A stretch of DNA of 54,971 bases from assembly GCA_017854255.1 (NCBI GenBank), contig JAFMIA010000004.1:1-54971 (forward strand). Direction: 5' to 3'. This document shows positions 1-54,971 of the stretch, piece by piece. Made by a program: the position numbers and the translations under genes. The DNA comes from Pseudomonadales bacterium. GTDB taxonomy: Bacteria; Pseudomonadota; Gammaproteobacteria; Pseudomonadales; Azotimanducaceae. Each line of letters opens with the position of its first letter. Position 1 is the first letter of the stretch. The notes under the pieces were generated by a model. That model did not search any database. It was not told the origin of the DNA and worked only from the letters and a program-made list of their open reading frames with translations.

Positions 1-110
1 ACGGGCTTGGCATGCTGGGCGAGCTGGGTGATGACGGGCTTGGCATGCTGGGCGAGCTGGGTGATGACGGGCTTGGCATGCTGGGTGACGACGGACTCGG
101 CATACTGGGC
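1..110. repeat. 33-bp tandem coding repeat (minisatellite)
   Basis: A 33-bp unit recurs at 1-32 (first base cut off), 33-65 and 66-89. The third copy has lost 9 bp, and a degenerate continuation runs to about 110. The 33-bp period and the 9-bp loss are both multiples of three, so the Ser/Pro lipoprotein frame is kept. The array continues past the left edge, so its copy number is unknown. Confidence 0.85.
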
Positions 111-190
111 GGCGTTGACGGCGGTGTACTCGGCGATTGACACCCGGTGATCAAAATAAGGCCAATGAGTGTCAGTAACGCAAGGCGCAT
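1..190 (-). CDS. Ser/Pro-repeat lipoprotein, 3' part outside window
   Basis: The reverse strand reads from an ATG at 190 without a stop to the window edge. The first residues are MRLALLTLIGLILITGCQSP, a short signal peptide ending in the lipobox ITGC, so the product should be lipidated on Cys17 and anchored in the outer or inner membrane. After the Cys the chain is almost only Ser, Pro and Met, in repeats of about 11 residues (SMPSPSSPSSP). This is the composition of an extended linker or stalk; any folded domain would lie outside the window. No SD is obvious. The lipobox and the in-frame 33-bp repeat make a real gene likely. No function can be assigned. Confidence 0.7.
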   Translation of the reverse strand, partial: MRLALLTLIGLILITGCQSPSTPPSTPPSMPSPSSPSMPSPSSPSSPSMPSPSSPSSPSMPSP

Positions 191-519
191 GCCGGGCTCC
201 GTGATGAATGGGGAATTCTGCTGAATTAAAGCTGAATTTAAGCTGAATTACGATGATTGTCGTAGTTTTGGATGAGTAGGCTTTTGGTTTTGACCTATGC
301 GCTCGTAATTTTCCTGGCTGGCTTTTTGTCTGGGCTGTCTGGCAGGCCCTGGTAAGGGGATCGCATTGGCGTCGTTTGCTTTCTGGTGTAAGGCTCACTA
401 AATTGTTGGGATAACAAAGCTTTGGTGAGATCGATGTCGCCAATGCGTAAAAAGATCTATGGTTTAGACTTGCGCAAGGAATGCGTTTTCCACTCAACGA
501 AGACTCAAAGTAGAAAAGA
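191..519. other. 329-bp intergenic region between divergent lipoprotein genes
   Basis: This stretch separates the leftward Ser/Pro lipoprotein from the rightward lipoprotein at 520 and must hold both promoters. It contains three 11-bp tandem repeats (220-252). It also contains a 27-codon hydrophobic reading frame (272-355: ATG, one membrane-like stretch, TAA) that lacks an SD. No certain -35/-10 pair was recognised. Confidence 0.5.
220..252. repeat. three 11-bp tandem repeats (GCTGAATTWAA)
   Basis: The units GCTGAATTAAA, GCTGAATTTAA and GCTGAATTACG follow one another with an exact 11-bp period, 30-62 bp upstream of the divergent Ser/Pro lipoprotein start. An 11-bp spacing is about one helical turn, so the units face the same side of the helix. 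That would suit a repeated binding site, but no regulator is known. Confidence 0.6.
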
Positions 520-1197
520 ATGAAGCGGTTCAAAATCAATCGAGTCAAATGGTCGCTAAGGGCCTTTAGTGTGACGGTTCTTTGCGCCCTGCTGGCAAGC
601 TGCACGCATACCCTAACGGTATCCGGGCGGATCCCGACGCCCCTCATCGAGCCATTACCGGTCTCAATAGGGCTCATCCGACCGCCTGAGTTCAGTACCC
701 ATATTCACCGGGAAAAATTGCCGAGAGGCGGCGGAGATTGGACGATTGAATTGGGCGCGCTGCAGAATGCTTTTTTCGAGAACCTGTTTGATACCGTGTT
801 CCAAGGGGTCCAGCCAGTGGATACACTGGGCTGTCGTGCTGAGGATAAAAGCATTGCCGTAGGAGTACGCTGCCCGGATGGCTTCGTGCAACTAAGCCTG
901 CTTGAATATGCGTTCCTGCCGCCTGAGCTATCGGGATTGAAATTTTTCTCCGCGTCGACAAAGTATCAGCTCGAGTTGATGAATGCCGATGGGGCGGTCT
1001 TGGATACCTGGGTGGTAGTCGGGTACGGCAAAAACGAAGGCGGCGGCTTTCAGCCAACCGATGCCCTTAACGCAGCATCGGTGGAAGCGATTCGGGATGC
1101 CGGTGCGCGGGTTGCGTTGGAGTGGCCAAAGCGGCGCAATGTCCAGACTTGGTTGGATTCAGTTGGAGTCAAGAATGATCCAAAACCGATTATGTAA
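520..1197 (+). CDS. hypothetical lipoprotein
   Basis: This encodes 225 residues with a basic N-terminus (MKRFKINRVKW), a hydrophobic core and the lipobox LLASC, cleaving before Cys28. The mature part is soluble with no further membrane segment. It includes an 'IGLIRPPEFSTHIHRE' stretch followed by a patch around residues 77-97 (LGALQNAFFENLFDTVFQ) that looks helical. The general layout resembles small conserved proteobacterial lipoproteins of unknown role. A second lipoprotein follows 76 bp downstream on the same strand, so the two may be co-transcribed. The ATG at 520 is preceded by an A-rich GTAGAAAAGA stretch. No enzymatic motif was seen. Confidence 0.8.
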   Translation: MKRFKINRVKWSLRAFSVTVLCALLASCTHTLTVSGRIPTPLIEPLPVSIGLIRPPEFSTHIHREKLPRGGGDWTIELGALQNAFFENLFDTVFQGVQPVDTLGCRAEDKSIAVGVRCPDGFVQLSLLEYAFLPPELSGLKFFSASTKYQLELMNADGAVLDTWVVVGYGKNEGGGFQPTDALNAASVEAIRDAGARVALEWPKRRNVQTWLDSVGVKNDPKPIM

Positions 1198-1273
1198 CAG
1201 ACGGTATAGTTGGAAATGTGTATCTGATTTTGGACGTGCGGCGACGGCCCGCCGAAAGATAGGCGTTTTGGCG

Positions 1274-1975
1274 ATGAGCTGGAAAGCTGGGTTGAGGGTG
1301 GCAGCGCGGCGCGTTACGGGCGCTTTTGGTCTTGTTCCAGTTGTTCTGTTACTCCTGCTCGGCGGATGTGCCACAACTCGAGTTGAACAGTCCCGTCAAA
1401 CCAATGCTGTTCTGGGTACTGGCGAGGCGATGGTGATCCTTGGCCGCGCGACCTATAACGATCGTGAAACCGAAGAAAGCTTCACGGATTGTTTGGCGGA
1501 TATTTTGAGTCAAGGCAGTAATCCGATTCGGTTGGTCTCGGAAGATCAGTTTAAAGATGACCTGTATCCCTGGTTTGAAGCGCGAACGGCGCCAACCAAC
1601 GCTAATGATCTTGGGCGTTTATTTGCTGAAGCGGGTGTTCAAGCGCAAATCGACCAATCGAGTATTCGCTATTTGGCCTGGATTGAAGGCGATACCGTGA
1701 CGGTCGATAAAGGCGGGTCTATGAGTTGTGCGGTGAGCACGTTTGGTGGCGGCTGCTTTGGTATGAGCTATTGGGAACAAGACGCTTCGTATGAAGCCTC
1801 TATTTGGGATTTGAAGAATTTGAGTGCTTCGGGGCAAATCAGCGCAGACTCCAATGGTACGAGTTATTTAGCGGGACTGGTTTTGCCCATTCCGATCTTG
1901 GCTCGGCCAGGTAATGCGGCATGCAAAGGTCTCGCGGCGCAATTGCGGGTGTTTATAACAGGGGTTGACGATTAG
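1274..1975 (+). CDS. conserved hypothetical lipoprotein
   Basis: This encodes 233 residues from the ATG at 1274. The frame is open further upstream, but only this start places the signal peptide correctly (RR-containing n-region, VVLLLLLGGC lipobox, Cys about residue 32). The mature part has Cys pairs, one within 'MSCAVSTFGGGCFGMSYWEQ', then a beta-rich 'ASYEASIWDLK' segment. It ends with a helix around 'ACKGLAAQLRVFI'. I recognise the pattern as a widespread exported family without known function. It is convergent with the TPR/TonB-C-like pair, with stops about 20 bp apart and no clear terminator between them. Confidence 0.8.
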   Translation: MSWKAGLRVAARRVTGAFGLVPVVLLLLLGGCATTRVEQSRQTNAVLGTGEAMVILGRATYNDRETEESFTDCLADILSQGSNPIRLVSEDQFKDDLYPWFEARTAPTNANDLGRLFAEAGVQAQIDQSSIRYLAWIEGDTVTVDKGGSMSCAVSTFGGGCFGMSYWEQDASYEASIWDLKNLSASGQISADSNGTSYLAGLVLPIPILARPGNAACKGLAAQLRVFITGVDD

Positions 1976-1995
1976 GCAGGTCGATGTTGTCAACG

Positions 1996-3513
1996 TCAGG
2001 AGTTCGACGGAATTCGACTGGGCTCCCCGACCGGCGGGGCTTCAGGGGTTGGGCCGAGGTCGGTCTCGGAGGCGTCGGTGGTTGAACGATTAGCGTCAAT
2101 CGCCGCCGCTTTGTCGGGCCTAGGAATGAAGACTTGGCGCAGGGAGAAGTCAACTTCCTCAGGGATGCCGTTGCGCAACGCTGGGCGAAAGCGACTGTTC
2201 AGAACCATGGTTCGGGTCCAGCGCACCTCTCGATTGGGCACGTTTTCATTTACCACTTTGATCCGCCTGGCTCGCCCCTCGGTCGAGATCCTAAACCTTA
2301 AGTCTACGGCATATTCCGTATCGGACGCCGTCGAGTCGGGGCCATCAACGGCACTAAAATAAATAGGCTGATAAGCGTCGGGCCAGAGCAGGACGGGATC
2401 GGTGAGGCTGGTCGTTGGGACCGAGCTGCTTTTGGGTTGTGGGTCGTCCAAGGCCTCGGCCTCGGCGACCAGCGCGCCGTCCTCAATAGGGGGTGACGCG
2501 GGGTTGGCGGCGAGCCAAGCCGAGCGGTAGGCCGTCAGCGCTTTTCGGTTACCGGTCAGGATATAACCATCGGCTAAGGCCATCCACGCCTGGGTTAGGG
2601 TCTCGGCGTTGACCACAGTCTGATTCTGAACAACGGTTAGGATTTGCTCCAAGGCTTGCTCTTGTAATTGACGACTACTGCCTCGCCAGCTGTAAACCCG
2701 AGCTTTTGTTTCCAGGGCATCAATTAAATTAACGCTGTAGGGTCCCTCGGCTGTCGTTGTTTCCAAAATAGCTTGGTCGAGTAGGTCGATAGCATCATTA
2801 AATAAGGTTTGTCTGAGCAGACGGTCTAGGTCTTCGGCAAAAGGCGAGATTGTTTTGGCCCGTTGGCCGAGATAAGCCCCAATGCCAACTTTGACCTGGC
2901 TGAGCGCTGGACTTCCGGCAGGGAGGACTTTTTCGGCAATACTCAGCACGTATCGCTGTGCAATGTCGGCCGCATCGGTCTGATCGGTAATGAGATAGGT
3001 GCGCGTGAGCCAATTGAGGTTGGTTGTTTGCTCCGCCGTGAACAAGCCATCGCTGCGGTGCTGAATGTTCTGGCTCCATCGAAAATGATCCTCTGCAGCG
3101 TCATAGTCCTCGCGCAGAAAACCATTGATTCCAATAGCGGAGAGCAGTTGGGGTAATCGGGCGTCGAACAAGCTTTGATTTTGATTGAAATAGGACAGCG
3201 CTGTGCGCAAGGATTGATCGCCTTCCGTCAGATCGCCTGCATAAGTTTGGAGGATACCGACATTTGCCAGTCGCTTGGCCAGATAAATGGGGTCTTCGGG
3301 ATCAGCACTGGCAAGGCTTGCATTTAGGTCCGCGGCAAGGCTTCGAGCTCGGTCTTGAGAGAGATTAGGCGTTGCGTTCAAGGCTGCGTTATTGGATTTG
3401 CTTTCTAAGAAGTTCAAATCATCGGTATTGTAAAGCAGGGAGAGGATCGGGTCCGGAGCGGCTTTGGCCAAGCATGCACTGAGGATGAGCAGCGTTAAGA
3501 GAATCGGGCGCAT
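1996..3513 (-). CDS. exported helical-repeat protein with TonB-C-like end
   Basis: This encodes 505 residues. The N-terminus MRPILLTLLILSACLAKAAP is a signal peptide; LSAC also resembles a lipobox, so lipidation is possible. The middle (about 30-350) is rich in Ala/Leu helices typical of degenerate TPR arrays. Around residues 400-465 comes a stretch resembling the TonB C-terminal fold, running from YAVDLRFRISTEGRARRIKV through RWTRTMVLNSRFRPAL to VDFSLRQVF. The tail is Pro/Ala-rich. It lies 2 bp after the stop of its paralogue, so the two are an operon and probably translationally coupled. Unlike true TonB it has no long Pro-rich spacer before the C-terminal domain. Role unknown; periplasmic scaffold or adaptor is an inference. 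Confidence 0.8.
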   Translation of the reverse strand: MRPILLTLLILSACLAKAAPDPILSLLYNTDDLNFLESKSNNAALNATPNLSQDRARSLAADLNASLASADPEDPIYLAKRLANVGILQTYAGDLTEGDQSLRTALSYFNQNQSLFDARLPQLLSAIGINGFLREDYDAAEDHFRWSQNIQHRSDGLFTAEQTTNLNWLTRTYLITDQTDAADIAQRYVLSIAEKVLPAGSPALSQVKVGIGAYLGQRAKTISPFAEDLDRLLRQTLFNDAIDLLDQAILETTTAEGPYSVNLIDALETKARVYSWRGSSRQLQEQALEQILTVVQNQTVVNAETLTQAWMALADGYILTGNRKALTAYRSAWLAANPASPPIEDGALVAEAEALDDPQPKSSSVPTTSLTDPVLLWPDAYQPIYFSAVDGPDSTASDTEYAVDLRFRISTEGRARRIKVVNENVPNREVRWTRTMVLNSRFRPALRNGIPEEVDFSLRQVFIPRPDKAAAIDANRSTTDASETDLGPTPEAPPVGEPSRIPSNS

Positions 3514-3515
3514 GC

Positions 3516-4799
3516 TTACACCTCCGCCTCGGTTTGACTGTCAGCGCTTTTAAACCGCTGCACGAAGGGCAGGTCCAACGTTTCAACGGGCAATCCATCG
3601 TGAATCGCCGGCTTAAACCGCGCAACTTTGAAAACCTGTTTCATGAGTTCTCGAACTTGGCGTGGGTAGCGATCTTCAAAGCGGATATTGGTCGGTTTGC
3701 CTTCCGCTGTGATGTCCACCGTCATCTGTACTTCTAGGGTCTCTAAACGCGCTAATTTTCGATATCGCGTTGGCAGCGCCTGCTTGAGTTGATCAAGGTT
3801 GAAGCGAAAAGGTGCGCCGATCACGGGCTCAAAATTATCGGTATAGCCGCCGAATTCCGATTGTGCCGCCTCTGCAATCGGAAGGAAGTCTTCGCTTAAA
3901 GCCACGGTAAAGGTTTGAGGGGCTTGCGACCAAAGCGCCTCATCGCGATAAACGCCAGCTAAGATTCTTCTCCGGCGCAATTCTTGCCTGAGCTTCATAT
4001 CACCGACTTTATTAGGGTCGAGGTCATTATATCGCCGCAGTCCCGAAATCAATTGGGGCGTTTGATCTTTAACTGCGTTTTGTTGAGCGTAGTGCGCCGC
4101 TGCGAGGTTTGCTTGGCCATCGAGGGTGAGTAGATCACCAATTTTTTGTTCAAATTGTGCGATGAGATCGGCAGGCAAATTCTGTGTCTTAGCGCGCGCC
4201 AGCAGTTTAATGGCATCATCGCTGTGGCAGCACCGAGCCGAAAATCGTTCAATGTCTAATCGAAGTAACGCCCGTTCGGGTTCAAAGGGCTCGCGCGCTA
4301 ATTCGGTTTTAAGCGATGCGCTCAATAACCGTCTGGCCGCATCAAATTGTCCTGAGTAAAGATACCAGCGGGCCAAGGCAATTTCAGATTGGACTCGGGT
4401 ATCAATCGAGGTGCTTCGTTGCCCCAAGAAATGATTGAATTGCTTAAATTGATTCGCCTGCCGGTAGTCTTTTTGTTCGATGTGCGCGCGTGCTAATTGA
4501 TCCAAAATTGGCCCTTGTTGTTCCGTGACGACGCCATGCTCACGGTGCAGTGCATGTTGGGCTTGGAGCAGTAGATCTTCAGCGACAGCCCAGTTTTGAT
4601 CAGCCATTGCCTTCCCCGCTTTGGATTGCAGCACATCTGCTTCTGACAAGGATGGCTGCGCCGCGTTGGCAACAGGGCCTGGCAGGCTCTGTGCAAGCAC
4701 GCCCGGAACAAGGGTCACACTGAAGCCAATGATGAATACCGTACCAATCAAACCGGCAACAGTCGCTTGGAAACGCTTCAGCCGTTGAAATTGGGTCAT
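3516..4799 (-). CDS. exported helical-repeat protein with TonB-C-like end, paralogue
   Basis: This encodes 427 residues from the ATG at 4799, chosen because AAGGTG lies about 10 bases upstream; another ATG at 4826 has no SD. After a basic n-region comes a long hydrophobic stretch ending VPGVLAQ, a signal peptide or anchor. Ala/Gln/Leu-rich TPR-like helices follow. The last ~70 residues (MTVDITAEGKPTNIRFEDRY, then FKVARFKPAIHDGLPVE) repeat the TonB-C-like pattern of the next gene. The pair arose by duplication but is now strongly diverged. It is divergent from the M48 protease gene (4928), with a shared 128-bp promoter region. Function unknown. Confidence 0.8.
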   Translation of the reverse strand: MTQFQRLKRFQATVAGLIGTVFIIGFSVTLVPGVLAQSLPGPVANAAQPSLSEADVLQSKAGKAMADQNWAVAEDLLLQAQHALHREHGVVTEQQGPILDQLARAHIEQKDYRQANQFKQFNHFLGQRSTSIDTRVQSEIALARWYLYSGQFDAARRLLSASLKTELAREPFEPERALLRLDIERFSARCCHSDDAIKLLARAKTQNLPADLIAQFEQKIGDLLTLDGQANLAAAHYAQQNAVKDQTPQLISGLRRYNDLDPNKVGDMKLRQELRRRRILAGVYRDEALWSQAPQTFTVALSEDFLPIAEAAQSEFGGYTDNFEPVIGAPFRFNLDQLKQALPTRYRKLARLETLEVQMTVDITAEGKPTNIRFEDRYPRQVRELMKQVFKVARFKPAIHDGLPVETLDLPFVQRFKSADSQTEAEV

Positions 4800-4927
4800 A
4801 AGACGGGAACACCTTTTAGTAATCATTGCTGCAATATAGGTTTAAACGGGGTTAGGGCGCAATTCGTTCAGTTGATTTTCAGGTTGGGTGCTGAATAATG
4901 CAGGGCAAGGTCTGAGCGGATACCATT

Positions 4928-6595
4928 GTGTTGAAACAAATCATCAGTTTACTGTTTGGCTTGCTCTTTGCCGAACCGAGCTTGAGTGCTCATGAGGCGG
5001 GGCTAGGCTTGATCCGGCAAGGGCCAGCGCACCCCGTCAGTCGCCTTATGGCTGAAAACCCGGCTGCAAAGACGATGGATGAACCCGCGTTGGAGACCGC
5101 GGCGAGTGCAGTGGATCAACGCGGGAATACCGACAGTGCCATCGTTGAAGAGGGCGTTGAAGATGACGCCCCGGATGCGGTGGACGGTGTCGAGACAGCG
5201 GCAGAGGGTAAATTATCCAAAAGTGAGGCTCGGAAACAGCAAGAATGCCAGATGGCGAATGCGGCCATGACGGCGGTTGGTGTGACCCAAAACACATCCT
5301 TACAAGACTATGTTCGCCGGGTGGGTCAGCGCTTAGTCGATGTTGCCGAGGTGGGCGAGGAAACCTTTTCTTTTGACGTGCTGGAAACGCCCCAAATCCA
5401 AGCGGCGACCAACGCCTGCGGGAACATCTTTATCAGCACAGGTCTTATGATGCATCTCAATTCGGAATCTGAATTGGCGGCGGTGTTAGGCCATGAAATC
5501 ATGCACGTCTTAAAGGCCCACGACAAACGCAGGAAGCGCCGCGAACTGCTAAAAGGCGCGCTTGGGTCCGCCACCGCAATGGTATTGGGTGGTAGCAGTT
5601 ATTCGCGCAATGAAATCAACCGGTCGATGAGAACCGCGACCGATCTTGCGTTTACCCAGTACGACCAGAATCAGGAATTTGAGGCGGACAATTTTGGCGC
5701 GGAAATTATGGCGAAAGCCGGCTACTCACCAGAAAGCGTGGTGCAGGTCATGGCAATGTTTAAAGCCTTGGAGTCGGTTGAGTTCAAACAAGCCAGAGCC
5801 GAGGGGCGCTCGAATGCGTTGTTTCGCAGTTTTGTGACGTCGCACCCGCCCACCCCAGAACGCTATGATCGGGCTGTTATCAAGGCGCGGGCATTGAATG
5901 CTGAAAACAATGATTATCGGTCAAGCGATGAATTTCTCGAGCAGCTCGATGGCGTGCCTTATGGACTCACGCGCACAACCGGCGTGCTGCGGGGAAACCG
6001 GTTTTATCATGCCCGGCTTGGTATTACGTTGGCCCTACCTGAGGGCTGGCGGCAAAAGCAGGTGCCCAGCGGGGTCTTGTTTGAGTCTGCAAGCGGGGAC
6101 GCGGCGTTTGAGCTCAGTACGGCTCGCCTGAAAAAAGGTCTTACCCCCGAGGCGCTCGTGAACGAGGGGCTCGGCTTTAAGGTTATTGAAGGGCGTGATC
6201 TCACCATTGATGGGATGCCCGCCTACATTGCAACGGCGGAGCGTGCGCAAACCGTCTTCGGCGAGCGGCCGATTCGATTGATTGTCGTCTTTGATCAACG
6301 CCGGGGCCTGGCCTTTGTCGGCCAAGGTTCCGGAAAATTTGATCTGAAGAAGTTGGCGGATGACGGGTCTTTTATCAAAATCGGTTTTAGTCTCGCGCGG
6401 ATGCAGAAAGCCGACTTTGAGGCGGCGAAACCGCTCCAGCTTAAGGTGGTTCGAGCAAGCCTCGGCACCACGATGGCGAGCCTTGCAGCCCAGTCGGATC
6501 TACCGAATTATCCCGAAGACGAACTGCGAGTCATTAATGGCTTGTACCCCCAGGGCGAGCCTGAACCAGGGCAGCTGATCAAGATCATTGATTAA
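4928..6595 (+). CDS. exported M48 family zinc metalloprotease
   Basis: This encodes 555 residues with a GTG start followed by TTG AAA. The N-terminal hydrophobic stretch ending LSA-HEA is a signal peptide, and an acidic low-complexity linker follows (about 40-100). The zinc site is HEIMH (about residues 188-192), with the third ligand in EFEAD (about 247-251), as in M48 peptidases of the BepA/LoiP type. The C-terminal ~50 residues (VVRASLGTTMASLAAQSDLP ... GQLIKI) resemble the end seen in many periplasmic M48 proteins. Family members degrade or assist assembly of outer-membrane proteins. Here it neighbours envelope lipoproteins and TPR proteins, consistent with envelope quality control. Its stop overlaps the next, convergent gene by 4 bases. 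Confidence 0.9.
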   Translation: MLKQIISLLFGLLFAEPSLSAHEAGLGLIRQGPAHPVSRLMAENPAAKTMDEPALETAASAVDQRGNTDSAIVEEGVEDDAPDAVDGVETAAEGKLSKSEARKQQECQMANAAMTAVGVTQNTSLQDYVRRVGQRLVDVAEVGEETFSFDVLETPQIQAATNACGNIFISTGLMMHLNSESELAAVLGHEIMHVLKAHDKRRKRRELLKGALGSATAMVLGGSSYSRNEINRSMRTATDLAFTQYDQNQEFEADNFGAEIMAKAGYSPESVVQVMAMFKALESVEFKQARAEGRSNALFRSFVTSHPPTPERYDRAVIKARALNAENNDYRSSDEFLEQLDGVPYGLTRTTGVLRGNRFYHARLGITLALPEGWRQKQVPSGVLFESASGDAAFELSTARLKKGLTPEALVNEGLGFKVIEGRDLTIDGMPAYIATAERAQTVFGERPIRLIVVFDQRRGLAFVGQGSGKFDLKKLADDGSFIKIGFSLARMQKADFEAAKPLQLKVVRASLGTTMASLAAQSDLPNYPEDELRVINGLYPQGEPEPGQLIKIID

Positions 6596-7515
6596 CGAAA
6601 CAGGGTGATCAGAGCCGCGTGTGAGGCGAGCTGTTGCGCCTCGGTAATGCCTTTGATGCGGCCCCGGGCAATCAAGTAGTTAACCCCTAGGTCCTCTGAA
6701 TATCGCGCTAGCGTGTCTTGAACAAAGGTTGCCGCGCCAACGATGAAAGCGGGTTGATCGGGCTGGTCGGGTTGATCTTGAGCCGCTGCGCGACGGCTCT
6801 CTTGCCCCAATTGTTCCCTAACAGCCGTCGCCAGTGCGGCATCTTCGGTAATAAAAATCGTTCGCATAACCGGCACGACGTCGGGCTGCTCTTGATCTGC
6901 CGCTTTGAGGGCGGCCCGATATTGCGCAAAGTTTTGGGAAAGTTCACTGAAGGTTTCCATGGGCGAGGCGAGGTAAGGGCAGCCAAATGCCGCGGCTTGC
7001 TTGAGCGCCAGTGGCCCGAAGGCTGCGATCCAGAGCCTGGGATGCGGGCTTTGGTAAGGCCTTGGGGAGAGGTACAGCCCACGATCATCTTTGTGATGAA
7101 TCGCCTCCCCAGACCAAATTGTCAGCATGCGCGTTAAGGATTGCTTGAATAACGCGCGTTTTTCGCGGGGATCTACCCCGAAGACGTCGAACAAGTCTTC
7201 GCTGAACCCGCGTCCGAGGCCTAGAATGAGTCGGCCTTGGGCAATCTGGTCCAGCATGGCGACCTCTTCTGCGACACTCACCGGATGCCGGATGGGCAAA
7301 ACCAGGGACGTGGTGCCGAGGTCAATGGTACTGGTTCGAGCCGCGGCAGCCGCCAGTAAAATCAGCGGCGCGCTCAGCGCAGCGGGGCCTGCAAAATGAT
7401 TTTCGGGCAACCAAAAGCCCTCAAAGCCCATGGCTTCGGCCTTTGCAGCTTGATCGGGGATTCGTTGTAGGGCCTCAACACTGCTGAGATCCCAGGCGGT
7501 GACAGCAAGTTTCAC
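6592..7515 (-). CDS. LLM-class flavin-dependent oxidoreductase
   Basis: About 307 residues of a luciferase-like TIM barrel. Typical features are 'EAMGFEGFWLPENHF' near the N-terminus, 'TSTIDLGTTSLVLPIRHPV' and 'GRLILGLGRGFSEDLFDVFG'. Family members use F420 or FMN; the cofactor cannot be told from the sequence alone. The start is uncertain: a GTG at 7515 gives the usual 'xKLAVTAW' beginning, a TTG at 7527 adds four residues, and neither has a clear SD. It is a single gene, convergent with the M48 protease and divergent from the thiolase gene. Residues 240-260 contain a Gln/Pro/Asp repeat (DQPDQPDQP) from a short 9-bp DNA repeat, probably a surface loop. Confidence 0.88.
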   Translation of the reverse strand: MKLAVTAWDLSSVEALQRIPDQAAKAEAMGFEGFWLPENHFAGPAALSAPLILLAAAAARTSTIDLGTTSLVLPIRHPVSVAEEVAMLDQIAQGRLILGLGRGFSEDLFDVFGVDPREKRALFKQSLTRMLTIWSGEAIHHKDDRGLYLSPRPYQSPHPRLWIAAFGPLALKQAAAFGCPYLASPMETFSELSQNFAQYRAALKAADQEQPDVVPVMRTIFITEDAALATAVREQLGQESRRAAAQDQPDQPDQPAFIVGAATFVQDTLARYSEDLGVNYLIARGRIKGITEAQQLASHAALITLFR

Positions 7516-7620
7516 GTAACGGACCAAGTTATCGATTGATCGATACTCTAACGCGGGGGTGTCATGAAAACCACCGCAGGCTGTGGCAGAATGTCGGCTC
7601 GATGATAATGAGTGTCCTGT

Positions 7621-9087
7621 ATGAATCCCCTTACTCCTGTTTTAGTTGGCGTTAGTCAAATCCTTGAGCGCGGCTTTGATCCTGATGCGGTGAGAGAGCC
7701 CATTGATTTGATGCTCACGGCGGCGAAAGCGGCTGCGGTTGACAGTCAGTCCTCCGATATCATATCGGCCATCGATAGTGTTCGAGTGGTCCGGGGCATT
7801 TGGCGTTATAAGCAGCCCGCGGGGTATCTTGCCCAGGCCTTAGGTCTTGATAAGCCAGAACTGGTTGGTACGCCCTTTGGTGGTAACTCGGTGCAGGCCT
7901 TGGTGAGTCAAACGGCACTGGATATTTTGGCCGGCGAGATCGAGGTGGCCCTGGTCGTGGGCGCCGAGGTTGGCAACACCCAAGCCAAGCTTGCCAAGCT
8001 GGGTCAGACGATGACCTATCGCGAGACGGAAGGCCCCTACGACAAAATGCTCGGTGAAGAAGTGCCGATGTCCTGTGAGGCGGAGAAGGCGCGCGGTGTC
8101 GCGCAGCCGATACAGATGTACCCAATGTTTGAAAATGCCATTCGCCATGCTCGTGGGGAGTCCATTGCAGACCATCGCGATCGAATTGCCAAATTATGGA
8201 GTGGCTTCAGTGCGGTTGCGGCTCAGAACCCCACCGCTTGGATTCAAAAAGAGGTCTCCCCGGAGGAGATCAAAACCGCGTCCGCCAGCAATCGTATGGT
8301 GAGCTTCCCGTATCCAAAACTGATGAACTCGAACAGCGCAGTGGATATGGGTGCGGCGTTACTGATGACCAGCGTTGAAAAAGCGCGGGCGCTGGGTATT
8401 CCAGAAAGCCAGTGGGTTTACCCCTGGTCGGGTGCAAATGCCCATGATACCTATGCGGTTTCGAATCGCGCGAATCTGCATTCGTCGCCAGCGATCCGGC
8501 ACGCCGGCAACAAAGCCCTTTTGCTCGCAGGGGTGACGGTTGCGCAACTGGACCGCGTTGATGTTTACAGCTGCTTTCCATCAGCCGTGCAGGTCGCTGT
8601 CGCCGAGTTGGGGCTGGATGACACCAAACCGCTGACGATTACGGGTGGTTTGACCTTCGGTGGTGGGCCTTTAAATAATTACGTCATGCACAGTATTGCG
8701 AAGATGGTTGAGCTCAGCCGGTTGCATCCGAGCGAAATCGGTCTGATTACCGCCAATGGTGGTTACCTTACCAAGCATGCCTTTGGGGTCTATAGCGCAA
8801 CTGCGCCAGCGCAAGATTTTCAGTTTGCAGATGTGCAGGACGCGGTGGATGCCGAGCCCACCCGAACGGTCCTCGATGACTATGATGGTCCTGCAACGGT
8901 TGAGTCCTACACCGTGATGTATGGCCCTGAAGGGCCAAAGGCGGGGCACCTCGTGTGCTTAACGCCAGCAGGTGAACGGGTTTGGGCGAACGTCGAAGAT
9001 CCAGCAGAATGGGTCGCCATGACCGAATCCGAAACCTGCGGTCGGGCGGTGATGGTGGATGGCTCGGGCGCGGCGAGGTTTGTCTGA
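7621..9087 (+). CDS. thiolase-like acetyl-CoA acetyltransferase family protein
   Basis: 488 residues from the ATG at 7621; a GTG nine bases upstream is in frame. The protein has a thiolase fold over residues 1-390 plus an extra ~80-residue C-terminal domain (ATVESYTVMYG ... GERVWANVED). This matches the long acetyl-CoA acetyltransferase subgroup of about 490 residues. At the position of the acyl-accepting Cys the sequence is GGNSVQALV, with Asn-Ser in place of Cys. Later motifs are VDVYSCFPSAVQ, GGLTFGGGPLNNY and NGGYLTKHAFGVY. It probably acts on CoA thioesters in lipid or sterol side-chain breakdown, but its chemistry is open. One base separates it from the YdjC gene, so they form an operon. 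Confidence 0.85.
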   Translation: MNPLTPVLVGVSQILERGFDPDAVREPIDLMLTAAKAAAVDSQSSDIISAIDSVRVVRGIWRYKQPAGYLAQALGLDKPELVGTPFGGNSVQALVSQTALDILAGEIEVALVVGAEVGNTQAKLAKLGQTMTYRETEGPYDKMLGEEVPMSCEAEKARGVAQPIQMYPMFENAIRHARGESIADHRDRIAKLWSGFSAVAAQNPTAWIQKEVSPEEIKTASASNRMVSFPYPKLMNSNSAVDMGAALLMTSVEKARALGIPESQWVYPWSGANAHDTYAVSNRANLHSSPAIRHAGNKALLLAGVTVAQLDRVDVYSCFPSAVQVAVAELGLDDTKPLTITGGLTFGGGPLNNYVMHSIAKMVELSRLHPSEIGLITANGGYLTKHAFGVYSATAPAQDFQFADVQDAVDAEPTRTVLDDYDGPATVESYTVMYGPEGPKAGHLVCLTPAGERVWANVEDPAEWVAMTESETCGRAVMVDGSGAARFV

Positions 9088-9088
9088 G

Positions 9089-9970
9089 ATGAACCCTTTT
9101 CTTGCGCGCATGGGATATGGTCCGGATGACCGCGTCTTAATTCTGCATATCGATGATATGGGCTTTTGTCACGCGGCGAATGCAGCAAGCCTTGCGTGCC
9201 TAACAGAAGGGTCCGCGACCTGCGCATCGATTTTGGTGAACGGGCCTTGGTTTCAAGAGGCTGTTCAGATGGCCAAAGCGAACCCGCAGCTGGATTTGGG
9301 CGTGCATTTAACGCTCACGGCAGAGTATCCAACCTACCGCTGGCCTGCGCTCAGTAGTCGGGATCCAGAAACCGGCTTGCTTGATGCCGACGGCTACTTA
9401 TGGGCGACCCGAGAAGATGCGGTGCGCAAGGTATCTGTTGCCGCCGCAGAAGGCGAGATGCGGGCCCAAATCGATGGCGCGTTGGCGGCTGGAATCGACG
9501 TGACGCACATTGATACCCATATGGGGTCTGTGGTGCATCCAAAGTTTTTAGGCAGTTATCTGCGGCTTGCTCACGAATACGGTGTGCCTGCCTTTTTGCC
9601 GAGAATTACCCGGGATCGACTCCAAGCGTTGGGCGAGGGGGATATGGCGGATGAGTTCCTGCAGGTTTTGGCGATGATTGATACGGATCAAGTGCCCACC
9701 CTTGATGACATCATCATCGAAACGCTCGTACCAAAGACTTCAAAGCATGATTTTTATCGCGATCTGATTAAAGGCGTGCAACCGGGGCTCACCCACCTAC
9801 TGTTTCATCCGGCGGTTGCGGGCGCGGAACTCGAAGCCATAGCCGATACCCATGCCTCTCGTCATGCCGACTATGAGGCTTTCTTGGATCGATCTTTACG
9901 CGATTTTGCCGAAAGTTTGGGCATTCATTTGGTGGGTTATCGGGACCTTAAAGCCCATTTGATCGCTTGA
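9089..9970 (+). CDS. YdjC/ChbG-family carbohydrate deacetylase
   Basis: 293 residues from the ATG at 9089, one base after the thiolase stop. The metal-site motifs of the family are present: HIDDMGFCHAAN near the N-terminus, GVHLTLTAEYP around 75-85, HIDTHMGSVVHPKFL around 140-155 and LLFHPAV near 245. ChbG-type proteins remove acetyl groups from N-acetylated sugars such as diacetylchitobiose. The coupling to a thiolase-like gene is unexpected for a chitobiose enzyme and suggests another substrate, which is inference. No signal peptide, so it is cytoplasmic. Confidence 0.88.
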   Translation: MNPFLARMGYGPDDRVLILHIDDMGFCHAANAASLACLTEGSATCASILVNGPWFQEAVQMAKANPQLDLGVHLTLTAEYPTYRWPALSSRDPETGLLDADGYLWATREDAVRKVSVAAAEGEMRAQIDGALAAGIDVTHIDTHMGSVVHPKFLGSYLRLAHEYGVPAFLPRITRDRLQALGEGDMADEFLQVLAMIDTDQVPTLDDIIIETLVPKTSKHDFYRDLIKGVQPGLTHLLFHPAVAGAELEAIADTHASRHADYEAFLDRSLRDFAESLGIHLVGYRDLKAHLIA

Positions 9971-9994
9971 TGATCCTGAACAGCGGGCGTGCTG

Positions 9995-10681
9995 ATGCGC
10001 AACCCTGATGAAGTGGACGCGGCCGCAACGCAGCGATTGAGCTGGTCAGAACGCGCATTGACGCGTGCTGAGATCCTGCACGCCCTGGGCAAGGGGCAAT
10101 CGGGTGATGAACTCGTGAATCCGCATTTCGAGTCGGCTGTGCCCAGTGACGTTAAAGCCCGGGCGGGTCGTTCATCGGTTGCCATTGTGATATTAGATGA
10201 AGCTCAGCCCACAATTGTGCTGACCAAGCGCAGCGCTAAGATCCGCTTTGGCGGACAATTTTGTTTTCCAGGCGGACGAGAAGCGCCGGAAGATGATGGC
10301 TTAAAACAAACCGCGCTGCGGGAAACCTTTGAGGAAATCAATGTGCTGCCCAGCGCGCTGACCTACATCGGCTGCCTGGGAACCTATTTCACTCACGCCG
10401 GCTATCTGATCGAGCCCAATGTTTTCATGGCGGATGCTGACGTATCCTATCGGCCGGATCCTGATGAGGTTGCAGAGATCGTTTTGGTGCCTTTGTCTGC
10501 GTTGCAAAACAAGGCCAACTATCACTTGGTAACGCGAGGGGGTGGACGCGCCAATTTCAATTTTCGGTGGTCGCACATTCAGGTTGGCGGCCCAACCGTG
10601 TCACTGATGATTCATTTGATGCACAGCCTTAGTGGTGTGTTGAATCCTCATGATCGCAATTCGTGGCGCGACAAATTTTAA
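9995..10681 (+). CDS. NudL-like CoA pyrophosphatase (Nudix)
   Basis: 228 residues from the ATG at 9995; a GTG six bases upstream is also possible. The central domain has the CoA-type Nudix box (FPGGREAPEDDG ... ALRETFEEINV) preceded by 'LTKRSAKIRFGGQFCFPGG', matching the NudL/CoAse arrangement. The enzyme would cleave CoA into phosphopantetheine and adenosine 3',5'-bisphosphate. The first ~60 residues, rich in Arg/Glu and Ala, are an N-terminal extension also seen in relatives. Its last 53 bases overlap the convergent MerC-like gene, so both C-termini are encoded by the same DNA. Confidence 0.85.
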   Translation: MRNPDEVDAAATQRLSWSERALTRAEILHALGKGQSGDELVNPHFESAVPSDVKARAGRSSVAIVILDEAQPTIVLTKRSAKIRFGGQFCFPGGREAPEDDGLKQTALRETFEEINVLPSALTYIGCLGTYFTHAGYLIEPNVFMADADVSYRPDPDEVAEIVLVPLSALQNKANYHLVTRGGGRANFNFRWSHIQVGGPTVSLMIHLMHSLSGVLNPHDRNSWRDKF

Positions 10682-11054
10682 AGTTACGCAGGTGCGCCGC
10701 CGCTAAAATAAGACCGGCAACAATGGTCACGCCGCGCTCGGCGGTGGGGGTTAAAACGCTGTGCCCAACCAGACCGGCAAACAGTAACAGGCTGAGTCCG
10801 GTGCCGCCCAGCAGTAGGATGAGCAGGTCTTTGTGCTGGCGACAACCAATGCCAAGCGCAATCAGACTCACTGGCAGAATGAACCACAATAGAACCAGGT
10901 GAAAGGTTTGCTCATCTAAAAGCCCGGTTTGGGTGATGGGCGCGATTGTCAGCAGTACTGGCAGCGCCAAACAATGCAATAGGCAGGTTGCCGAAAGGAA
11001 GACACCAATTCGGTCAAGGTAGGGCATTGCAGCGCTGAAGGATCGTTGTTTCAT
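10629..11054 (-). CDS. MerC-domain membrane protein
   Basis: 141 residues with four predicted membrane helices. Helix 1 carries the CLLHC pair (ATCLLHCLALPVLL) that defines MerC-type proteins, which in mercury operons bind and import Hg(II). No merR, merA or merP lies nearby, so a broader metal or redox role is likely. The C-terminus is His/Cys-rich (NCDHEDSTHH), a possible metal-binding tail, and is encoded opposite the end of the NudL-like gene. The upstream region (11055-11337) contains a C-rich 7-bp repeat array. Confidence 0.82.
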   Translation of the reverse strand: MKQRSFSAAMPYLDRIGVFLSATCLLHCLALPVLLTIAPITQTGLLDEQTFHLVLLWFILPVSLIALGIGCRQHKDLLILLLGGTGLSLLLFAGLVGHSVLTPTAERGVTIVAGLILAAAHLRNFKICRATNCDHEDSTHH

Positions 11055-11251
11055 AAGCGCGCTGTTATACCATAAAAAGTCAGAACCTCAACCTTCTCGC
11101 CCAAAATTATTGCCGGCAAAGTCATAGTCATTGATCGAAGCCACCGCTACTTTCTGTTTTTACGGAGTTAACACCAAGAAGTGGTTTTGCCGCGCTGCCT
11201 GCCGCGGCGACGGTTGTCGTGGCCTCGGGCGCAAAGTGGTCCATCTCGACG

Positions 11252-11286
11252 CCCCACACCCCACACCCCACACCCCACACCCCACA
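11252..11286. repeat. five 7-bp CCCCACA repeats
   Basis: Five perfect tandem CCCCACA units lie in the 283-bp gap upstream of the leftward MerC-like gene and downstream of the leftward molybdopterin oxidoreductase. The other strand is TGTGGGG, G-rich and prone to slippage or quadruplex-like folding. They lie about 200 bp upstream of the merC-like start, so they are probably outside its core promoter. Nothing else was recognised in the gap. Confidence 0.8.
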
Positions 11287-11337
11287 CCTTGACGGTTGGG
11301 GACATTATTTACGGCCCAGATCTGCAATGGCTGCGAT

Positions 11338-13479
11338 CTACTGAGTGTCTCTTCGCGCACTGTCAGCGGCTAAGGGTTTTGCCGGTTGTAAGTCGACAGC
11401 AATGCCGGTCATAAACGATTGATTGCTGAAAGGCTCGAAGCTACCGGGCCCAGAGGGGAGTAGCACGTTGGCGTTGGTCCCGGCGTGTTTTGCCGCAGTT
11501 TTCATGCGCTGGCCTTGGTTCCCCCAGCCATGGGTCATGGCAACAACGCCCGGCCGAAGCGTCTCATCAAACGCGATGCGGGTGGTGAGGGCGCCAAATT
11601 CGTTGAACAATTTGACCGTGCTGCCATCTTGGAGCTGACGAGACTGTGCATCACTCGGATGAATGTACAAGGGGTTATCCAAATGCTTGGGTCGTTTTAA
11701 TTGTTCGACGTTATGGAACCAACTGTTGAGCATGTAGTTCGTTCGGCGGCTAATGAGCTTGAGTTGACCGGTGGCCTCCGCGCTTAAGCTTTTGAATATA
11801 GCCTCGCATCGATCGCGCGCCGCCGCCATGGTTTCGGGGCAACAATCCACCAGGCCCGTATCGGTTTGAATCACGGACTCAAATAAGCTTTCTGGCGCGG
11901 TGGTCTCTAGTACTTTGACGGGCATTAAAGCGGCCGATAACGCGCTGATACTGGTGTCTGAGGCGCCCAGCATATGATCCAAGCGGGCAAAGGGATCCGG
12001 TAACTCGGTATCGTTTTCCGGCTCATTGAGATAAGCCTGCTCTAGGCGCGCCATGATTTCCCATTCTGGCTTGCGCTCAAAGCCCGGCGCAACGAGGGCC
12101 TCAGTAAACTGTACAAAGGGTTTGTGCTGCAGGCCGAGTCCAGCCAGGTTAATGTCCGCCCGCTCAAACATATCGGTCGCAGGGAGCGTGATGTTTGCAA
12201 AATCGCTGGTCGCACTTGGGTAGATGTCAATGACCACCAGAAACTCGAGTTGCTCAAGCGCCGCTTGCATGCGCGCACTATTGCCGATGGATAACAGCGG
12301 ATTACCCGAAATGACGATCAGGCCCCGGATGGGATCGGGATCATCCAAGATCATGTCTGCCATCAGATTCCCCGGTAAGGATCCGCGCACCGTTCGGAGC
12401 TTGCCGAAGCTAGAGTCTTGGTAACGCGGTGGTTGCCCGCGGGTCGCGCCGGCTTTGGCGGCCGGGTAAAACCCATTGGCATAGCGATTACCGCCGGCTC
12501 GACCAAGATTTCCCGTGACCAAACTCAACATATAGATCAGCCAATAGGCGACTGCGCCTTGCCGGCCCATATTGACCCCCGTCGACATATAGATGGAGGC
12601 TTTATCGGCCGCCGCGAAATCGGATGCCAGGGTTCGAATCTCACCCGCGGTCAAGCCAACCACCGAGGCCACGCGTTCGGCGGGGTATTGGGCAACGAAG
12701 GCCTCGAGCGCGCCTAAGTTTTCGCCATGGGCGCGAGTCGCGGCCTGATCAATTAAGCCTTCCTGAAAGCAGTGGGCGAGCATGGCGCTCAGCAAATAGA
12801 CATCTGAGTCCGGTTTGACCTGTCGTAATTCGCCTAACCCGGTGACCGATTCGTTCTGTCTGGGGTCTACAAAGATGAGCCGAGCCCCGCGCTTTTTTGC
12901 GGCCCGGAGTTCGGCGACGGGATCCGCGATGGAGACAAAACTCATATGCGAGACGCGTGGGTTCGCGCCCAATATGAGCATTAAGTCGGTCTGCTGAATA
13001 TCCGGAACAGGATGGATGGTGCTGGAGCCAAAGACGGCTTCTGAGGCGGCAAACTTGTTCGCGCAGTCCTGGGTGCCGGAGCTGAAGTTTCGTCGGCTGC
13101 CGATCGCGCTGACAAAGGAACTGATCGCAGGGCCCGCCGTTGAGTTAAAGGCCAATGGATTGCCTGAGTAGATCCCAAGGGCGTTGTTGCCATAGCGCGC
13201 CTGCAGGCCGCGTAGTTGCTCACCGACGGTGGCCGCTGCCGCCTCCCAGGAAATCCGTTCGAAGGTGTCCCCATTCTTCCGTAATGGCCAGCGCAGACGG
13301 TCGGGGTCTTTATGAATGTCCAGAACGGCCAATCCTTTGTGGCAGGCAAAACCCTTGGTGACGGGGTGTTCCTTGTCGGGCAGGATCGATTTTATTTCGC
13401 CGTGCTCAAGGGTTGCGATGAGTCCGCAGCTGGGTTCGCAAACTCGGCAAAAGGTTCTTTTTGTTTCGGGCTGATCCAT
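11338..13479 (-). CDS. molybdopterin oxidoreductase, FdhF/Nar-like
   Basis: 713 residues. The N-terminus holds a 4Fe-4S motif (CRVCEPSCG, with the fourth Cys in GFACHKG about residue 47). The molybdopterin-guanine-dinucleotide fold follows, with 'LGIYSGNPLAFNS', 'LMLILGANPRVSHMSF' and 'STGVNMGRQGAVAYWL'. The C-terminal ~120 residues carry the MGD-binding beta-barrel (NPLYIHPSDAQSRQLQDGS). There is no Tat signal, so the enzyme is cytoplasmic. No partner iron-sulphur or membrane subunit is adjacent, so the electron acceptor is unknown. It is divergent from the SDR gene. Its substrate cannot be told from sequence. Confidence 0.9.
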   Translation of the reverse strand: MDQPETKRTFCRVCEPSCGLIATLEHGEIKSILPDKEHPVTKGFACHKGLAVLDIHKDPDRLRWPLRKNGDTFERISWEAAAATVGEQLRGLQARYGNNALGIYSGNPLAFNSTAGPAISSFVSAIGSRRNFSSGTQDCANKFAASEAVFGSSTIHPVPDIQQTDLMLILGANPRVSHMSFVSIADPVAELRAAKKRGARLIFVDPRQNESVTGLGELRQVKPDSDVYLLSAMLAHCFQEGLIDQAATRAHGENLGALEAFVAQYPAERVASVVGLTAGEIRTLASDFAAADKASIYMSTGVNMGRQGAVAYWLIYMLSLVTGNLGRAGGNRYANGFYPAAKAGATRGQPPRYQDSSFGKLRTVRGSLPGNLMADMILDDPDPIRGLIVISGNPLLSIGNSARMQAALEQLEFLVVIDIYPSATSDFANITLPATDMFERADINLAGLGLQHKPFVQFTEALVAPGFERKPEWEIMARLEQAYLNEPENDTELPDPFARLDHMLGASDTSISALSAALMPVKVLETTAPESLFESVIQTDTGLVDCCPETMAAARDRCEAIFKSLSAEATGQLKLISRRTNYMLNSWFHNVEQLKRPKHLDNPLYIHPSDAQSRQLQDGSTVKLFNEFGALTTRIAFDETLRPGVVAMTHGWGNQGQRMKTAAKHAGTNANVLLPSGPGSFEPFSNQSFMTGIAVDLQPAKPLAADSARRDTQ

Positions 13480-13557
13480 TGATGCGCTCGTCTCTTAGGT
13501 TGGCATCCTTTAGTAAAGCCTTTAGCATCTAGCAATTCAAGGCTTAAGGAATTCTCA

Positions 13558-14262
13558 ATGTTTGAAGATCAAGTGGTGGTGGTAACCGGTGGCGCGGGGG
13601 TGTTGGGTCAAGCCGTGGTGCAACATTTCTTAGCACGTGGGGCTGTGGTGGTCTCGGTGGACTACAATCAAGCCTTGCTGGATGCCGCGTTTCCAAACCC
13701 TGGGCCGCACTGTCACCTGGCAGTTTGTGATTTGACAAGCCGCGACGATTGCGCGGCCTTATCCGAAGAATTACTTCAAACCCATGGTGCGGTGGATGTG
13801 TTGTGTAATATTGCGGGCGGCTTTCAAATGGGCGAGACCGTGTTTGAAACGCTTGATGAGACCTGGGATTTCTTATTTAACCTTAATACGAAGTCGATTA
13901 TTTATATGACGCAAAAGATCGTGCCAGCAATGGTTGCAGCCGGCTGCGGCAAGGTGGTCAATGTGGGCGCCGTTGCGGCGACGCAAGGTCAGGCGCACAT
14001 GGGGGCTTACCTGGCGTCGAAGTCGGCCACCATTCGGCTGACTGAAAGTCTTGCCGAAGAAGTCAAACAAGCGGGTGTGAATGTCAATTGTGTGCTGCCA
14101 GCGGTCATCGACACCCCAAGAAACAGATCGGATATGCCCGACGCGGACTTCGGTCAGTGGGTCGCGCCCGAGCACCTGGCCGCGGTCATTGGCTTTTTGG
14201 CCAGCGCTGAGGCGATCGCCGTGCACGGTGCGGCAGTCCCGGTTCGAGGGCTCGGCGGATGA
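13558..14262 (+). CDS. short-chain dehydrogenase/reductase
   Basis: 234 residues with a classical SDR fold. The NAD(P) motif TGGAGVLG is at residues 10-17, NIAGG is in the middle, and the catalytic Tyr and Lys are in AYLASK (Y151, K155). An AAGGA SD lies 8 bases before the ATG. The gene overlaps the next (Nudix) gene by four bases (ATGA), so the two are translationally coupled. Substrate unknown; members include 3-oxoacyl-ACP reductases and many alcohol dehydrogenases. Confidence 0.9.
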   Translation: MFEDQVVVVTGGAGVLGQAVVQHFLARGAVVVSVDYNQALLDAAFPNPGPHCHLAVCDLTSRDDCAALSEELLQTHGAVDVLCNIAGGFQMGETVFETLDETWDFLFNLNTKSIIYMTQKIVPAMVAAGCGKVVNVGAVAATQGQAHMGAYLASKSATIRLTESLAEEVKQAGVNVNCVLPAVIDTPRNRSDMPDADFGQWVAPEHLAAVIGFLASAEAIAVHGAAVPVRGLGG

Positions 14263-14810
14263 GCGCGCCAATACAACCCTGGACGCGCGTTGCGACAAAA
14301 GTGCTCAACGATTTGCGAATCATGAAGGTTCAGGAGGTCACTGCGATTTCGCCTAAAACGGGCAATGCCCATGGGTTTTTCGTGTTGGATACGGTGGACT
14401 GGGTGAATGTCCTACCGATCACGGCGGATCAAGAGGTGGTTTTTGTCCGTCAGTATCGTCACGGAAGCGACGCCATATCGCTTGAGATTCCAGGCGGCAT
14501 GGTTGACCCCGGTGAAGCGCCGATCGTTTCAGCGGCCCGAGAATGCCTCGAGGAATCCGGTTTCCGGGCCAGTCATTTAACGTCTTTGGGGGTGCTGAAT
14601 CCGAATCCAGCGGTATTTAATAATCAATTACACACGTTTGTCGCTGAGAACGTGGTGATTGAAGGGGATATTCAGAATACGGCCACTGAGCAAACCGAGG
14701 TCGTGTTGGTGCCGAGGGCGGAACTCACAAGCTATCTACTGGATGGTCGGATTGATCATGCGCTCGTCGCAGCAACGCTTTGGCGTTACCTGTACCTAAA
14801 CCAAAGCTAA
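14259..14810 (+). CDS. Nudix hydrolase, ADP-ribose pyrophosphatase-like
   Basis: 183 residues. The Nudix box lies around residues 77-99 (GGMVDPGEAPIVSAARECLEE), with upstream strands 'VFVRQYRHGSDAISLEIPGG' typical of NudF/ADP-ribose pyrophosphatases. The expected activity is hydrolysis of ADP-ribose or a related nucleoside diphosphate sugar. It is coupled by a 4-base overlap to the SDR gene, a possible link to NAD turnover (inference). It converges with the next gene, sharing 4 bases at the stops. Confidence 0.88.
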   Translation: MSAPIQPWTRVATKVLNDLRIMKVQEVTAISPKTGNAHGFFVLDTVDWVNVLPITADQEVVFVRQYRHGSDAISLEIPGGMVDPGEAPIVSAARECLEESGFRASHLTSLGVLNPNPAVFNNQLHTFVAENVVIEGDIQNTATEQTEVVLVPRAELTSYLLDGRIDHALVAATLWRYLYLNQS

Positions 14811-15379
14811 GAAAGTCGGCGGGTTGCGATCGGAAAAGCCTGATCAATCAAGGATTGTCGCTGACGAAAGAAATCCGCGGCAGCAGGGTCGGGTTGTCTT
14901 GAAGCCTCCCACGCGGCAAAATTTTTGTACCAGGTAATCAATAGCGCGGTCTCTTGAAGGGCCGGCGTCGATTGCCGAAATAACGCTTTAACCTCAGTAT
15001 CAAAATCACCCTCGAAGGTTTCCCAGGCGCGCTCGGACAAGGCAATCAGCTGATCAACTTGGTTGCCTGGTAGGGTCCAAAAGCGGAAGACATAAAGGCC
15101 GGCTTGATCAAAAGATTGGGTTTGGGTCGGTCGAACGGTGGCGCTGAAGTGATGTGCCTGAACGACTTCAAAGCCTTGCATAAGGGTGTCAGAGGTCAAG
15201 GTCGCTTGCTTTGTTATCAGCAAGCACTCATCGCTGGCCAGCCCGAACAGTCCTGTGAAGATGCCGACTAGGGCGGCCCCCGTCGTGTTTGAATCAAACT
15301 GGGTTCTCAGGGTCTGCAGATCTTTGACGAGGCTGCCCGCGCCAAGATGCTTGAGTTGACTCACGTGGTAGTGGCTCAT
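14807..15379 (-). CDS. NIPSNAP-like hypothetical protein
   Basis: 190 residues, no signal peptide. Two ferredoxin-like halves are suggested: an N-terminal half (residues 10-85) and a C-terminal half containing 'AGLYVFRFWTLPGNQVDQLI' and 'WYKNFAAWEASR'. The latter is the kind of W-x5-W motif seen in NIPSNAP or dimeric alpha-beta-barrel proteins. No catalytic residues can be named. It is 33 bp downstream of the Bax-like gene on the same strand, so possibly co-transcribed. Confidence 0.6.
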   Translation of the reverse strand: MSHYHVSQLKHLGAGSLVKDLQTLRTQFDSNTTGAALVGIFTGLFGLASDECLLITKQATLTSDTLMQGFEVVQAHHFSATVRPTQTQSFDQAGLYVFRFWTLPGNQVDQLIALSERAWETFEGDFDTEVKALFRQSTPALQETALLITWYKNFAAWEASRQPDPAAADFFRQRQSLIDQAFPIATRRLS

Positions 15380-15412
15380 AAGGCACCCTGTCGATACAGG
15401 GCGTGAGCGGGG

Positions 15413-16228
15413 TTATTGACTGGCCACTTCAAAGGAAAGCTGCTCGAGGTCATTGGTAATAATCATCGCTTGAATATCTTTAATGTAATCTGCGCCGCGA
15501 CTCGAGTAAGCCAGCAAGCCCTCGGCCAGCAAAACGCCCCGCAAGGGCGCGCCCAGTTCGCGCGTCGTTTGCCGTAAGTTTCTTAAGCTTTGGTAGGCGC
15601 GGTTGGTGTTGAGGTTGTGCAAATAAGCAACGACACTATCTCGCGTATGCTCGAAACGTTTGACCTCGTGGGAACGGCCTGCATCGCGTTGCCGGGGCTT
15701 GAGCCCACAACCGGCTTGATAGCACCACATCCCAAAATAATTATTCGCCTGGCGAGCAAACCGGGACGTGCCCCAGCCGCTCTCATTCGCCGCTTGCGCC
15801 AAAACCAAGGAGGCTGGCACCACATCAACGCGCTGTAGGACTTGCGCAATGAGCTTGTCGGTCGGACGGTTATGCTGCGCAGTGGGCAGTCGATACCGTT
15901 TGGCCAGGCGCAGAAGATCGGCCTGTTGCGCGCTGGATAAGGCTCGCCCCGTGGCATTGATCGCCTCCATCTGTAAAAGGCGTGCGCGTTCGGCCTCAAT
16001 GGCGGCATTTGCGTCGAGAACAAAGGGCATCAAATAATCGAAAAAAGCGGATTTTTTTGTTTGCACATCTCGAATGGCCGCGAAGTCCGGACGGGCCGTG
16101 TCCAGCTCCGAATGCTTGGCCAAGGTTGCGCCGGCGAGCGTTGTTGCAGGCAGTAATATTAACCAGACGAGCAGAATCATTTGCATGTTTGAATGCCGAT
16201 TTCTTAGTGGACGACCGATCTTATCCAT
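15413..16228 (-). CDS. Bax-like endo-beta-N-acetylglucosaminidase
   Basis: 271 residues with an N-terminal hydrophobic segment (ILLVWLILLPATTLAGA), a signal peptide. The glucosaminidase domain covers about residues 120-260, with 'LVLAQAANESGWGTSRFA' carrying the catalytic Glu, then 'NNYFGMWCYQAGCG'. The family cleaves peptidoglycan glycan strands; E. coli Bax is the closest named relative. The ATG at 16228 has only a weak GAAG upstream; starts further in (MQMILL) would also keep the signal peptide. Upstream DNA is strikingly AT-rich. Confidence 0.88.
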   Translation of the reverse strand: MDKIGRPLRNRHSNMQMILLVWLILLPATTLAGATLAKHSELDTARPDFAAIRDVQTKKSAFFDYLMPFVLDANAAIEAERARLLQMEAINATGRALSSAQQADLLRLAKRYRLPTAQHNRPTDKLIAQVLQRVDVVPASLVLAQAANESGWGTSRFARQANNYFGMWCYQAGCGLKPRQRDAGRSHEVKRFEHTRDSVVAYLHNLNTNRAYQSLRNLRQTTRELGAPLRGVLLAEGLLAYSSRGADYIKDIQAMIITNDLEQLSFEVASQ

Positions 16229-16290
16229 TATTTCTTCATTATCAAGTCATTTTTTTTCATTATTTGGTTGATTTTTGAGGCATTCTGACC
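16229..16290 (-). promoter_or_regulatory. AT-rich upstream region of the Bax-like gene
   Basis: Immediately before the Bax-like start the reverse strand is a run of A/T with three TAATGAA-like repeats and an A8 tract. This contrasts with the surrounding mid-50s GC. AT-rich DNA here is consistent with a promoter UP-type element, but no clear -35/-10 pair was seen. Confidence 0.35.
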
Positions 16291-16365
16291 TGGGTTCAGG
16301 CTGGTAGCATTTACAAATTCGTGTCGAGTCGGTTGAATGGGGTGAGGTTTAGGCAGGGGTTCACG

Positions 16366-16650
16366 ATGGCGGCGAGACAGAAAGTTCTGGTGTTGTACTT
16401 GGCGACGTCGGCGTTGGATACGCCAGTTGTTGGATGGGCGCAGTACGATGGCTTTGGTGACAGCAAGCCAATGACCGGGGATGAGGATGTGCCGCCCTAC
16501 AAGACTGGGGTCGATGCCCTCCGGGATGGTTGGCGGTTGATTCAAGCGAGTCCCTTGGTCAGCCACGTCTCGGGTGAGGAATTTCGGACAGATTATTTAA
16601 AGTACGAATTTTTTTTCGAGCAGTGGTACTCGATTGAGCCCAAGCTGTGA
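16366..16650 (+). CDS. small conserved hypothetical protein
   Basis: 94 residues from the ATG at 16366, which has AGGGG about 7 bases upstream; a GTG at 16321 is in frame but gives an unlikely leader. The chain has a short hydrophobic start (VLVLYLATSALD) and then a conserved-looking soluble part (QYDGFGDSK, ALRDGWRLIQASPL, TDYLKYEFFFEQW). I recognise this pattern as a small uncharacterised family. The hydrophobic start is too weak to call export. The gap to the next gene (16651-16822) holds no other convincing frame. Confidence 0.6.
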   Translation: MAARQKVLVLYLATSALDTPVVGWAQYDGFGDSKPMTGDEDVPPYKTGVDALRDGWRLIQASPLVSHVSGEEFRTDYLKYEFFFEQWYSIEPKL

Positions 16651-16822
16651 TGACCAGTTATCAATGCCTGCAGGGCAATGAATTGGATAACGTGCTGTGC
16701 GCGTGTCGTGAGCCGCCGATAACGGGTCTGTTAGCGGGGCCTTGCACGGCCTGCCGAATGCGCTGGCCTTTAAAGGGATGTCTAAAGGGATGTCGCGCGT
16801 CGACTGCGCGGTGGGGGTGTCA

Positions 16823-17758
16823 ATGGGTCATGAGTTAGGTTTGACAACGCTGCAAATGGCGGAATTTGTGGCGCGAGGCGTATTGGCCTTCGAAGGCGTG
16901 GTGCCCGAGGCGTTGAATGCGCGGTTTCTAGAGCAGCTGCGCGCACCGGCCGGCGATGCAGAAAGAACGCTCAGTCAGGCGTATAGTCGGTTAATTCACA
17001 ACCCCAGCATTCCGAAAATCTCCCCCGGCACCAGCCTGCCAGATTGTTTTCAATCGGGGAACTGCCTGCATGATATTTTCGCCTTACCGGTGGTTAAAGG
17101 CATGATCCGAAGCTTGGTGGGGGATGCCCCGATTTTTGATCATCACTTTCTGCATTTAACGTTAGGGGCAGGGACTGAGATGCAGCGAACGTCCAAGGCT
17201 GTCTCGCAACACAATCATCAAGATTCAACCATTGATCCAAGACAAGCATTCGACATCCAGCTATTTTACTTTCCCCAGGCGGTCACGCGTGCAATGGGGG
17301 GGACACGCTACATTCCGGGTTCTCATTTGCGGCGGGTCAGCGAGGCTGCCATCGCGCGCTATCAAAACATCGTGGGTCAAGAGCACGTCGTTTGCCCAGC
17401 AGGTAGTCTGTATGTGTTTCACATGGGGCTTTGGCACGGCGCTGGGCGCAATCAATCCAATGAGGACCGCTACTTATACAAGATTCGGCTGGGACCTAAT
17501 GCGCCTCAGGTGCGGCTTTGGAATGACTCGGATCTTGTGACCCAACCAGATTCGCCGAGGCCTATTTTTTGGACAGATCCGAATCATAAAGATCCCGTTG
17601 CCAACCAACTGATGGCGCTTGAACCCTGGTTCGAGGCGGACACCGGCCGGTTAGAGCTCATTAACCGTTTGAAACTGTGGCGTTATATCACCGGGGATCC
17701 CAAGGCGGATGTCGATTACTGGTTAACGCGGGTTGAAAATGAATGGGGCTTGCCTTGA
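16823..17758 (+). CDS. phytanoyl-CoA dioxygenase (PhyH) family protein
   Basis: 311 residues from the ATG at 16823, chosen for the GGGGGTG just upstream; the frame opens earlier. The Fe(II)/2-oxoglutarate pattern is visible: HQD (in QHNHQDS) gives the first two metal ligands, 'GGTRYIPGSH' follows the core strand, and 'HMGLWHGAGRN' supplies the distal His. Family members hydroxylate lipids, amino acids or secondary metabolites; the substrate here is unknown. The next gene converges directly, with stops adjacent. Confidence 0.85.
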   Translation: MGHELGLTTLQMAEFVARGVLAFEGVVPEALNARFLEQLRAPAGDAERTLSQAYSRLIHNPSIPKISPGTSLPDCFQSGNCLHDIFALPVVKGMIRSLVGDAPIFDHHFLHLTLGAGTEMQRTSKAVSQHNHQDSTIDPRQAFDIQLFYFPQAVTRAMGGTRYIPGSHLRRVSEAAIARYQNIVGQEHVVCPAGSLYVFHMGLWHGAGRNQSNEDRYLYKIRLGPNAPQVRLWNDSDLVTQPDSPRPIFWTDPNHKDPVANQLMALEPWFEADTGRLELINRLKLWRYITGDPKADVDYWLTRVENEWGLP

Positions 17759-18589
17759 TTAATGGGGCAAGGTTCTGAGGCGAACCCAGCCGGTTTCAAT
17801 ATGATCAACGGCCGCGTCATACCCCTGCTCACCCGGGAGTAATAAGGCACGGGTTTCGGGGTCGACGAGCACCTGATGGTAGTCTTGGATTTGATCCATC
17901 GCGGCCAGGACGGCGTCTGCGGTATCAAATGCCTGCAAGTTTTGAATCATCCTGAGGGTTGGGGTCATGATCGCCATGCTGCCCGCATCGAATCGACTTA
18001 AAATCTCTGTTGGGGTCAGCCATTCTGAATCGATGAGTTCACCTTGGTCATGAGACGCGTCTTGGTTGCTTGGGTGCTTTGCGAGAAAGAACCGAGCATC
18101 AAACCGCTTGGGTGAGCCGAGCGGTGTGATCCAGCGCGCAACCGGTTTGATCAGCGCCGCGTTGGGGATCAGTTGGTAGTCAGATAACAGCGTATTAAAG
18201 GAGAGCGTACCGGCATTGAGTTGGTCTCTGAGGTCTGCTTGCTGGGCTTGAGTGAGCGGTGCCGATGCTGGACCGCTTGGATCGGGGAGGGTCAGCAAAA
18301 TACCCGCCTCTTCGAAGCATTCCCGAATCGCGGCAACATAATATGACCGATGATCCTCGGGGGTCTGCGCTGTGATGGGGCCTGGATAGTCGAGCTCGAC
18401 TTCGCCTGAAACGGCCACCGTCACATCGGCCGGGTCCACAGCGCCACCCGGGAACACCCACATGCCACCGGCAAATAAGGTTTTAGCATGACGGCGCATC
18501 ATCAAAATCTTTAATTCAGGCCGATCGGCGATCAGCAGAACGGTGGCAGCGGCACGGATCGGCACCATCGCTGGGTCGAAGTCAGTCAT
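17759..18589 (-). CDS. Nudix hydrolase, NUDT19-like
   Basis: 276 residues from the ATG at 18589 (an ATG at 18616 is also in frame). The N-terminal strand 'ATVLLIADRPELKILMMRRH' is followed by 'MWVFPGGAVD' and, after an insertion of about 40 residues, 'YVAAIRECFEEAGILL'. This split Nudix box with a long insert is typical of the NUDT19/RP2-like group, whose studied members cleave CoA and its esters. With the NudL-like enzyme at 9995 this would be the second CoA-directed Nudix protein in the window. It is likely a separate unit from uvrA. Confidence 0.85.
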   Translation of the reverse strand: MTDFDPAMVPIRAAATVLLIADRPELKILMMRRHAKTLFAGGMWVFPGGAVDPADVTVAVSGEVELDYPGPITAQTPEDHRSYYVAAIRECFEEAGILLTLPDPSGPASAPLTQAQQADLRDQLNAGTLSFNTLLSDYQLIPNAALIKPVARWITPLGSPKRFDARFFLAKHPSNQDASHDQGELIDSEWLTPTEILSRFDAGSMAIMTPTLRMIQNLQAFDTADAVLAAMDQIQDYHQVLVDPETRALLLPGEQGYDAAVDHIETGWVRLRTLPH

Positions 18590-18685
18590 GGGTCGTCTTA
18601 TCCTTTGCGTGATCAACGTGGGGTGACGCGCGGGTCAAGCGCGCAGTGGCACGAGGCCGGGCCGCGCAAATCAACCCCGGCGCCA

Positions 18686-21562
18686 TCATTTGGACTTCTG
18701 CTTTGCGTTCGAGGTCTTCACGCGGGTTGATTTTTGCTTTGGGAAGAACGGCGCAAGGTATCGGCCGGTATCACTGTCGGGGCATTGGGCGACTGCCGCG
18801 GGGGTGCCTTGGGTCAGCACGTTACCACCCGTTGGGCCGCCGGCTGGTCCCAGATCAATGATCCAATCCGAAGTTCGGATCACATCTAGGTTGTGTTCAA
18901 TCACCACCACAGAGTTGCCGGCATCGATTAAACGGTTTAGAACCCCCAATAATTTTCGAACATCGTCAAAGTGCAAGCCCGTCGTTGGCTCGTCCAGCAG
19001 ATAAAATGTTTTGCCGGTGGCAATTTTGGACAGCTCCCGGGCTAATTTGATGCGTTGCGCCTCGCCGCCGGATAAGGTGGAGGAGGGCTGGCCGAGGGCA
19101 AGGTAATCAAGCCCAACGTCCACCAAAAGTTGCAATTGATTCACAATCTTTGGATGTTCTGAGAAATGCAGGACCGCCTCGGCAACGGTCAATCTCAGTA
19201 CGTCAGCGATGGATTTTCCTTTGTATTGCACCTCGAGCGTTGCCACATTAAAGCGGCTGCCATCGCAGGCCTCGCACTTGACGTAAACATCGGATAAGAA
19301 GTGCATTTCAATTTTACGCACGCCGTCACCCTGACAGGATTCGCAGCGGCCGCCTTTGACGTTGAATGAAAATCGGCCCGGGGTATAGCCGCGGACGCGT
19401 GATTCGGGCAGTAGGGCGAAAAACTTTCGAATCTCATCAAATACCTTGATATAAGTCACCGGATTGCTGCGCGGTGTGCGGCCGATGGGTTTTTGGTCGA
19501 TGGCGACGACCTTGTCGAGCTGATCTAGGCCAATGACGGCTTTGTGTTTGCCAATTTTTTGTTGGCTGCCGTGAAAGTGCCGCGCCATGGCGGGATACAA
19601 AATATCGTTCACCAACGTTGATTTGCCTGCCCCTGAAACGCCAGTTACGGCAACGAGCATCCCGAGTGGGAAGGCGACCGTTAAATCTTTCAAATTATTT
19701 TCTTTGGCGCCGGTCACCTGAACCTCACCTGATGGTGTTCGGGGTTCTGCCCGCAGTGGGATGCAGGCACGACCTGAGAGATAGTCGCCGGTTATGGAAG
19801 CGCGGTTTTTAAGTAAGGTCTTTGGGGTGCCGGCGTGGATCACGCTGCCGCCTTGGGTGCCCGCCCCGGGTCCAAAATCAATAACATAATCAGCCGCCCG
19901 AATGGTGTCTTCGTCGTGTTCAACCACAATGACGGTGTTGCCGATATCGCGCATTTTAAGGAGGGTGTTTAAGAGCCGCTCATTGTCTCGTTGATGCAGA
20001 CCGATGCTGGGCTCATCGAGAATGTAGATGACCCCGGAAAGCTCTGAACCGACCTGGCTGGCCAAGCGAATCCTTTGGGATTCGCCGCCAGACAGAGAGG
20101 GGCCAAGCCGATTCAAGGATAGATAGGATAGGCCAACTGCATTCAAAAAGCCCAGGCGGCCTCGAATTTCTTTGAGTAATTCTACGGCGATTTCTGCATC
20201 AGAACCCTGCAGGGCGATGTGGTCGAAAAAGTCGAGGGACGCATCGATCGTCATGGCGGAGATATCGATGAGGGTTCGACTCGCAACCGTTACCGCCGCC
20301 GACTCTTTGCGAAGCCGCTCGCCCTCGCAGACGTCGCAAGGGGTGTTGGCCAAGAACTGGGCATACCAGCGTTTCATGCCCTCAGACTTGGTGTTCCTAA
20401 AACGTCGCATCAGGCGATTGAGCAGCCCTTCGTAACGTGAGTTGGTTGTGCCGTGGGAACCCCAGTTGATTTGGTAACGCTTCTCGCCAGTGCCGTACAG
20501 AATGGTTTTGCGTTGGGTTGGTGTGAGCGCGGTCCAAGCTTTTTGAGTGGGTATCTTTAGGTGTTCAAACATTTGCTTATGAAAAATCGCGGTCATCGAT
20601 CGACTGTCTTGATCGATTCGGCCAACCGGCTTCAGCGCACCGTCACGCAGTGACAAGGTCTCATCTGGGATGACCAGATCCGGATCAAACGCGACTTGAG
20701 TACCCAGCCCGTTACACGCCAGACACATCCCTTGGGGGCTGTTGAACGAAAAGGATTGGGGCGACAGGGCGGGAAAGGAGATGCCGCAATCGGCGCAGGC
20801 GAGGTGTTCTGAAAATATCCGGTCGGTATCATCGACCTCCACCAACATTGAGCCCTTGCCCATGCGTAGGGTTTGTTCAACGCTGTCGGTCAATCGGTCT
20901 TTGATGTCATCGCGGATGACCAAGCGGTCGGTAATGAGTTCGACGGTGTGTTTTTTGCGTTTGTCTAAAACGGTTAAGTCCTCGACGCGTTTGATCTCGC
21001 CATCGACCCGAAGTCTGACAAAGCCTTGGGCTCGCGCGCTGTCGATGACATCACGATGTTCGCCCTTGCGGTTCACCAATAATGAGTGCATGAGATTAAC
21101 CCGTGTCCCTTTCGGATATTTCAGGAGCTCCAAGACGATTTTTTCAGCGGTCTGACCCGCCACGGGTTTATGGCACTGATGACAGTGCTGCTGGCCGACG
21201 CGGGCAAATAAAACCCTAAGGTAGTCCGAAATTTCTGTGATGGTGCCAACGGTTGAACGGGGGTTGCGGCTGGTGGTTTTTTGTTCGATTGAAATGGTCG
21301 GCGAGAGTCCCCGAATGGTGTCGTACTTGGGTTTTTCCATTTGACCCAGAAATTGTCTGGCATAGGCTGACAGGGATTCGACATAACGCCTCTGGCCCTC
21401 GGCATAGAGCGTATCAAAGGCTAGAGATGATTTTCCAGAGCCTGAGACCCCAGTCAGCACAACCAGTTTACGTTTTGGGATTTTGACTTCAATGTTCTTG
21501 AGGTTGTGCTCTCGAGCGCCCTTAATCAGGATGTGATCGAGTTCTTCTGCCGCTGATTTCAT
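18686..21562 (-). CDS. uvrA: excinuclease ABC subunit UvrA
   Basis: 958 residues, the normal UvrA length. It recognises bulky DNA lesions with UvrB in nucleotide excision repair. Features in order: Walker A (GVSGSGKSS, 38-46), the [14 protein letters not shown] segment, a first CxxC pair (CHQCH), a zinc finger between CADC and CLAC, then the [12 protein letters not shown] signature and [12 protein letters not shown]. The second ATPase follows, with Walker [10 protein letters not shown], zinc finger CESCQGDG ... CEAC, and [12 protein letters not shown]. The C-terminus is basic ([17 protein letters not shown]). Unlike E. coli, no ssb gene is divergent from it. A LexA-like palindrome lies 27 bp upstream. 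Confidence 0.97.
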
Positions 21563-21588
21563 AAACCGTTCCTAACGCTTGGTGCTCT

Positions 21589-21605
21589 GCTGTGTTACGG
21601 ACAGC
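21589..21605. promoter_or_regulatory. possible LexA/SOS-like palindrome upstream of uvrA
   Basis: GCTGT-N7-ACAGC is a perfect 5-bp inverted repeat, 27 to 43 bp before the uvrA start. The gammaproteobacterial LexA box is CTGT-N8-ACAG, and this one is one base short in the spacer. It may be a diverged SOS box or a chance palindrome. Confidence 0.35.
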
Positions 21606-22154
21606 TGAGAATTTAAGGCCATTCTATCCAGGTTGCTACCGCGAGCGCGCGGCCAAGCAAGGCGGGCTTTCGCAGCTGTCACCGTCAACCCGCTTTGATG
21701 AAAAAAGCTGGGACGGATTGCCAACCCATTGATCGGCCTTGGGTGCTCAAGATCGAAGCATGCCGGACGCTCGCGTTCAGGATCTGTATGAACTGCCGTC
21801 GAGGTTGCTAAACGTAGTCTGCTGGATCAGTGAGGGAGTCTATCGTCTTGGCGGTGCCTCGTCACTCAATGTGATTGTTAGTCGTAAGTCGTCAGTCTTT
21901 GAACACGCGTGATCCCTAACGGAAGCCGGCATAGCGCGCGCAAATGCTGGCTTTAGAGCGTGTTAACCGAGTGCTCGGCAGGCGAGGTTGTTCAATTGCC
22001 CGCTCAGGCCGCGGCGTTCGGCGGCATTGCCGCAGTGCTCTGGCATACCGCAGGTGCGCGTCGACGCCATTCTCCCTGAATTCGTGTTTTAATATTGAGC
22101 GTCGCAGTCGTTTTGAGTGACGCCCTGCTTAAATTCTCAGAAAGGTGTTCGTTT
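21606..22154. other. 549-bp intergenic region, nothing recognised
   Basis: This lies between divergent uvrA and the cinA-like gene. It contains a 37-codon frame at 21698-21811 with five Cys but no SD, which I do not support as a gene. No RNA gene, terminator or clear promoter was recognised. The cinA-like SD (AAGGTG) is at the right edge. Confidence 0.6.
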
Positions 22155-22940
22155 ATGGTTTCAGATCGAGATTCCGCCACCGCATGTTTAATTATTATCG
22201 GCAACGAGATTCTATCCGGCCGAACGCAGGACACGAACCTTGCACATTTAAGCGGTGTCTTAAATGAGTTGGGTATTCGCATGATAGAAGCCCGCGTGAT
22301 ACCCGATGTAGATGAAACGATTGTTGATACGGTGAACCACTGCAGGCAACGCTTTGATTACGTCTTTACCACCGGCGGGATTGGCCCGACCCACGATGAC
22401 ATTACCGTCGATAGTATCGCCAAAGCCTTCGGCGTCGCCGTTTACGAGCACCCTGAGGTTGCCGCACTAATCCGAAAACGCGAGGCGCCCCCAGCGGTTA
22501 TGGCGTCAAGGCTTCGAATGGCGCGAATTCCAGTGGGTGCGACCTTAATCGACAATCCGACGGGTGGTCCACCGGGGTTCCAACTCGGGAATGTCTTCGT
22601 GATGGCCGGTGTCCCCATGGTGATGCAGGCCATGGCCAGCACCTTTGATCAGGTCAGATTGCCGGGTGGTCGACCTGTTCGGTCTAGAACGGTCGGTGCC
22701 TTCCTCGGTGAGAGTCAGGTGGCGACCCAACTTGGCGAGATTCAGGAAGCCTATCCGGACATCGACCTTGGGTCCTACCCATTTTATCGCCCGAATGGGT
22801 ATGGCACCAATTTGGTGATGCGCGGCACGGATGAAGCCGCATTAGAGGAGATGGTCGAACGCATTACGCAAATGATTCAAGACCAGGGCGCTGAAGCTTT
22901 CCCGGGCGGCGCGCCAGCGGCCCCAGAAAATGAAGACTGA
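22155..22940 (+). CDS. CinA N-terminal-type molybdopterin-binding protein
   Basis: 261 residues from the ATG at 22155, with AAGGTG upstream. The MoaB/MogA-like fold is clear: 'LIIIGNEILSGRTQDTN' at the start, 'VFTTGGIGPTHDDITVDSIA' about 75-95 and 'TGGPPGFQLGNVFVMAGVP' about 140-160. It corresponds to the N-terminal (COG1058) half of CinA and lacks the C-terminal nicotinamide-mononucleotide deamidase domain. Its role is nucleotide or cofactor repair, by inference from full-length CinA. Confidence 0.88.
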   Translation: MVSDRDSATACLIIIGNEILSGRTQDTNLAHLSGVLNELGIRMIEARVIPDVDETIVDTVNHCRQRFDYVFTTGGIGPTHDDITVDSIAKAFGVAVYEHPEVAALIRKREAPPAVMASRLRMARIPVGATLIDNPTGGPPGFQLGNVFVMAGVPMVMQAMASTFDQVRLPGGRPVRSRTVGAFLGESQVATQLGEIQEAYPDIDLGSYPFYRPNGYGTNLVMRGTDEAALEEMVERITQMIQDQGAEAFPGGAPAAPENED

Positions 22941-23131
22941 GCCAAGATGGGCTCGCAATGGATGTTTTTTTATCAGCGGACAGGTTACCTAAGTTGGGTT
23001 TAAGCAAAACAACCAGCGTGCATAAGATAAGCGCTGGCCACTGATGCGATTGGCAAATTGTTTTTTCAAAAGCCGATACCCGGTTACAACCCATTAGCGG
23101 GCTGCGGTTAAAGACGATAGGAGTGCGAGAG

Positions 23132-24037
23132 ATGGACGTAACGGTAATGACACAAGGACTTGCGTTTCCCGAGGGCCCTGTCGCGTTGAGTGATGGCGCC
23201 GTGCTGGTGGTTGAAATTCAGCGGGGCACGCTCACTCGGGTTGCCGAAGATGGGACGCAATCGATCGTCGCAGAACTGGGCGGTGGGCCCAATGGTGCAG
23301 CCCTTGGGCCAGATGGACATTGTTATATCTGTAACAATGGCGGTTTTGAATGGCATAAAGGTCGCGATGGTCGGGTCTTTCCAGGTGAGCAGCCTGCAAA
23401 CTACACCGGCGGCAGGATTGAACGCGTTGATCTGAAGACGGGCGCGGTTGAAACCCTCTATGAGGCCTGCAACGGCGAGCGTCTAAAAGGCCCGAATGAT
23501 CTGGTTTTCGATCAAACGGGTGGGTTCTGGTTCACCGATCATGGCAAGACGTCGCCCCGAACCCGAGATCGCACGGGGGTCTTTTATGCGGCAGCAGATG
23601 GCAGCCGAATTGAGGAGGTGATCTTCCCAATGGAAGCGCCGAACGGGATTGGCCTGTCGCCGGATGAAAAGACCTTGTACGTGGCAGAAACACCCACGGG
23701 CCGCCTTTGGGCCTATGCCATTGCATCGCCTGGAGCGCTGGACGTCGATGTCCCGCGCCGGATGCTGGCGCAAAGACCCGATTTTCATATGTTTGACTCG
23801 CTTGCGGTCGATGCCTCGGGCAACGTTTGCGTGGCGACCCTGATCACAGGGGGTATTACATCGCATTCACCGGATGGCAGTGCGGTTGAATTTTTTGCCA
23901 TGCCGGATGTTTTAACGACGAACATCGCCTTCGGTGGTGAAGACCTTCAGACTGCCTACATCACGCTGTCCTCAACCGGAAAACTCATTAAAGCGACCTG
24001 GCCAACGCCCGGTTTGCGGTTAAATTTCCAAGCCTAA
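23132..24037 (+). CDS. SMP-30/gluconolactonase family protein
   Basis: 301 residues from the ATG at 23132, with GGAG 8 bases upstream. A six-bladed propeller of the SMP-30/LRE type. The metal and catalytic positions are visible: Glu in FPEGPV (N-terminus), Asn in KGPNDLVFD, Asn in APNGIGLS and Asp in FDSLAVDASG. It likely hydrolyses a sugar or lipid lactone; no signal peptide, so cytoplasmic. The last 31 codons lie in a duplicated DNA segment whose second copy is dead (24144-24235). Confidence 0.9.
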   Translation: MDVTVMTQGLAFPEGPVALSDGAVLVVEIQRGTLTRVAEDGTQSIVAELGGGPNGAALGPDGHCYICNNGGFEWHKGRDGRVFPGEQPANYTGGRIERVDLKTGAVETLYEACNGERLKGPNDLVFDQTGGFWFTDHGKTSPRTRDRTGVFYAAADGSRIEEVIFPMEAPNGIGLSPDEKTLYVAETPTGRLWAYAIASPGALDVDVPRRMLAQRPDFHMFDSLAVDASGNVCVATLITGGITSHSPDGSAVEFFAMPDVLTTNIAFGGEDLQTAYITLSSTGKLIKATWPTPGLRLNFQA

Positions 24038-24330
24038 TTGTTGGCATAATCTCACCGAAATCTCGGGCCGAATAAAAAGTGGGTTGGTTCTGGAAAAGCT
24101 CAAAGCATTACCGAATTTTCGGGGACGTTTTTGGTTGCAAAGGCCTTCAGACCGACTTCATCACGTGATCTTCAACCGGGAAACGGGTTAAGACCACTCG
24201 GCGAACCCGGGTTTTTCGGCTGAATTGCCAAGCCTCGTCATCGAAGGATTCACGGGTTCTGTTTGGGCTCAATAAAAACGTTGCGTTGCCCTCTTTAAAG
24301 CTCTAGGATTCGCCGATTTTTCGGGGGCAG
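23929..24330. repeat. decayed ~200-bp tandem duplication
   Basis: Two adjacent direct copies, about 23929-24128 and 24129-24330. Over 23944-24035 versus 24144-24235 the alignment is ungapped at an offset of exactly 200 bp, with 67 of 92 bases identical by my count. Similarity continues past the stop codon: AATAAAAA at 24071 and 24271, AAGCT at 24096 and 24298, TTTTCGGGG near 24116 and 24318. The duplicated unit is the 3' end of the SMP-30 gene plus its downstream spacer. Confidence 0.85.
24144..24235 (+). pseudogene. dead duplicate of SMP-30 C-terminus
   Basis: In the cognate frame this segment reads GLQTDFIT-stop-SSTGKRVK ... RLNCQAS. The true C-terminus is DLQTAYITLSSTGKLIK ... RLNFQA. A CTG codon has become TGA, and the original stop is lost. 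It has no start and is a relic of the 200-bp duplication. Confidence 0.8.
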
Positions 24331-24332
24331 AT

Positions 24333-24773
24333 ATGATTGTCGGTTGGAAAGAATACGTTCTGCTACCGGAGATACAACCCGCTGCAATCCGAGCGAAGCT
24401 GGATACCGGCGCGCTGACATCAAGCCTTGACGCGCGGGATATTAAAACGTTTTGGGTGGGCGGCGCGGAGCACGTTGAGTTTCGGCTGGCGCCGCCGCGG
24501 TCATCAACGCTCGAAGGTCCGTTGTGTCGAGTCCCGGTTATCGATCGGCGCGTTGTGCGCAATTCCGGTGGGCACGAAGAGAGTCGAATTATAATTTTGT
24601 CCACAATTGTGCTGGCCGAGCAAACAATCCAAACAGAGTTCAGCTTGACCCGCAGAGACCCGATGAATTTTCGAGTGTTAATCGGTCGCCGAAGTCTGGC
24701 GGCGCTAAATGTTGCCGTAAGTTCTACCGAGCATTCGGTGCTGAGTGAGACGCCGTTGGATGTCAATCCTTAA
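24333..24773 (+). CDS. retropepsin-like 'ATP-dependent zinc protease' (RimB-type)
   Basis: 146 residues. The family signature is present as AKLDTGALTSSLDA, where DTGA is the aspartic-protease-like loop (usual form AKIDTGARTSALHA). Later come 'NSGGHEESRIIILSTIVLA' and 'MNFRVLIGRRSL', all typical of the family often annotated as ATP-dependent zinc protease. Such genes sit beside rimK in many Proteobacteria, and RimB in Pseudomonas is part of the RimABK system that modifies ribosomal protein S6. rimK follows 21 bp downstream, so this is an operon. Arg and His in the usual signature are replaced by Leu and Asp. Confidence 0.85.
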   Translation: MIVGWKEYVLLPEIQPAAIRAKLDTGALTSSLDARDIKTFWVGGAEHVEFRLAPPRSSTLEGPLCRVPVIDRRVVRNSGGHEESRIIILSTIVLAEQTIQTEFSLTRRDPMNFRVLIGRRSLAALNVAVSSTEHSVLSETPLDVNP

Positions 24774-24794
24774 CCTATCTGAGAGAGAACTCCA

Positions 24795-25700
24795 TTGAAA
24801 ATTGCGCTGCTTTCCAGAAATCGGAATCTGTATTCGACCCGACGTCTCATTGAGGCGGCCGAGGCGCGAGGCCACGAAGTTAAAGTCCTCGATGTGCTTC
24901 GTTGTTATATGAACATCACCTCCCATCGGCCGTCGATTCACTACAAGGGTGAAGAGCTGACTGGTTTTGATGCAGTCATACCGCGAATCGGTGCTTCGGT
25001 GACGTTCTACGGCACCGCGGTGTCAAGGCAGTTTGAAATGATGGGGGTGTTCCCTTTGAACGAATCGGTGGCGATCAGTCGCTCCCGTGACAAACTGCGC
25101 TCGATGCAGCTGTTATCGCGCCGTGGTATTGGTTTGCCGGTAACGGGCTTTGCCAATAAGCCCGATGATATTGCGGATTTAATCAAGATGGTGGGCGGCG
25201 CACCGCTCGTCATTAAGCTGTTACAAGGCACGCAAGGCATTGGCGTGGTGCTTGCTGAAACACCCAAGGCCGCCGAGAGCGTGATCCAATCATTCTTTGG
25301 TTTAAACGTATCGGTTTTAGTTCAGGAATATATCGGCGAGGCTGGGGGCGCTGATATCCGTTGTTTTGTAATTGGCGACAAGGTCGTTGCGGCCATGAAG
25401 CGTCAGGCGAAAGAGGGTGAGTTTCGCTCGAACATTCATCGTGGGGGCACCGCCAGTTTGATCCGCATTACGCCTGAGGAGCGGTCTACGGCGGTTCGAG
25501 CCGCAAAAACCATGGGGCTCAACGTATGCGGGGTCGACATTCTTCGATCGAATCATGGGCCAGTGGTCATGGAGGTTAATTCTTCCCCCGGGCTTGAATC
25601 CATTGAAATGGCGACCAACAAAGATGTTGCCAACATGATCATTACCTTTCTTGAGCAGAAGGCAAAGAAGGGCGACACCAAAACCCGAGGGCGGGGCTAG
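24795..25700 (+). CDS. rimK: RimK, ribosomal protein S6 glutamate ligase
   Basis: 301 residues with a TTG start (GAGAGAG seven bases upstream). ATP-grasp ligase: residues 1-90 are the N-terminal domain ([31 protein letters not shown]). The ATP-binding domain follows, with '[19 protein letters not shown]', '[20 protein letters not shown]' and the metal-binding '[17 protein letters not shown]'. RimK adds glutamate residues to the C-terminus of ribosomal protein S6. Length and motifs match E. coli RimK (300). Its TTG start suggests low expression. Confidence 0.95.
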
Positions 25701-25745
25701 GAACAGATGGCTGGGTGGCTTGATAAGAGGCCTTGAGACAGAAAG

Positions 25746-27044
25746 CTAAGCCGCGGTTGTTGATGGTACAGGCGTTGCCGAATCCAGGGGCGCTGCGAGA
25801 ACCTCGTCAAAGATTTCGTCAGAGACCTCGTCAAGGTCCTCATCCGTGCTGAGAAGAATGACTTCTTGGGTGGTAACGGGCACGTCCTGATACGGTGTGA
25901 AATGGGCTTGGGTCGCGGGAATAGCTTGTGATCGGATAAAGGTCCAGGCTGAGAAGGGCGCAAGAATCAGGGTCGTTATGAAATACAGGCCAAGGTTCGA
26001 TAGGGCAAGGGTTGCTGAAATGAGTACCGGCCCGATCACCGCGCCGATGCTATAGGTCAGCAAAATGACGCTGCCGGTCTCGATCGGTGACAGGGTGGAG
26101 TTGTCATTGGCATGGGCCAAGCTGATGGAATACAACGGGAAGGTGGCGCCGCCAAAGAGAAACATGACGATGAAGAAGGCGGAGGGGCTTTCAAGGCCCA
26201 AGACAATCGTCGACAGGGTGACAAGACTCGCAGCACCGCTCAGTGCGGAGATCACCAACCGACGATCTACTAGGTCTGAAAACCGCCCGATCGGGAGCTG
26301 CAATAGCGCGCCGCCCATGAGGGTGACGGCCATAAAGATACTGATTTGGTTGGCCTCAAAATGAAGGGCCTTGGCGATGATTGGACCAAGCGCCCAAAAG
26401 CCGGAGGTGACGAGCCCGCACACCAACGCGCCATAGATGGCGATTCGAGAGTCGTTATAGACCTTCCTGAACTTGAAGGTGACGGGGTGTAGGGGCTGGG
26501 GCGAGGCGGAATTGGTTAAGCCAACCGGCAAGGTGCTGAGTAAAAACAAGATCGCCGCGACCATCACCAATTGGGTCAGCGGCAATTCAAGGGTAATGAA
26601 CATTTGGCCGGCACTGATCGCGAGCAAGGTGATAACGGAGTAAATCGATAAAACAAGGCCTCGGTTCTCTGGGGTTGCAGATTCGCTCAGCCAGGATTCG
26701 ATGATCATATAGAGACCGGAAAAGCTGGCGCCCGATAGCGCTCTTGCGAGGAGCCAAAAGAGTAATGTTTGGCTAATGCCCAGCATGAGCAGGGCGACCG
26801 TCGCTAAGGAGATGAGAACGAGAAAAACCCGGATATGACCGACCTTTTGAATCAGTCTTGGAATGAAGAGGCAGCCGGCAATGAATCCTGCGTAGTAGGC
26901 TGAACCGGTATAGCCAATTTCCAACTCGGAAAAGGCCAGTTCCAATCCGAGTAATGGACCCAGGATCATTTGTAGCCCGTGACCGGTTAGCAAAATAGAC
27001 GTGCTGAGCAACAGCGCAAAAATGGACGATAGGATGCGGGTCAT
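25746..27044 (-). CDS. MFS transporter, YcaD-like
   Basis: 432 residues with 12 hydrophobic segments. The family motif after helix 2 appears as 'GCLFIPRLIQKVGHIRVF' and helix 5 carries 'LYMIIESWLSESATPENRG', a pattern of the YcaD/UMF-like subgroup. The substrate is unknown. The C-terminal ~45 residues form an acidic tail (STDEDLDEVSDEIFDEV) coded by short imperfect DNA repeats. It is divergent from zntB. Confidence 0.88.
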   Translation of the reverse strand: MTRILSSIFALLLSTSILLTGHGLQMILGPLLGLELAFSELEIGYTGSAYYAGFIAGCLFIPRLIQKVGHIRVFLVLISLATVALLMLGISQTLLFWLLARALSGASFSGLYMIIESWLSESATPENRGLVLSIYSVITLLAISAGQMFITLELPLTQLVMVAAILFLLSTLPVGLTNSASPQPLHPVTFKFRKVYNDSRIAIYGALVCGLVTSGFWALGPIIAKALHFEANQISIFMAVTLMGGALLQLPIGRFSDLVDRRLVISALSGAASLVTLSTIVLGLESPSAFFIVMFLFGGATFPLYSISLAHANDNSTLSPIETGSVILLTYSIGAVIGPVLISATLALSNLGLYFITTLILAPFSAWTFIRSQAIPATQAHFTPYQDVPVTTQEVILLSTDEDLDEVSDEIFDEVLAAPLDSATPVPSTTAA

Positions 27045-27158
27045 AGGAGTCCAAACGGCGTTGATAAGGGCTAAAAAATCGCGCGAATGTTAGGGCTAAA
27101 TAAAGGGGAATGCTATGGCTTATCGAATTATTTTAAGATCGGTTTTAGGAGGTCGTGT

Positions 27159-28103
27159 ATGAGCGAAAGTGTCGTGTTTGCCCGAACTTTGTCAGAGGGT
27201 TCAAAGCACACTCATTTTAAAGATTTGCCGGTCGCAGAGCCTGCGTGGATTCACTTTGACGCGCTCCAAATCGGTGTTGAGGCGGACCTGCTTGGCCTCG
27301 GGGTTACGGCGCCTGTGGTCGAGCGATTATTGGCCAGCGAGACCCGCCCCCGGTTGAGTCAAATGGACGATGGCCTACTGCTTATCTTGCGAGGGATTAA
27401 TTTGAACTTGGATCAAGATCCAGTGGATATGATCTCGCTCAGGATTTGGGTTCAGGGCCAATTGATTATTACGGTCAGACGACAGCCCTTGGCATCCATC
27501 CAGGAAGTTCGTCGGCAAGTTGAAGCAGGGGATGGTCCTAAAACGGTCCAGGGGATTTTAATTCATATCCTTGCGGCACTGGCTGATCGCGTCTCGCGTT
27601 ATATTGATGGGCTGACCGAACGGGTTGATGCGCTCGAGGACGCGCTGGAAACATCGGTTGACCTGTTCGCGCTTGAGATATCTGATTTACGGCGGCAAAT
27701 TGCCTCGCTAAGGCGGTTTATTGCACCCCAGCGCGATGCGCTGTTTGAGTTGTCGAGCGGTAAGACGCAACTGCTGAGCGGGACAGAAACCGACCTGGTG
27801 CGAGATCAGGCAGATCGCTTTACGCGGTATGTCGAAGATTTAGAGCTGATTCGGGAGCGCGCAAGCTTTGTTCAAGAGGCTTTGAATCATCGGTTACAAG
27901 ACGCGCAAAATAAGCGCGGTTACCTGCTTTCCTTGGTGGCCGGATTGTTTCTACCCGCGACCCTTATCACGGGCATATTCGGCATGAATGTGGGCGGTTT
28001 GCCCGGTGTAGACAGCCCTGCAGGTTTTTTTTGGGTTGTCGGCTCAATGTTCGGACTCAGTCTGTCCATCTTACTTTGGTTTCAAATGCGACGTTGGTGG
28101 TAG
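27159..28103 (+). CDS. zntB: ZntB-type CorA-family zinc transporter
   Basis: 314 residues from the ATG at 27159, with a perfect AGGAGGT SD five bases upstream. A long cytoplasmic domain with 'WIHFDALQ', 'ETRPRLSQMDDGLLLILRGI', a coiled-coil-like helix (EISDLRRQIASLRRFIAPQR) and two C-terminal membrane helices. The pore motif GMN lies in ITGIFGMNVGGLPG. ZntB proteins move Zn(II) across the inner membrane. The MscS channel gene starts 15 bp later, so they form an operon. Confidence 0.9.
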   Translation: MSESVVFARTLSEGSKHTHFKDLPVAEPAWIHFDALQIGVEADLLGLGVTAPVVERLLASETRPRLSQMDDGLLLILRGINLNLDQDPVDMISLRIWVQGQLIITVRRQPLASIQEVRRQVEAGDGPKTVQGILIHILAALADRVSRYIDGLTERVDALEDALETSVDLFALEISDLRRQIASLRRFIAPQRDALFELSSGKTQLLSGTETDLVRDQADRFTRYVEDLELIRERASFVQEALNHRLQDAQNKRGYLLSLVAGLFLPATLITGIFGMNVGGLPGVDSPAGFFWVVGSMFGLSLSILLWFQMRRWW

Positions 28104-28118
28104 CGAGGAGGCTAAAAA

Positions 28119-28979
28119 ATGCCCAGTCTGGATCAAGTATTGTTTCAATTTTCGGGTCAGGACGTCACCCTGAATCAACTGCTGGTGTTACCCATCGCGT
28201 TATTATTGGGCTACTTTCTGCTGAATTTTTTGGCGCTTTTGGTTTTAAGAAGTATGACCAAACGCGGCACAAACCCTGATTTGGTTCAGGTCACCCGGCG
28301 TCTGCTGAACATCGCTGTGCTTTTGGTGATTACCCTGATTGCGTTACAAATTTTAAAAGTGCCGTTAACCGCTTTTGCTTTTATCTCGGGTGCGGTGGCG
28401 ATTGGCGTTGGGTTTGGTGCGCAAAATATTATTAATAACTTTATCAGTGGTTGGATTGTGATTTGGGAGCGGCCCATCCGAATTAATGATTTTATTGAGG
28501 TGTCGGGCGTGCAAGGGTCGGTTCAGGAGATCAATACGCGCTCGACCCGCCTTAAACGTCCGGACGGCGTCCATTTGCTGATTCCCAATGCCAAACTCTT
28601 AGAAGAAATTGTGGTGAATTGGACCCTTGTGGATCGTTTACTGCGATGTATCGTTCGCATTGGTGTGGCTTATGGCTCAGATGTCGCTGAGGTGAAGTCA
28701 TTACTGGAGAGGCTCATGCGGGCGCAGTCCGATATTCTCGTCGAGCCTGCGCCCGAGGTCGTTTTCGAGGATTTCGGGGACAGTGCGCTGATCTTTGAGG
28801 CTTATTTTTGGGTTCAGTTATCGGACACGGTGAGTGCAAGAACCGTGCGGAGTGATCTGCGGATGGCAATGGATGCGGCATTTCGTGAAGCAGGGATTAG
28901 TATTGCCTACCCTCAGAGAGATGTGCACTTAGCGGGTACCTTGACCGTGACGCCTGGGCGTCCTTCGCCTTTGGCTTGA
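28119..28979 (+). CDS. MscS-family mechanosensitive channel
   Basis: 286 residues with GAGGAGG seven bases before the ATG. Two N-terminal membrane helices are followed by the pore-lining helix region 'FAFISGAVAIGVGFGAQNII' and the beta domain 'GWIVIWERPIRINDFIEVSG'. The length equals small MscS (286 in E. coli). It would open on membrane tension and release solutes in hypo-osmotic shock. Co-transcribed with zntB. Confidence 0.92.
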   Translation: MPSLDQVLFQFSGQDVTLNQLLVLPIALLLGYFLLNFLALLVLRSMTKRGTNPDLVQVTRRLLNIAVLLVITLIALQILKVPLTAFAFISGAVAIGVGFGAQNIINNFISGWIVIWERPIRINDFIEVSGVQGSVQEINTRSTRLKRPDGVHLLIPNAKLLEEIVVNWTLVDRLLRCIVRIGVAYGSDVAEVKSLLERLMRAQSDILVEPAPEVVFEDFGDSALIFEAYFWVQLSDTVSARTVRSDLRMAMDAAFREAGISIAYPQRDVHLAGTLTVTPGRPSPLA

Positions 28980-29056
28980 TGCTAACGCGGGTTGTTGACG
29001 CGCTAGGCGTTGGTAGGGGCTTGGTCATAGCTGGCGTGCCCGCGGCATATCGCTTG

Positions 29057-30592
29057 CTAGTACGACGCGCTCGGTAAGCCTAACCGCGCAGCTTGCTCGG
29101 CCGGCGCATTGAGATCGCGTAATGCGTCTTCAAGTAGTGCAATCATTTGATGCTCAAGCTTGGACCCGATGAGATTGTGTTCCTCATGGGGATCCTCCTG
29201 GAGATCAAACAAATAGTGATCATCAAGACTTGCGTCCATCGACCAAAAGGGCAGCATATCGCCTGGCTCGAAGGGTTGCCTTAAGACTGGAACCGAAGAC
29301 CCCGGCATGAAATCAATATAGGCGCGCGCATCGGGATTGGGTAATCGTAACCCGGGGTAATAGGGGACCGGCATGGTTGACCACCGGTTGGACCACATGG
29401 ACAGGGGGTAGTTGTCGTTTGTTGGTCCTCGGGCATATTTATAACGGCCATCCTGAATTTGAACCCAGTTGCCAAATATCCCGCCAACAGCCCAATCCCG
29501 CGCTGGTGTTTTTAATCCAAGAATATCGGGCAGCAGCGATCGACCATGGGTCACGTGATCAACGTTAAGGTCGAAGAGGTCGGTCAGCGTCGCATGCAGA
29601 TCGACATTGGTGCTCAAGCTTGAAATAACGTTGGGTGCTGCCTCTGGATGATAAATCAGCAACGGTGTGTGCCCAATGGGTTCATATTGCATAACTCGGG
29701 GCTTGCCAAAAATATCTTTTTCACCGAGGTAGTGCCCATGATCTGTGCATAAGATCACCATGGTGTCGTCCCAGAACCCACCGTTATCCAGCGCGTCTAA
29801 TACCTTTCCCAGCCAGTGATCGATCATTGACAGCTTGGCGCCATAGTTCTGGCGGATATGGTGGGCTTGTCGCTCGGTGATGACGCCATTTTTCAGGGTA
29901 TCGGTTGAGTAGGGCGGCCAGATAATGCGCTCGCCCGTCCAATCACGATCGTACAGGCTTGCCCAAGGCTCAGGTGTGTCGAAAGGTTCATGGGGATCAA
30001 ATTCGTCGACGAACAAAAAAAAGGATTCATGTTCTTGGCCGTGATCTTTCAACCAGTCGGCGGTTGCTTGCATGGTTTTTGGGCCTGGATAATCCGCTTC
30101 CGCCTTAAAGAACGTCCTCGAGAGATCATAGGCGGACGCTTTGCCTGGATATTTGGTACCGGCAGGCATCGCCGGTGCGCCTTGCCAGGATGGATCCGGT
30201 CGGGTTTTCCAAGGATCGCTCTCGTGACCTCGAAGATAATCCCAGGCGAAAAAATCGGTGTGGTAGTTCTCGCCGCCCGTTTCAAACAGGTGGGGATGAT
30301 CGGTAATGAGTTTGGTGATCACCCCTTGTCGTTTCAACTCATAGGTAACGGGGCGCTCCCATAGCTCGACCGAGCCCCAGGGCTTCCATAGAAAATCCAG
30401 CGCGCCGCACAGAATATCGTGCCGCGCTGGCATACAGGGCAGGGACCCCGTGTAGTGGTTGGTAAAACGTTGGGACCGCGCAGCAAGACGATCAATATTG
30501 GGGGTGCTGAATTCAGTACCGCCATAGCAGCCCAGCATGTGCCGGTTCAGACTGTCGAGCAATAAAACGATGGCGCGTTTGGGTTTTGACAT
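29057..30592 (-). CDS. sulfatase (formylglycine-type)
   Basis: 511 residues from the ATG at 30592. Sulfatase fold with 'AIVLLLDSLNRHMLGCYGG' at the N-terminus and the CMPAR signature at residues 53-57. Cys53 is the residue converted to formylglycine by a maturase. Further metal-site motifs are 'LFVDEFDPHEPF' and 'LCTDHGHYLGEKDIFGKP'. There is no signal peptide, so it is cytoplasmic, unlike polysaccharide sulfatases exported to the periplasm. Substrate unknown; no carbohydrate cluster is adjacent. Confidence 0.92.
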   Translation of the reverse strand: MSKPKRAIVLLLDSLNRHMLGCYGGTEFSTPNIDRLAARSQRFTNHYTGSLPCMPARHDILCGALDFLWKPWGSVELWERPVTYELKRQGVITKLITDHPHLFETGGENYHTDFFAWDYLRGHESDPWKTRPDPSWQGAPAMPAGTKYPGKASAYDLSRTFFKAEADYPGPKTMQATADWLKDHGQEHESFFLFVDEFDPHEPFDTPEPWASLYDRDWTGERIIWPPYSTDTLKNGVITERQAHHIRQNYGAKLSMIDHWLGKVLDALDNGGFWDDTMVILCTDHGHYLGEKDIFGKPRVMQYEPIGHTPLLIYHPEAAPNVISSLSTNVDLHATLTDLFDLNVDHVTHGRSLLPDILGLKTPARDWAVGGIFGNWVQIQDGRYKYARGPTNDNYPLSMWSNRWSTMPVPYYPGLRLPNPDARAYIDFMPGSSVPVLRQPFEPGDMLPFWSMDASLDDHYLFDLQEDPHEEHNLIGSKLEHQMIALLEDALRDLNAPAEQAARLGLPSASY

Positions 30593-30736
30593 AGTGAACT
30601 CGTTGGATCGAAGCCTCGGAACTTTAGCGTGATCGAATACCCAACTCAACACGCCTGCATGCCAACGTTGACCAACGGATCTGTCGGCTAGCTTTACGTT
30701 GTCGGAGGTGGGTCAAAGCCAGCTTGAGGCGTTCCT

Positions 30737-31189
30737 TTACAGATTGAGGAGTGTCTGCACGCGTTTTCCAAACTCGCTTTTTGAAAAAGGCTTGGCCAAG
30801 AAATCGGTTTTCGGGTGCGTAAGGTCCTCATTTGATAGGGCCCCGTGTTTGTAACCGGAGATAAACAAGCAAGCAATCTCCGGCCGTTTCGATCGAATGC
30901 CCCGGACCAAGTCAGGCCCGGTTTTGCCACTGGCGAGCATGACATCCGAGACAATGATGTCGAAGTCATAGTTTGGGAGCTTCAAGACTTCTTGCTCGGC
31001 GCTGCAGCTGGTCACATCCATGCCCAAGCTGCCGAGGAACAATTCAACCAAATCTCGAACGCCTGGGTCGTCTTCGATCAAGAGTGCTTGTTTGATTGCC
31101 CGCTCGATCACGACATCAGTAGCATGGGTATGGATCGGTTGCATCTCGCCCGGCAGAGAAATCATCAGAGCGCACGACATCAGCAGCAT
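30737..31189 (-). CDS. receiver-domain fragment cut off from the upstream sensor kinase
   Basis: 150 residues if translated from 31189. The receiver fold begins at 'ALLIEDDPGVRDLVELFLG', with the phospho-acceptor Asp82 in VSDVML and Lys133 in LAKPF. The first ~27 residues (ISLPGEMQPIHTHATDVV) repeat the end of the kinase, because both lie in a 64-bp tandem duplication. Subtracting 64 bp puts this frame in register with the kinase frame (offset 1 modulo 3). It is therefore best read as the C-terminal half of a former hybrid kinase. Separate translation from 31189 or 31144 is possible but no strong SD is visible. Confidence 0.8.
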   Translation of the reverse strand: MLLMSCALMISLPGEMQPIHTHATDVVIERAIKQALLIEDDPGVRDLVELFLGSLGMDVTSCSAEQEVLKLPNYDFDIIVSDVMLASGKTGPDLVRGIRSKRPEIACLFISGYKHGALSNEDLTHPKTDFLAKPFSKSEFGKRVQTLLNL

Positions 31190-31236
31190 GGGTATGGATC
31201 GGTTGCATCTCGCCCGGCAGAGAAATGATCAGAGCG
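31109..31236. repeat. 64-bp tandem duplication causing a frameshift
   Basis: Copies 31109-31172 and 31173-31236 are 62/64 identical. The differences are T/C at 31120/31184 and C/G at 31163/31227. They cause Thr/Ala and Met/Ile changes on the coding (minus) strand. The length is not a multiple of three, so the duplication moves the reading frame by one base. Confidence 0.95.
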
Positions 31237-32612
31237 CGCTTGCTACCCTCGATTTCCACGGATGGGATTGCCCGGTATTCAGCGCCCAGGGCGGTGAGCG
31301 CGTCGAATTGCGCCAAAAATTGGGTCTCAAGATCGTCGATGACGCCTGCGTCGTTTTGAGGGGTTTGCAGCGGCTGGGCATCAACTTCGTCAAGTTTGAA
31401 GATTATCGTCAAGAAGTTGTAAGCACTGCTGAACTCGATTTGAATTGGCCCAGACGCCGCTGAGAGCTGAGTCAATGTTCGGATCGTCGCCAAAAGCGCA
31501 TGATCAAAGTTTGCGGGGCGTCCAAAACATTCAAAGTCGGCAAGATCCGCTTGCCGATGAAGGGTTAATCGATCGCCGGCGATCAATCGCAACAGCGGGT
31601 CGAGCGTGTTGACGTGTTTCATTGGATTGAAGTGCGTTGCGCGGTCATCATCGAGGTAGCCCAATAGGGTGAGGGCTTCGAGGAGATCGATCGCTTTGCG
31701 AGAATACCGCGACAATTGATTGATTGAAGCGCTTTGGTTTGCACTTGGATTCGAGTGCATTAACTCAGTGTGACCTGAGATAACGCCAAAAACGTTTCGA
31801 AATTCGTGGGCAATGTCCCGAACCGAGGTGAAAACATCCCTCGGCGCAGGATTGGCCTCGACCTGCAGGGTTGTCATGGTAGAAAAGGTGAGGACCAAGA
31901 CACGCTGCTGCGTTTTGGCCAGCTTTTTGTAGCGGCTCATTAAATGAAATGGCTTCAGAGTCCCTTGGATCGTTGTGGTGACATTGCCCTGCCAGCCCGC
32001 ATCAGATGACAGGCGGGTTGGGTTGATCGCGGTGTTATCGGGTGCGTTTTCAACCAGCAAAAATCGATTACAAATCTCTGAGAGCGACGCGTCTTGAAGG
32101 TCTTGGTGCTCAGTTATGAAGGCGGTCGTAAACCCGGCACTCGACCACAGGTAATTGAGGGCTTGATCAAAGACAAGGACCTGACTTTGCGCGCTGACAA
32201 GCGCCGTAAGGTCCTCGCCCAACTCAGGGTTGGCTTCCTTGGCCTGCGGGTGCGTCTCCGGCTCAGGTTGCCGCGTCACGGTAAATTGGCGCTGTTCCGA
32301 GGTGTCTGAGGCGGTCTCAGTCAGGCTCGCCCAAACCCATCCTTCAATGGCATGTTGGAGGCGAATCAAAATCACCTGGGGGGTTGTCTCGGCTGCTGAG
32401 TAAGAGAGCAAGCTCGCGAGCGCTGTTAGATCCCCTGGGTGGACGAGTTCTTCGAGTAGGTGGCCAATCAGGTCCGCTTTTGGCCACGCCATGATGGCGT
32501 CGATTGAAGGATGTAAGTCGACAACTTGATGATGGCGGTTAACGATCAGGCTCGCTGACGCCGCGTCATCTTGATCGCTGATGTCACCAATGAAGCCTGT
32601 GTCTTGAGTCAT
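31116..32612 (-). CDS. PAS-sensor histidine kinase, frame broken before its receiver domain
   Basis: 498 residues. A PAS-like domain covers about 15-75 (SLIVNRHHQVVDLHPSIDAI). A second sensory domain follows at about 140-250, then a dimerisation/H-box with His269 in VRDIAHEFRNVFGVISGHTE. The expected ATP-binding domain (about 340-450) is present by length but lacks a recognisable N-box or glycine-rich loops. After ISLPGEMQPIHTHAADVV the frame runs 20 unrelated residues (RSDDFSAGRDATDPYPCY) and stops, the result of the 64-bp duplication. No membrane segments, so cytoplasmic sensing. Confidence 0.82.
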   Translation of the reverse strand: MTQDTGFIGDISDQDDAASASLIVNRHHQVVDLHPSIDAIMAWPKADLIGHLLEELVHPGDLTALASLLSYSAAETTPQVILIRLQHAIEGWVWASLTETASDTSEQRQFTVTRQPEPETHPQAKEANPELGEDLTALVSAQSQVLVFDQALNYLWSSAGFTTAFITEHQDLQDASLSEICNRFLLVENAPDNTAINPTRLSSDAGWQGNVTTTIQGTLKPFHLMSRYKKLAKTQQRVLVLTFSTMTTLQVEANPAPRDVFTSVRDIAHEFRNVFGVISGHTELMHSNPSANQSASINQLSRYSRKAIDLLEALTLLGYLDDDRATHFNPMKHVNTLDPLLRLIAGDRLTLHRQADLADFECFGRPANFDHALLATIRTLTQLSAASGPIQIEFSSAYNFLTIIFKLDEVDAQPLQTPQNDAGVIDDLETQFLAQFDALTALGAEYRAIPSVEIEGSKRALIISLPGEMQPIHTHAADVVRSDDFSAGRDATDPYPCY

Positions 32613-32680
32613 GAAATGGACCTTGGTCTATGGATCCTTTAAGCGCCCTGTATTGGCTTAGCGTTAAGTTAACGGTGGCG

Positions 32681-33877
32681 CTAACTCGTAATGGTCTTCC
32701 GCAAGTGGCCCATGCTGAGCATTAGAATAATATAGACAGTCGCAGCAAAGGCATAGGGTAAAACCGGATTGATTTGATAGAGTAAACCGCCAAAGATCGG
32801 ACCCACCGTGAAACCAAGCGGGCCGCAACTCGATGCGATACCGGCAACTGAGCCTTGTTCCTCTGTTGAAACCGCAAGGGACGCGCCCGCCATGAAGGCC
32901 GGCCCGGCAATGCCCATGGCGAAGCCTTGGAGCCCCATGGCGAGGGTGAGCATTAATTGGGTCTGAAACAAGGCCATGATGGTGAATGAAATAATGAGCA
33001 AAGGAATGGCGACGCGCAGCAGATCAAAGGGTGCCAGCTTTAAGCGTTGTACCACAATACCTTGGGCAAATAGGGAAGCGCCGGCGGAGAGCATCATGGC
33101 CAACCCAAGGACCTGGGCTGTTTCTTTCGCTGAGAGGCCAAGGGCATCTTGAAAACGGAAGCCCATCGTTTGTTGCACCAAGGCAAAACCCATAAACATC
33201 AAAACGCCGACGATAATAAACGGGAGAATCCGAGGGTCTGTGTACTTTAATACAGGTCCTTTAACCGTGCGTTTAATTTTGGCTTTCGGAGATTGGGGTA
33301 GAAATCGCCAGACAAAGAGACCGTTTAAAAATGCGAGAACGGCAATCAGCCACAAGGGCAAGAGCAGCGAAAAGACCGCAAGCCCGCTGAGTGCGGGACC
33401 CAAAATCGAGCCCAGATTGTTGGCAGCGCCCGAGGCGCCCATCCCTTTGGTTCGATTCTCAACCGTTGTGATATCGGCCATGTAGGCGGTGGCGGCAGGC
33501 ATGGCGGCTGACATCACCGAGGCATGACACAATCGTGCCACAATGAGCGCCGCAAAGAGCGTCGATCCGGTGAGGGCGCCGGTTAAGCCCAAATTAAGAA
33601 CGGAATTAAACAAGATCGTGCCAGCGCTGAAGCCAAACAAACCAATCAGCATCACCCGTTTTCGGCCAAGTGAGTCACTTAAGCGTCCCCAAATGGGTGA
33701 GGCCAAAAAGACCGCAAGGGATGACGCACCGATAATGCTGGTGATTTGAAATTCACTCAGTCCCATTTCTCGGCCAATGGGGGCGAGTAGCGGAAACAAC
33801 ACCGAAAACCCCATGCCAACGATCACAAGACTCGTTAACAGGACGCGGCGCGCGTAGGTTAACGCTTGATCATCCAT
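32681..33877 (-). CDS. MFS transporter, drug-efflux-like
   Basis: 398 residues from the ATG at 33877; an ATG at 33916 adds 13 residues. 12 membrane helices, with the MFS motif 'SPIWGRLSDSLGRKRVMLIG' after helix 2 and the repeated half motif in the second half. The pattern matches the DHA1/multidrug-like group. Single gene; the substrate is not predictable. It is divergent from the MBL hydrolase. Confidence 0.88.
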   Translation of the reverse strand: MDDQALTYARRVLLTSLVIVGMGFSVLFPLLAPIGREMGLSEFQITSIIGASSLAVFLASPIWGRLSDSLGRKRVMLIGLFGFSAGTILFNSVLNLGLTGALTGSTLFAALIVARLCHASVMSAAMPAATAYMADITTVENRTKGMGASGAANNLGSILGPALSGLAVFSLLLPLWLIAVLAFLNGLFVWRFLPQSPKAKIKRTVKGPVLKYTDPRILPFIIVGVLMFMGFALVQQTMGFRFQDALGLSAKETAQVLGLAMMLSAGASLFAQGIVVQRLKLAPFDLLRVAIPLLIISFTIMALFQTQLMLTLAMGLQGFAMGIAGPAFMAGASLAVSTEEQGSVAGIASSCGPLGFTVGPIFGGLLYQINPVLPYAFAATVYIILMLSMGHLRKTITS

Positions 33878-34092
33878 GGTGTTGTCTGCTTCTTGAAGGT
33901 CAGTGTTATGATTCATGTGCCGTTGGGGCTGCCGGGATTTAACCGCCGCCAGTATAGTGTAACCAATCGGAAAATGTGGATCTGTTCCATCGAGCAATCT
34001 AAATACCATTCGCCGCGCTGCGCTCGAATCCTTTAGCGCTGCGGCATCAGATCGTTTTAAGTCCGGTTACGGACAAGGTGAGTGAGGTAACG

Positions 34093-35151
34093 ATGAGTAG
34101 AAATGAAAAATCCCGCCGAGGATTTGACCCGCTGGTGTATCGATTTCAGGATGAAGCGCCTGAGCCGGGTAAAGTGACCCAGGTCGCAGACGGGGTGTTT
34201 TGGGCGCGACTGCCACTTTGGGGGCGGTTGAATCACATTAATGTCTGGTTGCTGAAGGATTACGATGGTTGGACGGTGGTTGATACCGGGATTCATACCG
34301 ATGAGGTCAAGGCGATCTGGGAGACTTTGTTTGTAGAAGTGTTAGGTGGGCAGCCGATTACGCGGGTGATCGCCACGCATTTGCACACAGACCATACTGG
34401 GAACGCGGGTTGGTTGGCTCAAAAGTTTGATTGCCCCCTGTGGATGAGTCGCAGTGATTTTTATATGTGCAAGGTGATGGCGTTTGATCAACCTAAAGAT
34501 GTGCCCGAGGATGCGATCCGGTTTTATCAACGTGCTGGATTTGATGAGCGCCGTCTCAATCGCTACCGGGAGCGGTTTGGCCAATTTGGCGCCAGCATTT
34601 CTGCCTTGCCGGCAGGATACCAGCGGATACAAGATGGTCAGTATATCGACATCAATGGCCGGGAATGGCGCGCGCTGATTGGTAAGGGGCATGCACCCGA
34701 GCATGTTTGCCTTCATTGCCCTGAATTGAAATTGTTGATTGCGGGGGATCAAATCCTGCCGAGAATCACCCCAAATGTGAGCGTGCAGCCTTCAGAGCCG
34801 GATGCCAATCCACTTCGAGAATGGATCCAATCCTGCATTCATTTTAGAGAAGTTCTGCCGCCCAATTTGATGGTTTTGCCGGCACATCAGGAGCTTTTTG
34901 AAGGGGTCCATGAGCGTTTGACGGCCTTGGTTGATTGGCATGAGGTGGCGCTTGAGAATCTGTATGACTTATGCCAGGCGCCGAAGCGCGCAGTGGATGT
35001 GTTCCCGGCAATCTTTAAAAGCACCATTACGGACATGAGTTTTTTCCCGGCAACGGGTGAGGCCATCGCGCATCTGCACTGCGCTCGAGAGCGCCGCATG
35101 TTGGTTGCAGAACCGGACGATGCAGGTGTGCTCTGGTGGCGTCAAGCCTAA
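34093..35151 (+). CDS. MBL-fold metallo-hydrolase
   Basis: 352 residues from the ATG at 34093 (GAGG five bases upstream). The metallo-beta-lactamase motif THLHTDHTGNAGWL gives HxHxDH around residues 95-100, followed by 'GKGHAPEHVCLHCPE' and 'LIAGDQILPRITPNV'. The C-terminal ~80 residues form a helical extension. Such proteins hydrolyse thioesters, lactones or related bonds; the substrate here is unknown. No signal peptide. Confidence 0.88.
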   Translation: MSRNEKSRRGFDPLVYRFQDEAPEPGKVTQVADGVFWARLPLWGRLNHINVWLLKDYDGWTVVDTGIHTDEVKAIWETLFVEVLGGQPITRVIATHLHTDHTGNAGWLAQKFDCPLWMSRSDFYMCKVMAFDQPKDVPEDAIRFYQRAGFDERRLNRYRERFGQFGASISALPAGYQRIQDGQYIDINGREWRALIGKGHAPEHVCLHCPELKLLIAGDQILPRITPNVSVQPSEPDANPLREWIQSCIHFREVLPPNLMVLPAHQELFEGVHERLTALVDWHEVALENLYDLCQAPKRAVDVFPAIFKSTITDMSFFPATGEAIAHLHCARERRMLVAEPDDAGVLWWRQA

Positions 35152-35215
35152 TGATTTTGAACGGGTGCCTGATATCGGTCGGTTTGTCTTGGACGGGATC
35201 ATATAAGAGGCGCGT

Positions 35216-36307
35216 ATGAGTCGTCGGCCTCGGTGGTGGGCCATTGGTCGCATCCTTGTTCTTGCGCTGATCCTGCACGGCGTTTTTCTGGGCTATCCGT
35301 TTGTTCGACTTGGTCAATGGCTTGGGCTTGAAGGGCCGGTTTGGCTGCTGCTCGCTGCGCTCATCTTTTTCAGTCAATTGATCTGCCGGTGGCCGTTGCG
35401 ACAGGTCGCACACCCAGCTGCACGGTTTTTAAAACAGATCCTAGAGCTCTTCTTGGCCCTGAGTCCGCTCGTTTTGGTGCTGGTGGTTTCGGCTGAGGTC
35501 GGGCTGTATTTTGAGTTAGCGACGCCGCAACGCTTGGCCGTCGGTATCCTTTCGATCGTGCTGGTTGCCTTGCCTTATGGTCTTTACCGAGGCTCGCGGC
35601 CGATCGTACAGTCGCTAAACCTCGTGGATGATCGGCTGAAGCGCGAGCTGCACCTTGTCCAAATCACTGATGTTCATATCGGATCGCGCAGCCCTAGATT
35701 TTTGAAGCAGGTTTTGCGAATCGTTGCGCAACTGCAACCGGATGCGTTGTGCATTACCGGAGATTTTATCGATCAAACTGGGGTTCCCCCTGATGCCCTT
35801 GCGCCTTTGGCCACACTCGGGTTGCCGGTCTTTTTTGTCACGGGCAACCATGAGCGATATGAGGACACAGAAGACATTATCGTCCGCCTACAAAACGCGG
35901 GTGTTAGGGTGTTGCGCAATCAGAGTGTTCGATTACGAGGGGACGTTATGATTCACGGCGTTGAGGACGCGGACAGCGACACACAATTGGCGCAGGTGCT
36001 CCCGACGTTGACGGTGAAGGATACGGATTTAAATCTATTGCTTTACCACCGACCCGCTGGGTTGGAGGCGGCGGCTGATGCGGGGATGCAACTGACGTTA
36101 AGTGGTCACACTCATAATGGGCAGATCATGCCCTTTAATTTACTGGTTCGGCGGGTGTTTCCCAAAATTAAAGGTCTCTATCAAACCGGATCCTGCTGGC
36201 ACTATGTCTCGCAGGGCACCGGCACTTGGGGTCCGGTGTTCCGTATGGGCTCGGTTGGCGAGGTCACCTCTATCGTGATGACGCCGACGGTATCCTCGTC
36301 AATCTGA
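35216..36307 (+). CDS. membrane-anchored metallophosphoesterase, YaeI-like
   Basis: 363 residues with GAGG upstream. The N-terminal ~130 residues hold four hydrophobic segments. The calcineurin-like phosphoesterase domain follows: 'LVQITDVHIGSRSPRF' (first metal site), 'ALCITGDFIDQ', 'VFFVTGNHERYED' and 'LTLSGHTHNGQIMPF'. The YaeI/YkuE relatives hydrolyse UDP-sugar lipids or phosphodiesters at the membrane. Same strand as the MBL gene with a 64-bp gap. Confidence 0.9.
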   Translation: MSRRPRWWAIGRILVLALILHGVFLGYPFVRLGQWLGLEGPVWLLLAALIFFSQLICRWPLRQVAHPAARFLKQILELFLALSPLVLVLVVSAEVGLYFELATPQRLAVGILSIVLVALPYGLYRGSRPIVQSLNLVDDRLKRELHLVQITDVHIGSRSPRFLKQVLRIVAQLQPDALCITGDFIDQTGVPPDALAPLATLGLPVFFVTGNHERYEDTEDIIVRLQNAGVRVLRNQSVRLRGDVMIHGVEDADSDTQLAQVLPTLTVKDTDLNLLLYHRPAGLEAAADAGMQLTLSGHTHNGQIMPFNLLVRRVFPKIKGLYQTGSCWHYVSQGTGTWGPVFRMGSVGEVTSIVMTPTVSSSI

Positions 36308-36622
36308 CCAGAGCAAACAGCCCCAGCCGGTTTTTTTGTCCTTTGAGTTCTTATTACTTTGGTGAATGGTCTGTGCTAGAAGGTTGCGATTGCCAGCCCG
36401 AAGCCGTTGAAAGCCCACGTCGACTGGTCGATACTAAGGCAGGCCTAGGCGTGTGGCAAAGCCTCGTCTAAGGCGGGCATGCGGCTCGCGATGAGCGCGC
36501 GACCCCGATGCAGCGACCAAAATCGTTAACGCGAGCGCGCTTTAAGTGAGATGGTTTGAAAACGAGATGGTTTGAAAGTAAGGGCCCGTAATTCGGATTA
36601 AGCAGACAGTTTAGGAGTAAAG
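36308..36622. other. 315-bp intergenic region with a 16-bp doublet
   Basis: This separates the phosphoesterase from the acyl-CoA dehydrogenase. It contains two perfect tandem copies of GAGATGGTTTGAAA (16-bp period, 36548-36579) about 45-75 bp before the dehydrogenase start, possibly in its promoter. A T7 run (36331-36337) follows the phosphoesterase stop by about 25 bases, but no strong hairpin precedes it. The dehydrogenase SD AGGAG is at the right edge. No gene seen. Confidence 0.5.
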
Positions 36623-37801
36623 ATGAGCTTAGAGACGTTTAGAGCAGAAACAAGAAGTTGGTTGGAAGCCAATTGTCCGGCCAGTATGAGAACGCCCATG
36701 GCGGCGGATGAATATCCTGGCGGCGGTCGCCGTGCGCAATATAAAAATCCTGAGACCAAAGATTGGATGGCCCTGTGTGCGAGTAAGGGATTTACGGCTC
36801 CAACCTGGCCAACTGAATATGGTGGTGGGGGCTTGAACGTTGATGAAGCGCAAATTTTGCGTCAAGAGATGGCGCGCATCAAGGCCAGGCCGCCTTTGGT
36901 CGGGATGGGCCTATCCATGATTGGGCCCGCTTTAGTTGAATTTGGTACGGATGAGCAAAAGAGCGAGCATCTGCCTAAGATCGCATCCGGCGAGATTTGG
37001 TGGTGTCAGGGCTATAGTGAGCCCGGTTCCGGCTCAGACCTTGCCAGCCTGCAGACCCGTGCAGTTTCCGATGGCGATGAGTATGTGATTAATGGACAGA
37101 AAGTTTGGACCTCCGGGGCAGACAAAGCGGACTGGATTTTTTGTTTGGTTCGAACGGACCCCAATGCGCCCAAGCACAACGGCATTACCTTTATCTTGTT
37201 CGATATGGCCCAAGCCGGCGTGACGGTCAAGCCTATTAAATTGATTAGCGGATTGTCCCCCTTTTGTGAAACCTTCTTTGAGGATGCAAGAGCCTTGAAA
37301 AAGAATGTGGTGGGGCGGGTGAATGAGGGTTGGACGGTTGCAAAACGGTTGTTGCAATACGAACGCACCATGATTGGCGGCGGCGATGGCGGCAGTACTC
37401 GGCCGAAGATCGCAGACATTGCAAAGTCTTACCTAGGGGAGTCGAAGGGCAAGCTCGCCGATATCGCGTTGCGGCAAGAGATTACCCAGCACGCGATGGA
37501 TGATCGTGCCTTTGGTTTGACCGTGCGGCGAACCTTGGAGGAATCAAAGTCGACCAAGGCGCCGAGCTTTGTCTCCTCTATGTTCAAGCTTTATGGTACC
37601 GAGCAAAACATGAAGCGCTCTGAGCTGTTGCTTAAGGCGATGGGCTCGCAAATGCTGGGTTGGGAAGGCGCCGGCTTTGACGCCGAGGAGCTTGATAGCA
37701 CCCGGGCTTGGCTCAGAACCAAGGCGAATTCAATTGAAGGGGGCACCTCGGAAGTGCAGCTCAATATTATCGCAAAACGAGTGCTCAGCCTGCCGGACTG
37801 A
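36623..37801 (+). CDS. acyl-CoA dehydrogenase
   Basis: 392 residues with AGGAG before the ATG. FAD-dependent first step of fatty or branched acyl-CoA oxidation. Visible motifs: 'FTAPTWPTEYGGGGLNV', 'WWCQGYSEPGSGSDLASLQT' (flavin-binding), 'GQKVWTSGADKADWIFCLVR' and, near the C-terminus, 'SIEGGTSEVQLNIIAKRVL'. Normal length for the family. It lies upstream of an alpha/beta hydrolase with a 108-bp gap. With the enoyl-CoA hydratase at 54019 and the thiolase-like gene at 7621 it points to lipid catabolism, though the genes are far apart. Confidence 0.93.
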   Translation: MSLETFRAETRSWLEANCPASMRTPMAADEYPGGGRRAQYKNPETKDWMALCASKGFTAPTWPTEYGGGGLNVDEAQILRQEMARIKARPPLVGMGLSMIGPALVEFGTDEQKSEHLPKIASGEIWWCQGYSEPGSGSDLASLQTRAVSDGDEYVINGQKVWTSGADKADWIFCLVRTDPNAPKHNGITFILFDMAQAGVTVKPIKLISGLSPFCETFFEDARALKKNVVGRVNEGWTVAKRLLQYERTMIGGGDGGSTRPKIADIAKSYLGESKGKLADIALRQEITQHAMDDRAFGLTVRRTLEESKSTKAPSFVSSMFKLYGTEQNMKRSELLLKAMGSQMLGWEGAGFDAEELDSTRAWLRTKANSIEGGTSEVQLNIIAKRVLSLPD

Positions 37802-37909
37802 CTGCGCCAAAAACAAGATTGATCTCAGTGGCCTCCGGATTCACGGGCTGCGCCGTGGTATTTTTTTAATCGGTTATGATTTGCCTGGTTTTGGCGAAAG
37901 GATGGTTAC

Positions 37910-38785
37910 ATGTCTAGTTTGAGAGCTTCCCCGACATCGCACTCCTATTTCTCTCAGGGTTTGAGACTCCATTATCTGGACTGGGGTAACCCCGAGGCGC
38001 CGCCTTTGCTGCTGGTTCATGGTAATCGAGATCACTGCCATAACTGGGATTGGGTGGCCCAAGAGCTGCGGGATGAATACCATATTTTGGCGCCTGATTT
38101 TCGGGGCCATGGCGACTCGGAACACATCAAAGGGGGTAACTATAGCCATACTGGCTATTTGTATGACCTTGCTCAGCTCATCCATCAACAAAACCTAGCC
38201 CCGCTGAAGGTTATTGCACACAGCTTGGGTGGCAGTGTTGCGCTTCGATATGCGGGCACCTATCCCGAAAATATTGACAAGATGGTGGTGATCGAAGGCA
38301 CTGGCGGCCCGAGTTGGCTGTATCAGGAAGTCCCGGTGCACGAGCGCATTCAGTCCTTCGTTGACAGTACGCGGGGCAGCGCGGGCCGAACGCCGCGGCG
38401 GTATGCCACCTTAGAAGAAGCCTTTGAGCGGATGCGCACGGAAAATAAGCATTTGAGCGAAGCCCAAGCGCGCCACTTAACAGTGCATGGTAGTAACCAA
38501 AACGAAGACGGCACCTATTCCTGGAAGTTTGATAACCAAACCCATGTCATGGCGCCCTTTGATTTGACACTTGCGCAGACGCAGCAACTCTGGTCGAGAA
38601 TCAATGCACCTTTGTTATTAATCAGCGGCAGCGAAAGCGAGTTTGGTCGTCATCAACCGGGTGACCCGGCGGAACACTTTAACAATGCGCGTTCTGTTCG
38701 GTTTGATCACGCGGGTCATTGGGTGCAGCATGATCAGCTCGACCGCTTTGTGGGGGAGGTTCGCGGATTCTTTAAAGGCGCCTAA
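37910..38785 (+). CDS. alpha/beta hydrolase
   Basis: 291 residues. The oxyanion loop region is 'LLLVHGNRDHCHNWDWVAQE'. The nucleophile elbow is AHSLGGS, and the catalytic His is probably in FDHAGHWVQHD near the C-terminus. A cytoplasmic hydrolase of the epoxide-hydrolase/haloalkane-like superfamily; substrate unknown. It has an AAGGA SD and follows the acyl-CoA dehydrogenase on the same strand. Confidence 0.9.
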   Translation: MSSLRASPTSHSYFSQGLRLHYLDWGNPEAPPLLLVHGNRDHCHNWDWVAQELRDEYHILAPDFRGHGDSEHIKGGNYSHTGYLYDLAQLIHQQNLAPLKVIAHSLGGSVALRYAGTYPENIDKMVVIEGTGGPSWLYQEVPVHERIQSFVDSTRGSAGRTPRRYATLEEAFERMRTENKHLSEAQARHLTVHGSNQNEDGTYSWKFDNQTHVMAPFDLTLAQTQQLWSRINAPLLLISGSESEFGRHQPGDPAEHFNNARSVRFDHAGHWVQHDQLDRFVGEVRGFFKGA

Positions 38786-38799
38786 GACGAGGCGGCCCG

Positions 38800-40113
38800 T
38801 TACTGCAGACCCTTGGCTTTGATCTGTTGGATCAAAATATCGCGGACTAAAATACCGGTATCGACGGCGGTGATGGCATCGCCAAAGGCCAGGGTCGCGT
38901 GGGATGCGATAAACGAATTGGTTGCGAGCTGATAACGTCGTTCTGGATCAATTGCGTTGGCTGCGTGATGCAGGGTGGGCTCTTGGCTGAGCAGTATCAA
39001 CAAGTCAGCGCCGCTTAGGGTGAGCTTAACCAGGGTATTACCAAAGGGCTCAAGGTTCCAAATCATTCTCGCTGTGACATCACCCTCTGAGAGGACATCG
39101 CGAATACCGGTCCGATTGTAATAGCCCAGGTCGGCCCCGATAGCCTCGGCCAAGATGTCTTCAAGAATCGGTTGAAGCGCTATTTTGCTATAGTTTTTGC
39201 GAATGACAGCGATCTTGATATCGACTTGATCTTCAACCTTTGCTTCATAGGATGAAACCAGCGCTTGCGTTGCGGGATCCCCATCGGGCAGCTCGTTCGC
39301 GGCAATCAAATCGCCTTGAATATCGAGGGGTCCCTGCCCCGCGTCGGGCACCTTGATCTTGATCAGCCCTAAATGACTGCCGTAGTGGTTGGCTTGGGCG
39401 ACGAGGGTTTTACCAACCCGCACTGGATGCTGCACCAAGGTGTGCGAATGTCCGCCAATGATGAGATCAAGATCCTGGAACTGTTCTGCCAATACCAATT
39501 CTGCTTCATGTCCAATGTGGGAGAGTAGAATCAAAACATCGGTTTTGGGCCTGAGCATGGGCACGAGTTCGGAAAGTCGATCGGCGGGATTTAAAAAGGT
39601 TAACCCTTCGTTGCCGGTCGGTGAAAACAAGGTGGGGGCTGTCTCGGTGATCAAGCCGATGATCCCAACTCGGATGCCATCGAGGTTGCGCAGTAAATAA
39701 GGGGCATCGCCCAATAGCGCGCCGTCCGGGCCAAGAGCATTGGCGGTTAATAAAGGGTGGTTGGCGATGGCGCGAAAGCGCTCGATCTTTTTATAGCCAT
39801 GATCAAATTCGTGGTTGCCAATCAGGCCGACGTCGTAGCCCATCGCATTCATAACATCGAATATGGGTTCGCCTTCAAACATGCTGGACACAGGTGTTCC
39901 AGAGATGGCGTCGCCAGCATCTAGCAGCAATACCGCAGGGTGCTGAGCTTTGATTTCCTTTACAAACGCTGCAATTTTAGCCGCGCCTGCGTACTTGCCC
40001 TCTTGTTGAATGTGCCCGTGAAAATCGTTGGTGTGGAGCAGGATCAATTCTTTGGCGAGTAGCCAAGGGCTGATAATGACCAGCAAGACACACAATATCA
40101 GTCGATTCGTCAT
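38800..40113 (-). CDS. periplasmic 5'-nucleotidase/bifunctional phosphatase
   Basis: 437 residues. Signal peptide MTNRLILCVLLVIISPWLLA. The metallophosphoesterase half starts 'LILLHTNDFHGHIQQEGKYA', with 'LLDAGDAISGTP', 'DVGLIGNHEFDHG', 'LLSHIGHEAELVLA' and 'IIGGHSHTLVQH'. The C-terminal half is the 5'-nucleotidase substrate domain (LGYYNRTGIRDVLSEG). UshA-type enzymes release nucleosides from nucleotides outside the cytoplasm. It follows an esterase gene with a 3-bp gap. Confidence 0.92.
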   Translation of the reverse strand: MTNRLILCVLLVIISPWLLAKELILLHTNDFHGHIQQEGKYAGAAKIAAFVKEIKAQHPAVLLLDAGDAISGTPVSSMFEGEPIFDVMNAMGYDVGLIGNHEFDHGYKKIERFRAIANHPLLTANALGPDGALLGDAPYLLRNLDGIRVGIIGLITETAPTLFSPTGNEGLTFLNPADRLSELVPMLRPKTDVLILLSHIGHEAELVLAEQFQDLDLIIGGHSHTLVQHPVRVGKTLVAQANHYGSHLGLIKIKVPDAGQGPLDIQGDLIAANELPDGDPATQALVSSYEAKVEDQVDIKIAVIRKNYSKIALQPILEDILAEAIGADLGYYNRTGIRDVLSEGDVTARMIWNLEPFGNTLVKLTLSGADLLILLSQEPTLHHAANAIDPERRYQLATNSFIASHATLAFGDAITAVDTGILVRDILIQQIKAKGLQ

Positions 40114-40116
40114 AGG

Positions 40117-41205
40117 TTATTGCTCCAGTGAGAGTGCCGCTGAAAACCAGGGCAATAATTGCTTCAACTCTGATCGGGCAAAGGTGTGGCCCAATCCTTT
40201 GATCTCATTATAAATGAGATTCGGATTGCGAGCGCCCAGTAATTCCGCTGCCATTTGGCCAATCTCCACTGGAAACATCCAATCGTTATCGCCGTGTACT
40301 AAGTAGATGGGCTTGTCTTGCTGTAAAAGATCCACCGCCTGACTGACGAGGGCAGGATCGAGGGTGCCTGAGAAAGGGGCCAAATGCGTAAATGGCGCGT
40401 CAGGTTGTAAGCCCAACTGTAACGAAAGCGTGGCGCCGTCCGATAAGCCAGAGAGTAGGATTTTCGTCTCATCGATTTGGATCTGATCTTTGACGAAGTG
40501 CAATAAGGCCAAAAGTGCCGGTTGTTCCAGCTCGGGACGGTTGAGCCGCCAAGTATCCTCGCTTGACGTGGGCGCGATCAAAACAAACCCTCGGCTGCGC
40601 GCTTCTCGTAACCAATGCCAGAGCATGTCCCGGCCATGGCCGGCTCCACCGTGAAGTGCGATGACCACGGGCGTCAAAGCATTCGGGTCGACCCAGTGCG
40701 GAATGTAGATCGACGCGCCGCCCCGTTGATCATAGGCATTTTCGATGTGGGTGATGGGATAATGGCTCGGCTCAGACAAAAAATGCTCGGCTACGTTCGG
40801 GCTGTGCCGCAGCGGCGCCTCTAGGAAAAACTGATGGATTGGATTCAATAGGGTCGCCAACGGGAATAGGTGATCCAACGCTTTACTGAAGGTTCTGTTT
40901 GCTCGGAAGAATGCCATTGAGTCTTCGGCTGTGGCGGTAAGATTCTCACCGGTCCGGCTTGCATACAGAAAGCTGGTCTTGAGATGCTCGCCAAACTTTT
41001 CGATTTGCGTGGGAAAAGTCAGCGGCGCAAGCGATGCGTGCGCCTCATTGAGCGATTCGATAAACGGTTCGATAAAGTTGATGGTCGCCTGTGGCCGAGC
41101 CGGATGGTGGCCCTGTTGCACCGTTTCCATTACCTCAAGCGCTGTGAGGAGCGCTGGAACGGCAGCGGTAATGACCTCGCCAAGGTGTTCGATATTCTGA
41201 GTCAT
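40117..41205 (-). CDS. phospholipase/carboxylesterase-like alpha/beta hydrolase
   Basis: 362 residues from the ATG at 41205. The N-terminal ~160 residues are helical with no recognised domain. The hydrolase fold follows: 'TPVVIALHGGAGHGRDML', nucleophile elbow GLSDGAT, and 'PIYLVHGDNDWMFPVE' with the acidic residue. The final His is in 'GLGHTFARSEL'. The closest group is dienelactone-hydrolase/carboxylesterase-like. It is 3 bp upstream of the 5'-nucleotidase gene, so co-transcribed. It diverges from the pseudouridine synthase. Confidence 0.85.
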   Translation of the reverse strand: MTQNIEHLGEVITAAVPALLTALEVMETVQQGHHPARPQATINFIEPFIESLNEAHASLAPLTFPTQIEKFGEHLKTSFLYASRTGENLTATAEDSMAFFRANRTFSKALDHLFPLATLLNPIHQFFLEAPLRHSPNVAEHFLSEPSHYPITHIENAYDQRGGASIYIPHWVDPNALTPVVIALHGGAGHGRDMLWHWLREARSRGFVLIAPTSSEDTWRLNRPELEQPALLALLHFVKDQIQIDETKILLSGLSDGATLSLQLGLQPDAPFTHLAPFSGTLDPALVSQAVDLLQQDKPIYLVHGDNDWMFPVEIGQMAAELLGARNPNLIYNEIKGLGHTFARSELKQLLPWFSAALSLEQ

Positions 41206-41262
41206 AAGACCGATTCTGCTTCGCTGAACCGGTATGATACCCAAGCAGAAGGCAAGAAACGA

Positions 41263-41895
41263 TTGAGACGGCGTAATGTGAAAGATTGGATCATTTATGA
41301 AGATGAGCACCTACTGGTGATGAATAAGCCAGCAGGGCTGTTTACGACGCCCGGTCGGTTCGAAAAGCGGTGTTTGCTGAACGAGGCTCAAGCCCTGCGA
41401 GCTGAGGCCCAAGCGGTGCATCGCTTGGACCTCGACACCTCAGGGTTGGTGGTTTTTGGGTGTTCTAAACGGGGAATCTCCGGACTCAATCAATTGTTTC
41501 GTGAGCGCCGGATTGACAAGCAGTATGTTGCGCAGGTTGCCGGAACGGCCGCAGTTGATGCTGGCGAAATCACCTTTCCACTTGGGCCCGACCGGTTACG
41601 ACGCCCCTGCCAGCGGGTCAATTGGCGGACAGGGAAGCAGGCATTGACGCGATATCGGGTTCTGAGCGCAGCCGGCTCGCAGACGAGACTCGCCTTGATG
41701 CCCGTAACGGGCGTTCGCCATCAACTGCGACTGCACCTTGCCTTGATTGGGCTGCCCATTGTGGGATGCGATTTGTATGCGCCGGCGTCGGTGCGTGCGT
41801 CGGGGGCGCGGTTAATGCTGCATGCTCAGAGGCTGACCTTTGCGCATCCCGCAACGAACCGCGTCCTGATGCTCGAGGCAGCGCCTGACTTTTAA
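41263..41895 (+). CDS. RluA-family pseudouridine synthase
   Basis: About 210 residues. The start is a TTG at 41263 or a GTG at 41278; further upstream the frame lies antisense to the esterase and is not supported. The catalytic motif HRLDLDTSG holds the Asp, after 'VMNKPAGLFTTPGR'. Later come 'TRYRVL' and 'GVRHQLRLHLALIGLPIVGC'. The short form lacks an S4 domain. Likely target is an rRNA or tRNA uridine; which one is not known. Confidence 0.85.
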   Translation: MRRRNVKDWIIYEDEHLLVMNKPAGLFTTPGRFEKRCLLNEAQALRAEAQAVHRLDLDTSGLVVFGCSKRGISGLNQLFRERRIDKQYVAQVAGTAAVDAGEITFPLGPDRLRRPCQRVNWRTGKQALTRYRVLSAAGSQTRLALMPVTGVRHQLRLHLALIGLPIVGCDLYAPASVRASGARLMLHAQRLTFAHPATNRVLMLEAAPDF

Positions 41896-41940
41896 ACCGA
41901 TCGATGCGCGGTGTGATACGCGGGTTGGCAGAACGGGTTG

Positions 41941-42336
41941 TCAGTCATTAAGCGCTTTGCAGCGATTTTGGTAGCGCGTTTTCAGTTGGCGAATATTGTC
42001 ATAGTTGCGATTCATTTGATCCGTCATGACACCTAGGGTGTCCGACCAATCACTCAAATAATCAGCCTCGGTATGGCCTAACGCCGCGCCGAGTGCCTTT
42101 GTGCGCGTGATCATTAGATTCATTTGATCCAGGGCTGGCGCGGCCAAGATGCCGTTGCCTTGGCGTTTGAAACTGCCGGCCACCATTCGGTAGTACACGG
42201 CGCAGGTGAGGTGTTTGTTGTATTGGGCTGCAGGGGGGGCACCAGGTTCTGCGGCGGCGAGGGTACTTGTCGAAAACAAACTGACAAATAGACCGATGAT
42301 TCCCATTGTCATTCCCATTGTCTTTGTCATTGTCAT
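41941..42336 (-). CDS. small exported hypothetical protein
   Basis: 131 residues from the ATG at 42336; the frame opens further upstream without an SD or a sensible leader. A signal peptide (MTMTKTMGMTMGIIGLFVSL ending TLAAAEP) precedes a helical mature part with two Cys (HLTCAVYYR and NRCKALND) that may form a disulfide. The n-region is coded by short ATGACA/ATGGGA repeats giving several in-frame ATGs. No family recognised. Isolated gene between the pseudouridine synthase and icd. Confidence 0.65.
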   Translation of the reverse strand: MTMTKTMGMTMGIIGLFVSLFSTSTLAAAEPGAPPAAQYNKHLTCAVYYRMVAGSFKRQGNGILAAPALDQMNLMITRTKALGAALGHTEADYLSDWSDTLGVMTDQMNRNYDNIRQLKTRYQNRCKALND

Positions 42337-42338
42337 TG
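42299..42338. repeat. short tandem repeats in a signal-peptide coding region
   Basis: The minus strand here alternates ATGACA, ATGACAAAG, ATGGGA, ATGACAATGGGA, so Met-Thr/Met-Gly pairs recur. Units are multiples of 3, so slippage would lengthen or shorten the signal peptide without a frameshift. Confidence 0.6.
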
Positions 42339-42580
42339 CCGTAAGAAATGATTGCGATGAGTCCGCATTGTGATGGGGTGTTCGGGCACGCTCGGTGTTG
42401 ACCGGGATCATAGGCAGTTCCCTGCTTTGGCGCCTGCGTGGCAGGCTCTGATGTTGAGCATAGCGGATCCCAAGGCCTTGCGCTGACATCATATTGCGCA
42501 CGAATTGTGCAAACTGTCTGATTACATCCCACTCGTCGCAATGCGGGTTTAGCTCAAATGCTAATTGTTCGTGTTTGCTC

Positions 42581-42586
42581 TATAAT
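42581..42586 (+). promoter_or_regulatory. possible -10 box of icd
   Basis: A perfect TATAAT lies 76 bp before the icd start. No matching -35 hexamer is present at 16-18 bp, so it may depend on an activator or be chance. Confidence 0.35.
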
Positions 42587-42662
42587 CAGGGTCCCCGGAT
42601 CAGGGGAGAACTCGATTTGCGTGTTCAAAAGACACCACAACACAATAAAAAGCGATGATTAA

Positions 42663-44894
42663 ATGACAGATATCCCAAAGATTATTTATACCGAAACCGA
42701 TGAAGCACCGAGACTAGCGACCTACTCGATGCTCCCCATTATTAAAGCCTTTACCGATACCGCTGGCGTCGAGGTCGAAATGCTCGATATCTCGTTGGCA
42801 GGTCGGATTATTTCGGCATTTCCGGAATATCTAACCGAGGCGCAACGTATTCCTGACCATTTGGCAGCGTTGGGTGAAATGACCCAGAGGCGCGATGCTA
42901 ATATCATTAAATTACCGAACATCTCGGCATCCAACCCACAGATGCAAGCCGCAATTGTTGAATTGCAAAGTAAAGGCTATGGTTTGCCGGATTATGTTGA
43001 GGAGCCGAAAACCGACCAAGAGCGTGAAAACAAGTTGCGTTACGACCGAGTCAAAGGCAGCGCCGTAAATCCCGTGCTCCGAGAAGGCAACTCGGATCGC
43101 CGCGCGGCCAAAGCGGTTAAAGATTATGCTCAGAAACATCCGCACCGCATGGGTGCCTGGGCCAGTGATTCAAAGACATCGGTTGCGCACATGCAATCAG
43201 GTGATTTCTACGGTTCTGAACGCTCTGTTGAAATGGCGCAAGCAGATCAGCTCGCAGTGCACTTTAAATCCAATTCGGGCGAGGTTGTGTCCTTAGCCGA
43301 CGCCGTTAGCGTTAGTGAAGGCGAAGTGGTTGATGCTGCCGTTATGGGTAAGGCCGCGCTCGTTCAATTTTTGGAAGAAACCATCAAGGCGGCAAAGGAT
43401 CAAGGGGTACTTTGGTCATTACATCTCAAAGCGACGATGATGAAGGTTTCAGATCCGATTATGTTTGGGCACGCGGTGAAAGCCTATTATCGCGAGGTCT
43501 TCGAGCAATATGAATCGGTTTTTGAGGCGCTCAGTGTTGATCCGAACAATGGCATCGGTGATGCCTATGAAAAGATAGAGCAATTGTCACCAGAACAGCG
43601 CAGCGAGATAAAAGCGGCGCTTGATGCCTATTTAACCGAAGGCACTGCCCAGGCCATGGTGGATTCTGATCGAGGCATTACCAACCTGCATGTCCCGAGC
43701 GATATTATTATCGATGCCTCGATGCCGGCAGCCATACGAGAGTCTGGCAAAATGTGGGCGCCTGATGGTGAGCTTCACGATATGATGGCCGTGATTCCGG
43801 ATCGTTGTTATGCCGGGGTTTACGATGAAACAATTAAAGATTGTCAGGCGAACGGGGCTTTTGACCCAACAACGATGGGCTCTGTTCCCAATGTCGGCTT
43901 GATGGCCCAAAAAGCTGAGGAATATGGCTCTCATGACACGACTTTTGAGGCGCCGGGCACCGGTGAGATTCAGGTCGTCGATGCTGCCGGTCAAGTCTTG
44001 CTCAGCCATCCGGTTGAAGCGGGTGACATTTGGCGGATGTGTCGGGTAAAACACACGGCGATTCAGGATTGGGTGAAATTAGCGGTCGCGCGGGCGCGTG
44101 CAACGAGCTGGCCGATCGTATTTTGGTTGGATGAGAACCGAGCCCATGATGCGGTGTTGATTGCCAAGGTCCATCACGAGCTGACGCAGTATGACGTGAC
44201 GGGTATTGACTGGCAAATTTTGGCGCCTGCCGCTGCGACTCGGCACGCCTTAGCGCGAACCCGCGCGGGCGAAAACACCATATCGGTGACCGGTAATGTG
44301 CTTCGAGACTACTTGACAGATTTGTTCCCGATTCTGGAACTGGGAACGAGCGCCAAAATGCTGTCAATTGTGCCGTTGATGAATGAAGGTGGTTTGTTCG
44401 AAACCGGCGCCGGCGGCTCCGCGCCGAAGCATGTCCAGCAATTTGAAAAAGAGGGCCATCTGCGTTGGGATTCTTTGGGTGAGTTTCTAGCCCTTGGGGC
44501 CTCGCTTGAGCACCTTGCTTTGACCTTTGATAATCACCGGGCTCGTGTTCTGGCTGAGACACTTAATGACGGCGTGGCGATGTTTCTTGAAAAGAACAAA
44601 TCACCCTCGCGTAAGGTCCATGAAATAGACAACCGAGGTAGCCATTTCTACCTCGCGCTGTATTGGGCCGAAGCAGCAGCACGACAGGATAAAGATGAGC
44701 ACTTGAGAGCAACCTTCACCAAGGTGGCAACCGCGCTCAGAGACAATGAAGCGACTATTGTTGACGAATTGCTGGCAGCGCAAGGTTTGCCTCAGGATGT
44801 GGGCGGGTATTACCAGCCGGTTGCGGAACTGGCCGATAAAGCCATGCGGCCCAGCGGCACCTTAAATGCGATCCTTAACGCGATTGGTGCGTAA
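42663..44894 (+). CDS. icd: NADP isocitrate dehydrogenase, monomeric type
   Basis: 743 residues, the normal size of monomeric (IDH-II) enzymes. They convert isocitrate to 2-oxoglutarate with NADP in the TCA cycle. Typical segments: '[20 protein letters not shown]' at the start, '[20 protein letters not shown]' (100-125), '[16 protein letters not shown]' (substrate-binding region), '[19 protein letters not shown]' and '[13 protein letters not shown]'. The SD is weak. No second dimeric IDH gene is present in the window. Confidence 0.97.
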
Positions 44895-44905
44895 CGATTC
44901 GTTGG

Positions 44906-44933
44906 GGCCGGTCGGTTGTTAAACGACCTGGCC
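44906..44933 (+). terminator. possible hairpin after icd
   Basis: About a dozen bases after the icd stop, GGCC-GGTCG and CGACC-TGGCC can pair around a TTGTTAAA-type loop. No T-run follows, so it is a weak intrinsic terminator at best. Confidence 0.3.
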
Positions 44934-45072
44934 GCCCCCACTGGGTCTTCGCAAGTTGACTGTCATAAATCGTTGATCGAGCAGACCGCGCGGGTCTGGT
45001 GCGCCGCACCCAAAATAAATCGAAAAGGGCCGTAAGCAATCGTTTTATGGTTCGGCTTAAAAGGCATAAACG

Positions 45073-46440
45073 ATGATGACCTTGATGTTGCTCAGTGTGT
45101 TGATCGGTATGTGTTACGGGCTGTATCGACTCGGTCAGCAGGCAGTATCGCTCTCGGTGCGTGTCCTGGTTGGGCTGCTGGGCGGCGCCATCTTTGGGTT
45201 GCTGCTGAACCTGTATTCAGTGTTTTTGGGTGAGGCACTCGGGTCGTTCTTAAGCTGGACGCGCCTGGTGGGTGGCGGCTACATCAGTCTGCTGAAAATG
45301 ATCATCATGCCCCTGATTCTGGTGTCCATGATTGCTGCGGTCATCAAGCTGGAGGCTGTATCAGCCTTAGGTCGCATCGGTGGTCTCGTCTTGTTTATGT
45401 TGCTGGGCACAACGGCCATTGCCGCATTGATCGGCGCGTATATCGCCGTAAGTTTTGGATTGACCGCAGAAGGGCTGGTTGAAGGCGAGCGGGAGCTTGC
45501 TCGGGCTGAGGTTTTACTCAGTCGTCAGGTTGAAATGCGGGACTGGGCGCTGCCTGAACTGTTACTGAGTTTTCTGCCGTCCAATATTTTCTTAGATTTA
45601 ACCGGCGCCAGACCAACCTCGATCATTGCGGTTGCTTTGTTCGGGATTCTGTTCGGCGTTGCGGGTCTGCAGTTGCGCGCTCAGAATGCCGCGCTTGGCG
45701 AGCGGTTACTGGGTGGCATTGCTGTGATTCAGGAATGGGTTATGGCGCTGGTGCGCTTGGTCATTCAATTAACGCCCTATGGGGTTCTCGCCTTGATGAT
45801 CAACGTGTCGGCCGCAGCCGATGGCGATGACATCATGAACTTGATTAACTTCATTTTCGCGTCTTATACCGCTATTTTGTTGATGTTCATTGTCCACGGC
45901 CTGATTCTTCTGGGAGTGGGTTTTAGCCCGAAAGAATTTTACGGCAAAGTCTGGCCCGCGCTGACCTTTGCGTTCTCATCGCGCTCATCCGCCGCAACGA
46001 TTCCGCTGAATGTCGAGGTTCAAACCAAAGCGTTAGGAAATGATCCATCGATCGCCAATTTGTCAGCGACATTTGGCGCCAGTATTGGTCAAAATGGTTG
46101 CGCGGGCATTTATCCTGCGATGTTGGCGGTGATGATTGCACCGACCGTTGGAATCGACCCCATGAGCTTGTCGTTTCTAGTGCCCTTGATTTTGATCACC
46201 ACGGTGAGTTCCTTTGGGATCGCCGGGGTTGGCGGTGGGGCGACCTTTGCCGCGCTGGTGGTTCTACCCGCGATGGGATTGCCCATTACCTTGGTCGCGC
46301 TGTTGATTTCGATTGAACCGTTGATTGATATGGCCAGAACGGCGCTCAATGTTAATGGGTCGATGGTTGCTGGCACGGTGACACAACGATTGCTTGGAAT
46401 GGGACAAGCCTCAGGTGATACCGAGGAAACCGCATCCTAA
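45073..46440 (+). CDS. dicarboxylate/amino acid:cation symporter (DAACS)
   Basis: 455 residues with eight or more membrane helices. Family motifs: 'LLKMIIMPLILVSMIAAV', the serine-rich re-entrant loop SSRSSAATIPLNVE, and 'NGCAGIYPAMLAVMIAP'. The long version with an extended helix 4-5 loop resembles the cystine carrier TcyP as much as GltP. It imports glutamate, cystine or C4-dicarboxylates with Na+ or H+. AAGG SD. Confidence 0.9.
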   Translation: MMTLMLLSVLIGMCYGLYRLGQQAVSLSVRVLVGLLGGAIFGLLLNLYSVFLGEALGSFLSWTRLVGGGYISLLKMIIMPLILVSMIAAVIKLEAVSALGRIGGLVLFMLLGTTAIAALIGAYIAVSFGLTAEGLVEGERELARAEVLLSRQVEMRDWALPELLLSFLPSNIFLDLTGARPTSIIAVALFGILFGVAGLQLRAQNAALGERLLGGIAVIQEWVMALVRLVIQLTPYGVLALMINVSAAADGDDIMNLINFIFASYTAILLMFIVHGLILLGVGFSPKEFYGKVWPALTFAFSSRSSAATIPLNVEVQTKALGNDPSIANLSATFGASIGQNGCAGIYPAMLAVMIAPTVGIDPMSLSFLVPLILITTVSSFGIAGVGGGATFAALVVLPAMGLPITLVALLISIEPLIDMARTALNVNGSMVAGTVTQRLLGMGQASGDTEETAS

Positions 46441-46835
46441 CCCAGGGTAGGGTGATCGCTTGTGACGGTTTAGACGCCCGTTTGAAAGTCGTTTTGATCC
46501 AGTTTTAGGGCTGTTTTCGGTTTTTGATCGTGACTGTGAAGGCGACCGAGGCCGCTTTGATGCGCCCGGCTGTGAGAAAGCGTTTGCCGGAGATCCTGCT
46601 GCGATGGACTCGGCGTTGATTTTGCAGGCGCCCAATGCACAGCGCCTGGTTCTGATGAGCGGTCAATCACTGAAACGATTTTTCGAATGAATTTGACTTA
46701 GAACCGGGTCAGTCCCAATCTGTGATGGTGCGTCCCGACCCGATCATGGGGCATGCTCTTAGGGCAACGCGGTATCGGGGTTTAGGTCAGGTGGTATCGC
46801 CTGTTATGTGTTTATGACCAAGGAAGACCCAATCG
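46441..46835. other. 395-bp gap with an orphan open frame
   Basis: From 46466 to 46690 one forward frame is open for 74 codons (ending LMSGQSLKRFFE-stop). It has no ATG, GTG or TTG before codon 47, so it could be a gene remnant or chance. No terminator, RNA or transposon end was recognised. The SD of the REC-EAL gene (AAGGA) is at the right edge. Confidence 0.4.
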
Positions 46836-48023
46836 ATGTCGAATGAATGGAAATCGCTCAAAATCTTGATCGTTGACGACGATTCGTTTCAGCGGACTAT
46901 TGTGACGAAGGTGCTCAACCTCCTCGGGGTGACTCAGGTCGCGTCAGCTGCGGACGGCCACGCGGCCGAATTACGTCTTGCAGAGGGATGGGACCTGCTC
47001 ATTCTTGATTTGAACATGCCGGGCATGGATGGCATTGAGTTTCTGAACGTCCTGTCAGATCACGCTTTGAACCCTGCGCTGATTTTCTTTAGTGGAGAAG
47101 ATCTTCGGTTGTTGGAGGTTGCTGAAGACCTTGCAAGAGATCTCGGAATTCGTGTGATCGGGTCAATCTCCAAGCCAATCGATCGATCAAAAATCGAAGC
47201 GTTGCTGGATCGGGTTGAACTGAAGACGGCGCCCCAAGCGAAAACGTTTGTACAATCTGAATTATCCGAAGCTGAAATTCGGGCGGGACTTGCTGCAGAC
47301 GCCATTCGATTGGTTTATCAGCCCAAAGTGGATGCTGTGTCTCTCGATATGGTGGGCGTTGAGGCGCTGCTCCGGTGGGAAACGCCCGACGGGACGCTGC
47401 TCGGCCCGGGGGCTGTTGTGCCGGTTGCAGAGCGCTCTGGGCTAATGTTTGCGTTGACTCAAGCCATTTTTACAACCGCGATGGCGCAACTGAGTCAATG
47501 GTGCCAAGCGGGCTATCGCTGGAAAGTGTCGTGTAACTTTTCCGTTAGTGATTTGACGGAGTCGAGTATCGTTCGGGTTCTGGATGATGCCTTGGCAGTA
47601 TCGGGGGCACCTGCGGAGCTGGTGATATTGGAGGTCACAGAAAGTAAGTTGCCGGAAGATGTCTCGCGCGTCATGTCATCCCTCACTCGGATGCGTTTAA
47701 AAGGCTGTGGTATCTCGATTGACGATTTCGGCACCGGTTTCTCGTCGATGGAGCAGCTCAGACGGTTTCCCTTTACAGAACTCAAAATTGATCGGGCTTT
47801 TGTGAACGGGGCGCATTCGATGCCTTCGTCAAAAGCGATCTTCGAGTCGAGTGTTGATTTGGCTCGGCGGCTCGGCATCAGTTCTGTCGCAGAAGGGGTC
47901 GAGGACGAGGCAGATCTAACGCTGTGTCGGTCCCTTGGCGTTGATCTCATTCAAGGGTTTTACATTGCCAGACCGATGTTCCCGGAGGCCGTGGTTGAAT
48001 GGGCGATCAAAAGGGGGCATTAG
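46836..48023 (+). CDS. REC-EAL cyclic-di-GMP phosphodiesterase (RocR/PvrR-like)
   Basis: 395 residues, close to RocR (392). The receiver domain (1-125) has the DDD pocket (IVDDDSF) and phospho-Asp in LILDLNMPG. The EAL domain (about 150-395) keeps catalytic residues: VEALLRW, EVTES, DDFGTGFSS, ELKIDRAF and EGVEDEAD. An active enzyme that degrades c-di-GMP when phosphorylated is expected. No cognate kinase lies adjacent; the broken sensor at 32.6 kb is distant. Confidence 0.93.
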   Translation: MSNEWKSLKILIVDDDSFQRTIVTKVLNLLGVTQVASAADGHAAELRLAEGWDLLILDLNMPGMDGIEFLNVLSDHALNPALIFFSGEDLRLLEVAEDLARDLGIRVIGSISKPIDRSKIEALLDRVELKTAPQAKTFVQSELSEAEIRAGLAADAIRLVYQPKVDAVSLDMVGVEALLRWETPDGTLLGPGAVVPVAERSGLMFALTQAIFTTAMAQLSQWCQAGYRWKVSCNFSVSDLTESSIVRVLDDALAVSGAPAELVILEVTESKLPEDVSRVMSSLTRMRLKGCGISIDDFGTGFSSMEQLRRFPFTELKIDRAFVNGAHSMPSSKAIFESSVDLARRLGISSVAEGVEDEADLTLCRSLGVDLIQGFYIARPMFPEAVVEWAIKRGH

Positions 48024-48028
48024 CAAGA

Positions 48029-48877
48029 TTAGGCATCGATAACGCCGAGCTCTAGCAATCGTTCGTGCAGATAGTCTCCAGCGGTATAGCGGCGGGAGAG
48101 CTGCACATCGGGACGCGGGTGTAAGAATAAAGGCATCGACATTCGGCTATCGGCGTCAAGTTCGGGATTCTCCGAGGCCACACGATGGGTTGTCGATGGG
48201 AAGTAGCCGTTTGAAGCCTCCGCCAGCATATCGCCCGTATTGACCAGCACCTGATCGTCGCGGTCTTCGATTCGGAGCCACTCGCCATTCTTCCCAAGAA
48301 TCTCAAGACCAGGTCCATTTGATGCGGGCAGAATCGTCAATAAATTGATGTCTTCGTGGGCGCTTGCCCGAGGTAGATCGGTGCCGGCACGAACCGCAGG
48401 ATAATGCAGAATCCGCAATAAGCTAGATTGACTGGCGTCGATCATACTGGACAAGGGTTCGAGGTAGCCGTCGCAAACGTCCGTTGGGGAGTGGCGTTCA
48501 ACCCAGGTGAGCAATGTTTTGGCGAAGTCTTCGGCTGCGTGATAGTAGGTCAGTAGGTCGGCGCGTAAATCACTCGGGCACCGGCCTGCGGGGTAAAAAT
48601 GAAAATATTCTTTGAAATCTTGTACTGCACTGCCTTTAGCGGATTCGGCGTCGGCCAAACCAAAATAGCCGTCTTGCGTGTCTTTGTTAAATTGAAATTC
48701 AAATTTTTCTTTACTGTCAAAAAATGCCTGCCAATCATCATAGATTTGATGGACCCGGGTCATATCAAGGGGATGATCGGTCAGAGCGGCGAAACCATAG
48801 TCGTGAAGGGACCGAACAAAGGCTTGATCGCTATCTTTTGAGCGCATCGATATCGTGGGTAAGGTGTGTTTTGACAT
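48029..48877 (-). CDS. isopenicillin-N-synthase-like 2-oxoglutarate/Fe(II) oxygenase
   Basis: 282 residues from the ATG at 48877. The jelly-roll core has HEDINLLTIL (His and Asp metal ligands) and the distal His in STTHRVASENP. The 2-oxoglutarate-binding RxS appears as SRMSMPLFLHPR. The start is typical (ISMRSKDSDQAFVRSLHDYG). The family includes plant and fungal hydroxylases and oxidases. The gene starts 13 bp after the nucleoside-transporter stop on the same strand, so they form an operon, suggesting a nucleoside or base substrate (inference). Confidence 0.88.
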   Translation of the reverse strand: MSKHTLPTISMRSKDSDQAFVRSLHDYGFAALTDHPLDMTRVHQIYDDWQAFFDSKEKFEFQFNKDTQDGYFGLADAESAKGSAVQDFKEYFHFYPAGRCPSDLRADLLTYYHAAEDFAKTLLTWVERHSPTDVCDGYLEPLSSMIDASQSSLLRILHYPAVRAGTDLPRASAHEDINLLTILPASNGPGLEILGKNGEWLRIEDRDDQVLVNTGDMLAEASNGYFPSTTHRVASENPELDADSRMSMPLFLHPRPDVQLSRRYTAGDYLHERLLELGVIDA

Positions 48878-48890
48878 AGGGAATCGAGAC

Positions 48891-50102
48891 TTACTGAAAT
48901 GAAAGGAAGAAACCTGCGAGTGCGGCACTCATCAAGTTCGCCAAGGTGGCAGTGAGCAAGGCTCGAAGACCCAGGCGAGAAATATCGTCGCGTCGGGTCG
49001 GTGCAAGGGCGCCAAGGCCGCCGAGTAATATGGCAATGGATGAGAAATTAGCGAAGCCGCACAGCGCAAACACAACAATAGCTTGGCTTATAGGTGACAA
49101 AGTATCAGCAATATCCAAGTACGCGATGTAGGCGACAAACTCATTAAGAACCAGCTTCTGCCCGATCAAGCCACCCGCAACATTGGCCTCAGACCAGGGG
49201 ACGCCCAGCAAGAAGGCGATGGGTTGGAACAGGTAGCCTAAAATTAATTCAATGGTAACCGCCTCGAATCCGATCAATGCGGTCGCCCATCCCAGCAGGC
49301 CGTTGAGGGCGGCGATCAGGGCAATGAAGGCCAGCAGCATCGCGCCAACCGCCATGGCCATTTGAAGCCCCGTCATGGCGCCGTTAGCCGCCGCATCAAA
49401 GATGTTTACGTAGTGATGCATTTCGTCATCCAACGCGTCGCTAGGATCTGCCGGTGTGTCGGTCTCGGGTACCATGATCTTGGCCATCATAAGGCCGCCA
49501 GGTGCCGCCATAAAACTTGCCGCCAGAAGGTACTTCATCTCAATGCCGAGGGCTGCGTATCCCGCCATGACCGAGCCTGCGATTGAGGCAAGCCCGCCAA
49601 CCATGACAGCAAATAATTCTGATTTCGTCATGGACGCGATATACGGACGCACCACGAGTGGCGCCTCGGTCTGGCCAATAAAAATGTTCGCCGCAGAAGC
49701 CATGGACTCGGTATGGCTGGTCTTAAGCAATTTTCTCAGCGCGCCGCCAATCAGTTTGATCATCCACTGCATGACATTGAGGTAGTACAAAACCGCAATG
49801 AGTGACGAGAAGAATATGATCACGGGCAAAACGTTGATGGCAAAAACGAATCCCGCGCCTTCCGCCGCTAAGCTGCCAAATAGGAAATCAATGCCGGCTT
49901 TTGAATAACTGAGTAACACCACAACTTTGTCGGCGAGCGCGGCGAGTAAGTCTTTGCCGAAGGGGACATAGAGAATGAGCCCGCCAAGGCCGGCCTGCAG
50001 CGCAAAGGCTCCGAGAACGGTTCTGAGCGAAATGGCTTGTCGATTGGTTGACAACAGATAGGCAATAAAAGGAAACAGTGCGATACCCAGCAGGCTGATC
50101 AT
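48891..50102 (-). CDS. NupC-like concentrative nucleoside transporter (CNT)
   Basis: 403 residues, mostly membrane helices. CNT motifs: '[16 protein letters not shown]', '[20 protein letters not shown]' (the substrate and ion site), '[20 protein letters not shown]' and '[20 protein letters not shown]'. It imports nucleosides with H+ or Na+. It is transcribed upstream of and together with the 2-oxoglutarate oxygenase. Its upstream region is shared divergently with the AttH/CrtC-like gene. Confidence 0.92.
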
Positions 50103-50223
50103 AAGCGAGTTCTCGCAGTGGCAAAGCCTGAATCATATCAATCAAAGTGGGCGGTTGCTAAGGCTTTTGACCTGCTGATCTTTTCAATGCACTCTGTTGG
50201 CACAAGCATCCAAGGAGCACACT

Positions 50224-51318
50224 ATGTTAACGAAGGGCGATGACTATCCGCTGCACCAAACCCCAGAGCCGATTGCTTACGTGGGGGGAAATCGCAACTT
50301 TTACGACCGTTATTTTTTTAACGGCTATAACGCTGACGGCTCAGTTTTCTTCGCGTTCGCGCTCGGGGTTTATCCTTACGTTGATGTGATGGATGGGGCT
50401 TTCTCGATTGTGATCGATGGGCAGCAGCACAATGTGATTGCGTCGAAGACCATGTCACTTGAGCGGTTAACGACCCAAATCGGGCCCTTGGCACTCGAGA
50501 TTGAAACGCCGTTAGAGCAGCTGCGGATTCGGTGCGATGATGCGGAATCGGGTATCGCCTGCGATCTTGTGTTTACCGCTTTCATTCCGCCTCATGAGGA
50601 GCCGAGATTTGTTCGTCGTACTGGGGCGCAGCTTGGGATGGATTTGACAAGGATGATGCAAAACGGAACTTGGTCCGGATCGATAAAAGTTGCGGGCGTT
50701 GTCAAAGACGTCTCACCCACTTCATTTCAAGGCACGAGGGATCGTTCTTGGGGTATCCGGAATATTGGCGCGCCGGACGCGCAACCAAATCCTGCCGCGA
50801 CGGGCTTCCAGTTCTTTTGGATCTGGGCACCGCTGAATTTTAAAGATTTTAGTATTCATTATTTCGTCAATCAGGATGCTGCGGGGGACGCATGGAATGA
50901 AAATGCGGTTTTGATTCCGAAAGCGCTAGGTGAGCCTGAAATTAAAATGAAACACTTCGGTTATGAGCAGGACTATGAGCCGGGCACTCGGTTCGCTAAA
51001 AATGCCCGGATCCATATGACGTCGGCGGATGGCGAGACTTATCAGATAGAACTGCAGCCAAAGTGGAATTTTTATATGAAGGGCTTAGGCTATGGTCATC
51101 CAACGCATCGTCATGGTGGCTATCACGGTGATCTATCGGTCATTCGTGAGCGCTATGAGCTGAATGCAGTAAGCCCTGAAAATATACACGTGCAAGCAAT
51201 GTGTGATGCGATGCTTACAACCTCGAAAGGACAGGAGCAGGGCCAAGGTGTTTTAGAGCAATTGGTGATCGGACCCCATGCCCCGTCTGGCTTTACCGAA
51301 TTGATGGATTTTGCTTAG
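50224..51318 (+). CDS. AttH/CrtC-like beta-barrel hypothetical protein
   Basis: 364 residues from the ATG at 50224 with AAGGAG six bases upstream. Rich in beta strands and aromatic residues: 'NRNFYDRYFFNGYNADGSVF', 'DRSWGIRNIG', 'FFWIWAPLNFKDFSIHYFVN', 'GYGHPTHRHGGYHGDL'. The layout, with DRSWG and paired lipocalin-like halves, recalls hydroxyneurosporene synthase/AttH-type domains. These are common in lipid- and steroid-degrading bacteria but poorly characterised. No signal peptide. Confidence 0.75.
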   Translation: MLTKGDDYPLHQTPEPIAYVGGNRNFYDRYFFNGYNADGSVFFAFALGVYPYVDVMDGAFSIVIDGQQHNVIASKTMSLERLTTQIGPLALEIETPLEQLRIRCDDAESGIACDLVFTAFIPPHEEPRFVRRTGAQLGMDLTRMMQNGTWSGSIKVAGVVKDVSPTSFQGTRDRSWGIRNIGAPDAQPNPAATGFQFFWIWAPLNFKDFSIHYFVNQDAAGDAWNENAVLIPKALGEPEIKMKHFGYEQDYEPGTRFAKNARIHMTSADGETYQIELQPKWNFYMKGLGYGHPTHRHGGYHGDLSVIRERYELNAVSPENIHVQAMCDAMLTTSKGQEQGQGVLEQLVIGPHAPSGFTELMDFA

Positions 51319-51329
51319 CGTCTTGATGC

Positions 51330-52301
51330 TTACAGAGGTCGACGTGCCGAGATAATGGCCCGCAAAGGCGCAGGGTAACCCTCGATCGTTTTGTTTGGAT
51401 TGCACGGGTCGAGAAAATCTGCAAGGGATTGAAAGGCCATCCACGGGGTTTGGCGTTGCTCGATTACGCTTGTTTGCGTGACATCCAAAACGTTAAGGCA
51501 GTCAAAGCCGGCCTGCTCGAGTTGCGATAATAACCGATCAAGGCTCGGCACCTCCCAGACGTTGCGCATTTTGGCATAGCGCGGCTCTGGCTTCAGTGCC
51601 GGTTCAGCGCCGTTCTGGATAATAAGCGTTTCAAGCACCAATTCGCCCCCCTTGGCTAGGGCTTGCTTGCAGCGGTTCAAATGTTCAATAGGGTCTCGGC
51701 GATGGTAGAGCACGCCCATGGAAAAGACCGTGTCAAAAAAGGGGGTATTGGGTAGGTCTTCATCGATTAGTGGCAGCATCGCGGCGTTGTTGGGGCCTTG
51801 CAGCCGTTGCAGGGCTTGAAACTGGTAACAAAATAGCCGGGTTGGATCAATTCCGAGCGCGAGACGCGCGCCATCACCCAACATCCGATACAGGTAATAA
51901 CCATTGCCACAGCCGATATCTAAAACGGCCTTGCCGGCAAGGGGTTGAATTTTGTTTTGCAGCCGCGCCCACTTCCAATCTGAGCGCCATTCGGTATCTA
52001 GGTCGAGTCCAAATAGGTTGAAAGGTCCTTTGCGCCAGGGTTTTAGGGCTTGGAGTTGTTGCTCGAGCACCAAGCGGTCGACCTTGTTGTGGCTGCTTAA
52101 TCGCACGCTGGGTCGAGCGAGTTCCGCGCGCACATCATCCGTTTGGGGGAGGGCCTTAAGAATGTCGTCCCAATCATCGCTCCGGCCGTGAGGACGTAAC
52201 GCAAGTCGTTCTTGTACCCGAGCTTTAAGAAAGTCATGGTCGTTGCGCAGTAATTCGTGCTGGGTGAGTTCGAAAAAACGATCAAAGGTTGCCAGACTCA
52301 T
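51330..52301 (-). CDS. cmoB: tRNA U34 carboxymethyltransferase CmoB
   Basis: 323 residues, identical in length to E. coli CmoB. It transfers the carboxymethyl group from carboxy-SAM to 5-hydroxyuridine-34 of tRNA. Clear motifs: 'PWRKGPFNLFGLDLDTEWRS', 'VLDIGCGNGYYLYRMLGDGA', 'GIDPTRLF', 'DTVFSMGVLYHRRDPIEHL' and 'ADFLDPCNPNKTIEGYPAP'. The start at 52301 lies 7 bp after the cmoA stop. Confidence 0.97.
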   Translation of the reverse strand: MSLATFDRFFELTQHELLRNDHDFLKARVQERLALRPHGRSDDWDDILKALPQTDDVRAELARPSVRLSSHNKVDRLVLEQQLQALKPWRKGPFNLFGLDLDTEWRSDWKWARLQNKIQPLAGKAVLDIGCGNGYYLYRMLGDGARLALGIDPTRLFCYQFQALQRLQGPNNAAMLPLIDEDLPNTPFFDTVFSMGVLYHRRDPIEHLNRCKQALAKGGELVLETLIIQNGAEPALKPEPRYAKMRNVWEVPSLDRLLSQLEQAGFDCLNVLDVTQTSVIEQRQTPWMAFQSLADFLDPCNPNKTIEGYPAPLRAIISARRPL

Positions 52302-52308
52302 CGCGTGC

Positions 52309-53121
52309 TCACCGACTATCCAGCCCCGATTGATGCGACGTGAGCTTTGGGTTCGTTCGTGGTTTTTGGCCCATAAAAGCGATGAAGTTGAGCGCGCGCG
52401 TGAGGGTTTGGGGAATCTCAAAGCCGCATTGCGCTAAGCGCTGATGGTGCGCAAATTCGGTCTCGGGAATTAAAACCGCCTCAAGGGCTGATCTTTTTTG
52501 GGCGATCTCAAGCTCGCTGTAACCCTGCTGTCGTTTGAAATCCAGATGCAGGTCGTTGATGGCTTGTTGCGGATCTAGCTCGGGGTTTGTCACTTTTTCG
52601 GCAATGAAAACAATGCCCCCGGGTAACAAAGATTGGTAGATTCGGGCCATCAATTGATCTCGTATCGCCAGCGGCAGAAACTGAAGCGTGTAGTTGAGCA
52701 CGATGATCGAGGCCCCAGTGAGGTCGGTATCGCTGATATCCTGGCAGCTGAGTGCGACGCGGTCGTTTTCGATGAGGTTGCGCAACGTAATTTGGCATCG
52801 GTCAATCATCGGTTGGGAATTGTCGACGCCGATGACCTTGCAAGTTGTTGGCGAGAAATCGGCCAGTACCTTTGTTGAGGTGCCGGATGAGCAGCCCAAA
52901 TCAAATAATAAGCTGCCGGGTTGTGCATAGCGATTGGTGATCAGCGAGAGTACCTCATGACAGAGCGCATAGCCGGGCACCGAGCGCGCAATCATGTCGT
53001 CGAAAACCTGCGCGACCTGATGATTGAACACAAATGGGGATATGGCTTCTTTCGCCTCAGCGTAAACGCGATCAATATCGGGCGCGTTTGATTCTGGATT
53101 GTCGGGCAAGGAGGGCGGCAT
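52309..53121 (-). CDS. cmoA: carboxy-SAM synthase CmoA
   Basis: 270 residues against about 247 in E. coli; a short C-terminal tail (KPRTNPKLTSHQSGLDSR) accounts for part. It makes carboxy-SAM from SAM and prephenate. Motifs: 'VFDDMIARSVPGY', 'LLFDLGCSSGTSTKVLA', 'VIGVDNSQPMIDRC', 'IIVLNYTLQFLP' and 'NDLHLDFKRQQGYSELEIAQ'. First gene of the cmoAB operon. Confidence 0.97.
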   Translation of the reverse strand: MPPSLPDNPESNAPDIDRVYAEAKEAISPFVFNHQVAQVFDDMIARSVPGYALCHEVLSLITNRYAQPGSLLFDLGCSSGTSTKVLADFSPTTCKVIGVDNSQPMIDRCQITLRNLIENDRVALSCQDISDTDLTGASIIVLNYTLQFLPLAIRDQLMARIYQSLLPGGIVFIAEKVTNPELDPQQAINDLHLDFKRQQGYSELEIAQKRSALEAVLIPETEFAHHQRLAQCGFEIPQTLTRALNFIAFMGQKPRTNPKLTSHQSGLDSR

Positions 53122-53377
53122 CTATCCGGTCTCTTAAACGTGAGGAGAATGGCTTGCGCTAGTTTAAGGGAGATTCGGGCCTGGTTAAATCGTTAAAACG
53201 CCCGGGAGGGCAACGCCCTAAATCGGCGCATCAACTTAGGGTCATGTCTTGAATTAATTGACAGCAAGTCTAAGATCAAATGGCATGCGACGGTTGTCCC
53301 ATCGTTAGATCTTGGTGCAATCAGTTGTTAGGGCTGAGTGCCTGTGGGGCTATCGACCTTTTTTGAAGGAGCGCTAC

Positions 53378-53977
53378 ATGAGCGAATGGATCTTGAGGAT
53401 TAATACGGCAGGGTTGCCGCTGTCATGGCTAAGCTGGCAAGAAGCGGTCTCGCTGCATGCGCGCGAGCTGGTGAGCTGGACGTTCGGTGAGACATTGAAA
53501 GTGGTTCGAGGCGGTTATTCTAAAACGGGACAACGTACTGTGCTGGCCCTCACGAGCGTGCTGGCGTGTAAGGGGCGAGTTGTTTCAATGGATAGCAAAG
53601 CCGCCTTGTCTAACGCTACGCTGTTTAAACGCGATCATTATCGCTGTCTGTATTGCGGGCTTGCTTTGCCTGCGACAGCGCTGAGTCGGGATCATGTGCA
53701 TCCCGTTTCTCGGGGTGGCAAAGATGAATGGATGAACGTGGTGACGGCCTGTAAGCGCTGCAATGCCCGTAAGGGTAATCGCTTATTGTCAGAATCCGCT
53801 CTGTCGTTATTGGCCTTACCTTATCGACCCAATCATGCTGAATATCTTGCATTGACCCACAGCGGCCGGATCCTGGGTGATCAAATGACCTTCTTGCAGA
53901 ATCAGTTTTCGATCAACGGTCGTGGCTTGAGGGGGACGGGGCAACTCGCTGCTAAAGAGATCTACGCGGCCCAATAG
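53378..53977 (+). CDS. HNH endonuclease family protein
   Basis: 199 residues from the ATG at 53378 (GGAG six bases upstream). The N-terminal half (LRINTAGLPLSWLSWQEAVS) precedes the HNH centre: CLYCG, LSRDHVHPVSRGGKDEWMNV and CKRCNARKGNR. The two CxxC pairs bind a structural zinc, and the DHVHP His is catalytic. This stand-alone form is widespread in Proteobacteria with unknown role. No partner methylase or phage gene lies nearby. The 256-bp gap upstream holds a TTGACA at 53258-53263 without a good -10. Confidence 0.88.
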   Translation: MSEWILRINTAGLPLSWLSWQEAVSLHARELVSWTFGETLKVVRGGYSKTGQRTVLALTSVLACKGRVVSMDSKAALSNATLFKRDHYRCLYCGLALPATALSRDHVHPVSRGGKDEWMNVVTACKRCNARKGNRLLSESALSLLALPYRPNHAEYLALTHSGRILGDQMTFLQNQFSINGRGLRGTGQLAAKEIYAAQ

Positions 53978-54018
53978 ACGCCTTAATTGCGTGATTTAGA
54001 CCTAAAAAGGAACCAAGC

Positions 54019-54756
54019 ATGGTTGTGACTTATGAAATGGATCAAGAGACGGCGATCATTCGAATCAATCGACCGGAACAGTTAAATGCGCTGGATGAAA
54101 ACGTGGTTCAAGGTTTAAGAGCGGCCTGGATTCGATACCGTGAGGACGACCAAGCGCGATGTGCCATATTGTGTGCGGCGGGCGAGCGGGCTTTTTCGGT
54201 TGGCGCGGATATTAAGCAAGCGCCGAAGGAAATGTGGCAGGCGGTTCCATCGGTTGGGGTTCAATTAGACAAGCCGATTATCGCGGCGGTCCAGGGTTTT
54301 TGCGTCGGCGGTGCTTACATTTTAGTTCAGATGTGTGACCTGGTCGTTGCCGCGAGCGATACTCGGTTTCGATATCCCGAGGCGCAGGTTGGATTTACAG
54401 GCGGGTTAATAGCCAGTTGCGCCGCAAGGGTGCCGCATAAAATTGCGATGGAATTTATGTTGCTGGGGCAGGACATTGATGCGCAACGTGCCTTTGACGT
54501 GGGCATGGTCAATCGCGTGGTGCCGGCTGGTCAGCAACTCGCGGCAGCTTTGGAATATGCCAGAATTCTCGAGCGGAGCGCGCCGCTTGTGGTGCAGACG
54601 ATCAAAAACTTTGTCGATCAAACGCTTCCGAAAGGCCCAGCCGAACGGGCAGCCCTGGCGCGCGATCATTTGCTTAAAGTCCGAGACTCCGAAGATGGCG
54701 CCGAGGGCCGGGCGGCCTTCAAGGCGAAGCGCCCGCCGGCGTTCAAAGGCTGGTAA
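54019..54756 (+). CDS. enoyl-CoA hydratase/isomerase
   Basis: 245 residues with AAGGA before the ATG. Crotonase fold: 'RAAWIRYREDDQARCAILC', 'RAFSVGADIKQAP' (oxyanion hole), 'VQGFCVGGAYILVQMCDLVV' and 'PEAQVGFTGGLIASCAA'. The catalytic Glu pair of true hydratases is not clear, so isomerase or hydrolase activity is possible. Role in fatty or branched acyl-CoA breakdown. A 17-bp repeat array follows. Confidence 0.92.
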   Translation: MVVTYEMDQETAIIRINRPEQLNALDENVVQGLRAAWIRYREDDQARCAILCAAGERAFSVGADIKQAPKEMWQAVPSVGVQLDKPIIAAVQGFCVGGAYILVQMCDLVVAASDTRFRYPEAQVGFTGGLIASCAARVPHKIAMEFMLLGQDIDAQRAFDVGMVNRVVPAGQQLAAALEYARILERSAPLVVQTIKNFVDQTLPKGPAERAALARDHLLKVRDSEDGAEGRAAFKAKRPPAFKGW

Positions 54757-54771
54757 ACGGTCCTCTGGGTT

Positions 54772-54791
54772 GGGTTCGCCCGCATTTTTTT
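54772..54791 (+). terminator. possible terminator after enoyl-CoA hydratase
   Basis: A short GGG-TTCG-CCC stem with the stable UUCG loop is followed after GCA by seven T. The stem is only three to four pairs, so efficiency is doubtful. Confidence 0.4.
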
Positions 54792-54792
54792 A

Positions 54793-54971
54793 AACAGCCC
54801 TGAGCGATAAACAGCCTTGAGCGGATAACAGCCTTGAGCGATAAACAGCCCTGAGCGGATAACAGCCTTGAGCGATAAACAGCCCTGAGCGATAAACAGC
54901 CCTGAGCGAACAACAGCCCTGAGCGAACAACAGCCCTGAGCGAACAACAGCCCTGAGCGATAAACAGCCCT
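54793..54971. repeat. 17-bp tandem repeat array, ten-plus copies
   Basis: Ten complete 17-bp units begin at 54793 and every 17 bp to 54946, then nine bases of an eleventh run off the window. Consensus AACAGCCCTGAGCGATA. Position 8 is C or T and the last three bases are ATA, GAT or AAC. Variants are grouped: three AAC-ending units lie together at 54895-54945. Units abut with no spacers, so it is a minisatellite and not a CRISPR array. Each unit has stops in the forward direction. Confidence 0.97.

Follow-up and report, generated by a model that had tools for sequence, protein, structure and literature searches.

The window, a stretch of 54,971 nt, carries on its minus strand a gene of the hybrid histidine kinase type that is divided over two overlapping open reading frames (ORFs), a 5' piece with the sensory and kinase-like domains and a 3' piece with the receiver (Table 1). 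The two frames meet at a tandem pair of 64-bp units, found by TRF as well as by a separate repeat search of the window, in which 62 of 64 positions are identical. Mononucleotide shuffles of the window (n=100) never gave more than 33 matching positions out of 64 at a lag of 64, which rules out a chance origin of the repeat. Similarity runs 1 bp past the two units, so that there is essentially no microhomology at the junction; the array measures 129 bp, and the longest exact match between the copies is 42 bp. The unit is not divisible by three (64 = 3 x 21 + 1) and thus shifts the frame: the 5' ORF ends out of frame within the downstream copy, and the first ATG of the receiver ORF lies inside the upstream copy. 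The segment SLPGEMQPIHTHA(A/T)DVV is present in both ORFs, in frames one base apart. Both the near-perfect pair and its translation by the kinase and receiver frames, one base out of phase, had been described in a preliminary description of this DNA, and both were reproduced here.

Table 1. Positions of the split gene, its domains and motifs, the repeat copies and the neighbouring genes in the window
Feature	Position	Strand	Basis
Upstream neighbour, MFS transporter (part of query ORF 32681-34009)	32681..33874	-	Pfam MFS_1
5' piece (498 aa): PAS, second PAS-like stretch, HisKA-like DHp, degenerate CA	31116..32612	-	ORF, Pfam
H-box His codon (RDIAHEFRN, ORF residue 269)	31806..31808	-	alignment; residue counted by hand
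Degenerate ATPase-like (CA) region lacking N-box, G1 and G2, approximate	31206..31637	-	limits transferred by hand from orthologue model
Upstream repeat copy, in frame with kinase ORF	31173..31236	-	repeat searches, copy comparison
Downstream repeat copy, in frame with receiver ORF	31109..31172	-	repeat searches, copy comparison
3' piece, receiver (REC) ORF (150 aa)	30737..31189	-	ORF; PF00072 E=1.8e-14
Receiver phospho-Asp codon (VSDVML)	30944..30946	-	motif; residue counted by hand
Downstream neighbour, sulfatase family (internal Met of ORF 29057-30652 assumed as start)	29057..30592	-	Pfam Sulfatase

Related loci were recovered from four metagenome-assembled genomes (MAGs): L018 (genome G003), L019 (G002), L020 (G005) and L021 (G012). 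The first three carry the gene as an uninterrupted single frame of 607, 603 and 603 codons, respectively, with one copy of the segment. The two pieces of the window were compared with these orthologues separately. By BLASTP, the 5' piece is 73-75% identical to their first part, and the receiver piece 88-91% identical to their C-terminal end; counted in residues, 349/458 (76%) are identical to L018 and 344/457 (75%) to L019 in the 5' piece, and 112 to 117 of 123 to L018, L019 and L020 in the receiver piece. The distance from a single SLPG motif to the start of the receiver is 23-24 residues in L018, L019, L020, L021, L007, L008 and L009, which points to one copy of the segment in each of these seven relatives; L010 and L011, which have no SLPG motif, were left out of this measure. 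The comparison supports the split of one ancestral PAS-HK-REC protein, as the preliminary description had proposed. It had also named an alignment of orthologues as a check and held that the lack of any one-copy allele in relatives would speak against the proposal: the three close relatives turned out to be single-frame hybrids, and one-copy alleles were found in all seven relatives measured.

On the coding strand, the mismatches between the two copies fall at repeat positions 10 and 53. The base of the downstream copy at position 10 is shared by three of the four orthologues compared; at position 53 both copies deviate from all four. The difference between the copies (2/64) is to be set against a DNA difference of 21-22% between the 5' piece and three relatives, which suggests that the duplication postdates the species split, although two differences in 64 bp are too few for a date. 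Between the window and the three close orthologues, dN is 0.145-0.161 and dS 0.675-0.769 for the PAS-HK part, and dN is 0.032-0.049 and dS 0.486-1.118 for the receiver; by our own division, dN/dS amounts to 0.19-0.24 and 0.03-0.09, respectively. The intact pairs L018-L019 and L018-L020 have higher dN values (PAS-HK 0.164 and 0.185; receiver 0.060 and 0.063), and the closer intact pair L019-L020 has lower ones (PAS-HK 0.037; receiver 0.010). On these values the window pieces are without sign of decay, and the break therefore appears to be young. Towards L007 and L008 the window is 72-73% identical in the receiver and 30% in the PAS-HK part; in pairs of distant members that include L007 or L008, identity is 67-73% in the receiver and 29-31% in the sensory and kinase-like part.

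The preliminary description had taken the gene product for a working sensor kinase, a view that the domain searches do not bear out. The 3' piece has a strong Pfam receiver match; PAS and HisKA matches of the 5' piece all lie below cut-off. For HATPase_c, a Pfam search with E up to 1 gave no match in the window piece or in six of the seven genus orthologues scanned, and the seventh, L010, reached 15.1 bits, short of the cut-off of 26.4. The domain is clear in L013 (8.7e-19) and L014 (6.5e-17), homologues from other genera of the family. In the window and its close orthologues, the expected residues are replaced at the alignment columns that we take to be the N-box, G1 and G2; L010 retains an N-box-like stretch. 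The H-box histidine is present in the window and, among nine other genus rows aligned, absent only in L008 (G014), where it is replaced (AIELRN) next to an intact receiver. The receiver of the window, with its acidic pair, phospho-Asp, Lys and PF00072 match, is likewise present but sits in a separate frame. A profile of five orthologues, searched against the PDB with E up to 0.01, gave 40 matches with best stretches in the receiver or the first PAS, and in none of the 40 did the best stretch cover the CA region.

From a 5-row alignment, AlphaFold gave for L018 a model (mean pLDDT 71.6, pTM 0.36) in which we recognise a pair of PAS-like domains, a DHp of two helices, an alpha/beta region resembling CA, and a receiver. 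Sensor kinases are among the top 50 Foldseek matches of this model in the PDB, although weakly, with TMq values of only 0.15-0.22. What counts against the reading of a missing kinase is the NCBIfam model of a VirA-like kinase (NF010411), which matches L018 at 267-397 (E=3.7e-10, far below cut-off) and takes in the first part of the CA region. Because HATPase_c was not detected and the ATP-binding motifs are missing, the protein is unlikely to be a working kinase. A kinase-like fold, here a predicted one, without the catalytic motifs is one mark of a pseudokinase, and the protein is probably a genus-restricted hybrid histidine pseudokinase rather than an active kinase.

With the CckA and PRK13557-type PAS hybrid kinases (NCBIfam NF046020 and NF010076) the gene product shares the domain order PAS-DHp-CA-REC, and these two families are the best NCBIfam matches of L018, via the receiver, among the best 25 families per protein. 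Unlike in those kinases, the matches of L018 and L007 cover the receiver only or, in the case of NF010411, part of DHp/CA, and all lie far below the curated cut-offs; among the best 25 families per protein, a near full-length match is seen only in L013, from another genus, and below cut-off. DivL of Caulobacter has, to our knowledge, no receiver. It is likewise described as a kinase-like core without kinase activity and with PAS input, a likeness by description only: excerpts of PMC4211667 report no autokinase or phosphatase activity and weak ATP binding. According to the same excerpts DivL has Tyr550 in place of the histidine, whereas the family studied here keeps the histidine in most relatives and has a conserved receiver fused to it. 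In the literature on hybrid histidine kinases and tandem duplication, as far as excerpts of the matches listed go, we found no hybrid kinase split by a short duplication, and a search for degenerate hybrids led, again in excerpts, to reviews on cyclic dinucleotides only.

The family was found in 11 of 15 genus genomes and in none of 191 other genomes of the taxonomic family (E<=1e-30). In all ten gene-bearing genomes with the locus read, the MFS gene precedes the gene; the sulfatase gene follows it in seven of these loci (window, G002, G003, G005, G007, G012 and G014), and in G006, G010 and G013 no sulfatase match was found within the stretch read. Tallied by hand for gene state, seven of the 15 genus genomes have an intact gene (G002, G003, G005, G006, G007, G013 and G014) and three a broken one, namely G000, the genome of the window (duplication), G012 (frame break near a C run) and G010 (stops and frame changes). 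Three others have lost it or retain a remnant: no trace was found in G008 (E up to 1e-4), and about 70 N-terminal residues are left in G001 and G011. In G004 and G009 contig ends make the gene unassessable. The break in G012, being near a C run, may be a sequencing error, which would weaken the pattern of loss. In G010, a receiver frame follows the decayed gene. In G001 (L089 1624-4668), peptidase-M1-like and DUF6702 genes replace the body of the pseudokinase gene, and at the same place in G011 (L090) there are ORFs of like size and similar to those in G001. As the breaks in G010, G001 and G011 fall in the same codon neighbourhood (support of their fork 90/86), this group may represent one loss.

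Two genes on the upstream flank, the MFS gene and a gene of the metallo-beta-lactamase fold, are free of stops over their matched stretches in all 15 genomes, although the MFS gene is cut in G009 (contig end) and the metallo-beta-lactamase-fold gene in G002. Broken frames are more frequent in the gene than in these two neighbours when the window is counted (3/10 versus 0/28; Fisher exact test, p=0.014), but the difference is not significant without the window, which had been chosen for being broken (2/9 versus 0/26, p=0.06). The test was based on the hand tally and excluded five of the 15 genomes (three geneless, two with contig ends) as well as the one cut genome per neighbour; the sulfatase gene was left out. 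Poor assembly as the sole cause of the broken frames is disfavoured by the two stop-free neighbours in the same 15 genomes, though with the reservation of p=0.06 without the window. On a tree of the MFS protein from 14 genomes (G009 left out), the labels intact, broken and lost cluster no more than in shuffles. For 'broken' as for 'lost', the starred branches of this tree require a minimum of two changes, the exact number not being fixed.

The genome was also scanned for similar repeats (units of 24-500 bp, at least 85% identity, no gaps) in 407,146 of its 3,357,069 bases, comprising the window and 23 further stretches. Repeats were seen in five stretches other than the window, by eye four times between genes and once at an ORF tail, and we rejected the idea that the assembly as a whole is enriched in such duplications. 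Those with units of 32, 26, 8 and 122 bp are intergenic by eye. The window also has repeats within open frames, with units of 33 bp and 12 bp, which preserve the frame. The 122-bp repeat (L085 14073-14316) has two copies with 94% identity upstream of a sulfatase-like ORF. At the contig start, an open frame of 234 codons holds a perfect 33-bp tandem repeat (window 1-109), which overlaps a 24-bp one, as well as a repeat of an 11-bp unit (220-250, 2.8 copies). Outside all open frames of at least 90 codons, CCCCACA occurs in 5.3 perfect copies (11252-11288). A 17-bp minisatellite of 10.6 copies (54791-54971) extends to the window end, where it adjoins a run of N (C58:54972-54979); it overlaps a 101-codon open frame, which we do not regard as a gene.

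With a single assembly as its source, the duplication may not exist. Overlapping ends of two contigs, or two strain haplotypes with two differing sites, could have been joined with a 64-bp overlap left unmerged, giving a false duplication; we consider this rather unlikely. The assembly of G000 consists of 163 contigs, and the N run just past the window, followed by a further run of 39 N, suggests that contig C58 is a scaffold, even if some N could be masking. The single base pair of junction microhomology and the two differences between the copies would fit such a join, the latter as strain haplotypes might differ. The pair is, moreover, the sole in-ORF tandem repeat with a unit that is not a multiple of three in the bases sampled, apart from two exceptions, a 29-bp repeat touching an ORF tail and the terminal 17-bp array of the window. 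On the other hand, there is no N inside the window, and an array of this length with so short an exact match should be resolved by short-read assembly. Tandem repeats with units of 26-122 bp also occur between genes of the same genome, which is 98.4% complete with 0.61% contamination, and relatives broke or lost the gene by other routes.

If the duplication is genuine, precedents exist for its effect. In Xenorhabdus nematophila, tandem duplications of 26-116 bp account for three of 25 distinct nonsynonymous lrp mutations; according to excerpts of PMC6786866, the variants are termed plain mutants, not phase variants, and the reversion tests may not include duplication mutants. In Streptococcus pneumoniae, phase variation is reported to arise from such duplications in capsule genes (Waite et al. 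2001, 2003, via excerpts of PMC4022640 and PMC4243769), a mechanism against which PMC4243769, in its excerpted part, sets its own irreversible mutation; reversion at a homopolymer is described in an excerpt of PMC13410964. The window allele resembles the lrp and capsule cases in that a short duplication within an ORF inactivates it (excerpts of PMC6786866 and PMC4022640), and differs from them in being known as sequence only, from one assembly. On such precedents, inactivation of an ORF by a short tandem duplication is an ordinary event. Bet-hedging in Burkholderia thailandensis likewise involves a tandem duplication that alters two-component signalling in part of the population, but there a 208.6-kb region is duplicated via insertion elements and the system is activated (excerpts of PMC12124856 and PMC11661271), as opposed to 64 bp inside one gene.

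The pneumococcal precedent (excerpts citing Waite et al. 2001 and 2003), together with the constraint on both pieces and with tandem copies that are nearly identical and whose length is not a multiple of three, is what a reversible phase switch could draw on, in which slippage or recombination between the copies toggles between the hybrid protein and the split form. Such a switch, which the preliminary description had offered as one of two inferences, is possible in principle but without positive support here, and we consider it improbable: each of the seven relatives in which the site was measured has a single copy, the copies of the window have already diverged at 2/64 sites, inactivation in relatives (deletion, several stops) appears irreversible, and the toggled protein probably lacks kinase activity. 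Very improbable, in our estimate, is the more specific idea that the two-copy allele is one state of a spontaneously reversible toggle uncoupling the conserved receiver from the PAS-driven pseudokinase; if true, a receiver regulated in cis would become a free one, in a lineage with a fast-evolving sensory half and a receiver that hardly changes. Gene fission with use of both pieces appears similarly doubtful. The strongly conserved receiver could be made as a stand-alone response regulator from ATG codons in the repeat, of which four are in frame (31189, 31180, 31165 and 31144), the one at 31165 being owed to one of the two differences between the copies. None of the four is preceded, by eye, by a clear Shine-Dalgarno sequence at normal spacing, however, and the receiver sits in a long frame in the seven relatives with an intact gene; in G010 its frame trails a decayed gene, and with a young break conservation is uninformative on use after the split.

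We consider it probable that a recent 64-bp tandem duplication caused loss of function in a conditionally dispensable, genus-specific hybrid pseudokinase gene. The frame would be shifted just after the degenerate CA region, and translation would stop soon past the shift, separating the C-terminal receiver. Inactivation was the other inference of the preliminary description, and it gains from the finding that relatives also broke or lost the gene. Against plain inactivation it may be held that the apparent constraint on both pieces could also reflect their continued use, and that 64-bp tandem repeats can in principle collapse, which makes reversal mechanistically possible. On the reading favoured here, the duplication would nevertheless amount to simple loss of function, in a gene presumably dispensable under some conditions. 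In its intact form, the protein may act as a PAS-input scaffold or phosphotransfer module, with a receiver phosphorylated by, or signalling to, another kinase or regulator rather than through its own ATP-dependent autophosphorylation. The tempting reading of a sensor kinase switched by a repeat is thus corrected on two counts, as the broken 'kinase' is probably no kinase and several relatives broke or lost the same gene. The fast evolution of the sensory half, as opposed to the near constancy of the receiver, suggests that selection acts on the receiver and its partner, and not on kinase activity.
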